NCBI GenBank assembly: GCA_017631855.1
Contig: JAGBSP010000008.1
Span: forward strand, 1-40,709
From: Clostridia bacterium
GTDB lineage: Bacteria; Bacillota; Clostridia; Oscillospirales; CAG-272
Reading direction: 5' to 3'
Length of the DNA: 40,709 bases
In this document: positions 1-40,709 of the stretch, in pieces
Layout: each line of letters opens with the position of its first letter
How positions within the stretch are numbered: the first letter of the stretch is position 1
Made by a program: the position numbers and the translations under genes
The notes under the pieces: generated by a model
Told to the model about the DNA's origin: nothing
The model's input: only the letters and a program-made list of their open reading frames with translations
The model's database searches: none

Positions 1-784
1 CGGGCGTGATTTGAAGATTGGATAGCGGAACCATCAGATTGGATAGCGAGGTGGGAATGCCGAAGCGAATGATTTGAATGAACGTAGGGAGATGAGGGCG
101 CATGCGCAGAAGATGAAACGAAAATTTTTTATCAAATCGGGAAATTCGTCTCAGCACAAGAATGACACTGACGATCTTGGATGCCAGCGTAGCGATTGCG
201 ACTGCCATGACCTTTTGGGGGAGAATCAGACAGAGAATCACGTTGAGCCCCACGTTTATGATTCCCGCAATCGTAATATACAGCAATGGTTTTTGCGTAT
301 CCCCCAGTGTTCGGAGAATGGCTGAACCATAGTTATAAAGCAAGGTGGCAGGGGCACCTGCCAGACAGATTCTCATATAAAGTACCGCACCGTCATAACA
401 TTCGGCGGGACAGTTGGTCGCGGTGAGGATGATGGGGGAGAACAAAACACCCACAATGGCAAGAAATAAGCCGATCAGGGCGGCGGTGATCAGGGAGGTG
501 TCGATGGTTTGCTTGATTTTTTCTGTGTCCTTTTGACCGACGAGGCGGGCAAGAATAATAGACGTACCGGTGGAAAGACCGATGGCACCGTTGATGATTA
601 AGGTGGAAACAACTGTCGTGGCTCCGATGGCCGCGACCGCAGTACTTCCCGCCATATTTCCCAACACCGCCTTGTCTGCCATATTGAACATATTTTGCAA
701 AATGGTGGAAAAGATCAGAGGCAGAGTATAAATAAATATCAGTTTTGCGAGATTTCCTTTTGTTGCATCTACTTTTTTTGCCAT
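1..784 (-). CDS. MATE-family multidrug/Na+ efflux transporter, 3' end beyond the window
   Basis: Reading the minus strand from the ATG at 784 gives an open frame to the window edge, so about 261 of the roughly 450 residues usual for the family are present. The N-terminus reads MAKKVDATKGNLAKLIFIY, followed by TLPLIFSTILQNMFNMADKA; this NMFNMAD segment in the first helix is characteristic of MATE (multi antimicrobial extrusion) pumps. Several further hydrophobic segments follow, including a SAILRTLGDTQKPL loop that is also typical. MATE proteins export drugs or metabolites across the cytoplasmic membrane by Na+ or H+ antiport; the substrate cannot be told. A GGGGTGAG ribosome binding site lies just before the ATG and a TATAAT box lies at 813-818 on the minus strand. 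The gene diverges from an AraC regulator, which may control it (inference). Confidence 0.88.
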   Translation of the reverse strand, partial: MAKKVDATKGNLAKLIFIYTLPLIFSTILQNMFNMADKAVLGNMAGSTAVAAIGATTVVSTLIINGAIGLSTGTSIILARLVGQKDTEKIKQTIDTSLITAALIGLFLAIVGVLFSPIILTATNCPAECYDGAVLYMRICLAGAPATLLYNYGSAILRTLGDTQKPLLYITIAGIINVGLNVILCLILPQKVMAVAIATLASKIVSVILVLRRISRFDKKFSFHLLRMRPHLPTFIQIIRFGIPTSLSNLMVPLSNLQITP

Positions 785-829
785 ATCGCTCACCCCCACT
801 TCTTTTTTTAAAAATTATAACACAGTCTA

Positions 830-858
830 TTGACAAAAGCCATACGTTGATTTATAAT
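830..858 (+). promoter_or_regulatory. sigma-A promoter of the AraC-family gene
   Basis: TTGACA at 830-835 and TATAAT at 853-858 are separated by exactly 17 bp, a perfect vegetative consensus. The site faces the AraC gene starting at 894. The divergent MATE gene has its own TATAAT on the other strand at 813-818, so the two promoters lie back to back within about 50 bp and could share an operator. Confidence 0.85.
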
Positions 859-893
859 AAAACTATAATTTTTTACAGTAATTTAGGTGAAGC

Positions 894-1658
894 ATGCAAC
901 TGGAATTGATCAACCAAACTTATCTTGAAGAGCGTACCGAGTTTAAGCAACGTACCATAAAGAGAAAATGGGACATACTGATTTTGGTCGTAGAGGGAGA
1001 GTATTCCGTGAGGGTTTCCGAAACGCAGTGCTCTTTGGTGCTACAGAAAAACGATATTATGTTTTTACCCGCCAATATGGAAATCGAGCGCGGGATCTTG
1101 TCCCCTCTGACCTGTTATCACCTTACCTTTTGTCCGCAAGCGGAGCATCCTTTTTATCTTGCCGCATCCGCGGGAAAGCTCAACTTGCCGAACGAGCAGC
1201 GTGCTGCCATTTTTCAAATGCTGAAGCATGCGTTTGATCTTCCCGATAACCGAGAACTGCTAACGCATATTATATCGCACGTTTTTGCGGAGAATTATTT
1301 GTTTGGAAATGACAAAGCGGTAAAGAGCAAGCCATTCAGTGATGAGGTGGAGCATGCGATCCGCTATATGAGAAGAAATCTTGACAAAAAGATTGATATG
1401 GACGAGCTGGCGGAACGGGTGTTTTTGAGTCATTCGGGGCTGATTTGGAAGTTCCGACAAGAACTGAATACCACTCCTTCCAACTATTTGAAAATTTTGA
1501 GGCTTCGCTATGCCAAGCAGCTTCTTCTGAACTATTCGTATAGTATTACGGAAATTTCAGAAATGTGTGGGTATGCCAATCCGTATTATTTTACCAATGC
1601 CTTTCACGGCTTTTTCGGAATGAGTCCGTCGGAGTTTCGCAAACATTATTTGAAATGA
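894..1658 (+). CDS. AraC-family transcriptional regulator
   Basis: A 254-residue protein with the AraC/XylS layout. The N-terminal ~110 residues are a cupin-like sensor domain. The C-terminal ~105 residues (about 148-254) hold two helix-turn-helix units: the first around IDMDELAERVFLSHSGL and the second around SITEISEMCGYANPYYF, ending in the family signature FGMSPSEFRKHY. Such proteins bind promoter DNA in the cytoplasm and respond to a small ligand, often a sugar. The start is supported by AGGTGA at 885-890. It sits divergent from the MATE pump, which makes that pump a candidate target, and convergent with a second AraC gene. The ligand is unknown. Confidence 0.88.
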   Translation: MQLELINQTYLEERTEFKQRTIKRKWDILILVVEGEYSVRVSETQCSLVLQKNDIMFLPANMEIERGILSPLTCYHLTFCPQAEHPFYLAASAGKLNLPNEQRAAIFQMLKHAFDLPDNRELLTHIISHVFAENYLFGNDKAVKSKPFSDEVEHAIRYMRRNLDKKIDMDELAERVFLSHSGLIWKFRQELNTTPSNYLKILRLRYAKQLLLNYSYSITEISEMCGYANPYYFTNAFHGFFGMSPSEFRKHYLK

Positions 1659-1680
1659 CGTTACAGCTCGGGTCCACCAA

Positions 1681-1724
1681 AAAAGAATAGGGAGGCGCAC
1701 TGACGTACGCCTCCCTATTCTTTT
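1681..1724. terminator. bidirectional intrinsic terminator between convergent AraC genes
   Basis: A 17-bp perfect inverted repeat (arms 1681-1697 and 1708-1724, 10-nt loop) with a GGGAGGCG core. It starts with AAAA and ends with TTTT, so it has a U-tract on both strands. It lies between the stop at 1658 and the minus-strand stop at 1746. Confidence 0.9.
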
Positions 1725-1745
1725 GCCTCAAAACTCGGAATACGT

Positions 1746-2495
1746 TCATTTCTTCCTTTCCCCTAACGCATGGAGTAGCGATGCGGCGTCTTTGTAGCCT
1801 ACCTCTTCCGCAATTTTTTGCCACGAGCGTCCTTCGTCGCGCAAAATCAGTGCTTGTCGCAGGCGTAAATCTTTGAGATAGGCGTAAGGCGTGATCCCCA
1901 TTACTTTCGTAAACCGTCGGATGAGCGCGTCCTCGTCGCGGTGGCAGAGCCTTGCGATTTCGCTGATTGTGATTGGTTCGCTAAGTTTTGCGTGCAGGAT
2001 TGACAGCACCTCAAGGATTACCTCATCTTGAATCGGTGCGATACCGTTGTGCTTGGAAACAAGGTCGGTCAGATAGAGAATTGACGCTGAGAGAAGCTGT
2101 CTTGCGGGATTGCTTTCGGTCATTTCTCGGATCAGAAGCTCTTTTTGCGTGCAGGCGCTTGAGATTGCCTCAAAGGTACCGAGCGCGCCCTTGGCGGTTT
2201 TGGGATCAAGCTTCATGGTCAGAATTTCGTCCGTAAGGATGGGCGGAATCAGCTCGAAATCGGCATAGGTGTGCAGAATCGGCTCTTCTTCGTGACTCCA
2301 CGGGGTAAAGTCGGCGGTGTAGGGAATATAGTAGAGCGTATTCGGCGCGAATTCTACGTGCTTTTTCTTGTGGACATAGCCGCCGACACCGCTGTGGATA
2401 TAGTAGAGACGGTTGTTTCCGACGTTCGTTTTCAGCTCCCATTTGAGGGGAGCGTGTTTTTTGCCGCAGGCGTTAATTCTTCCGATTTTCCACAT
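1746..2495 (-). CDS. AraC-family transcriptional regulator beside the fucosidase
   Basis: A 249-residue protein. The N-terminal half is a cupin-like ligand-binding domain, with a stretch typical of glycan-responsive AraC proteins around residues 30-60 (GGYVHKKKHVEFAPNTLYYI). The C-terminal region from about 160 carries the first helix-turn-helix (ITISEIARLCHRDEDALIRRF) and GITPYAYLKDLRLRQA, then a second one (SWQKIAEEVGYKDAASLLHAL). It ends only a few residues later, so the usual FKKxxGxSPxxYR tail of the second unit is missing. GGAGAG lies just before the ATG. It diverges from the alpha-L-fucosidase across 132 bp and is the obvious candidate regulator of it (inference). Confidence 0.85.
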   Translation of the reverse strand: MWKIGRINACGKKHAPLKWELKTNVGNNRLYYIHSGVGGYVHKKKHVEFAPNTLYYIPYTADFTPWSHEEEPILHTYADFELIPPILTDEILTMKLDPKTAKGALGTFEAISSACTQKELLIREMTESNPARQLLSASILYLTDLVSKHNGIAPIQDEVILEVLSILHAKLSEPITISEIARLCHRDEDALIRRFTKVMGITPYAYLKDLRLRQALILRDEGRSWQKIAEEVGYKDAASLLHALGERKK

Positions 2496-2565
2496 AATAC
2501 TCTCCGAAAGTCGATTTTAAACAATAAATAATCGTTTTTGAACATAGACGGATAAAAACAATATA

Positions 2566-2574
2566 TGCTATAAT
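2566..2574 (+). promoter_or_regulatory. extended -10 promoter of the fucosidase gene
   Basis: TGCTATAAT gives a TG-extended -10 box (TATAAT at 2569-2574) about 54 bp before the fucosidase ATG. No good -35 hexamer sits 17 bp upstream, which fits a promoter that depends on an activator such as the divergent AraC protein. Confidence 0.55.
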
Positions 2575-2627
2575 ATATAAGGATTATATCACAAATTTTA
2601 ATCTTTGTCAATAGGAGAATATCGAAA

Positions 2628-3689
2628 ATGAACAATCGAGTTGATGATATCAAAATTTCCTTGAAAAATGCCAATGATACCTTTGAAGGAACCGAAGTGA
2701 CGAGAGAAAATCGGGTAGAGGACAAGGCGGCGCAGAGACATTGGTTTCGTGAGGCGCAGTTTGGAATGATGATTCACTGGGGGCTCTATTCCTTGCTTGC
2801 GGGCGAGTATCGCGGACAGAAGAGCACGCGTACTGCGGAATGGATTCAATCGAATTTTCGTATTCCGAATGCCGAATATGAGCGTCTGGCAGAGGCTTTT
2901 AATCCGATTTATTTTGATGCCGACGAATGGGTGAGCCTTGCTAGCGAAGCTGGAATGAAGTATATCGTTATGACGGCGAAGCACCACGAGGGCTTTGCAA
3001 TGTTTAAGTCGGAGTGCGATTCCTATAATATCGTCGACGCAACTCCTTTTGGTCGCGACGTGATCGGAGAACTTGCAGAGGCTTGTCGCAAGCAGAATAT
3101 GCCCTTTGGACTTTATTATTCTCAAGAACTTGATTGGCACGAACCGCACGGCGGTGGATATTTTTCAAAACGTCTTGCGGTGGGTGGTTTGCACTGGACG
3201 AACAACTGGGATTTTCCTGATGATGCGGCAAAGAATTTTGATATCTGCTTCCGCAAGAAGACTCTCCCTCAGGTGCGTGAAATTTTGACGAAGTACGGAG
3301 AGCTTTGCCTTGTTTGGTTTGACACGCCGAAGCAGATCACCCCTGAACAGTCGGATGAGCTGTATCGCCTTGTCAAAGAGCTTCAGTCGAAGGCATTGAT
3401 CAACAGCCGCATTGGAAACGGTCGCGGTGACTACCGTTCGACGGGAGACAACGGCACCGACGAGACGCCTGCTGATGACGAGCTGATGGAGTGCCCTGCG
3501 ACGATGAATGACAGCTGGGGCTTCCGATACTACGATAATGATTGGAGAAGCGCGGACGAAATTCTTGCACTGCGAGCGAGATTGAATGCTCGAGGTGTGA
3601 ATTTGCTTCTCAACGTTGGACCTGATCATCTTGGTCGAATTCCGTCCTCGTCAGCGGACATTTTGCGCGAGGTTGGAAAAAGGTCTTGA
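2628..3689 (+). CDS. alpha-L-fucosidase, glycoside hydrolase family 29
   Basis: A 353-residue GH29 catalytic domain with no signal peptide, so probably cytoplasmic. It hydrolyses terminal alpha-linked L-fucose from glycans. The family marks are clear: FREAQFGMMIHWGLYSL near residue 42, YIVMTAKHHEGFAMF near 108 with the active-site histidines, and LVWFD with Asp232 at the position of the catalytic nucleophile. The C-terminal GVNLLLNVGPDHLGRIP block normally closes the barrel domain. The acid/base residue was not identified. Length matches catalytic-only members with no C-terminal beta-sandwich. AGGAGA precedes the ATG. It points to use of host or plant fucosylated glycans. The divergent AraC gene is the likely regulator. 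Confidence 0.92.
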   Translation: MNNRVDDIKISLKNANDTFEGTEVTRENRVEDKAAQRHWFREAQFGMMIHWGLYSLLAGEYRGQKSTRTAEWIQSNFRIPNAEYERLAEAFNPIYFDADEWVSLASEAGMKYIVMTAKHHEGFAMFKSECDSYNIVDATPFGRDVIGELAEACRKQNMPFGLYYSQELDWHEPHGGGYFSKRLAVGGLHWTNNWDFPDDAAKNFDICFRKKTLPQVREILTKYGELCLVWFDTPKQITPEQSDELYRLVKELQSKALINSRIGNGRGDYRSTGDNGTDETPADDELMECPATMNDSWGFRYYDNDWRSADEILALRARLNARGVNLLLNVGPDHLGRIPSSSADILREVGKRS

Positions 3690-3714
3690 CGAACGCAGAG
3701 AAATGTGTTATACT
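3686..3714 (+). promoter_or_regulatory. sigma-A promoter of the repeat lipoprotein gene
   Basis: TTGACG at 3686-3691, a 17-bp spacer and TATACT at 3709-3714. The -35 box overlaps the stop codon of the fucosidase gene, so the lipoprotein has its own promoter despite the short gap. Confidence 0.75.
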
Positions 3715-3757
3715 AAATGAAACAATACGATAATTTTTTGAAGTTAGGAGAAAAAAT

Positions 3758-4186
3758 ATGAAACGCATTTTACTGAGCTTGACTCTGATTTTGGCTCTGT
3801 TGTTAGTTGTTTCTTTGGTTGCTTGCGATGATAACGCGTCTGTTGCGGATGATTCTGAGTCGACTGAAACTGAATCGGTTTCTTCGAATGATGAAAACAA
3901 AGAGGATGAGGGAAATAACAACGGCAATGACGGCGGAAACGACGACGGCGGAAACGACAACGGCGGAAACGACGACGGCGGAAACGACGACGGCGGAAAC
4001 GACAACGGCGGAAACGACAACGGCGGAAACGATGACGGCGGAAACGATGACGGCGGAAACGACAACGGCGGAAACGATGACGGCGGAAACGACAACGGCG
4101 GAAACGATGACGGCGGAAACGATGACGATTTCGTTGACGATAGCGATGAGCCTTTCAAGGGCGGAGATATTATTATCATTGGTTAA
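3758..4186 (+). CDS. small lipoprotein with Gly-Gly-Asn-Asp repeats, function unknown
   Basis: A 142-residue protein with a lipoprotein signal: a basic start (MKR), a hydrophobic core and the lipobox LVAC with Cys near residue 24, followed by Asp residues. After a Ser/Glu-rich spacer it consists mostly of 13 pentapeptides GGND(D/N), then an acidic tail ending FKGGDIIIIG. No folded domain is recognisable. A flexible, highly acidic surface tether or cation-binding chain is one possibility, but the function is unknown. It has its own promoter (3686-3714), AGGAGA before the ATG, and a strong terminator behind it. A +1-shifted frame is also open over the repeat; the frame given here is chosen for its lipobox and ribosome binding site. 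Confidence 0.72.
   Translation: MKRILLSLTLILALLLVVSLVACDDNASVADDSESTETESVSSNDENKEDEGNNNGNDGGNDDGGNDNGGNDDGGNDDGGNDNGGNDNGGNDDGGNDDGGNDNGGNDDGGNDNGGNDDGGNDDDFVDDSDEPFKGGDIIIIG
3932..4126 (+). repeat. 13 tandem copies of a 15-bp unit inside the lipoprotein gene
   Basis: Thirteen consecutive units of GGCGGAAACGAYRAC, each encoding GGND(D/N). Units differ only at the wobble position of the Asp codon and in the Asp/Asn codon. Because the unit is 15 bp, copy-number change would keep the frame. Confidence 0.93.
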
Positions 4187-4191
4187 TAAAC

Positions 4192-4226
4192 AAAAAAGAC
4201 GGTTGCAAAATGCAACCGTCTTTTTT
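4192..4226. terminator. bidirectional terminator after the repeat lipoprotein
   Basis: A 16-bp perfect stem (4192-4207 and 4211-4226) around a 3-nt loop, with GC core GACGGTTGCA, six A on the left and seven T on the right. It serves the plus-strand lipoprotein (stop 4186) and the minus-strand coat gene (stop 4232). Confidence 0.92.
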
Positions 4227-4231
4227 TGTGT

Positions 4232-4477
4232 TTAGTTTGTTCCGAATTTCTGCTTGACGCTGCTAATTTTTGCCGCGTCGGCTTGCTCGGAGGGGTACCA
4301 GCCTTTGCTTGCCATTTTAGAGTATACAGTGTCTTGAACTCCCAAGGATTCGCTGAGTGCCGATTGAAAAGTGCTGTGCACGTTTTGCGTAGAGGCTTCG
4401 ATTGTTCCGTGCAGGTAAAGGTCGCAAACGCCTTTTTCCAACAGAAGCAGGTTTTCCATCAAATTTTTATCGTCCAT
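4232..4477 (-). CDS. CotF-like spore coat protein
   Basis: An 81-residue protein that starts MDDKNLMENLLLLEKGVCDL and contains HGTIEAST, then VHSTFQSALSESLGVQD and a KGWYP motif near the end. This is the pattern of the short CotF-like spore coat family in Clostridia (COG5577 type). It is a small helical protein expected in the spore coat or the forespore. GAAGGAG lies just before the ATG. It is the second gene of a two-gene minus-strand unit with the 57-residue protein upstream (39 bp between them), and the pair follows a consensus SigG promoter. The biochemical role of this family is not established. Confidence 0.82.
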   Translation of the reverse strand: MDDKNLMENLLLLEKGVCDLYLHGTIEASTQNVHSTFQSALSESLGVQDTVYSKMASKGWYPSEQADAAKISSVKQKFGTN

Positions 4478-4516
4478 CTTTTTTCTCCTTCTTGGTTACA
4501 TTTTTGGTTGCGTTCG

Positions 4517-4690
4517 TTACAGCAATCCGTATAAGTTCTGAAAGATTTTTTCGTGGGTTTTTGCCATCTGTAATACGCAACTGCGGAGTTCGGCGTCCTG
4601 CAACTGATTGGCGGTTTCCTGACATTTGGTTTGGAAAAACTGCTCGTGTCCCAGTGCATCTTCCACGTATAAGAGTTCTTTTGGCGTCAT
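4517..4690 (-). CDS. small CotF-associated spore protein (57 aa)
   Basis: The ATG at 4690 is chosen because AGGAGGATC lies 8-10 nt before it; a longer open frame to 4801 has no such site and would run through the promoter and the neighbouring terminator. The product begins MTPKELLYVEDALGHEQFF, is helical, and ends HEKIFQNLYGLL. It resembles the small proteins encoded beside CotF-like genes in spore-forming Clostridia, which share the (K)ELLYVEDALGHE(Q/K) pattern. It is the first gene of the two-gene unit under the SigG-type promoter at 4723-4752. It is probably a forespore or coat component; its exact role is unknown. Confidence 0.72.
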   Translation of the reverse strand: MTPKELLYVEDALGHEQFFQTKCQETANQLQDAELRSCVLQMAKTHEKIFQNLYGLL

Positions 4691-4722
4691 AGAAAGAGAT
4701 CCTCCTTTTTTGGTTTTGCTCT

Positions 4723-4752
4723 TAGTATGGGTTTGGAAGAGTGGGAGTATGC
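4723..4752 (-). promoter_or_regulatory. SigG-type forespore promoter for the CotF-like pair
   Basis: On the minus strand GCATA (4752-4748), an 18-bp spacer and CATACTA (4729-4723) match the B. subtilis SigG consensus GMATR-N18-CATNMTA at every defined position and in spacing. The box lies about 33 bp before the start of the 57-residue gene. SigG itself is encoded in this window at 34373-35149. Confidence 0.82.
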
Positions 4753-4781
4753 GGAGAAAGGCAAAATTTCCTTGGAAATAA

Positions 4782-4808
4782 AAAACGCGTGCCATTGGCA
4801 CGCGTTTT
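4782..4808 (-). terminator. terminator of cysK
   Basis: A 12-bp perfect stem (4782-4793 and 4797-4808) with core CGCGTGCC and a 3-nt loop. On the minus strand it is followed by a T-rich run. It begins 8 bp after the cysK stop codon. Confidence 0.85.
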
Positions 4809-4815
4809 GTGCTTT

Positions 4816-5739
4816 TTACTCAAAATAAGGGGTGGACAGATAGCGGTCGCCTGTATCTGGGAGAAGGCAGACGATGGTCTTTCCTTTGTTTTCGTGTTGC
4901 TGTGCTAGCAAAATTGCTGCGTGAAGCGCTGCGCCTGAGGTGATTCCGCAGAGAATGCCTTCGGTCTTGGCGAGCGTTCTTCCTGCGGCATAGGCATCTT
5001 CTTCACTGACGGGGATGATTTTGTCGATGAGTGTGCGGTCGAGAACGGAGGGGATGAAATTTGCTCCGATGCCTTGCAAGCCATGTGCGCCTGCACGGCC
5101 TTGGGAGAGGAGCGGGGAATTACTTGGTTCAACGGCGACAATTTGGATGGCGGGATTTTTCTCCTTGAGGTATCTTCCTACCCCTGTCAGTGTTCCTCCT
5201 GTTCCAATGCCTGCGACGAAGATATCTACGTTGCCCTCGGTGTCTTCCCAAATTTCGGGTGCTGTTGTTGTGATGTGCGCGCTTACGTTGGCGGGATTAT
5301 CGAATTGGGAGGGGATCCACGCGTTTGGAATTTCAGCGGCGATTGCCTTGGCACGATCAATCGCGCCCTGCATTCCGAGAGATGCTTTGGTGAGAACAAT
5401 CTCGGCACCGTACATGGAAAGCAGGCGGCGACGCTCGATGCTCATTGATTCGGGCATTGTCAGGATTACACGATAACCGCGTGAGGCGGCAATGGCGGAA
5501 AGTCCGATGCCTGTATTTCCGCTGGTTGGCTCGACGATAACGGAGCACTCGTGCAGAATTCCGCGCTGCTCTGCATCACGGATCATGGAGAGGGCAACGC
5601 GATCCTTGGCGCTTCCGGCGGGGTTGAGGCACTCGAGCTTGCAGTAAACGGTTGCCTCAAGGGAGAGTTTTTTTGCTAAAAGCTTCGGCTCGAAGAGCGG
5701 CGTTTTGCCGACGAGCTCGGAAATGTTTTGGTAGATCAT
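4816..5739 (-). CDS. cysK: cysteine synthase A (O-acetylserine sulfhydrylase)
   Basis: A 307-residue PLP enzyme that makes L-cysteine from O-acetyl-L-serine and sulfide in the cytoplasm. The PLP lysine is Lys45 in NPAGSAKDR. The substrate-binding loop EPTSGNTGIGL follows near residue 69. The phosphate-binding GTGGTLTG is near 175, and the C-terminal GITSGAALHAA block holds the serine that contacts the pyridine nitrogen. Length is normal for CysK, and there is no CBS domain that would suggest cystathionine beta-synthase. AAAGGAG lies before the ATG. It follows rpsT on the same strand after a hairpin; no separate promoter is visible in the 73-bp gap, so read-through from rpsT is possible. Confidence 0.95.
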   Translation of the reverse strand: MIYQNISELVGKTPLFEPKLLAKKLSLEATVYCKLECLNPAGSAKDRVALSMIRDAEQRGILHECSVIVEPTSGNTGIGLSAIAASRGYRVILTMPESMSIERRRLLSMYGAEIVLTKASLGMQGAIDRAKAIAAEIPNAWIPSQFDNPANVSAHITTTAPEIWEDTEGNVDIFVAGIGTGGTLTGVGRYLKEKNPAIQIVAVEPSNSPLLSQGRAGAHGLQGIGANFIPSVLDRTLIDKIIPVSEEDAYAAGRTLAKTEGILCGITSGAALHAAILLAQQHENKGKTIVCLLPDTGDRYLSTPYFE

Positions 5740-5773
5740 AATAAAACTCCTTTCAAAACAAGGAATAACGTAA

Positions 5774-5810
5774 ATAACCGTACATAGCGGTGAGAACTAT
5801 GTACGGTTAT
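5774..5810 (-). terminator. hairpin after rpsT, probable terminator or attenuator
   Basis: A 14-bp perfect stem (5774-5787 and 5797-5810) with a 9-nt loop, starting 3 bp after the rpsT stop codon. The following T-tract is weak, so some read-through into cysK is plausible. Confidence 0.7.
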
Positions 5811-5812
5811 GA

Positions 5813-6073
5813 TTACATATTGTTCAGGGCTTTGGTGAACTGGCTCTTCTTGCGAGCGGCAGCATTTTTGTGAATGATTCCGCGAGCAGCAGCCTGGTCG
5901 ATCTTCTTGACAGCAGCTTTGTAAGTCTCCTGAGCAAGAGCGTTGTCGCCGGCAGCGAGAGCAGCCTGGTACTTCTTGATATCAGTCTTCAGCTGGGTGC
6001 GGAACATCTTGTTCTGCATTGCCTTGGTCTGGTTGACCAGAACGCGCTTCTTTGCACTCTTAATATTCGGCAT
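5813..6073 (-). CDS. rpsT: 30S ribosomal protein S20
   Basis: An 86-residue, strongly basic protein that begins MPNIKSAKKRVLVNQTKAM and contains the S20 signatures KAAVKKIDQAAARGIIHKN and AARKKSQFTKAL. S20 binds 16S rRNA early in small-subunit assembly. The helical hairpin pattern and length are normal. GGAGG precedes the ATG and a good sigma-A promoter lies at 6162-6190. It is the first gene upstream of cysK on the same strand. Confidence 0.97.
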   Translation of the reverse strand: MPNIKSAKKRVLVNQTKAMQNKMFRTQLKTDIKKYQAALAAGDNALAQETYKAAVKKIDQAAARGIIHKNAAARKKSQFTKALNNM

Positions 6074-6161
6074 TGATTTTTACCTCCGTTTCAATTGTAG
6101 GTTTCATAAAGTAAAGCGAGCGTATGAGAGGGTACGCGCGCATTCTTTCATACAGTTCTAT

Positions 6162-6190
6162 ATCATACCACATTTTTCTTGAAAATGCAA
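6162..6190 (-). promoter_or_regulatory. sigma-A promoter of rpsT
   Basis: On the minus strand TTGCAT (6190-6185), a 17-bp spacer and TATGAT (6167-6162). It gives an untranslated leader of about 80 nt before the rpsT ATG. Confidence 0.75.
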
Positions 6191-7129
6191 TAGTTTTTTG
6201 AAAAAAAGTTAAAATATTTTTGTTTTCTGAAAAAAGTAAAGAGGGATGACTACGGAGAGAAATTACTTTATATGGTAATTGTCGTTTGTAAAAGAATGGA
6301 TAAAAGCAAACAAAAACATTGAAAAATGACATTTTTATATAAAAAATCAACACAAAATATTGTCACCAAAAAACAATCTCAGGATGGATGGGATGTGTTT
6401 GTGGATACTGAAGTGATATTTTCTTAAAAATAATGTCGAAAAACATAAAACAAATATAAAAAATATAACAAACAAAAGAATATTGTAATAAAATAATGTG
6501 ATGAAAATTTAAAATAATCCCGAAGTGGCGTAGATAGCAAAGGATGTTAATTCAAGAGGGGGCTGGAAGGGCGCTGACTTGCGCTAGTGCTTTTTTTGAA
6601 TATGGTGAGGATAGATGCGGATTCTACGGCTTGGAGTGATGATGTAAGTGCTTTTTGGGGTCGGAAAGGGCGAAAATATTAAAATGACAATAAAATACAA
6701 AAATGGAAGAAAAAGGAAGAAATGACAAAAAATCTGAAAAAATGGTGTTTTGAATGGCGCAGAGATGAAAAAATGAAGAAAAAGTCAAAAAATATTTTTT
6801 GTTAGAATGTAGAAAAAAAGACCTTAAAATTGTGCATTTTTAACAAGTCATATTGCCGAAATGCGGAGGGTGATTTGTGAAACGAAAAAGCGAAAGGTAA
6901 ATACGATTTACTTTGATATAAAGAAGAGTGTCCGACGAGAAAACGATAGGCAAAATTGCACAAAAAATGGCAATATTTTTCGTTGCCGGAAAGAAAATGG
7001 GTAAATGGAATTTACACTCCGAGGGGTGTGGAGAGGACTGTTGAAAAAATGACGATTTTATTTTGAGTTGAGGGGTGACGGAGTGGCGACATGCCTAGGG
7101 GCGTGGTGCTGGAGACGGTGGAGTTCCGC
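6191..7129. other. AT-rich intergenic region of about 0.94 kb with no recognisable gene
   Basis: No open frame here has a plausible ribosome binding site and coding character. The stretch is very A-rich, with many runs of A and of AAAAT. The only local structure I noticed is a 7-bp hairpin around 7014-7029 and two copies of AGTGCTTTTT about 60 bp apart near 6586 and 6649. No tRNA or known ncRNA is recognisable. It separates the divergent rpsT promoter and the large uptake operon. Confidence 0.6.
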
Positions 7130-7158
7130 TTGACTTTTTTGGTTTATTATGATAGAAT
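7130..7158 (+). promoter_or_regulatory. sigma-A promoter of the 13.6-kb uptake operon
   Basis: TTGACT at 7130-7135, a 17-bp spacer and TAGAAT at 7153-7158. Transcription from about 7165 would give a leader of about 265 nt before the first ATG at 7430. Confidence 0.7.
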
Positions 7159-7181
7159 ATATTCGTGATTTTTCGGCTCTT

Positions 7182-7421
7182 TGGGCAAACTATGCTCAAA
7201 AAGTTCAAGTGGGACGTGAAAACGTCTTGCTTTTGAAGTATTGCCTTGGTGTTGCCTTTTGCCCAGCGGTTGCCTGCTTGGCGAAAGTAATCGCCGGTGC
7301 GCTTCCGCTGCCAATGCTACCTTTTGGTAGAGGAACAATACTGCAAGAAAAACGGTAAACATTTTGATGGCAACATCAAGCTCGAAGGAGAGAAACTCCT
7401 TCAAAAAACGTTCACAGGAGG
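7182..7421 (+). ncRNA. structured 5' leader RNA, candidate cis-regulatory element
   Basis: The leader contains a series of perfect helices: a long-range 8-bp pairing of TGGGCAAA (7182-7189) with TTTGCCCA (7258-7265); GACGT-GAAA-ACGTC (7213-7226); GGCGA/TCGCC (7280-7295); CTACC-TTTT-GGTAG (7317-7330); TTGATG-GCAA-CATCAA (7364-7379); and GAAGGAG/CTCCTTC (7384-7402). Two loops are GNRA tetraloops. CTCCT at 7396-7400 could instead pair with the ribosome binding site AGGAGG (7416-7421), so the last helix and sequestration of that site exclude each other. This suggests translational control. No known riboswitch class was recognised. Confidence 0.5.
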
Positions 7422-7429
7422 AAATTTGA

Positions 7430-10400
7430 ATGAAAAAGGCGAAATTTCTTAGAATAACAGCCTTTTTGCTGACGTTCGTGTTCTTGTTCTGCAGCGCCGC
7501 TACTCTGGTTGGCGCAAAGACCAACGCTTCGGTCTCGGATACAACCACGGATGACATCAAAGAGCTGTTAAATGCAATTTCGTACGGCAAGTACAGCGCG
7601 AATAACGCGAACGTGCCAAAAGCAACGGAGGCGGATGAAATCGTCTTCGGAATTGATGACTTTGACAAAGCGAACTCTGATAAGGGTTGGGAAAAACAAA
7701 CCTACGAGGAAATAGACGGTATCTATCTTCCGAGCTCCGGAGTTTTCTCTTGGTCGAAGAAACTCGTCAACGAGGACGAGGTAAAGAACTACGTTGCAAA
7801 GAAGTATAACGTAGTGATTGAATATTACCCGGTGGCAAATAAGGTGGCTTCCATCGAGCGTGTATTCATGATCAACGATGCGGTTCCTTTTGCGGAAGCG
7901 CGCTATTTGACGATCTCTAAGATTTGGAAAAACGTGTATCCCGACGGTCAGTTTGAGCTGGCGGAAGGCGAGAGCGCGGATGCTTATCTTGCAAAGGCAA
8001 CAGAGGTCGGAATTGACGCCGAAAAGGTAGAAGACGGCGGAAAAACTTTCATTAAATATAAAATGCCTGCATATTGGACGGCAGAAACTTCGGCGCTCGT
8101 TGATGAATTGGCTCTTCGCTTTTTCTCGGCGGACATCGACGGAAACGAAATTCGTTCGGCTCTGACACAGGCTCCTACTTGGTCGACGTACCAGTTTAGA
8201 GACTCCAGTGGCTTCTACAACGAGCCCTTTGAATTCGTGATTGCTCCCGACCTTCAGGGGGATCTGACGCTGACGTTGGAGTCGGTTAACGAGCCTATCG
8301 TGATCTCCGAGATCCGTTTGGTAGCTCCCGAGGATACGGTGAGCTATGAGGAGTATTCTGAGAAGTATGCATCGGCTCCCAACGGTACGGGTACGGTAAA
8401 GATCGAGGGTGAGTATTTCACGGCAACCTCGTCGCAGACGATCTACCCCGTGTCGGACAACACCAGTGCAATTACCTCTCCCGCATCGGCTCAGTCGAGC
8501 TTGCTCAACACGATGGGCGGCGACAAGTGGCAGGGTGTCGGACAGTGGCTTGAGTATAAGTTCTCGGTAGACGAGAGCGGTATGTATCATATTGCTCCTC
8601 GCTTCAAGCAGGCGCTTCTGGAAGGTATGTACACCTCCCGTGCGATCCGCTTCTACAGTGATGATACGCTCAAGGAGGGCGATGACGGCTACTATAACGG
8701 TCTGCCCTTTGCGGAGGCTACCAAGCTGAAGTTTGACTATTCGTCGGATTGGCAGTCTTGCGTTCTGAACGACGGTACGAACGAGTTTAAGTTCTATTTT
8801 GAAAAAGACGTCGTTTACACGATGCGTATAGAAGTCTCGCTCGGTAGTAACGGTGATATCGTTCGCCGAGTTCAGGAGGTTTTGGATACCATCAACTCGG
8901 CTTACTTAAATATTATGAAGCTGACGGGATCGGATCCTGACGAGAACCGTGACTACGGATTCTCGCGCGTCATGCCTGACGTTATGAAGGATATGCTTCT
9001 GTCTGCCGAAGAGCTGAACTCGATTTCGGCAGAGCTTTCGGAAGAGGCGGGCGTTAAGAGCTCGATGACGGCAACGCTGGAAGATATTGCTCGTTTGCTT
9101 CGTACGATGGGTCTGAGCGACGATGAGGTTGCAAAGAACCTGGAGAACCTGAAGACCAAGATCGGTACGCTCGGTACCTGGCTCTCGGATGCAAAGACGC
9201 AGCCGTTGCTCTTGGACTTTGTAAACGTTCAGTCGCCCGAGGCTGAGCTTCCCCAAGCGGAGGCGGGCTTCTGGAAGACGCTTCTCTATGAGATTCGAGG
9301 CTTCTTTACGAGCTTCTTCCGCCACTACGACCGTATGGGCGCGCTGGATGAGAATCTCAGCGAGGAAGCAGTTGAAGTCTGGATTGCTACCGGACGAGAT
9401 CAGTCGCAGGTTATCCGTGGACTGATCAACAACAAGTTCACGCCCGAGACGGGTGTTACGATCAACCTGAAGCTGATTGCTGCCGGAACGCTGCTGCCTT
9501 CGATTCTTGCAAGACGAGGCCCCGACGTTTACATCGGTTTGGACCAGGGTACCGTTATCAACTACGCAATCCGTGGTGCACTGCTTCCGATCGAGGATCT
9601 CGAAGGATATGAAGAGATCGCGGCAGGCTTTAACGAATCGGCAATGATCGTTCTTGGTATCGAAGATGCGGACGGCAAGTTCCATACCTACGGTCTGCCC
9701 GAGACGCAGAGCTTTAATATGATGTTTATCCGTGAGGATATTCTCGCAGAGCTTGACATCAAGATCCCCAAGACATGGGACGACGTTAAGGAAGCAATTC
9801 CCGTTCTTCAGGCAAACAACATGATGATCGGTATGGCAAACGACTCGAACATCTTCCTCTATCAGAGCGGCGGTGAGCTTTTCGCCGACGACGGTATGAG
9901 AATCAACCTTGATTCGAACGTAGCACTTGAGTCGTTCAACACGATGTGTGATATGTTTACGATGTACTCGTTCCCCTACAAGTACGATGCGGCAAACCGT
10001 TTCAGAACCGGTGAGATGCCCATCCTCTTCTCGGGCTACACGGCAACCTACAACCAGCTCAAGGTCTTCGCAACCGAAATTGAAGGTCTGTGGAAGTTCT
10101 ATCCGCTGCCCGGATACGAGAATGAGAAGGGTGAGATCAACAACGTTGCAGTATCTTCGGTTACGGCAATCGGTATGATCGCAGGCTGTGAGAACATCGA
10201 AGGTGCTTGGAAGTTTATGCAGTGGCATAGCGGAACCGAATATCAGATTGATTATTCGAACGAAATGATTGCAATTCTCGGACCTTCCGCAAAGCATCCG
10301 ACGGCAAACGTTGAAGCGCTTGCAAGTATGCCTTGGACGGCAGCAGAGTATGAGCAGGTTTCGTACCAGTTCCAGAATCTTGCAGCAATTCCGAACTATC

Positions 10401-10825
10401 CCGGTGCTTACATTGTTGCGCGTTACACGAACTTCGCGTTCTTGGATGCGTTCAACAATAAAGTGGATCCCGCAACCGCACTGCAGGAATACATTACGAT
10501 TATTAACAAAGAAATTACGCGTAAGCGTGCAGAGTTCGGTCTGGAAACCCTCGACTACGTAGGACAGACGCTGGCGCAGAAGCGTATGGCTCAGGCAGAG
10601 AAGGAGCTTCAGGCAATTTACGAGGGCTCTTCTTACAATAGTGCTTACGATACGGCTTACGACAATGTGATGCTGGCGATTGAAGGTTACAATACCGAAG
10701 ATTACGCAACCCTTCGCGCGTTGGCAAATGATCTCGAGCAGCTCAACGAAGAACTCTTCGCAACGGCGATTGGTTACCTGAGAGATGCAGCGAGAGCACT
10801 CGAGTCGTACGAGGCCTATAAATAA
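7430..10825 (+). CDS. large extracellular solute-binding protein fused to carbohydrate-binding-like domain
   Basis: A 1131-residue exported protein. Residues 1-29 are a signal peptide that appears to end VGA; Cys21 (FLFCSA) is inside the hydrophobic core and is not a lipobox. Residues 30-320 are beta-rich and unassigned. About 320-470 resembles a carbohydrate-binding module (WQGVGQWLEYKFSV, SGMYHIAPRFKQ). About 475-600 is helical. About 645-1070 is a family 1 sugar-binding protein domain (VEVWIATGRDQ, IPKTWDDV, FRTGEMPILFSGYTATY, EGAWKFMQWHSG), and the tail is helical. It should capture a glycan for the permeases encoded next to it. Ordinary family members have about 430-500 residues and are lipoproteins, so the N-terminal 640 residues and the missing anchor are odd. 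AGGAGG lies 8 nt before the ATG. Confidence 0.82.
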   Translation: MKKAKFLRITAFLLTFVFLFCSAATLVGAKTNASVSDTTTDDIKELLNAISYGKYSANNANVPKATEADEIVFGIDDFDKANSDKGWEKQTYEEIDGIYLPSSGVFSWSKKLVNEDEVKNYVAKKYNVVIEYYPVANKVASIERVFMINDAVPFAEARYLTISKIWKNVYPDGQFELAEGESADAYLAKATEVGIDAEKVEDGGKTFIKYKMPAYWTAETSALVDELALRFFSADIDGNEIRSALTQAPTWSTYQFRDSSGFYNEPFEFVIAPDLQGDLTLTLESVNEPIVISEIRLVAPEDTVSYEEYSEKYASAPNGTGTVKIEGEYFTATSSQTIYPVSDNTSAITSPASAQSSLLNTMGGDKWQGVGQWLEYKFSVDESGMYHIAPRFKQALLEGMYTSRAIRFYSDDTLKEGDDGYYNGLPFAEATKLKFDYSSDWQSCVLNDGTNEFKFYFEKDVVYTMRIEVSLGSNGDIVRRVQEVLDTINSAYLNIMKLTGSDPDENRDYGFSRVMPDVMKDMLLSAEELNSISAELSEEAGVKSSMTATLEDIARLLRTMGLSDDEVAKNLENLKTKIGTLGTWLSDAKTQPLLLDFVNVQSPEAELPQAEAGFWKTLLYEIRGFFTSFFRHYDRMGALDENLSEEAVEVWIATGRDQSQVIRGLINNKFTPETGVTINLKLIAAGTLLPSILARRGPDVYIGLDQGTVINYAIRGALLPIEDLEGYEEIAAGFNESAMIVLGIEDADGKFHTYGLPETQSFNMMFIREDILAELDIKIPKTWDDVKEAIPVLQANNMMIGMANDSNIFLYQSGGELFADDGMRINLDSNVALESFNTMCDMFTMYSFPYKYDAANRFRTGEMPILFSGYTATYNQLKVFATEIEGLWKFYPLPGYENEKGEINNVAVSSVTAIGMIAGCENIEGAWKFMQWHSGTEYQIDYSNEMIAILGPSAKHPTANVEALASMPWTAAEYEQVSYQFQNLAAIPNYPGAYIVARYTNFAFLDAFNNKVDPATALQEYITIINKEITRKRAEFGLETLDYVGQTLAQKRMAQAEKELQAIYEGSSYNSAYDTAYDNVMLAIEGYNTEDYATLRALANDLEQLNEELFATAIGYLRDAARALESYEAYK

Positions 10826-10869
10826 TAATGAAGCGAATTGACAAAAAATAAATGAAGGAGAGAAGAAGT

Positions 10870-11817
10870 ATGTCCTCAAAAACGGCACAAAAGAAGGCTG
10901 TAGCGCGCAAAGATATGACTCGCGCGCAGTGGACGTGGAAAGAGATGAAGCGCAATTGGGTTGCCTACGCGATGATCGCACCCTTTATGCTGATCTTTAC
11001 CGCTTTTACGGTATTGCCCGTGCTCTTGTCCATCGTGCTCAGCTTTACTGATTTTAACTTGCTTCAAATGCCGAATATCGTCTGGCTCGACAACTACATT
11101 CGTTTGTTCCTCGACGACGACATATTCCTCATTGCTGCAAAGAATACATTGATCTTTGCTGCGATCGTCGGACCTGCGTCCTACTTAATGGCCCTTTTGA
11201 TCGCATGGTTTATTAACGAGCTTTCTCCCAAGATCAGAGCGGTAGTAACTCTGGTATTCTACGCACCCTCGATCGCAGGTCAGGTTTATCTGGTTTGGGG
11301 TACGCTGTTCTCGGCGGACTCTTACGGTTGGGCAAATGCGTGGCTCGTAAAATTGGGAATTATAGATGGACCAATCGCGTGGTTTGAAAATGCGAAGTAC
11401 GTTATGCCACTGTGTATCGTGGTTGCACTTTGGACCTCGCTTGGTACGTCCTTCCTGTCAAACATTGCAGGTTTGCAGGGTATTGACAAAGCACAGTACG
11501 AGGCGGGTGCCGTCGATGGTATCAAGAACCGTTGGCAGGAGCTTTGGTACATCACCCTCCCGAACATGAAGCCTCAGCTGATGTTCTCGGCAGTTATGTC
11601 GATTACGCAGTCCTTCGGTTTCGGTGGTGTCGTTACCGCGCTCTGCGGATTCCCGTCGGTTGACTATGCGGCGCATACCATCATGCACCACCTGGATGAC
11701 TACGGCGGACAGCGTTTTGAGACGGGTTACTCGTCGGCAATCGCAGTCGTCCTGTTCGCAGTCATGGTTGGCTCGAATGCATTGGTTAGAAAACTTCTTT
11801 CTAAGGTAGGTACGTAA
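10870..11817 (+). CDS. sugar ABC transporter permease, MalF/UgpA type (pair 1)
   Basis: A 315-residue inner-membrane permease with about six transmembrane segments after a basic cytoplasmic start. The ATG at 10870 (MSSKTAQKK) is preferred because AAGGAG lies before it; an in-frame ATG at 10852 has none. The EAA loop that contacts the ATPase is seen around residues 220-245 (YEAGAVDGIKNRWQELWYI then TLPNMKPQL). It forms a pair with the next gene, which starts 1 nt after its stop. It belongs to the CUT1 carbohydrate uptake family. The operon has no ATPase, so a shared MsmX-type ATPase elsewhere is presumed. Confidence 0.9.
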   Translation: MSSKTAQKKAVARKDMTRAQWTWKEMKRNWVAYAMIAPFMLIFTAFTVLPVLLSIVLSFTDFNLLQMPNIVWLDNYIRLFLDDDIFLIAAKNTLIFAAIVGPASYLMALLIAWFINELSPKIRAVVTLVFYAPSIAGQVYLVWGTLFSADSYGWANAWLVKLGIIDGPIAWFENAKYVMPLCIVVALWTSLGTSFLSNIAGLQGIDKAQYEAGAVDGIKNRWQELWYITLPNMKPQLMFSAVMSITQSFGFGGVVTALCGFPSVDYAAHTIMHHLDDYGGQRFETGYSSAIAVVLFAVMVGSNALVRKLLSKVGT

Positions 11818-11818
11818 T

Positions 11819-12694
11819 ATGGCAAAGAAATTAAGAACAAGAAAGCATAAAGTCGTACTTGCCCGTTCCCGCGGCGGTGACGCAGGAATTACCGTAGTAC
11901 TCGCGCTCCTCGGCGTATTCATGTTCATCCCGATGTACTACGTTGTAATCCAATCTCTCAAGCCTCTTGACGAGCTTTGGATGTTCCCCCCGAGATTCTA
12001 CGTTTCGAATCCCACCTTTAAGAACTTTAAGGATCTCTTTACTCTGATGAGCGGAAACCTTGTTCCGTTCTCACGTTACATCTTCAACACGGTATTTACC
12101 TCTGTAGCAGGTACGTTTGGAAGCTTGTTCCTTTCGTCTTTGGCAGCATACGCGTTTGCAAAGATCAAATTCCCCGGCGGAAAAGGAATGTTTAAACTCG
12201 TTCGTACCTCGCTGATGTTCCACCAGACGGTTACGGCAATCACGTCGTTCATTCTGATGAGTGCGCTTGGTATCGTTGATACGTATTGGGCAATCATCGT
12301 TCCCGCATGGAGCTCTACGTTGGGACTTTACCTGATGAAGCAGTTTATGGAATCCAGTGTAACCGACGCCGTGCTCGAAAGTGCACGACTTGACGGTGCA
12401 AGTGAGCTTCGCACCTTCTGGACGATTGCGATGCCGATGGTTAAGCCCGCGTGGCTGACCCTGATCATCTTCTCGTTCAAGGATTTGTGGAACGCAGGTG
12501 CTTCGATCTACATTCACTCGGAGCAGCTCAAATCGCTCAACTACGCAATCGGACAGATCACCGCGGGCGGTATCAAGCGTGCCGGTGCATCTGCGGCGGC
12601 AACCGTCGTCATGATGATCGTTCCGATCTCGGTATTCGTAATATCCCAGTCGAACATCATCGAAACGATGGGATCCAGTGGTATGAAAGACTAA
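11819..12694 (+). CDS. carbohydrate ABC transporter permease, MalG type (pair 1)
   Basis: A 291-residue permease with about six hydrophobic segments. It starts with the basic stretch MAKKLRTRKHKVV, and its EAA loop near residues 180-205 reads LESARLDGASELRTFWTIA then MPMVKP. It matches MalG/UgpE-type partners of CUT1 importers. The start is 1 nt after the previous stop; AAGGTAGG in the end of the upstream gene serves as a weak ribosome binding site, so the pair is probably translationally coupled. It lies between the pair-1 MalF-type gene and the NHL/Yip1 gene in the operon. Confidence 0.9.
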   Translation: MAKKLRTRKHKVVLARSRGGDAGITVVLALLGVFMFIPMYYVVIQSLKPLDELWMFPPRFYVSNPTFKNFKDLFTLMSGNLVPFSRYIFNTVFTSVAGTFGSLFLSSLAAYAFAKIKFPGGKGMFKLVRTSLMFHQTVTAITSFILMSALGIVDTYWAIIVPAWSSTLGLYLMKQFMESSVTDAVLESARLDGASELRTFWTIAMPMVKPAWLTLIIFSFKDLWNAGASIYIHSEQLKSLNYAIGQITAGGIKRAGASAAATVVMMIVPISVFVISQSNIIETMGSSGMKD

Positions 12695-12712
12695 TTGACA
12701 GGAGGAAAAGCA

Positions 12713-15139
12713 ATGAAAAAATTTACAGCAATTGTTTGCTTGATTTTTGCGCTGGTAATGGCCTTGGCTCTTCCTGTCGCAGCGGCTTCTCCGTATCAGA
12801 CGTATACTTATTCGATCAGCGGAAAAGCACTCCATTCTCCTGATGCATATACCCCCGATAAAACGGTGGATTCGATGGGAATGGGATTGGACGACCTCGA
12901 TTTTATCGGACAGTATTATCCTGAACTCTATCCTTTACAGGATACGATAACTGCATGTGAGATTGCGGCAGAGAAGGAGCAGGCGAAATTTTACGCTGCT
13001 TGGGGTAAGGATTCGAGCCAGTATCCGAATAGCGAGGCTGTGGAGTATGAGGAGTTTAAAGCAGCTCAAGATTCGTTGAATAAGGCACTCGACTCCGTAA
13101 AGAAAGCCAAGACTAACTACAAGACGGCAATGGACACCTACGGCAAGATCAACGGCCCGTCGGATATCGAAGTAGACGATAATGACAACGTCTATATTGC
13201 AGATACAACGAACAACCGTATCGTGGTGCTCGACCGTTATTACAAGGCAAAGTACATCATTACGAGCTTTATAAACGCACAAGGTACCATGGATGCACTG
13301 AAGACTCCCCAGGGCGTATTTATCACTTCGGATAAATATGTTGCAGGTGAGCTTGTTCCCGGTAAGATCTACGTTTGCGACAGTGGTAACAACCGAATCG
13401 TTACCTTTAACCGCAACGGAGAATTTTTGGAAATCATTCCTCAGCCTGAATCCGAGCTGTTTGGAACCGATAGCGTTTATACTCCTATTGCAGTTGCAGT
13501 AGATAATTACGACAGACTTTACGTCGTATCTTCTACCTCTACTGACGGTATTATCGTTATGACCGATGAAGGTGAATTTACCGGATTCGTCGGTGCACAG
13601 AAGGTAACGGTCTCCGCTTGGGAAAAGCTGTGGGAGCGTTTCCAGACGGAGGCTCAGAAGGAGCAGGACGCTCAGAAGGTTTCGTCTGCCTTTAATAACA
13701 TTACTCTCACCGGTGACTTCATTTACGTTACCACTAGCTCGATTCACCCTGAACAGGTAACGAGTGCGATTGACTCGAAGTCTACCTCGGGTGACTACGC
13801 TCCCGTAAAGATGCTTAACGCAGCGGGCGATGAGATTATGCGCCGTAACGGCTTCTATCCGCCTTCGGGTGAAGTTGACCATAAGATGAGAAAGGCATCG
13901 AATACCATTTTTGGAGCTTCCACCGTGGTTGACGTTGCAATCGGTCCCGAAAAGACGTGGTCGATCATTGACCAGAAGAGAAGTAAGGTCTTTACTTACG
14001 ACTTTGACGGAAACTTGTTGTTTGCTTTTGGTGATATGGGTGCTGAGTCGCAGATGCAGCTCGGAAATATTCCCAACCAGGCGTTGGCAGGTATTGTTTA
14101 TCAGGGCGATAAGATGTTGCTTCTGAACAAGAATGACAATAACTTTACGGTATACAGCAGAACCGAGTACGGTAACATTTTGATTCGTGCACTGGCAAAC
14201 CAGAATGCAAGACAGAATGACAAGGCGATCGAGGACTGGACCGAGATTCTCAAGAGAAACTCTAACTTCGACGCGGCGTACATCGGAATCGGTAAAGCAC
14301 TGTACCGTAGCGGTGACTATGAAGAATCTCTGGAATACTTCAAGTCAGCGTATGACACCGCAAATTATTCAGAGTCCTACAAGGAGATCCGTAAGGAATG
14401 GCTCTCGAAGTTCATTATTTTGGTACCGATCTTCGTTGTTGTGGTTTGTATCGGACTTGCAAAATTCTTCGGCTTTGCGAAGAAATTCAACAAGCGAGTT
14501 TCGGTTACCAAGGGAAAGAGAACCTACGCTCAGGAACTGATGTATATGTTCCACGTAATGTTCCATCCCTTTGACGGCTTCTGGGATTTGAAACACGAGA
14601 AGCGCGGCTCGGCAAGAGCAGGTCTTACGATCCTTGGCGTAACCGTTGTTGCGTTCTGGTATCAGAGCTTGGGTAAGGGCTACATTATGAACGCTCGTGG
14701 AACGTATATGACTTTCTTTGGAGCAGTAATGGCAGTCGTTGTTCCGCTGGCACTCTGGATTATCGCAAACTGGTGCTTGACGACACTCTTTGAGGGTGAA
14801 GGAAGCCTGAAGGATATCTTTATTGCGACGACCTATTCGCTCCCGCCCCTTGTTTTAGTGATCATTCCTGCTACAATTGCATCGAACTTTGTTCTTGCAA
14901 ACGAGGCAAGCTTGATTTCCGTTATTACGGTCTTTGGATTCGTATGGGCAGGATTCCTCCTGTTCTTCGGAATGATGGTCACGCACGATTATACGATGGG
15001 CAAGAACTTAATTATGACGCTCTCTACCATCGTTGGAATGGTTTGTATTATGTTTATCGCATTGCTGTTCTCGACGTTGCTTGGAAAGCTGGTCAGCTTT
15101 ATTACCAACATCGTCACCGAGATTCAGTACCGCATGTAA
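12713..15139 (+). CDS. membrane protein with NHL-type repeats, TPR and Yip1 domain
   Basis: An 808-residue protein. The ATG at 12713 (MKKFTAIVC) is chosen over an in-frame ATG at 12695 because AGGAGG lies between them. Residues 1-25 are a signal peptide ending AAA. About 80-140 is a helical, probably coiled segment. About 146-440 has NHL-like beta-propeller blades (GPSDIEVDDNDNVYIADTTN, GKIYVCDSGNNRIVTFNRNG). About 490-560 has a tetratricopeptide pair (YIGIGKALYRSGDYEESLEY). A transmembrane helix follows near 566-588. From about 600 there is a multi-helix Yip1-like membrane domain (HPFDGFWDLKHEKRG is typical). The propeller faces outside and the Yip1 region lies in the membrane (inference). 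Function unknown; the operon position suggests a scaffold or glycan sensor for the importer. Confidence 0.75.
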   Translation: MKKFTAIVCLIFALVMALALPVAAASPYQTYTYSISGKALHSPDAYTPDKTVDSMGMGLDDLDFIGQYYPELYPLQDTITACEIAAEKEQAKFYAAWGKDSSQYPNSEAVEYEEFKAAQDSLNKALDSVKKAKTNYKTAMDTYGKINGPSDIEVDDNDNVYIADTTNNRIVVLDRYYKAKYIITSFINAQGTMDALKTPQGVFITSDKYVAGELVPGKIYVCDSGNNRIVTFNRNGEFLEIIPQPESELFGTDSVYTPIAVAVDNYDRLYVVSSTSTDGIIVMTDEGEFTGFVGAQKVTVSAWEKLWERFQTEAQKEQDAQKVSSAFNNITLTGDFIYVTTSSIHPEQVTSAIDSKSTSGDYAPVKMLNAAGDEIMRRNGFYPPSGEVDHKMRKASNTIFGASTVVDVAIGPEKTWSIIDQKRSKVFTYDFDGNLLFAFGDMGAESQMQLGNIPNQALAGIVYQGDKMLLLNKNDNNFTVYSRTEYGNILIRALANQNARQNDKAIEDWTEILKRNSNFDAAYIGIGKALYRSGDYEESLEYFKSAYDTANYSESYKEIRKEWLSKFIILVPIFVVVVCIGLAKFFGFAKKFNKRVSVTKGKRTYAQELMYMFHVMFHPFDGFWDLKHEKRGSARAGLTILGVTVVAFWYQSLGKGYIMNARGTYMTFFGAVMAVVVPLALWIIANWCLTTLFEGEGSLKDIFIATTYSLPPLVLVIIPATIASNFVLANEASLISVITVFGFVWAGFLLFFGMMVTHDYTMGKNLIMTLSTIVGMVCIMFIALLFSTLLGKLVSFITNIVTEIQYRM

Positions 15140-15158
15140 CGGATAGGAGGATGTTACT

Positions 15159-18100
15159 ATGAAAATGAAAAGAATAATATCGTCTCTCTTAGCCGTTCTG
15201 ATGATCCTGAGCGCAGGAACGTTGCTGATCGGTGCAGCAGAGACGAATGGTGAGGCAGAGGCTTACACTTACAATACGGGTGACGGACAGTCGTTGATGG
15301 CACCGTCCGGTATGGCGCTCGAGCCCTATGCTTACAAGACGGGTGAGTATTCACTTGCCGACGGAAGCAAGGGTGTCATTCAGACCCCGGAAGATAAGCT
15401 CAAAACGATGGACTACCGCTACGGCAACGACAAGTACCAACTTTACGTTGACGCGTACAGCGGTGAGATCGCCGTCAAAAACAGAGCTACCGGTGAGCTT
15501 CTGTTCTCCAATCCGTATAACATTGGAGATTCTACTGCCTCCGACGCAAGCACGCAAAAGGGTGAAGGAACGAAAAATGAGTTGCTTTCCCAGATTATTG
15601 TAAGTTTTACAAACATTAAGGATAAGGATGCTGCGGCTGCTACTTACAACAGCTACTACTGGGCAGCTTGCCGTGATCAGATTTCGGTCAAGAGCATTAA
15701 AAACGGTATTCGTGTAGAATACTCGCTCGGACGTGAAGTCAGTGAAACGGTCGTTCCTCAGGCAATTTTGCAGACCTCGGCAGAGGAAAAGATCTTTAAC
15801 GTGATCGAAGAAGCGATCGAATGGCATACGGTTGCCATGGATCCCTATTCGGGCGACCCTATATTCGATGAGAACAGCCCTTTCTATAGAGAGCAGTTTG
15901 AATACACCAAGCTTAGATCCTTCTATGAGTTGCAGGATCCGAGTAAGGCAGTGATTCCTCAGAGAGATTTGGATTTCTGGGCAGAGCTTGGCGTTGACCT
16001 GAACGAAACGCCGATCTACCGTTTGAAGATCGAAAATCCCGCAGAGAACGAAAACCAGATCAGACGTTTGGAATCGTTTATCAAGAGATACTGTCCCGAC
16101 TACACCGTTGACGAAAAGAACGCAGACTATGCGGATCTGGGCGGCTTTGAGGAAGAAAAGATCGAAGCAGCACTCTTCCGTATGGCGCTCGAGTACACGC
16201 TCGATGACAACGGTCTGGTGGTAACTCTGCCTGCGAACGGTATTCGTTTTGACGAAACCAAATACCGTTTGAATGATATTCAGGTCCTGCCCTATATGGG
16301 AGCGGGAATGAATCCGAATCCTGGTTATACCTTCTTCCCCGACGGTTCGGGTGCATTGTTCGATTTCGCAACAATTGCGGAGCTTGGCAACAAGAAGGAC
16401 TTTACGGGTAAAATTTATGGTGAGGACTACGCTTACCACGAGATTGAAGGAAAATTGATGGAAATTGTTCGCTATCCTGTCTTCGGATTGGTAGAGGAGC
16501 AGACATTCGTTAGTTATGAGTATGACGTTTTCGGTAACGTGATCAAGGAAACTCCGTATCAAGAGATGCGTGGCTTCGTTGCTGTTGTTGAAGAGGGTGC
16601 ATCCTTGATGCAGCTGACCTCGTCGCACGGCGGTCCTACGAGTGAATACAATACCATCAAGATTTCGGTCAAGCCCAGACCTACCGACAGCTTTAACTTG
16701 CAAGACTCGGTATCGGTTGCAGAAAACAGACCTTATACGGTCGTTTCCGACAGAAAATACACGGGCTCTTATAAGATCCGTTATAAGATGCTTACCGACG
16801 ATACGTTGGCAGCAGAGAACGGAGTAGAAGATTACTACGAATGCTCTTATATGGGTATGGCAAAGGCATATCGTGAATATTTGGAATCCCAAGGTGTTCT
16901 GACGCGTTTGACCGCTGCTGACGTAGAAGAGAATATGCCTCTGTACATCGAAACTTTCGGTGCATTTAAGACTACGAAGAAGATTCTTTCGATTCCTGTT
17001 GAGGTAATGGCTCCGCTGACCAGCTTCAAGGATATCTCGACGATGTACGATTCCTTGGCAGAGGATGGCGTAAGCAACGTCAACTTTGTGATGAAGGGAT
17101 ACCGCAAGGGCGGTTTGTCGATGGAAGCTGTTCCGTATAACCTCAAGTGGGAGGGCACTGTAGAGAAGGATATGGACTTCGAAGAGTTGCTCGCTTATGC
17201 AAAGGAAAAGGGCTTTGGCATATATCCCGACGCTGACTTCGTATTTGCTAACGCAAACTACAACTTTGACGGTTACTCTTTGAGCGATCATGCGGCAAAG
17301 ACTATTGATAACCGTTATACAAGTAAGAGAGAGTACAGCGCAACCCAACACACCTACACGAGCTTCTTTGAGATGGCACTGTCTTCGGCATCCTTCAGCC
17401 ACTTCTATGAGAAGTTCATTCCGGAGTACAATGAGTACGATCCGATGGGACTTTCGATTTCCACGCTTGGTTCGTATCTGAACTCCGACTTTGATGAGGA
17501 TGATCCTTACAACCGCGCAGATACCGAGGACTTCACGGTAGAAGCATTTGCATATATTCGTAAGAATATGCCCAATGCAAAGCTTTTGACTTCCGGCGGT
17601 AATGCGTACTCTTGGAAGTATGTTGATCACATCACCGATATTGCGCTTGACTCGAGTAGAATTGACTTCTCGACGGCATCCGTTCCGTTCCTCGGTATGG
17701 TTCTCCACGGCTACGTAGAGATCGCAGGTACTCCCTTCAATACCGAAGGAAATCTGGACTATGCATTCCTGAAGACGCTCGAGAGCGGTGCAGCTCTTAA
17801 GTTCTTGCTTTCGTATCAGAATACGGCAGGTCTTAAGGAATATGAAATGACCAGTAAGTACTACTCCATTCGTTACGATATTTGGTATAACGATATGGTT
17901 TCGAAGTACACCAAGCTTAACTCGCTCATCAAGGACGTACAGACGAGTGTTATCGTCGATCACAAGTTCCTTGACGGTGTTCGTGTTGCAGACGATGATG
18001 AGATGGTAAACGATATCATCACCGATCTCGATGCAGCACTGAAGTACGAGCAAGATAAGAAGCTTGCTGCGGCAGAGGCAAAGAGAGAAAAGATTTTCAA

Positions 18101-18866
18101 TGCTAGATTGACCGTCATTGAGGCGATCAATGAAATCAAGTCCCTGGGCGGAGATTTGATTGCGCATACCGATGCAGAGCTGGCAAATGGTGCAACTCCG
18201 AATATGAGAGATACCTTTAATACGCAAAAGCAGGCAGTATTGGAATATCTGAACAAAGAAGGACTGAAGTTTACCGACGTCCGCGGAGCTTGGAACAGGG
18301 TTGTTGGTACTCGTTACTCGAGTACGGCATATACCATCATTGCAACGGCTCAGAAATTGTCGTATCTCTACGAGTCGATCGAAACGATGATGAAGTATCT
18401 CGAAAGCGAAAAGGACTTCGATAGAGCATACTATGATGATCTGCGTGCATTGATAGACGATGCGGAATTCCAAGCACTTTGCGATAAGATCATGGGTAGA
18501 GGTACCACGAGTATTGAGACCGAGATTGAAACTGAGGCACAGGACCTGTTTGATACCATGGTCAACAACGCACAGTGGGGTAAGGGTGAAAAGACCAAGT
18601 TCAATAAGGATCAGTACAAGATTGACCTGAACTATGAGATTTTGCGTGAGAGCAACGAAGTAGACAACGTTATTGCAATCGAGACTCCGAGCTTCAATAA
18701 CGAAAGCCGCTATGAGGCAACTCCGTATACTATCGTATATCAGGAATATGAGAACGGAACGTCGTTCTTGATGAACTTTAACGATTACCGAGTAATCGTA
18801 GTCTTTGAGGGCAGAACCTATACCATCGAAGCGTATGGTTATATCGTTCTGAGCCAAGCAGCTTAA
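15159..18866 (+). CDS. large secreted DUF5696-like protein, glycoside-hydrolase-like middle region
   Basis: A 1235-residue exported protein with signal peptide at 1-30 (SAGTLLIGAAET, no lipobox Cys). I recognise it as DUF5696-like: early blocks DYRYGNDKYQLYVDAYSGEI and NRATGELLFSNPY, then GYTFFPDGSGALFDF near 385. From about 590 to 960 it reads like a (beta/alpha)8 barrel of the glycosidase kind (VSNVNFVMKGYRKGG, GFGIYPDADFVF, DPMGLSISTLGSYLNSDF, AKLLTSGGNAYSW), with acidic residues at strand ends, but no catalytic pair can be assigned. About 960-1170 is mostly helical. There is no C-terminal membrane anchor. AGGAGG precedes the ATG. It may cleave or hold the glycan imported by this operon (inference). 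Confidence 0.7.
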   Translation: MKMKRIISSLLAVLMILSAGTLLIGAAETNGEAEAYTYNTGDGQSLMAPSGMALEPYAYKTGEYSLADGSKGVIQTPEDKLKTMDYRYGNDKYQLYVDAYSGEIAVKNRATGELLFSNPYNIGDSTASDASTQKGEGTKNELLSQIIVSFTNIKDKDAAAATYNSYYWAACRDQISVKSIKNGIRVEYSLGREVSETVVPQAILQTSAEEKIFNVIEEAIEWHTVAMDPYSGDPIFDENSPFYREQFEYTKLRSFYELQDPSKAVIPQRDLDFWAELGVDLNETPIYRLKIENPAENENQIRRLESFIKRYCPDYTVDEKNADYADLGGFEEEKIEAALFRMALEYTLDDNGLVVTLPANGIRFDETKYRLNDIQVLPYMGAGMNPNPGYTFFPDGSGALFDFATIAELGNKKDFTGKIYGEDYAYHEIEGKLMEIVRYPVFGLVEEQTFVSYEYDVFGNVIKETPYQEMRGFVAVVEEGASLMQLTSSHGGPTSEYNTIKISVKPRPTDSFNLQDSVSVAENRPYTVVSDRKYTGSYKIRYKMLTDDTLAAENGVEDYYECSYMGMAKAYREYLESQGVLTRLTAADVEENMPLYIETFGAFKTTKKILSIPVEVMAPLTSFKDISTMYDSLAEDGVSNVNFVMKGYRKGGLSMEAVPYNLKWEGTVEKDMDFEELLAYAKEKGFGIYPDADFVFANANYNFDGYSLSDHAAKTIDNRYTSKREYSATQHTYTSFFEMALSSASFSHFYEKFIPEYNEYDPMGLSISTLGSYLNSDFDEDDPYNRADTEDFTVEAFAYIRKNMPNAKLLTSGGNAYSWKYVDHITDIALDSSRIDFSTASVPFLGMVLHGYVEIAGTPFNTEGNLDYAFLKTLESGAALKFLLSYQNTAGLKEYEMTSKYYSIRYDIWYNDMVSKYTKLNSLIKDVQTSVIVDHKFLDGVRVADDDEMVNDIITDLDAALKYEQDKKLAAAEAKREKIFNARLTVIEAINEIKSLGGDLIAHTDAELANGATPNMRDTFNTQKQAVLEYLNKEGLKFTDVRGAWNRVVGTRYSSTAYTIIATAQKLSYLYESIETMMKYLESEKDFDRAYYDDLRALIDDAEFQALCDKIMGRGTTSIETEIETEAQDLFDTMVNNAQWGKGEKTKFNKDQYKIDLNYEILRESNEVDNVIAIETPSFNNESRYEATPYTIVYQEYENGTSFLMNFNDYRVIVVFEGRTYTIEAYGYIVLSQAA

Positions 18867-18887
18867 TGAAAGGAGAAGGTATTATTT

Positions 18888-19856
18888 ATGACGACTGATG
18901 TAAAAATCAAAGCACCCAAGAAAAGAAGAAATGCCTCTCTCGATAAGCGCAAAGCTCGTGGCGGTTGGCTCTTTGTTCTTCCCTTTGTTCTGGGATTTGT
19001 ATTAATCTACATTCCCATTATTATCGACTCGATTCGATACAGCTTTTCTTTGGCTTCTTATGCCGATGTAGCAGGCGCACCAATGAATTTTGAATTCGTT
19101 GGTTGGGCAAACTACTCTAACGCACTTTTTGAGGATGCCAACTTCGTTCAGAATTTGGTAAAGGGTTTAACCGATATGGTTATGGATATCCCGATGATCC
19201 TGATCTTCTCCTTGTTTATGGCAGTCCTTTTGAACCAGAAAATGGCAGGTCGTGCCGTGTTCCGTGCAATCTTCTTCATTCCCGTTATTCTTTCGACGGG
19301 TCTGATGGAGTCGATCGAAGCATCCAATACGCTGGGACAGAATATGGGCGGTGCCGACGGTATTGACGACGGTTCTGGTCAAAGCACCGCAGGAGATTTG
19401 GTTTCGACGCTTGACCTTCAGCAGATGTTTGACGGTATGGCAGTCGGTCAGGGTCTGGTATCGTTCGTTACCAATGCAATCAACAATATTTTCGATATCG
19501 TAAACCGCTCGGGTGTACAGATGCTGATTTTCCTCGCAGGACTTCAGTCCATCTCTCCCGCGATTTACGAATCGGTACAGATTGACGGTGCATCTGCTTG
19601 GGAGACCTTCTGGAAGATCACCTTCCCGATGATCAGCCCGATGATCCTGGTTAATGCGGTCTACACCATCATTGACTCGTTTACGACAAACTCGAATGTT
19701 GTAATGAATTTCATTCAGAACATTTACGGTCAAAGTATGGAAGGAAAGGGCATCAGCTCCGCAATGGCTTGGATGTACTTCTTGGTCGTACTTGCTATTA
19801 TCGGTATTGTTGCTGCGATCATGTCGGCATACGTATTCTACCAGAGAAAGGATTAA
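18888..19856 (+). CDS. sugar ABC transporter permease, MalF/LplB type (pair 2)
   Basis: A 322-residue permease with a lysine/arginine-rich start, about six transmembrane segments and the EAA loop YESVQIDGASAWETFWKIT then FPMISPM near residue 230. Between the third and fourth hydrophobic segments it has an insertion of about 60 residues rich in Gly/Asp/Ser (NMGGADGIDDGSGQSTAGD). MalF-type proteins of the first pair lack this, and it would form an extra extracytoplasmic loop. AAAGGAG lies before the ATG. It is the first member of the second permease pair in the operon. Confidence 0.88.
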   Translation: MTTDVKIKAPKKRRNASLDKRKARGGWLFVLPFVLGFVLIYIPIIIDSIRYSFSLASYADVAGAPMNFEFVGWANYSNALFEDANFVQNLVKGLTDMVMDIPMILIFSLFMAVLLNQKMAGRAVFRAIFFIPVILSTGLMESIEASNTLGQNMGGADGIDDGSGQSTAGDLVSTLDLQQMFDGMAVGQGLVSFVTNAINNIFDIVNRSGVQMLIFLAGLQSISPAIYESVQIDGASAWETFWKITFPMISPMILVNAVYTIIDSFTTNSNVVMNFIQNIYGQSMEGKGISSAMAWMYFLVVLAIIGIVAAIMSAYVFYQRKD

Positions 19857-19868
19857 GGAGGTGTTGAC

Positions 19869-21008
19869 ATGAATGCACAAAACATTGATAACAAGCCCAA
19901 GGTGCAAAAAGAGACGAAGAATAAAATCCGAGTCGAATTTGAGCGTACACCTCTGAAGGAAAGACTGAAGGCAAAATTCTTGTCGACGTTCTTCCTCCAA
20001 AAAGTAGTTTTCTACATTTTCCGACTGGTTCTTTTGGTTGGAATTTCGTACATCGTTTTGTTCCCGTTCTTCAGTAAGATTACGGGATCGATCATGGCTC
20101 CCGAGGATTTTGCTGACGCAACCGTTCGTTTGATTCCGAAGAACGTATCCTTTGACATTTATAAAGCGATCTGGACGGACAACGCATATTTGGAAGCGTT
20201 TACGAACACCTTGCTGCTTTCGGTAAGTACGGCGCTCTTGCAGACCTTCATCTGCTGCTTCGTTGCGTACGGCTTGGCAAAGTTTAAATTTAAGGGTAAT
20301 GGACTTATATTCCTTGCGGTTATCTTCTCTCTGACGATTCCGCACCAGACGTTGCAGTTCTCGATGTCTGAGAAATTCGTTAACTTCGATATTCTCGGCA
20401 TTATGCAGTTCCTCAATGGCGGTGGAATTAACATTCTGGGTATCTTTAAATATACGAATGAGTCCTTGGCGGCAATTGATATTATTCCGGATTCTTGGGA
20501 AATGTTTATTGACGGTTACGCAATGAACCTGACCAATACGTTCTGGCCTTTGATCGTGCTTTCGATTTGCGGCTTGGCGTTTAAGAACGGACTTTACATC
20601 TTTATGCTCCGTCAGTTCTTCCGCGGTGTTCCCGATGAGTTGGAAGAGTCGGCATACATCGATGGCTCGGGCATTATGAGAACCTTCTTTACGATTATTC
20701 TCCCGCTGTCCGTTCCGATGATGATTACCGTATTCCTCTTCTCCTTCTCGTGGCAGTGGACCGATGAGTTCTATATCAACTTGTTCTTCCCCGGCTCGGA
20801 TACGGTACTGATGGATGACATCTACAGAAACGTTCCGACTACGTTGAGTAAGCTGATGGATACGGTTGACACCGATATTAGTTTGTATAAGACCGCAATC
20901 CGTAACACGGGCGGTTTGATGATCATTGCTCCGCTGATCGTAATGTACCTCTTCTGTCAGAGATATCTGATTCAGGGTATTGAGCGTTCCGGCTTGACGG
21001 CAGACTAA
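19869..21008 (+). CDS. carbohydrate ABC transporter permease, MalG/YtcP type (pair 2)
   Basis: A 379-residue permease, about 90 residues longer than its pair-1 counterpart. It has a charged N-terminal extension of about 50 residues and an inserted segment near residues 175-235 (IMQFLNGGGINILGIF, then SWEMFIDGYAMNL). The EAA loop ESAYIDGSGIMRTFFTIIL then PLSVPMM lies near 270. AAGGAGG precedes the ATG, 12 bp after the previous stop. It is the last gene of the operon and is followed by a strong terminator. It should pair with the preceding MalF-type permease; no ATPase is encoded nearby. Confidence 0.88.
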   Translation: MNAQNIDNKPKVQKETKNKIRVEFERTPLKERLKAKFLSTFFLQKVVFYIFRLVLLVGISYIVLFPFFSKITGSIMAPEDFADATVRLIPKNVSFDIYKAIWTDNAYLEAFTNTLLLSVSTALLQTFICCFVAYGLAKFKFKGNGLIFLAVIFSLTIPHQTLQFSMSEKFVNFDILGIMQFLNGGGINILGIFKYTNESLAAIDIIPDSWEMFIDGYAMNLTNTFWPLIVLSICGLAFKNGLYIFMLRQFFRGVPDELEESAYIDGSGIMRTFFTIILPLSVPMMITVFLFSFSWQWTDEFYINLFFPGSDTVLMDDIYRNVPTTLSKLMDTVDTDISLYKTAIRNTGGLMIIAPLIVMYLFCQRYLIQGIERSGLTAD

Positions 21009-21024
21009 TCTAAAACAAAACAAT

Positions 21025-21061
21025 AAAGACCGTTGCTTCGGCAACGGTCTTTGTTTTTTTG
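21025..21061 (+). terminator. terminator of the uptake operon
   Basis: A 12-bp perfect stem AAAGACCGTTGC/GCAACGGTCTTT (21025-21052) with a UUCG tetraloop, followed by G and seven T. It lies 16 bp after the last stop codon. Confidence 0.93.
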
Positions 21062-21335
21062 TACCTTTTCTTTTGAAAAAGAAAAGGTACCGAAAAGAAA
21101 ACAGCACAACTGAAAATTTAAGCTTCTGTGAAAGTTTTTGATCAAGCTTTTTTCAAATTCTTTTGAAAAAGAAAAGGTAGCGAAAAGAAAACAGTACAAC
21201 TGAAAAATTAAGCTTCTGTGAAAGTTTTTGATCAAGCTTTTTCAAATTCTTTTGGAAAAGAAAAGGTATCGAAAAGAAAACAGCACAGCTGAAAAATTAA
21301 GCTTCTGTGAAAGTTTTTGATCAAGCTTTTTTCAA
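21061..21335. repeat. three tandem copies of a ~90-bp palindrome-containing repeat
   Basis: Copies begin at 21068, 21158 and 21247 (unit 90, 89 and about 89 bp) and are nearly identical. Each carries TTCTTTTGAAAAAGAAAAGG, then CGAAAAGAAAACAG, AAGCTTCTGTGAAAG and TTTTTGATCAAGCTTTTT. The first copy is led by a perfect 30-bp palindrome (14-bp arms 21061-21074 and 21077-21090). The units show no coding character. The elements at 34318-34365 and 40607-40654 share the same palindrome-plus-tail design. Confidence 0.85.
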
Positions 21336-21423
21336 AAAGCTTGCGGTGTCCAGAGGCAGCGCCTCGGTCGCCCGTCGCAACGGGCGAAATATCCAACCGT
21401 TTATCAGCGCCCGAAAGGGTGAA
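21336..21423. repeat. GC-rich hairpin module trailing the 90-bp repeats
   Basis: It follows the hairpin AAGCTTTTT-TC-AAAAAGCTT at the end of the third repeat copy. It contains GAGGC-AGC-GCCTC (21353-21365) and TCGCCCGT-CGCA-ACGGGCGA (21368-21387). A comparable arrangement, T-run hairpin then a GTGGGGC/GCCCCAC hairpin, occurs in inverted orientation at 34130-34181, so this appears to be part of one composite interspersed element. Confidence 0.55.
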
Positions 21424-21476
21424 TTTCATTTGCACAGCAAATGAAAGAGGGAAAACCACAAGTGGGGTTTTCCCTC
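21424..21476 (-). terminator. two hairpins after ftsH, probable terminator
   Basis: Hairpin 1 is GAGGGAAAACC/GGTTTTCCCTC (21447-21457 and 21466-21476), 25 bp after the ftsH stop. Hairpin 2 is TTTCATTTGC-ACA-GCAAATGAAA (21424-21446). On the minus strand the first is followed by CTTTCATTT, a modest U-rich run. Confidence 0.65.
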
Positions 21477-21501
21477 ATAAAGCATTTTAGATAATTTGAA
21501 A

Positions 21502-23688
21502 TTATTCTTGCTTGTCGTTTTCGGTTTCATCGATTTCTTCTTCGACCGTCTCGTCGGTGTCTTCGATGCTTTCCGAGGACTCTGCCTCTTCCTCGTCGAT
21601 CGGCTCGTCATCGCTTTCGACGGGGGGATCGTTGGGACGAATATCAAAATTACGGAACGGGGAGGAGGGATCCTGCGCTTGACGCATTCTCTCTTCCTCT
21701 TCTTCTTTCTTGCGACGTGCTTCGATGGCTTCCTGTCTGCGGCGTTCCTCATTTTCCTCACGGCTGCGGCGTGCCTTTGCTTCAGTCATTTCTTCGAGTT
21801 CCTCAAAGGTGGGCTCGCCGTCCATGGCTGCGGTGAATTGTTCGCCGTCCATAATTTCGTTTTTGAGAAGGAATTCTGCGACGAAATGAAGCTTATCCAT
21901 TTTTTCGATCAGGATCTGCTTTGCTTTGTCGTAAGCGTCCTGAATGATCGTGTGGATCTCTGCATCGATCTTTGCTGCCGTTTCATCGGAGTAGTCCTGC
22001 GAGTTCGAAAAATCTCTGCCGAGGAAGACCTCTCCATGATCCGAGCCAAACGAACGCGGTCCGAGAATTTCGCTCATACCGAGCTGAGTAACCATCTTCT
22101 TTGCAATGTCTGTGGCGCGCTGAATATCGTTGGATGCGCCTCCCGAAATATCTCCGAAGATCAGCTCTTCTGCGGCACGGCCGCCGAGTAACATCGAGAT
22201 CTTTTCCTTGAGCTCGTTTTTGTAGACGCTGTATTTGTCTTCTGCGGGAGGATTGAGGGTATATCCCAAAGCGTTTCCGCTGGGAATGATCGAAATCTGT
22301 TGTACGGGGTCCATCGTCGGCAGGACGTGCGCGATAATCGCGTGACCTGCTTCGTGATAAGCGGTATTTTTCTTTTCACGCTCTTTCATTGCGCGGGATT
22401 TCTTCTTGGGACCAGCAATTACCTTGATATAGGCATCCTTGACATCGTCCATACCAATGAGCGACTTTCCGCGGCGTGCCGCCAACAGCGATGCTTCATT
22501 GAGGAGGTTGGCAAGGTCTGCGCCCGTAAATCCTGCGGTCATCTTAGCGATCTCGGCAAAATCGACCGATTCTTCCAGCGGCTTATTTTTTGCGTGAACC
22601 TTGAGAATTTCCTCACGGCCCTTGATGTCTGGATAGTTGACGGTGATCTGACGGTCAAAGCGTCCGGGACGGAGCAGTGCGGGATCGAGAATGTCGGGGC
22701 GGTTGGTTGCGGCAATGACGATGATGCCTTCGTGCGATCCGAAGCCATCCATCTCGACGAGTAGCTGGTTGAGTGTTTGCTCACGCTCATCATGTCCGCC
22801 GCCAAGTCCTGCGCCTCTATGACGTCCTACAGCGTCGATCTCGTCGATAAAGATGATCGAGGCGGGTGCTTTTCGTGCGTTTTCAAACAGGTCGCGCACA
22901 CGCGATGCGCCGACACCGACATACATTTCTACGAAATCCGAACCCGAGATCGAGAAGAAGGGAACGCCCGCTTCTCCTGCGACTGCCTTGGCAAGAAGCG
23001 TCTTACCCGTACCGGGAGGTCCTACAAGCAGTACTCCATGGGGGATTTTTGCGCCAAGACGCGAGAATTTTGCAGGATCCTTTAAGAATTCTACGACTTC
23101 TTCGAGCTCTTCCTTTTCCTCGTCAGCACCTGCGACGTCACGGAAGAGGACTCTGTTTTTGGACATATCGGCGGTCTTGACTCGTGCCTTGCCGAAGTTC
23201 ATCATTTTTCCGGCTCCCCCCTTGCCGCCGTTCGCTTGACGCGAAATGACGACGAAGAGGATGATAAAGATGATGATTACGATAATATAGGGAAGGAACG
23301 CAACCCAAAGAGGCGTTTGCTTTTCGGGCTGAATATCGCATTCATCCAAGATCAGGTTTTCGTTGCCCTTATAATATTCTCCGAATTCTTCGGTAAAGCT
23401 GATATACGAGGGCATTTGGAATTCGACGATGTGCGTTTGCGCGATGATCTCTCCGTTCTCGTTGCGCGGAATCTCACCGTTTTCGTCTGTATAATATACG
23501 GTCATCATTAAGGTGTAGCCATCGTCAAGTACAAAGCTTCGGACGGTGTCTTCCTTGAAATATTCGATAACGTCGCCGTAGGTGGTGCGCTCCTCCTCTT
23601 TTTGTCCAAACATCAACGAGAGCGCCGCAAAAATGGCGATGATGAGGACCGCATAAAAGATCAGAACTTTAAAATTGCTTTTTTTCAT
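21502..23688 (-). CDS. ftsH: ATP-dependent zinc metalloprotease FtsH
   Basis: A 728-residue membrane-bound AAA protease that extracts and degrades membrane and regulatory proteins. The ATG at 23688 ([14 protein letters not shown]) is chosen because GGAG lies 7 nt before it; an upstream in-frame start at 23721 would overlap hpt. It has a transmembrane helix near residues 8-28 and an extracytoplasmic domain. A second transmembrane helix follows near 130-150 ([17 protein letters not shown]), then Walker A GPPGTGKT at 223-230, Walker [10 protein letters not shown], and the zinc site HEAGH at 445-449. The C-terminal ~100 residues are a charged, Glu-rich low-complexity tail longer than in many homologues. 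It is the last gene of the tilS-hpt-ftsH run, 29 bp after hpt. Confidence 0.97.
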
Positions 23689-23717
23689 TCGTTTTCTCCA
23701 TTTCAGAATTGGCGTTC

Positions 23718-24266
23718 TCAACCACCGTAGACAGAGGATTTGAGAATTCCGACGTAGGGAAGATTTCGGTATTTTTCGTTATAGTCCAAGCCAAAGCCGA
23801 CGACGAAGTAGTCGTCGATGATCTGACCGCAATAGTCGGGGGTAAAGTTGACGGTGCGGCGGTCGGGTTTGTCGAGCAGAGTACAGGTGCGGACGCTGTT
23901 TGCACCGCGCTCGGTCAGGTAGCGTACGAGGTAAGAAAGGGTTCGTCCGCTGTCGACAATATCCTCTACGATAATAAAATTTGCATCCGAGAGATCGTCG
24001 CGGTGAAGATCGAGATGAAGATTGATCACACCTGACGAAACCGAACTGGCTCCGTAGGAGGAAACCTTCATAAATTCAATTTCGATGGGCAGAGAGATGC
24101 GTTTCATCAGCTCTGCGGTAAAGGGAAGAGATCCCTTCAGAATGCAGATGAGTATCAGCTTTTTTGGGGAAGACTGATAGTCCTGCTCGATTTGCTTTGC
24201 GATACGAGCGCACAGAGCATCGATTTGTTCTTCGGTCAATAAAATCTTTTCAATATCCTGGGTCAT
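23718..24266 (-). CDS. hpt: hypoxanthine(-guanine) phosphoribosyltransferase
   Basis: A 182-residue purine salvage enzyme that joins hypoxanthine or guanine to PRPP. The PRPP-binding loop [13 protein letters not shown] lies at residues 98-110 with the paired acids E101 and D102. The ILKGSLPF loop near 42 and the C-terminal [19 protein letters not shown] segment are both typical. Length is normal. An AAGGAAAGG purine run lies upstream of the ATG. The order tilS-hpt-ftsH is the standard Firmicute arrangement; the gaps are 30 and 29 bp, so the three are surely co-transcribed. Confidence 0.96.
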
Positions 24267-24296
24267 AACCGTTAGCCTTTCCTTGTTTTTTCTCTG

Positions 24297-25670
24297 TCAT
24301 TCAAAAAAATTAAAAGTAATAGTCAGGGATTGCTCGAAGGGATCTTTCGCTTTCGCTCCATCCCGAATACCAAGCATTGGAACCGCAAGAATTCCGTCCC
24401 CGTCGCAGAGGATAGGAAGTCTTGCGCGAAGCTCGGGCGGAATCTTTTTTTCACAGAAGAGCTTTTTGAGACTTTTGTGCATACCGCCAAGCAAAATTCG
24501 GTCGCCCTCGCGTCGGTTTCGGACGAAAAGCATCCCTTTTATTGTAGCAGAATTCAGAGAGAATTGTATAGACGTTTTGTAAATATTTTTCGCAGTTTGT
24601 GACGGCTCTATGACGATTTCGCACTTTGTTTGTGAAATCAAAGTTTTCGGCTGTGTCAGTGGAATTTCATAGGGCTCGTAGGAGAGAGGCGCTGTTTTGG
24701 ATTGCAGATAGAGCCATCCGTCCTCGATTACCGCAGAAATGCCGTGCGGCAGAGAGATCGAGGAGTGCGGTACAGCGCGTTCTGCCAAGCGACGCATGGC
24801 TTGTAGGTGCGCGTATTCGAGCGCCGTGCCGCCGGAGAACTCACGGTAGAGTAGCATCAGCGCACGATGTGAGATTGCCGAGGGGGCACATAGGATCTTT
24901 TCGCACGCAATCGCGCAGTCGCGTCGCGCTTCTGTAAGAAATTGTTTCGCCATACCGTCGAGACAAAGAGCGTCGGCACGCAGATGTTCGGCAAGCCTTA
25001 CCGAATTTTCAACGGCAGAAGGGTGGATCGCTGTCAACGCAGGGATCACCTCGGAGCGAATTCGGTTGCGCGTGTATTCAGTGTTGACGTTCGTACTGTC
25101 ATTGACGTAAGAGATTTCGTGGGTGTTGCAGTACGAAAGGATCTCAGCACGCGTCATTCCAAGTAGAGGACGAACGATACAGCCGCCCGCGCAAACGCGT
25201 GAAATCGGAATGCCGCAGAGTCCCGAAAGACCACTTCCTCGTGTGAGATGAAAGAGCATCGTTTCGAGATTGTCGTTCGCGTTGTGCGCTGTTGCTAGAA
25301 GAGGAATGTTTTGATCGAGCATTAGGCGATTGAAATAATCGTAACGAATTCGCCTTGCCGCTGTTTCAATACTTTCTCCCGTCGCCCTCGCTTCGTTCGG
25401 TACGTCGGCGTGTAATACGAACAGACGAACTCCCAACGCATCTGCTGTTTGACGACAAAATTCCTCGTCGCGATCGGCTTCTTCGCCACGAATTCCGTGG
25501 TTGACGTGCGCGGCAAAGACGACAGCGCCCGTCTCTTTTGCCTCGTGGGCGAGCATATGCAGGAGTGCTGATGAATCAGCACCGCCCGAAAAGGCAACGA
25601 GAATCGGTGTGTCTGCGGGCAGTCCCGAAAGTTCGGATGCGCAAATGAATTGCTTTGGCAGAGTAGGCAT
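24297..25670 (-). CDS. tilS: tRNA(Ile)-lysidine synthase
   Basis: A 457-residue enzyme that converts C34 of the CAU-anticodon tRNA(Ile) to lysidine so that it reads AUA codons. The ATP-pyrophosphatase P-loop SGGADSS lies at residues 28-34, followed by AHVNHGIRGEEADRDEEFC and ATAHNANDNLETMLFHLTRG, which are TilS signatures. The C-terminal domain near 385-430 (VRNRREGDRILLGG and KKLFCEKKIPPELRARLPIL) is the full-length type. The ATG at 25670 is preferred over a GTG two codons upstream because AGAGG then has normal spacing. It starts 9 bp after the dnaB stop. Confidence 0.95.
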   Translation of the reverse strand: MPTLPKQFICASELSGLPADTPILVAFSGGADSSALLHMLAHEAKETGAVVFAAHVNHGIRGEEADRDEEFCRQTADALGVRLFVLHADVPNEARATGESIETAARRIRYDYFNRLMLDQNIPLLATAHNANDNLETMLFHLTRGSGLSGLCGIPISRVCAGGCIVRPLLGMTRAEILSYCNTHEISYVNDSTNVNTEYTRNRIRSEVIPALTAIHPSAVENSVRLAEHLRADALCLDGMAKQFLTEARRDCAIACEKILCAPSAISHRALMLLYREFSGGTALEYAHLQAMRRLAERAVPHSSISLPHGISAVIEDGWLYLQSKTAPLSYEPYEIPLTQPKTLISQTKCEIVIEPSQTAKNIYKTSIQFSLNSATIKGMLFVRNRREGDRILLGGMHKSLKKLFCEKKIPPELRARLPILCDGDGILAVPMLGIRDGAKAKDPFEQSLTITFNFFE

Positions 25671-25679
25671 AGACACCTC

Positions 25680-27017
25680 TTAAGGCTCCTCGCGGTCGGT
25701 ATCGATCGAACGGAACTTCGTGTAGCGTCCGTTCCAACCGACCTTTACGGTTCCCTGAGAACCGTGACGGTTCTTGGCGATGATGACCTCGGCAATATTG
25801 CCCTCGTCCTGCGCCGCGTCCTTGTCATAATATTCGTTTCGATAGAGGAAGATGACGGTATCGGCATCCTGCTCGATCGATCCCGATTCACGCAGGTCGG
25901 ATAGCATCGGTCGCTTGTCGGTACGGCTTTCGGGACCACGGGAGAGCTGAGAGCAGCAGATGATCGGAACATTTAGTTCCTTCGCCATCAGCTTCAGTCC
26001 ACGAGAGATCTCGGCAACCTCCTGAACGCGGTTGTCGTTGCGACGGTCGCCCTGCATCAGCTGCAGATAGTCGATAACGACAAGACCGAGGTTCTGTACG
26101 CGGCGAAGCTTTGCCTTCATTGCCGTGACAGTTGTGCCCGCTGTATCGTCGATGAGAATATTACAGCCTGCCAGCTTGGTGGTTGCCGTAGCGATATCCA
26201 TCCATTGCTGAGGCTCCAGCTTGCCCGTACGAAGGGCGTAGCTATCGACCAATGCTTCACTGGAGATGATACGGGTAACGAGCTGATCGGCAGACATTTC
26301 GAGAGAGAAGATGCAGACGTTTTTGCCGGTCTGCATAGCGACGTTGGTGGCGATATTCAGACAGAATGAGGTTTTTCCCATACCTGGGCGCGCACCGACC
26401 AGAATGAGGTCGGAATTTCCCATACCCGCCAAAACGCCGTCGATGCCCGAAAATCCGGTCTTCGTACCTTGAGTTGCTTCGGGCTCGGTAGAGAGCAGGT
26501 GCAGGTGCTCGTGGACGCTCTTCAGAACCTGTGAGATGTGCACAAATCCCTTGGTGTCGCGTCCTTGCACGATGTCGAAGATTTTGGCTTCCGCATAGCC
26601 GACGAGCTCCTCGGTCGAGCCTTCCTCGCTATACGCGCGGTCGGAGATTTCGGAGCAAGCCTCGATGAGCTTACGCAGAAGGCTTTTGTTTTTGACGATG
26701 GTAGCGTAGTCCTTGACGTTGAGTGCATTTGCTACCGATTGATAGAGCGAACGGATATAGTCCTCGCCGCCGGATTTGCTATAAATTCCCTTGGTGACCA
26801 ACATATCGATCAGCGTAACGACGTCGATTTCCTTGTTGATGAGAAAGAGCTCGTGCATCGCGGTATAGATCTGAGTATGCTCGGTCAGATAAAAGTCGGA
26901 CGGCGAGAGAATTTCCGCCACCTCGTTGAGTGCTTCGGGGTCGAGAAGGATCGAGCCGAGGACCGACTGCTCTGCAATCAGAGAGAAGGGAAGCTTTCTT
27001 ACGAGTTCGTCATTCAT
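25680..27017 (-). CDS. dnaB: replicative DNA helicase
   Basis: A 445-residue hexameric helicase that unwinds DNA at the replication fork (called DnaC in Bacillus). The N-terminal domain begins KLPFSLIAEQSVLGSILLDP, the family hallmark. The RecA-like core has Walker A GARPGMGKT at 208-216, then IFSLEMSADQLVTRI, Walker B LVVIDYLQLMQGD, and the C-terminal RESGSIEQDADTVIFLYR motif. No intein or insertion is present. AAAGGAT precedes the ATG. It lies 35 bp after rplI and directly before tilS in the minus-strand operon. Confidence 0.97.
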   Translation of the reverse strand: MNDELVRKLPFSLIAEQSVLGSILLDPEALNEVAEILSPSDFYLTEHTQIYTAMHELFLINKEIDVVTLIDMLVTKGIYSKSGGEDYIRSLYQSVANALNVKDYATIVKNKSLLRKLIEACSEISDRAYSEEGSTEELVGYAEAKIFDIVQGRDTKGFVHISQVLKSVHEHLHLLSTEPEATQGTKTGFSGIDGVLAGMGNSDLILVGARPGMGKTSFCLNIATNVAMQTGKNVCIFSLEMSADQLVTRIISSEALVDSYALRTGKLEPQQWMDIATATTKLAGCNILIDDTAGTTVTAMKAKLRRVQNLGLVVIDYLQLMQGDRRNDNRVQEVAEISRGLKLMAKELNVPIICCSQLSRGPESRTDKRPMLSDLRESGSIEQDADTVIFLYRNEYYDKDAAQDEGNIAEVIIAKNRHGSQGTVKVGWNGRYTKFRSIDTDREEP

Positions 27018-27052
27018 TTGTCTTTATCCTTTACTTTAAAATGGGGGCAGGA

Positions 27053-27502
27053 TTATTCCTTTCCTGCAACTTCGATATGGATTTTACCTACGACGTCGGT
27101 GAAGAGACGAACGTCTGCACTGAACTGACCGAAGGACTTGATTGCGACGGGGAGCGTGATCTTTCGCTTGTCGATCTCAATTCCGAAATCCTTTTTGAGG
27201 GCTTCTGCGATTTCCTTGGAGGTGACAGAGCCGTAAAGGCGTTTGTCGGGTCCTGCGGCAAGAACGAAGCGGACAACGATATTTTCGAGCTTTTGCGCGA
27301 TCTCTTTGGCAGTCTGCTTTTCTACGTCGAGCTTGTGCTGCTTGGACGCTTCTTTATTTTTGACCTCGTTGATCGCCTTGTTATCGGCAGGAATGGCAAG
27401 TTTCTTGGGGAGCAGGAAGTTTCTTGCGTATCCGTCCGAAACATCGATGATCTGGTCTTTCTTTCCCTGACCCTTGACGTCAGCGGTTAAAATTACTTTC
27501 AT
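27053..27502 (-). CDS. rplI: 50S ribosomal protein L9
   Basis: A 149-residue ribosomal protein that binds 23S rRNA at the base of the L1 stalk. The N-terminal [19 protein letters not shown] then [16 protein letters not shown] is the L9 signature, followed by the long connecting helix and the C-terminal domain ([15 protein letters not shown]). Length is the usual ~150. AAAGGAG lies before the ATG. It sits between gdpP and dnaB, as in B. subtilis. Confidence 0.97.
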
Positions 27503-27529
27503 AGTGTATTCTCCTTTGGTACAATAGTT

Positions 27530-29596
27530 TTACGATTTGGAAGAAACCTCGGTAAAATAGGTGTCGATGGCTTGGAGAAGCAATTGCTTTGCTTCGTCGA
27601 GTTCGCTGTTTGCGATTGCCGCGCCCGCAACGTCAAAATGTCCACCGCCACCGATCTTTTCGAGGATGAGCTGAACATTGATCGATCCGTTCGAGCGCGC
27701 TGAAATGTGCACTGTTGTTCCAATGCGGATCAGTGCAAAGGCGGCGTTGACACCGCGCACGGTGAGAAGCTTATCCGATGCCTTCGCGGCGGCGATACGG
27801 TCGCCCGAAGATCCCGTTCCCTCGATCGAGGTGATCGCTATTTTGTCGTGATAGATTTGCGCCTTTGAGCCGAATTCAGCTTCGGCACGGTAGTCCTCGA
27901 ACGCTTCCTCAAAGAAGGTGCGCGCGTATTCGGGGCTGGCACCCGCACCACGAAGATACAGAGCAGCGGCAAAGGTACGTGTACCAACAGTACGGGTGAA
28001 GTTCTTGGTATCGACCATAATACCCGCCATCATGACGTTGGCTTCTTCTTTGCGGAGTGTACCGACGGGAAGCGTCTGCTCCAGAATTTCGGTCACAAGC
28101 TCGCACGCGGAGGAGGCGGAGGGATCGATATACGAGAGCTGAGGCTCGTTTTCAAACTCTTCTTTTTTGATATGGTGGTCAAGAATTACCGTCTTAAAGG
28201 AGTTCTTGGCAATCTCGGGTGCTTCGAGAATGGCAAAGTTGTTGGCGTCGACTACGATTAAAAGTGTTCCGAAAGAAGATTCGCCAAGACCGATGACGCC
28301 GTCCACAAAGAGATTTTTGTAGTCGGCAATGTCCAGAAGACGCGCCGTACAAGACTTGAAGTTTTCGGATTCGGAATCCGCGACAATCTTGACATCGACA
28401 CCGAGATATCTTGCGAGTGCGGCAATACCGATACAAGCGCCGATGGAGTCAAAGTCGGGATTCGCGTGTCCCATAACGATGACGTTCGAGGAGCTCGAGA
28501 TCATTGCGCAAAGACGGTTTGCAATGATTCGTGAATGACCGCGGGTTCTCTTTTGCTGACTCTTGGTTCGTCCGCCGAAGAAAAAGTTTCCATTTTCGTT
28601 CTTCAGGACGGCTTGGTCGCCGCCGCGCTGTAATGCCATATCAAGGGCAACCAGAGCATCGCGCTCTCTTTGCGCCATTGTTTCTCCCGTGGTGGCAATT
28701 CCCATCGAGATCGTAATGGGAAGATTTTCATCACCGATATGGATCTCGCGGACCTTATCGAGAATATCGAATTTCGTTTTGATGCACTCTGCAAGCATTT
28801 GACGCGAGAGCAGGAGTACGTATTTGTTGCGGTCGTACTCGCGGATCATTCCGCCCAGCTCTGCCGCAAAGTCCTTAAGAAGGGTTTCTACCTGTCTTGC
28901 TTCAGACTGATAGCTGACCTTGACATACTGTGCGATCTCCTCGAGATTGTCGAGGACGATGTAGGCGATCGCTGTTAGGTTATCGTGGTAGAGGTCTGTC
29001 ATCAGCTCAAGGTCGGTGGCATCGCGGAATACGAGCATATAATACTGCTTTCCTTTGGAATGCAGGGGATGAACGTCAACCTGAAATTTGAATTCTCCGA
29101 TTTGTACGAGCGAACGCTTGAAGGCATTTCTTGCGCTTTCGTCGGGAGTGGTCAGAATAAAATCTTCCTTGGGGGAGAGAATTTCCTCCATCGAGCAATG
29201 ACAGATCGACGAAATGTCAGTGTTAAAGAGCGTGCCGCGAATTCCCGTAACGTTGCGCATCGCGGTGTTCACCGTTACGATTTTGCCGTTCGGGTTGACG
29301 ACGGCGTAGGGAACGTTGAGTGCGGTACGGAAGGCACGGACGACGCCATTGTTTTGCTCATCCGACGCGTCTGCCTCAATGCGGTACAGACGGAATTGCT
29401 TTTGCGTCACGAAATAGATGATCGAAACCGCGACGAGATAGGTGATACTTAACACAAGTCCCGTGATTACCACCGATGCCGAGGTGTAATGACAGATCGC
29501 AATATGAAGAGCTAGCGCTACGACCGCCAGAATGATATAGAGGCGGGAGGGAAGCTCCTCAAGACGGCGAAATAAATCGAATTTTTTATTGGACAT
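27530..29596 (-). CDS. gdpP: cyclic-di-AMP phosphodiesterase GdpP (DHH family)
   Basis: A 688-residue membrane-anchored enzyme that hydrolyses c-di-AMP and so affects cell-wall and potassium homeostasis. It has two transmembrane helices near residues 18-65, a PAS-like domain (VPYAVVNPNGKIVTVNTAM, ~93-180) and a degenerate GGDEF domain (~200-340) lacking the catalytic GGDEF signature. The DHH-DHHA1 phosphoesterase part has HANPDFD with H377 and D381, LIVVDAN, and DHH at 473-475. The C-terminal GGGGHFDVAGAAI is the DHHA1 motif. GAAAGGAG lies before the ATG. It heads the operon, with a good promoter at 29679-29707. Confidence 0.95.
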   Translation of the reverse strand: MSNKKFDLFRRLEELPSRLYIILAVVALALHIAICHYTSASVVITGLVLSITYLVAVSIIYFVTQKQFRLYRIEADASDEQNNGVVRAFRTALNVPYAVVNPNGKIVTVNTAMRNVTGIRGTLFNTDISSICHCSMEEILSPKEDFILTTPDESARNAFKRSLVQIGEFKFQVDVHPLHSKGKQYYMLVFRDATDLELMTDLYHDNLTAIAYIVLDNLEEIAQYVKVSYQSEARQVETLLKDFAAELGGMIREYDRNKYVLLLSRQMLAECIKTKFDILDKVREIHIGDENLPITISMGIATTGETMAQRERDALVALDMALQRGGDQAVLKNENGNFFFGGRTKSQQKRTRGHSRIIANRLCAMISSSSNVIVMGHANPDFDSIGACIGIAALARYLGVDVKIVADSESENFKSCTARLLDIADYKNLFVDGVIGLGESSFGTLLIVVDANNFAILEAPEIAKNSFKTVILDHHIKKEEFENEPQLSYIDPSASSACELVTEILEQTLPVGTLRKEEANVMMAGIMVDTKNFTRTVGTRTFAAALYLRGAGASPEYARTFFEEAFEDYRAEAEFGSKAQIYHDKIAITSIEGTGSSGDRIAAAKASDKLLTVRGVNAAFALIRIGTTVHISARSNGSINVQLILEKIGGGGHFDVAGAAIANSELDEAKQLLLQAIDTYFTEVSSKS

Positions 29597-29678
29597 GACG
29601 ATGCTCCTTTCCTCAAAGCAATCTCATATAGTTCAAGGTAAAATGCCCTTTGGGCAGAGATAAAATCCCTATTATATA

Positions 29679-29707
29679 ATTATACCATATTATATTTAAT
29701 TTGTAAA
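29679..29707 (-). promoter_or_regulatory. sigma-A promoter of the gdpP-to-ftsH operon
   Basis: On the minus strand TTTACA (29707-29702), a 17-bp spacer and TATAAT (29684-29679) with a TGG extension before it. It is about 80 bp before the gdpP ATG. Confidence 0.8.
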
Positions 29708-29764
29708 CAAAAAACGAGAAACTTTTTGGGATTTTGTGGAAAGTGTGCCTTTCTTTGGGACAAA

Positions 29765-29795
29765 GATCCCTTCGCACCGGTGGTGCGAAGGGATC
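29765..29795 (-). terminator. terminator of alaS
   Basis: A 14-bp perfect stem GATCCCTTCGCACC with its complement (29765-29778 and 29782-29795), a 3-nt loop, 10 bp after the alaS stop, followed on the minus strand by TTTG. Confidence 0.85.
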
Positions 29796-29805
29796 GGGGA
29801 TCAAA

Positions 29806-32436
29806 TTATTTCAGCATTGAAGCGAGAATGGATTCGGATGCGGTGAGCGCTTCTGCGATTTTTGCGCGGTCCTGACCGCCAGCCATCGCGTTGTCGGGAC
29901 GTCCGCCGCCCTTACCGCCCGTGATCTGTGCGACAGCTCCAACAAGCTTACCTGCATGTGCCCCTGCTGCAACAGCATCCTTTCCTGCTACCGCAAGGAA
30001 GTTCAGCTTTTCGGCGCTGTTCAGCGCCAGCACGGCAACAGCATCGGCGGCTCTTGCCTTGATTTCGTCAGCAAGACTGCGTGCAGCGTCGGGCTGCATA
30101 TCCTTGAGCTCTGCCGTGATCAGACGAAGAGAGCCGACCGTCTTTGCGGAAGCCAGAATATCGTCAAGCTTGGTTGCAGCAAGCTTTGCGTTCATTGCCT
30201 CAAGCTCCTTCTTCATTGCGTGGAGCTCTTTCTGCAACTGAGCAGCGCGCTCTGCGATCTCGGAGGATTTTTGCACACGAAGCTCTGTGGCAGTTTTTGC
30301 GATCAGTGCGCCGTTTTCTTCCAAGAGAGCAAGGACAGCCTCACCCGTGACGGCTTCGATACGGCGTACGCCTGCGGCAACCGAAGCCTCAGATACGATC
30401 TTGAAAAGACCGATCTCGGCGGTGTTCGCAAGGTGCGTTCCTCCGCAAAGCTCGACCGATACGTCGCCCATCTTGACGACGCGAACGACCTTGCCGTACT
30501 TTTCTCCAAAGAGAGCCATCGCGCCGAGCTTCTTTGCTTCATCGATGGGCATTTCGTTCATCGTGATCTCGTTTGCCGAGAGAATATATGCGTTGACGAG
30601 CGCCTCGACCTTGGCGATCTCCTCTGCTGTCATTGCGGCAAAGTGCGTGAAGTCAAAGCGGGTGTGGTCAAGGGCAACGTAAGAGCCTGCCTGCTCGACG
30701 TGGTTGCCGAGCACCGTGCGGAGCGCCGCCTGAAGCAGGTGGCACGCCGAGTGTGCACGCATGGTCGCACGGCGGGTCTTTGTTCCGACGGTTGCGGTGA
30801 GGGTATCGCCAACCTTGATGCTTCCCTCGTTCAGCGTGACCTCGTGCAGGTAAACGCCGTCGGTCTTTTTGGTATCGGTAACGGTCAGCGATGCGGTGTC
30901 GGACGCGAGTGTACCCTCGTCACCGATCTGTCCGACGCCTTCTCCGTAGAAGGGGGTCTTATTGAGAACCACCGTTGCATCGCCCTCGGTCAGCACGTCG
31001 ACGTTCTCGCCACCAACGATGATCGCGAGCACCTTTGCTTCGGCAGAAAGCTCGTTGTATCCGCAGAACTCGGTCTTTTCCATCGAGGCGAGCATCTTCT
31101 TAGAGCTCTCGTCCCAACCGCCAATGTTGCCGCGTGCGGCTCTTGCGCGATCCTTCTGCTCCTTCATCAGAGCCGTGAATTTTTCTTCGTCGATCGAAAG
31201 TCCCTTTTCTTCGACGATCTCACGCGTAATGTCAAGCGGGAAGCCGAAGGTGTCGTACAGACGGAAGGCATCCTCGCCCGAAATGACGGTGTTTCCTGCC
31301 TTTTCAGCGTCCTCGATGATCGTAGCGAGGATCGAAAGACCTGCATCGATGGTAGCGTCAAAGCGCTCTTCCTCGGTGGCAATGACCTTCAGAATATATG
31401 CCTTCTTGTCGCCAAGCTCGGGGTATGCACCGATGTTCTCTCCGATGACGACCTCACAGAGCTCGCAAAGGAATGCGCGGTTGATGCCGAGCAGCTTACC
31501 GAAGCGGCAAGCACGGCGCAGAATACGGCGAAGCACGTAGCCGCGTCCTTCGTTGGAAGGAATGACGCCGTCGCAGATCATAAAGGTTGCGCTGCGGATG
31601 TGGTCGGTCACGACGCGGATCGAAATATCGTCCTTGGCGTTCTCGCCGTAGGTCTTGTCCGAAATCGAGCAGACCGTGTTGAGGATTTTGCGGACGGTGT
31701 CGACCTCGAAGAGGTTGTCTACACCCTGCATGACGCAAGCGAGACGCTCAAGTCCCATACCCGTATCGATATTCTTCTGCGCAAGCTCGGTGTAGTTGCC
31801 GTTTCCATCGTTGTTGAACTGCGAGAAGACGTTGTTCCAGATCTCCATAAAGCGGTCGCAGTCGCATCCGGGCTTACAGTCGGGCGAGCCACAGCCGTAC
31901 TTTTCTCCGCGGTCAAAGTAGATCTCGGAGCAGGGACCGCAAGGACCCGAGCCGTGTTCCCAGAAGTTGTCTGCTTTGCCGAGGCGGACGACGTGATTTG
32001 CGGGAACGCCGATTTTCTTGGTCCAGATGTCGTAGGCTTCCTCGTCGTTTTCGTAGATCGAGGGCCAGAGCAGGTCTGCGGGGATCTCGAGCCATTCGGT
32101 TAAGAATTCCCACGCCCACGGAATTGCTTCTTCCTTGAAGTAGTCACCAAAGGAGAAGTTTCCGAGCATTTCAAAATATGTGCCGTGACGTGCGGTGTGA
32201 CCGACACGGTCAAGGTCGGGGGTACGGATGCACTTCTGGCAGGTGGTGACACGGTTGCGGGGAGGAATTTCTTCTCCCGTGAAGTATTTTTTCATCGGTG
32301 CCATTCCCGAGTTGATGAGAAGCAGAGATTTGTCTCCGATGGGAACGAGCGGGAATGAGGGGAGTCTTAAGTGTCCCTTCGACTCAAAAAAGGAAAGATA
32401 TTTTTCGCGAAGATCATTTAAAGAAGTCCATTTCAT
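29806..32436 (-). CDS. alaS: alanyl-tRNA synthetase
   Basis: An 876-residue class II synthetase that charges tRNA(Ala). The ATG at 32436 (MKWTSLNDLREKYLSFFESK) is chosen; a TTG eight codons upstream is open in frame but would lie within the likely ribosome binding site. The N-terminal core has GHLRLPSFPLVP and TCQKCIRTPDLDRVG. The editing domain carries HSACH (H562, H566) and CGGTH (C664, H668), the four zinc ligands of the family. The C-terminal DHHA1-like domain ends with GGKGGGRPDNAMAGG. Full length. It has a perfect sigma-A promoter at 32492-32520, and no T-box leader is seen in the short untranslated region. Confidence 0.97.
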   Translation of the reverse strand: MKWTSLNDLREKYLSFFESKGHLRLPSFPLVPIGDKSLLLINSGMAPMKKYFTGEEIPPRNRVTTCQKCIRTPDLDRVGHTARHGTYFEMLGNFSFGDYFKEEAIPWAWEFLTEWLEIPADLLWPSIYENDEEAYDIWTKKIGVPANHVVRLGKADNFWEHGSGPCGPCSEIYFDRGEKYGCGSPDCKPGCDCDRFMEIWNNVFSQFNNDGNGNYTELAQKNIDTGMGLERLACVMQGVDNLFEVDTVRKILNTVCSISDKTYGENAKDDISIRVVTDHIRSATFMICDGVIPSNEGRGYVLRRILRRACRFGKLLGINRAFLCELCEVVIGENIGAYPELGDKKAYILKVIATEEERFDATIDAGLSILATIIEDAEKAGNTVISGEDAFRLYDTFGFPLDITREIVEEKGLSIDEEKFTALMKEQKDRARAARGNIGGWDESSKKMLASMEKTEFCGYNELSAEAKVLAIIVGGENVDVLTEGDATVVLNKTPFYGEGVGQIGDEGTLASDTASLTVTDTKKTDGVYLHEVTLNEGSIKVGDTLTATVGTKTRRATMRAHSACHLLQAALRTVLGNHVEQAGSYVALDHTRFDFTHFAAMTAEEIAKVEALVNAYILSANEITMNEMPIDEAKKLGAMALFGEKYGKVVRVVKMGDVSVELCGGTHLANTAEIGLFKIVSEASVAAGVRRIEAVTGEAVLALLEENGALIAKTATELRVQKSSEIAERAAQLQKELHAMKKELEAMNAKLAATKLDDILASAKTVGSLRLITAELKDMQPDAARSLADEIKARAADAVAVLALNSAEKLNFLAVAGKDAVAAGAHAGKLVGAVAQITGGKGGGRPDNAMAGGQDRAKIAEALTASESILASMLK

Positions 32437-32491
32437 GGGGGTATATCGCCTTTCTTTCAAAAATAATATAGTAAAAATAAAATATCACTTT

Positions 32492-32520
32492 ATTATACCA
32501 CTCTCCCTTCCATTTGTCAA
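32492..32520 (-). promoter_or_regulatory. sigma-A promoter of alaS
   Basis: On the minus strand TTGACA (32520-32515), a 17-bp spacer and TATAAT (32497-32492), a perfect consensus about 55 bp before the ATG. Confidence 0.9.
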
Positions 32521-32581
32521 TCCTTTTATAAAAAAGTATAAAAAGAGAGTGAAAAGAAGAAAAGGAAGCGAGATATTTTTA

Positions 32582-32610
32582 CACCAAAAGAATTCGGTTT
32601 TCATAAAATA
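32582..32610 (+). promoter_or_regulatory. SigK-type mother-cell promoter of dpaAB
   Basis: CACC at 32582-32585, a 16-bp spacer and CATAAAATA at 32602-32610 fit the SigK consensus mACm-N16/17-CATANNNTA. In B. subtilis the dipicolinate synthase operon (spoVF) is SigK-dependent, which fits this position about 53 bp before dpaA. Confidence 0.65.
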
Positions 32611-32618
32611 CTATCGTA

Positions 32619-32641
32619 GCGGTCGCCGCAAGAGCGGCCGC
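32619..32641 (+). promoter_or_regulatory. GC-rich hairpin at the 5' end of the dpaAB transcript
   Basis: GCGGTCGC (32619-32626) pairs with GCGGCCGC (32634-32641), an 8-bp stem with one G-U pair and a 7-nt loop. It would begin within a few bases of the predicted SigK start site and end before the ribosome binding site AAAGGA (about 32647-32652). It could act as a 5' stabiliser. Confidence 0.45.
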
Positions 32642-32662
32642 AATCGAAAGGACGATAGCACG

Positions 32663-33559
32663 ATGAAACAACAAAAAAAGATCGCAGTTCTCGGGGGAGA
32701 TCTGCGACAGTATATTGCCGCGCGCGAGCTATCCTTGAGCGGTGCATCGGTCGAACTCTGGGGACTTGAGCGCTCGGCAAGAGAGGAGGAAATCCCCGTG
32801 GCACGAAGCCTCGTGTCGGCACTTGAGGGAGCGGACGCCGTGCTCCTTCCTCTTCCCGCTACGACCGACGGAGTATTGCTCTTTTCTCCCTTGGCAATCT
32901 CGGAAAAGCGCATCCGCCTTTGCGACATTTTGTCAGAAATGCCATCGGGTTCGCTTCTGATCGGGGGAAGAATTCCCGAAACCGTCGTTGCGTCTGCCGA
33001 GGCTTCGGGAATTCGGGTACGGGACTATTTCGACTCGGAGGAGTTTCAGATTCAGAACGCCTATACGACGGCAGAGGCGGCGATCAGTATCGCGATGAAC
33101 AGTCTGACGCGAAATCTCCGTGGCGCGCGCGTTGCTGTGACGGGATTTGGACGGATCGCAAAGCATCTTGTACGACTTTTGCTCTCTCTTAGCGCACGTG
33201 TGACGGTTGCGGCACGAAAGAGTGAGGACCTTGCGTGGGCAGAGAGCCTCGGATGCGATACGCTGTTCTTGCGGGAGGGCGTCGTTCCGAGTGAGCTTGC
33301 CCACGGCTATGACGTGATCTACAATACCGTGCCTCATTGGCTCTTCGGTCGGGAATTTCTCTCGATGACAACGAGAGATACCTTCTTGATCGATTTGGCG
33401 TCAGTTCCCGGTGGCGTGGACGTTCTTGCCGCAAAAGAGCTTGGCTCCAACGTGCTCTGGGCGACCTCGCTTCCGGGAAAATACGCGCCGACGAGCGCAG
33501 GTCAGCTGATCGCCGCGTGCGTCGGAAAAATTCTGAGAGAGGAGGTGAGCGGAGAATGA
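32663..33559 (+). CDS. dpaA: dipicolinate synthase subunit A
   Basis: A 298-residue NAD(P)-binding subunit of the enzyme that makes dipicolinic acid from the lysine-pathway precursor in the mother cell; the product fills the spore core. The ATG at 32663 is chosen (MKQQKKIAVLGGDLRQ), with AAAGGA upstream. The N-terminal Rossmann motif IAVLGGD and a second one VAVTGFGRIAKHLVRLL near 155 match SpoVFA. DLASVPGGVD and LPGKYAPTSAGQLIA near the C-terminus are strong family marks. The open frame extends 145 codons upstream into alaS antisense, which is not real coding. It overlaps dpaB by 4 bp (ATGA), so the two are translationally coupled. Confidence 0.94.
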   Translation: MKQQKKIAVLGGDLRQYIAARELSLSGASVELWGLERSAREEEIPVARSLVSALEGADAVLLPLPATTDGVLLFSPLAISEKRIRLCDILSEMPSGSLLIGGRIPETVVASAEASGIRVRDYFDSEEFQIQNAYTTAEAAISIAMNSLTRNLRGARVAVTGFGRIAKHLVRLLLSLSARVTVAARKSEDLAWAESLGCDTLFLREGVVPSELAHGYDVIYNTVPHWLFGREFLSMTTRDTFLIDLASVPGGVDVLAAKELGSNVLWATSLPGKYAPTSAGQLIAACVGKILREEVSGE

Positions 33560-34116
33560 TTGGATTTGCGATGTGCGGCTCGTACTGCACACACGCGTTG
33601 GCACTCCAACAGTTAATCTCGCTTCGCGAGAGAGGTCTTGAAATTCAGCCGATGATGAGCGAGAACGTATACGCGACCGATACGCAGTTTGGAAGCGCCG
33701 AGGAGCTCCGTCGGAAGGTGAGGGAGATTTGCGATCGAGAGATCATTCATACGGTGGTGGGGGCAGAGCCACTCGGACCGAGAACGCCGCTCGACGCGCT
33801 TCTGCTTTGTCCTTGTACGGGAAATACCTTGGCAAAAATGGCACTTGGCATTACCGATACGGCGGTGACGATGGCGGCAAAGGCGCATCTACGGAGCGAC
33901 CGTCCGCTCGTGATTTGCCTTGCGTCAAACGATGCGCTTTCGGCAAATCTCAAAAATATTGGACTGCTGCTTTCCCGCAAGTGCGTGTATTTTGTGCCGA
34001 TGAGACAGGACGATCCCGAAAAGAAGCCACATTCGCTTGTGGCGGATTTTTCGCTTTTGATCCCTACGCTCGACAGCGCGATGCAGGGAAAACAGTATCA
34101 GAAAATTTTTGTGTAG
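33556..34116 (+). CDS. dpaB: dipicolinate synthase subunit B
   Basis: A 186-residue flavoprotein-like subunit (SpoVFB) that works with DpaA. It begins MIGFAMCGSYCTHALALQQL and contains LLLCPCTGNTLAKMALGITD, VTMAAKAHLRS and RPLVICLASNDALSAN, all typical of the flavoprotein (HFCD) fold in SpoVFB. The ATG overlaps the dpaA stop as ATGA, with GGAGGTGAGCGGAG just upstream. It is the last gene of the dpaAB unit and is followed by several hairpins and repeat modules before convergent sigG. Confidence 0.94.
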   Translation: MIGFAMCGSYCTHALALQQLISLRERGLEIQPMMSENVYATDTQFGSAEELRRKVREICDREIIHTVVGAEPLGPRTPLDALLLCPCTGNTLAKMALGITDTAVTMAAKAHLRSDRPLVICLASNDALSANLKNIGLLLSRKCVYFVPMRQDDPEKKPHSLVADFSLLIPTLDSAMQGKQYQKIFV

Positions 34117-34129
34117 GGGACGCGTTTTT

Positions 34130-34181
34130 GTGGGGCTAGCCCCACACCCTACTTAAGAACTTTTTGGAAAAAGTTCTTAAG
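34130..34181. terminator. paired hairpins after dpaB, part of a composite repeat
   Basis: A near-palindrome GTGGGGCTAGCCCCAC (34130-34145), then a 14-bp perfect stem CTTAAGAACTTTTT/AAAAAGTTCTTAAG (34152-34181) with a 2-nt GG loop. It may stop dpaAB transcription. It has the same module order, inverted, as the repeat cluster at 21.3 kb. Confidence 0.6.
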
Positions 34182-34227
34182 AATCTCAAAAACTTAACAC
34201 AAAAATCATTTTAATAAAATCGCATCC

Positions 34228-34261
34228 CAAACTTGGCGGTACATAGTGTCCGCCAAGTTTG
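34228..34261. repeat. 12-bp inverted repeat between dpaB and sigG
   Basis: CAAACTTGGCGG (34228-34239) and CCGCCAAGTTTG (34250-34261) with a 10-nt loop. There is no U-tract on either side, so it is not a classical terminator. It sits inside the composite repeat region between convergent genes. Confidence 0.7.
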
Positions 34262-34317
34262 TTCCTCAGAAAGCCGAAGTCTGTACAAAAAATACGGCTA
34301 CAAAATCCATCAATTAC

Positions 34318-34365
34318 GTGTTGCTTTCTTTTGGTTACTTTTCTTTCCCGAAAGAAAAGTAACAC
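34318..34365 (-). repeat. 48-bp interspersed palindromic repeat, copy 1
   Basis: It contains the perfect 30-bp palindrome GTTACTTTTCTTTC-CC-GAAAGAAAAGTAAC (34334-34363) and the tail GTGTTGCTTTCTTTTG. It is identical at 47 of 48 positions to the reverse complement of 40607-40654. It lies 8 bp beyond the end of sigG. Confidence 0.9.
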
Positions 34366-34372
34366 ATCTCCT

Positions 34373-35149
34373 TTACTCGATCTGTTTCCTCATTCTCTCG
34401 AGGGCGCCTTTTTCGAGGCGGGAGACCTGTGCTTGGGAGATACCGATCTCCTCGGCGATTTCCATTTGAGTTTTGTTTTTATAATAACGGAGCTGAATGA
34501 TGGTACGTTCTCTTTCTCCAAGGCAATTCATTGCTTCGCGCAGGACGATGTTTTCGAGCCAAAGCTCGTCCGAGCTGTTCGAGTCGCTGAGCTGATCCAT
34601 CACGTAGATCGAATCGCCGTTTTCGCTGAACACGGGTTCATAGAGCGAGATTGGCTCGACGATGGCTTCCATTGCCCGAACCACGGCTTCCTTTTTTTCG
34701 CCGAGCCGTTTGGCAATCTCTTCGGCATCGGGTTCTCGCTCCATCTCACGAATAAATTCTTCCTTGGCTTGCAGGGCTCGATAGGCAAGATCACGCACCG
34801 AGCGGCTGATGCGGATGGAATTATTGTCGCGCAGATAGCGGCGGATTTCGCCGATGATCATAGGGACGGCGTAGGTGGAGAATTTCACGTCGAGGTCGGT
34901 ATTAAAATGGTCGACCGCCTTGCAAAGACCGATGCAACCTACCTGAAAGAGGTCGTCGAGATTTTCCTTTCGTCCCGTAAAGCGTTGCACGATGCTTAGA
35001 ACGAGGCGGAGATTTCCGTAGATCAGCTCTTGCCGCGCGCCCTCGTCTCCCTTTTTGACGCGAAGCAGAAGTTCGCGCTTTTCTTCATCGGTCAGCACTA
35101 CGAGATTCGAAGTGTTGACTCCGCAGATTTCCACTTTGTTATAGTACAT
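34373..35149 (-). CDS. sigG: RNA polymerase sporulation sigma factor SigG
   Basis: A 258-residue sigma-70 family protein that directs late forespore transcription. The ATG at 35149 is chosen because MYYNKVEICGVNTSNL aligns with the N-terminus of known SigG proteins, and GGGAG lies upstream. An in-frame extension to 35215 is not expected. Region 2 reads NLRLVLSIVQRFTGRKENL and DDLFQVGCIGLCKAVDHF, then KFSTYAVPMIIGEIRRYLRD, which is nearly invariant in SigG/SigF. Region 4 has KTQMEIAEEIGISQAQVSRL. EICGV(N/D)T at the start separates it from SigF. It lies behind an ABC importer operon rather than the spoIIG locus seen in Bacillus. A hairpin covers its ribosome binding site. Confidence 0.96.
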   Translation of the reverse strand: MYYNKVEICGVNTSNLVVLTDEEKRELLLRVKKGDEGARQELIYGNLRLVLSIVQRFTGRKENLDDLFQVGCIGLCKAVDHFNTDLDVKFSTYAVPMIIGEIRRYLRDNNSIRISRSVRDLAYRALQAKEEFIREMEREPDAEEIAKRLGEKKEAVVRAMEAIVEPISLYEPVFSENGDSIYVMDQLSDSNSSDELWLENIVLREAMNCLGERERTIIQLRYYKNKTQMEIAEEIGISQAQVSRLEKGALERMRKQIE

Positions 35150-35152
35150 AAA

Positions 35153-35189
35153 AATACTCCCGATACGAAATTTTTGTATCGGGAGTATT
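35153..35189 (-). promoter_or_regulatory. hairpin sequestering the sigG ribosome binding site
   Basis: A 14-bp perfect stem AATACTCCCGATAC/GTATCGGGAGTATT (35153-35166 and 35176-35189, 9-nt loop). On the minus strand the 3' arm contains the ribosome binding site GGGAG and is followed directly by TTT and the ATG. It can act as a terminator for the upstream ABC operon and as a translational block on read-through RNA. A weak SigG/SigF-like box (GAATA at 35213-35209, AATACTC at 35189-35183, spacer 19) overlaps the 5' arm. Confidence 0.65.
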
Positions 35190-35207
35190 GACTTTGTGTT
35201 GGGGAAA

Positions 35208-35825
35208 TTATTCATTTTCGGCTCTGCCGCTTTTTTCCAACATCAAACGGAAAACAGGTGTACCCTCCATCCGCACAATTTCGTCGCAGAGAGCAAGATC
35301 AGCTTGCTCGTGTGTGACAAAAAGGAGTGTCTTTCCTTTCGTTTCCTCTAAAATCAGTCGTGCCGCTATTTCTTTTGCTTCGGTGTCAAGACCTCGGAAG
35401 GGCTCGTCCAAGAGAAGCAGATCGGGAGCATAGGCAAGTGCTCGTGCGATCGAGATACGCTGCTTCATTCCGCCGGAAAGTTCGTGCGGATGCTTTTTTG
35501 CAACCTCTTCGGCATCGTCAAAGAGAATGCGAAGATAGCGCATCGCGGTTTCCTCGTTCGCGCCGACGGTGGTGATATTTTCCAGCGCCGTCATCCAAGG
35601 AAAGAGGCGAGGCTCTTGGAAAATATAGGAAAGCCGCTCGTGCGAGGAACGAATTTTTCCGTCGCTTATCGTCGTCAGACCTGCGATTGCATGCAGTAGA
35701 GAGCTTTTTCCAATGCCCGACGCGCCGACGATCCCTGTGATGCCACCCGTGAGAAATTCAAAGCTAACGCCGTCGAGTACGGTCTGCTTGCCGTAGCGTA
35801 GCGTTATGTGTTCAAGTGTCAGCAT
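35208..35825 (-). CDS. ABC transporter ATP-binding protein, nitrate/sulfonate/taurine type
   Basis: A 205-residue ATPase that powers the importer made with the permease and binding protein upstream. Walker A is GASGIGKSS near residue 35, the Q-loop is FQEPRLFPW, the signature is LSGGMKQR near 116, Walker B is LLLLDEP and the switch His is in FVTHEQ. The Q-loop sequence QEPRLFPW is typical of the SsuB/TauB/ThiZ group. It is shorter than usual (about 240-260) at the C-terminus. Its start overlaps the permease end by 14 bp, so the two are translationally coupled. The substrate is unknown. Confidence 0.92.
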   Translation of the reverse strand: MLTLEHITLRYGKQTVLDGVSFEFLTGGITGIVGASGIGKSSLLHAIAGLTTISDGKIRSSHERLSYIFQEPRLFPWMTALENITTVGANEETAMRYLRILFDDAEEVAKKHPHELSGGMKQRISIARALAYAPDLLLLDEPFRGLDTEAKEIAARLILEETKGKTLLFVTHEQADLALCDEIVRMEGTPVFRLMLEKSGRAENE

Positions 35826-36639
35826 CGTTCTCTCCTTTCGGTAGCATTCGGAATTTTTGTCCGAGCCGTCTTAGCGCAAAAAGGAAACATGTTTCGATGA
35901 TCAAGCTCAGCACGATCACCACAAGCGTCCACGCAAAGAGGGTTTCGGGAAGCATATATTGCTTGGAGAGAAAGATCTCGGTGCCAATCGAGTGTTGCGG
36001 AACAGCGAGGATCTCCGCCGCAACGCTTGCCTTCCACGCCATACCGAGCGCCGATTGGCAGGCGGCGAAGAAGTAGGGAGCCACGGTGGGAAAATAGAGA
36101 CGCATCACACGTTTCCCGAGAGAAAATCGGTATACGGTCGCCACCTCGCGAAGATTGGGATCAACCGCGCGAATTCCCTCCGAAACGTTTGCCCAGACGA
36201 TGGGAACGACGATGAGCGCCGTAATAAAGACTGGAAGGACCGATTTATCAAGCCAAAGCATTGCCAGAATGATAAAGGATGCGACGGGGGTCGCCTTGAT
36301 TGCCGTGAGGGCGGGGGAGAGCAGTGTGTGAAGCAGACGGGAAATGCTTGTCAGATAAGCGACAAGACAGCCGATGATCAGCGAAACGAGCACGCCCCAG
36401 ACAACACGGAGCAGAGAAACGAGCGTAATGTGCCAAAAGCTGTACTGCACGCCGTAGCGATAAAGGCTTTCGCTTCGTTCGGTCACGAGCAGCCAAAGTT
36501 CGGAAAAGACAGCTTTGGGCGTCGGAAAGACGAGGTCAATACCGATCCGTGCCGAGAGAAAATACCAAAGAACGCTCCAAAAGGCAATCACCAGCAGTGC
36601 TTTGCCAAACGCGATGGCAATTTTTTTCACAAGCTGCAT
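35812..36639 (-). CDS. ABC transporter permease, SsuC/TauC/ThiX type
   Basis: A 275-residue membrane protein with about six hydrophobic segments and the BPD_transp_1 layout. It starts with a transmembrane helix (FGKALLVIAFWSVLWYFLSA) and FPTPKAVFSELW, common in nitrate/sulfonate/taurine permeases. The EAA-type loop is EVATVYRFSLGKRVMRLYFP near residues 165-190. AAAGGAG lies before the ATG. It is the middle gene of the importer, 52 bp after the binding protein gene and overlapping the ATPase gene. The ligand cannot be told from the sequence. Confidence 0.92.
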   Translation of the reverse strand: MQLVKKIAIAFGKALLVIAFWSVLWYFLSARIGIDLVFPTPKAVFSELWLLVTERSESLYRYGVQYSFWHITLVSLLRVVWGVLVSLIIGCLVAYLTSISRLLHTLLSPALTAIKATPVASFIILAMLWLDKSVLPVFITALIVVPIVWANVSEGIRAVDPNLREVATVYRFSLGKRVMRLYFPTVAPYFFAACQSALGMAWKASVAAEILAVPQHSIGTEIFLSKQYMLPETLFAWTLVVIVLSLIIETCFLFALRRLGQKFRMLPKGENDADT

Positions 36640-36691
36640 CGTTCAACGCTCCTTTCTTTGAAAATTTAAAAATGGTAGGGAATATTTTGGA

Positions 36692-37798
36692 TTATTTCTT
36701 CGTGTTTGCTTGGGTCAGGGCAACGGTGACCTTAGGCTCGGGGAGTACGGCAAGCTCGATCGCACCCGTAGCAAAGGCGGTGGCAAGCGCGTCGGGCGTC
36801 GAATAGGTGGTAGTGTCGATCGTTACGTCAGAGCCGATCACAAGTCCTGCCGCTTGCAGAAGAGCTACCGTGATATATTCGGGGTTAGCACCGGCACCGG
36901 GAACGTAGATCGTCTTACCCTTGAGGTCATCGAGTGAATCGATTGCGGGATAGCCCGCGCCCTGCAAGAGATAGAGCACACCGAGGGTATTGAGCGCGAG
37001 AAGCTGGATCTTACCCTGTGCGTTGAAGAGCTTTGCGGCAACGTTGGTGGGGAGCGCCGCGATCTTGCATTCGCCGTTCTGGATCGCACCGACGATTGCG
37101 GTTGCGTCTGCATGGAGCGAGATATTATAATTCATATCGTCGGTTCCACCCTTCGAGTTGACGATCATTTCCGCCATACCGAGCGCCGTCGTTCCATTGA
37201 GCGCATAGACCTTGATTTCAAGATCGGAGTCAGCCGCAGCTGCATCTCCGTCTGCCGAATAATAGAAATCGTCCGGGGGGAGCTTGCCGCCGATCGACTT
37301 GGGATCGACCGCCTTGATCTTTTCGCAGAATGCGTTCATCACGGGCTTCATATCATTGCCTGCAAAATAGCAGAGATTGCAGTTGGGCAGAGCTTTTTGC
37401 GCAATGGGCGCTTTGGGAAGAATACCTGCGCTGACGATGAGGTTTACGGCATTCTCGCCGCCCGCCTTGATCGTGTTGACCGAAGCGGAGTAGTCCTCGA
37501 GAAACTTCGCAAGTTCGTTCGGATGACTCTCGGCAAACTCACGGTTGACTACAAGACAGCCCTGCACGAGCGTGTTGTCGCCGTACAGCGTTTCCCATTC
37601 GGCGGTCATATTGATGGCAACGCCTGCTTCGGTGGTCTTTTTCGAGCCTCCGTTCGTTTCCTCCTCGTTGTCCGAGGAAGCGCCGCCGTCGGTCTCCGTG
37701 CCGTTTTGTGCCGCGGGAGCGCAGGCGAAAAGGGCAACGGGAAGGATCATCAAAAGCGCTAAGGTCAGCGCAATGAGTTTGAGAATAGAGTGTTTCAT
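36692..37798 (-). CDS. ABC transporter solute-binding lipoprotein, apparently circularly permuted
   Basis: A 368-residue lipoprotein. The signal peptide ends in the lipobox LFAC with Cys26, then a Gly/Ser/Glu/Asn linker to about residue 55. Residues 59-181 (AGVAINMTAEWETLYGDNTL, NREFAESHPNELAKFLEDY, AGILPKAPIAQKALPNCN, KSIGGKLPPDDFYY) are what is normally the C-terminal half of this NMT1/SsuA-like family. After a short linker (SADGDAAAADSD), residues 193-368 (EIKVYALNGTTALGM, LPTNVAAKLFN, LNTLGVLYLLQ, DLKGKTIYVPGAGANPEYIT, VLPEPKVTVALTQANTKK) are what is normally the N-terminal half. The two halves are therefore swapped, in one unbroken frame. It should deliver an unknown small ligand to the permease. 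Confidence 0.85.
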   Translation of the reverse strand: MKHSILKLIALTLALLMILPVALFACAPAAQNGTETDGGASSDNEEETNGGSKKTTEAGVAINMTAEWETLYGDNTLVQGCLVVNREFAESHPNELAKFLEDYSASVNTIKAGGENAVNLIVSAGILPKAPIAQKALPNCNLCYFAGNDMKPVMNAFCEKIKAVDPKSIGGKLPPDDFYYSADGDAAAADSDLEIKVYALNGTTALGMAEMIVNSKGGTDDMNYNISLHADATAIVGAIQNGECKIAALPTNVAAKLFNAQGKIQLLALNTLGVLYLLQGAGYPAIDSLDDLKGKTIYVPGAGANPEYITVALLQAAGLVIGSDVTIDTTTYSTPDALATAFATGAIELAVLPEPKVTVALTQANTKK

Positions 37799-37828
37799 GC
37801 TGAGATTTCCTTTCTTTTGGTAAAAATT

Positions 37829-38494
37829 TTATATCAAGCGCAAAAGTGCGTCTTTGTTTTGGAGAAGAATGGTTTTTCCTTGCTTTTCGATCAGTCCCTC
37901 ATCGCAGAGAGCGTCGATGGCGCGGTAGAGTGAGGCTCGTCCCATTCCGAGCAGTTCGGCAAGGCGGCTCATCGGGCAGGGAGGGATGAAGATGCCGTCC
38001 TGTTCGTAATCAAGAAGAAAAACGGCAAGCTTCTTTTCGGCACTTCCCGCCGTCAGCGTCGTGATCTTTCGGTTGAGATAGACAATCTTTCGGCTCTGGA
38101 AGGCAAGATAGTTTTTGAGGATTTCGGGCTCTCCCTCGATCAGTTTCTTTACGGCGTCCCCGTCAAGAAAAAGAATTTTCGCGGGCGAGGTTGTGACGAT
38201 CGACGTCGGAAACGGTTCGTCCTCGGCATAGAGATTGGCAATGCCGAAAAGCTCTCCGCTGCGGAGTGATTTGACGAGTGCCTGCGCGTCGGTTTCCACA
38301 CGCGCCTTGCCCGAAAGCAGAATTCCGATGCGGACGCGTTCGGTCGACGGGGAATATGCGACCTCGTGCACACCAAAGGAAACAATCTCGCAAGTGCCGC
38401 CCGAAAAATATCGGACCACGGCGGAGGGGGTCAGCGAGGCAAAGACGGGATGCGCCCGAAGAATCGAAAGCAATTCGGTTGAGTTTGGGATCAT
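37829..38494 (-). CDS. Crp/Fnr-family transcriptional regulator
   Basis: A 221-residue regulator. The ATG at 38494 is chosen (MIPNSTELLSILRAHPVFAS) because AGGAGG lies about 10 nt upstream; a TTG six codons earlier is also in frame. Residues ~15-130 form a cyclic-nucleotide-binding-like beta-roll (GILLSGKARVETDAQ, SGELFGIANLYAEDEPF). Residues ~150-221 form a winged helix-turn-helix (PMSRLAELLGMGRASLYRAI). It lacks the cysteine set of Fnr iron-sulfur sensors. It heads the minus-strand unit with the ABC importer (30 bp to the binding protein gene) and probably regulates it (inference). A 16-bp inverted repeat lies at the transcription start. Confidence 0.9.
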   Translation of the reverse strand: MIPNSTELLSILRAHPVFASLTPSAVVRYFSGGTCEIVSFGVHEVAYSPSTERVRIGILLSGKARVETDAQALVKSLRSGELFGIANLYAEDEPFPTSIVTTSPAKILFLDGDAVKKLIEGEPEILKNYLAFQSRKIVYLNRKITTLTAGSAEKKLAVFLLDYEQDGIFIPPCPMSRLAELLGMGRASLYRAIDALCDEGLIEKQGKTILLQNKDALLRLI

Positions 38495-38515
38495 GGACAG
38501 TATATCCTCCAAAAG

Positions 38516-38531
38516 TGTCTTATTTGGGACA
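38516..38531. promoter_or_regulatory. possible operator at the Crp-family gene
   Basis: TGTCTTATTTGGGACA is a TGTC-N8-GACA inverted repeat just downstream of the promoter at 38537-38565, covering the likely start site. A 16-bp symmetric site here would suit autorepression by the Crp/Fnr-family product. Only four bases of each half-site are paired. Confidence 0.35.
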
Positions 38532-38536
38532 GAAAT

Positions 38537-38565
38537 ATTGTACCATAGCTAAAAAAGAATGTCAA
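38537..38565 (-). promoter_or_regulatory. sigma-A promoter of the Crp regulator/ABC importer unit
   Basis: On the minus strand TTGACA (38565-38560), a 17-bp spacer and TACAAT (38542-38537) preceded by TGG. It is about 43 bp before the ATG at 38494. Confidence 0.85.
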
Positions 38566-38688
38566 GAGTTTTTTGTAGAAAAATGTAAACAAATTGTTAA
38601 AAGCGCCAAAAGAGTGCTTTATTTATGATAAAATTATGTTATACTGTAATCTCAAAATGATAAACGTAAATCTTTTGGAGGATGAGAT

Positions 38689-39576
38689 ATGACTTTGATA
38701 ATTCTGGCAGCAGGAATGGGCTCGCGTTACGGCGGACTCAAGCAGATCGACCCCATCACGAAGGAAGGGGATTTTATTATCGATTTTTCGGTGTTTGACG
38801 CCATTCGTAACGGCTTTGATAAGGTCGTTTTCGTCATTAAGGAGGAGCACTTGGAGCTCTTCAAGGAGACCATCGGTTCTCGCTTTGAGGGCAAGGTGAA
38901 GGTTGAGTACGCATTTCAGCGTCTGACCGATCTTCCCGAAGGCTTTACGCTTCCCGAGGGACGCACGAAGCCGTGGGGCACGACGCAGGCGGTGCTTGCC
39001 GCAAAGGAACTTGTCAACGAGCCGTTCTGTGTGCTCAATGCCGATGATTTTTACGGTGAGAGTGCGTATCGCTTGGTGGCTTCGCATTTCACGGCGCCCA
39101 CCGAGGACTACTGTATGGTCGGCTACCGCGTCGGAAACACGCTGACCGATCACGGTACGGTATCGCGCGGCGTTTGCGAGGTGAGTGAGGAAGGCTATCT
39201 TCAGGCAATCGTTGAGCGCACTGCAATTTCGCGCGACGGCGAGGAGGCAGTCTTTGAGGCGGACGGCAAGGAGGTCAGAATTTCGCTCACGACCCCCGTT
39301 TCGATGAACTTCTGGGGCTTTACGCCGAAGCTTTTCGGACAGCTCGAGCAATATTTCGTTGATTTCCTTTCCAATCTCGGCGATAATCCGCTCAAGTGCG
39401 AGTGCTATCTTCCGATGGCAGTTGGTGAGCTGATGGCAAAGGGCGAGTGCCGTGTTCGCGTCTATGAGTCGGAGGATGCTTGGTACGGTGTGACCTATTC
39501 GGACGATAAACCCAAGGTCAAGGCAAGTCTGGAAGCGCTCAAGGAAGCGGGCGTATATCCCGAAAAGCTGAGCTGA
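38689..39576 (+). CDS. sugar nucleotidyltransferase (NDP-sugar pyrophosphorylase family)
   Basis: A 295-residue cytoplasmic enzyme of the NTP_transferase fold. It begins MTLIILAAGMGSRYGGLKQ, the nucleotide-binding signature (LAAGxGxR plus K). FCVLNADDFYG near 110 is the metal-binding LxxDDF-type motif, and KPWGTTQAVLAAKE near 93 is typical of nucleotidyltransferases that activate a hexose phosphate. It would join a sugar-1-phosphate to an NTP; the sugar is not certain. Context with galE 11 bp downstream suggests UDP-hexose metabolism, for example activation of galactose or glucose phosphate from glycan breakdown (inference). TTGGAGG lies before the ATG. Confidence 0.85.
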   Translation: MTLIILAAGMGSRYGGLKQIDPITKEGDFIIDFSVFDAIRNGFDKVVFVIKEEHLELFKETIGSRFEGKVKVEYAFQRLTDLPEGFTLPEGRTKPWGTTQAVLAAKELVNEPFCVLNADDFYGESAYRLVASHFTAPTEDYCMVGYRVGNTLTDHGTVSRGVCEVSEEGYLQAIVERTAISRDGEEAVFEADGKEVRISLTTPVSMNFWGFTPKLFGQLEQYFVDFLSNLGDNPLKCECYLPMAVGELMAKGECRVRVYESEDAWYGVTYSDDKPKVKASLEALKEAGVYPEKLS

Positions 39577-39587
39577 GAGAAGCAAAT

Positions 39588-40601
39588 ATGGCAATTTTAA
39601 TTACGGGTGGTGCGGGTTATATCGGCTCGCACACGATGGTTGAATTTCTGACGGCGGGACGCGAGCTCGTTGTGGTGGATAATTTTATGAACTCCAAGCC
39701 CGAGTCTTTGCGCCGTGTGAAGGAGATCACGGGGAAGGATTTTCGATTCTACGAGGTCGATCTGCTCGATCGGGATAAGCTTGAGAAGGTCTTTCTGGAA
39801 AACGAGATCGAGGCGTGTATTCACTTTGCGGGGCTGAAGGCTGTGGGTGAATCCTGCGAGAAGCCTCTGCTTTATTACCATAATAATATTACGGGAACGC
39901 TGAATCTTTGCGAGCTTCTCGCAAAATACGGCGCAAAGCGTATCGTGTTCAGCTCGTCGGCAACCGTTTACGGCAAGCCCGCCAGCGTACCGATCACCGA
40001 GGATTTCCCGACCTCGACCACCAATCCGTACGGTGAAACCAAGCTGATGATCGAGCGAATTCTTGCGGATCTCGTCAAGGCAGATCCCGAATGGAGCGTT
40101 TCGGTGCTTCGTTATTTCAATCCGATCGGAGCGCATCCGAGCGGACGCATCGGAGAGGACCCGCAGGGAATTCCGAACAATCTTTTGCCCTACGTATCGC
40201 AGGTCGCGACGGGACGCAGAGAATTTCTCTCGATCTTCGGCGACGATTACGCGACGCACGACGGCACGGGCGTGCGCGACTACATTCACGTGGTCGACTT
40301 GGCGCGCGCTCACCTCTCGGCGATCGAGTATGCCGAGAAAACGACGGGCATTGACTATTTCAACATCGGTACGGGTGTCGGCTATTCGGTGCTCGATATC
40401 GTGCACGCTTATGAAACAGCAACGGGAGCGAAGGTCCCGTATCGGATTGCACCGCGCCGTCCGGGTGATATCGACGAGTGCTATGCCAACCCCGAAAAGG
40501 CGGCAAAGGTGCTTGGCTGGCGCGCCGAGTACGGTCTTGAGGAGATGTGCCGTCACGCCTACGGCTGGCAATCGCAGAATCCGAACGGATACGATAAGTA
40601 A
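39588..40601 (+). CDS. galE: UDP-glucose 4-epimerase
   Basis: A 337-residue short-chain dehydrogenase/reductase that interconverts UDP-galactose and UDP-glucose through a bound NAD. The N-terminal Rossmann motif is GGAGYIGSH, then VVVDNFMNS. The catalytic serine region FSSSATVYGKP is near 123, and the YxxxK pair is in NPYGETK near 148. FNPIGAHPSGRIGEDP and PRRPGDI are GalE marks. The length is normal. AGAAGC is the only weak ribosome binding site, so coupling with the nucleotidyltransferase 11 bp upstream is likely. It ends at a palindromic repeat and a terminator. Confidence 0.95.
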   Translation: MAILITGGAGYIGSHTMVEFLTAGRELVVVDNFMNSKPESLRRVKEITGKDFRFYEVDLLDRDKLEKVFLENEIEACIHFAGLKAVGESCEKPLLYYHNNITGTLNLCELLAKYGAKRIVFSSSATVYGKPASVPITEDFPTSTTNPYGETKLMIERILADLVKADPEWSVSVLRYFNPIGAHPSGRIGEDPQGIPNNLLPYVSQVATGRREFLSIFGDDYATHDGTGVRDYIHVVDLARAHLSAIEYAEKTTGIDYFNIGTGVGYSVLDIVHAYETATGAKVPYRIAPRRPGDIDECYANPEKAAKVLGWRAEYGLEEMCRHAYGWQSQNPNGYDK

Positions 40602-40606
40602 GACGC

Positions 40607-40654
40607 GCGTTACTTTTCTTTCGGGAAAGAAAAGTAACCAAAAGAAAGCAACAC
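40607..40654 (+). repeat. 48-bp interspersed palindromic repeat, copy 2
   Basis: The palindrome GTTACTTTTCTTTC-GG-GAAAGAAAAGTAAC (40609-40638), then CAAAAGAAAGCAACAC. It matches the element at 34318-34365 at 47 of 48 positions in opposite orientation, 6 bp after galE. Confidence 0.9.
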
Positions 40655-40676
40655 AGACAAGGCAAAACAGAATTAT

Positions 40677-40700
40677 CGGGCACTGTACAAGCCCGTTTTT
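40677..40700 (+). terminator. terminator after galE
   Basis: CGGGC (40677-40681) pairs with GCCCG (40691-40695) around a 9-nt loop, followed by five T. The stem is short but GC-rich. Confidence 0.6.
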
Positions 40701-40709
40701 ACCACAATC

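Follow-up and report, generated by a model that had tools for sequence, protein, structure and literature searches.

How did one gene come to encode the two halves of a solute-binding protein in reverse order? The question is raised by sbp, an open reading frame in a 40,709-nt window, the whole stretch of DNA analysed here, from a Clostridia bacterium of the CAG-272 lineage (Oscillospirales; assembly GCA_017631855.1, contig JAGBSP010000008.1). An earlier note, drawn from the sequence alone, had proposed a natural circular permutation arising through tandem duplication and trimming. Most natural circular permutations have come to light through the comparison of distant proteins, and for this reason their origin and the selection acting on them are hard to test.

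A solute-binding lipoprotein with its halves in swapped order

The frame is unbroken and opens with a signal peptide, as the earlier note had stated (Table 1). Half-specific profile HMMs placed the two moved parts at residues 60-180 (HMM B, positions 1-121 of 121) and 191-364 (HMM A, positions 2-172 of 172), close to the borders first proposed by eye (59-181 and 193-368). Leader and tether stay in front, with only the mature body permuted. The lipobox-like cysteine, C26, is invariant in the alignment of all 14 permuted proteins that share the window protein's breakpoint (P1, see below).

Table 1. Features of the sbp locus (positions in the window; residues of the 368-aa protein)
Feature	Position	Strand	Evidence or remark
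CRP/FNR-type regulator, gene before sbp	37829..38512	-	PF13545, PF00027
sbp ORF, circularly permuted, predicted solute-binding lipoprotein	36692..37798	-	368 aa, ATG start, unbroken frame
Signal peptide, residues 1-25, retained N-terminally	37724..37798	-	Hydrophobic leader ...ALFA before C26, by eye
Lipobox-like Cys26 and low-complexity tether, residues 26-58	37625..37723	-	Sequence (Cys by eye), alignment
Block B, residues 59-180, native C-terminal part (VAINMTAEW ... LPPDDFYY), now first	37259..37624	-	
New internal linker SADGDAAAAD, residues 181-190	37229..37258	-	Joins native C-terminus (FYY) to native N-terminus (DLEIKVY)
Block A, residues 191-364, native N-terminal part (SDLEIKVYALNGTT ... 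LPEPKVTVALTQA), now last	36707..37228	-	
New C-terminal tail NTKK and stop	36692..36706	-	Opened loop, breakpoint P1
ABC transporter permease	35812..36639	-	PF00528
ABC transporter ATPase	35208..35825	-	PF00005

A phmmer search of the PDB with the window protein returned one chain, 3hn0_A, in two stretches of swapped order: residues 192-363 aligned with chain positions 4-160, and residues 117-178 with positions 217-278. A 14-row profile of permutants gave the same swap (profile positions 180-349 on 3hn0_A 4-160 and 87-166 on 199-278; chain E-value 6e-23). Chance is excluded as the source of this swapped match.

With respect to family membership, the NMT1 profile PF09084 matched above its cut-off (22.3 versus 20.5 bits), the match covering residues 284-340 only, and the partner genes that mark NMT1/SsuA-like proteins, a PF00528 permease and a PF00005 ATPase, lie next door. 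The aliphatic sulfonate model TIGR01728 (SsuA) scored the window protein at 45 bits against a curated cut-off of 163.5, which a native-order sister also missed (51.8 bits). As these Pfam and curated-model matches illustrate, order-dependent profiles detect only part of permuted proteins. Among the 15 PDB matches of the permutant profile there were no sugar-binding chains, which, as far as sequence can tell, sets the protein apart from the 'Type Ic' class of TpMglB-2; we take the latter to be a permuted type I sugar-binding fold, as against the NMT1/SsuA-like protein here. An Rfam scan of the window matched no riboswitch that could serve as a clue to the ligand. A reading of the window as a defence system was also dropped, no match having been found.

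Similarity to the selenoprotein-associated SaoB/SaoP ABC transporter is weak and far below the curated cut-offs, both for the window protein against SaoB (12.5 bits, cut-off 140) and for the adjacent permease against the Sao model (53.9 bits, cut-off 295). The match to SaoB, a family annotated with a Cys-Sec motif, covers the region of C81 (window positions 37556-37558, minus strand), a cysteine of the motif LVQGC that all 100 native and all 16 permuted rows share. C81 might point towards a thiol- or metal-related ligand.

Permuted and native orthologues within the same genera

Compared separately with homologues, the two halves are swapped in the window protein and in native order in sister genes, and native-order orthologues from the same genus share 52-70% identity with it per half. 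Two homologous halves, swapped within one frame and matching 3hn0 in that swapped order, alongside native-order orthologues in related organisms, bear out the natural circular permutation that had been proposed. The earlier note had set against its own reading the case of a swapped order common to the whole family. This case does not hold: in the window's genus (g1), where 18 of 30 genomes match, five genes are collinear with the window protein (its own included) and 13 are in native order.

A draw of genomes from the family (260 of 395 matching) revealed further permuted genes in six other genera, bringing the tally to 16 permuted genomes in seven genera of one family. These are g28 (17 of 29 genomes match; two permuted, 15 native), g29 (26 of 35; three permuted, 20 native, three partial or leader-only), g23 (49 of 69; three permuted, one half only in G422, a leader-like match in G430, and the others native by their listed coordinates), g37 (16 of 21; one permuted, 14 native, one fragment), g32 (all six; one permuted, four native, one leader-only) and g19 (two of four; one permuted, one native). 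A second family search matched 249 of 394 genomes at 1e-10, ten of them collinear with the window protein. Scoring all loci with the half-specific HMMs yielded 156 distinct sbp frames: 137 native (111 in the family, 26 outside it), 14 permuted at breakpoint P1, two permuted at a second breakpoint, P2, and three comprising a single half.

At wider taxonomic range, an order search matched 206 of 394 genomes at 1e-10 (29 in this family, 177 in other families) and a class search 110 of 391. Among the matches listed, which reach about 2e-48 and 4e-36, respectively, no permuted sbp came from outside the family; the full-length collinear ones were G000, G005 and G051, all of this family, in the order search, and the window genome alone in the class search. 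Genomes with one weak match each were left unassigned, namely G545, G589, G805 and G814 in the order search, G187 and G292 in the second family search, and twelve in the class search. Because no permuted match is listed from other families and all 26 loci taken from outside the family are in native order, we consider the native order to be ancestral.

A shared gene neighbourhood

We compared the surroundings of 40 loci, 15 permuted and 25 native. The permease gene adjoins sbp in all 40, a CRP match precedes it in 39 (in the exception, L238, the contig begins at sbp), and an ATPase match follows the permease in 37 (absent in L034, where the contig ends, and in L205 and L217). Genes for GalE and a nucleotidyltransferase often lie upstream. 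Permuted and native genes hence occupy the same crp-sbp-permease-ATPase context. A single sbp gene was found in each permuted genome, no analysed locus contained a second sbp frame, and tblastn searches of the DNA flanking the 16 permuted genes, at most about 1.5 kb on either side, returned no sbp remnants.

As a control, the ORFs reaching 150 aa or more in the window and the 40 neighbourhoods, 1050 in total, were compared all against all. This returned 407 swapped pairs, of which 384 were sbp-sbp and the remaining 23 involved antisense frames overlying sbp. With no other gene pair swapping, permutation as a general trait of these neighbourhoods is ruled out. We conclude that sbp very probably is the lipid-anchored type II solute-binding protein of an SsuA/NMT1-like ABC importer (crp-sbp-permease-ATPase), circularly permuted in place. 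Its product probably catches a nutrient for import.

Three further observations concern the genomes and the window at large. A few genomes of the family have three or four matches (e.g. G209 and G358); in G209, of genus g40, the sbp frame of locus L038 on contig C125 is identical to that of L007 from g1, while another copy lies on contig C58, and the C125 copy is probably contamination or a recent transfer. Beside the transporter genes lie genes for a DpaA-like dipicolinate synthase, a flavoprotein and a sigma-70-type factor (window positions 32228-34116, plus strand, and 34373-35215, minus strand), neighbours that suggest a spore former. A 715-aa open frame at positions 29956-32103 (plus strand), antisense to alanyl-tRNA synthetase, is probably a codon-usage shadow.

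Recurrence of the permutation

To place the permuted genes among their relatives, we used a quick maximum-likelihood tree, with no bootstrap and long end branches, of 116 genes arranged in native order (16 permuted and 100 native, each represented by one frame). Left out were L031, L032 and L038, whose frames equal those of L002, L005 and L007, as well as the single-half loci L106, L135 and L157 and leader-only loci; partial frames such as L017, L117 and L153 were retained.

Each of the seven permutant-bearing genera formed one group (SH-aLRT 84-100), the grouping of g19 resting on two rows. Amino-acid identity per half was 49-82% between permutants and native sisters of their own genus (20 of 30 chosen pairs) and 35-65% between permutants of different genera (eight of 30); as these ranges overlap, the tree decides on grouping. 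Separate trees of the A and B halves left the genus groups unchanged (SH-aLRT for g32 only 72 in the B half), implying that the two halves travelled together and ruling out a domain swap between different genes.

The order label required 11 changes by parsimony on the 116-sequence tree, 11 on the A-half tree and ten on the B-half tree. Forcing all 16 permutants into one clade cost 852 log-likelihood units and was rejected (p = 7e-45), as was a single clade of the three g23 permutants (p = 9e-5), so that a single origin of the permutation is ruled out both overall and within g23. Joining L039 and L083 of g23 (p = 0.18), or the three g29 permutants (p = 0.34), was compatible with the data. Counting a single event for each genus and another in g23 for P2 gives a conservative total of eight. 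It therefore seems that the order changed independently at least eight times on the conservative count and 11 times by parsimony, the exact number being uncertain.

Breakpoints, junctions and selection

Two breakpoints are in use. P1, found in 14 of the 16 permutants, is the loop just after the segment carrying the LPEP motif; P2 lies about 40 residues before it and occurs in two genes (L040:1504-2517 in g37 and L085:1231-2283 in g23), in which a further stretch, roughly A-positions 132-171, has been carried to the front as well. In the 16 permuted proteins, a linker of 8-11 residues connects FYY to the native first strand. In 20 native proteins compared, the chain ends 2-3 residues past the FYY-like end, and the loop between the LPEP-containing segment and VAxDLTxEW measures 4-10 residues; the 14 P1 forms have a tail of 0-8 residues beyond the opened loop. 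The last linker residues resemble the native tether, for instance ADSALEMK in L003 versus PDSELEMK in L006. Linker and tail would fit an in-frame duplication followed by trimming. Permutants and native sisters share only 55-75% nucleotide identity, and for this reason scars at the junctions are not expected to have survived.

The coding sequences bear marks of constraint. Estimates of dN/dS were 0.07 and 0.13 in two permuted pairs, dS being saturated in two of four, and 0.02-0.09 in three native pairs. At 31 columns conserved in native proteins, the residue was retained in 98.6% of cases in permutants and 97.8% in native proteins. Low dN/dS together with the retention of conserved columns suggests that the permuted proteins work.

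How the order may have changed

As the sequences show, leader and tether were kept N-terminal, the native termini were closed by the 8-11-residue linker, and the chain was opened at P1 or P2. Probably the gene was first duplicated in tandem and in frame, after which the leading N-part and the trailing C-part were lost. Thus, of the original proposal, the natural permutation stands, whereas the duplication route is plausible but unproven: none of the 156 distinct frames is a duplicated or partly trimmed intermediate. The permuted protein would keep the two-lobed flytrap, the same ligand and the same permease. From the anatomy of type II proteins as we assume it, both breakpoints should place the new termini in lobe 2, so that the lipid anchor would hold lobe 2 instead of lobe 1. 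If the native termini are near enough for a short linker and the loops of lobe 2 tolerate opening, permutants would be near-neutral or mildly favoured.

Selection may have had a larger part. An adaptive relocation of the tether, in which the shift of the anchor from lobe 1 to lobe 2 was itself selected and changes docking to the permease, would be compatible with the proposed route and add to it; in all 16 permutants, at both breakpoints, the new N-terminus falls in what should be lobe 2. A tethering adaptation has likewise been proposed for the permuted TpMglB-2, in the part of that report available to us (PMC4990184). Yet the same genera also contain native-order sisters whose leaders are similar, the loops of lobe 2 may merely be tolerant sites, and the lobe assignment is itself derived from assumed anatomy; on balance we regard such selection as rather unlikely.

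Alternatively, the halves could have become separate genes that later rejoined in the other order. Fission and fusion is a known route in other proteins, according to the accessible sections of PMC3320104, but we found no split sbp: the only three single-half frames each reach or come near a contig end, and block B on its own would have been without a leader. This makes fission and fusion improbable here. More doubtful still is that the permutation took place once, long ago, and reached its present scatter by horizontal transfer or because an ancient pair of paralogues, one in each order, was lost differentially. That 14 of the 16 permutants share P1 speaks for it, but it is strongly contradicted by the rejected one-clade constraint, by the nesting of each permutant in its own genus for both halves separately, by the lack of two sbp frames at any analysed locus, by the common gene neighbourhood and by the use of two breakpoints; we consider it very improbable. 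Finally, an assembly or binning artefact that swapped the halves, which the earlier note had allowed for, is practically excluded: although the genomes are drafts (that of the window being 85.5% complete in 67 contigs), the same order recurs in five g1 genomes and in 11 from six other genera, each time in an unbroken frame whose linker is in frame, the contigs bearing ten of the 16 permuted genes measure 40-444 kb (those of the other six 3-28 kb), and no other neighbouring gene is affected.

Repeated permutation in place, probably by duplication and trimming, is the reading that we retain. More tentatively, the order of the chain may be evolutionarily labile, one orthologue having been permuted eight to 11 times, with two loops of one lobe as the preferred sites, either through a benefit of opening the chain there and shifting the lipid anchor to lobe 2 or through a mutational process specific to this gene. 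We hold this broader view to be a serious possibility, short of probable.

Comparison with known systems

The closest solved relative by sequence, matching both halves, is 3hn0, a 'nitrate transport protein' in native order. As for permuted relatives, permutation among binding proteins has precedents. TpMglB-2 (Tp0684) is likewise a naturally permuted, lipid-tethered ABC-type binding protein; the available part of its description presents it as glucose-binding and as a proposed 'Type Ic', a divergent subclass in which the relocated part shares 13% identity with its E. coli counterpart (PMC4990184). Here, in contrast, several separate events are seen and native sisters lie close by. Glycine betaine- and molybdate-binding proteins are likewise permuted relative to each other; this case, to judge by the accessible text on CPSARST, was found by structure at below 24% identity (PMC2395249), as opposed to permutation within genera at one orthologous locus. 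The DNA methyltransferases, too, are permuted within one family, which has been explained by duplication with documented intermediates (PMC3320104, as far as that source was available); they are enzymes, and sbp differs from them in that intermediates were not found.

While natural permutation of binding proteins is thus already known, its repetition in one orthologue, in place and within genera, is the new part: in the literature searched, those portions of open-licence texts open to us, no repeated in-place circular permutation of one binding-protein orthologue was found. Set against these precedents, permuted and native sbp orthologues coexist within genera and in the same neighbourhood, their halves being as much as about 80% identical. 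The permutation is replicated in at least eight events and uses two breakpoints, which provides naturally matched pairs on which fold, binding, anchoring and mechanism can be tested and makes the sbp family well suited to the study of how protein chains are rewired.
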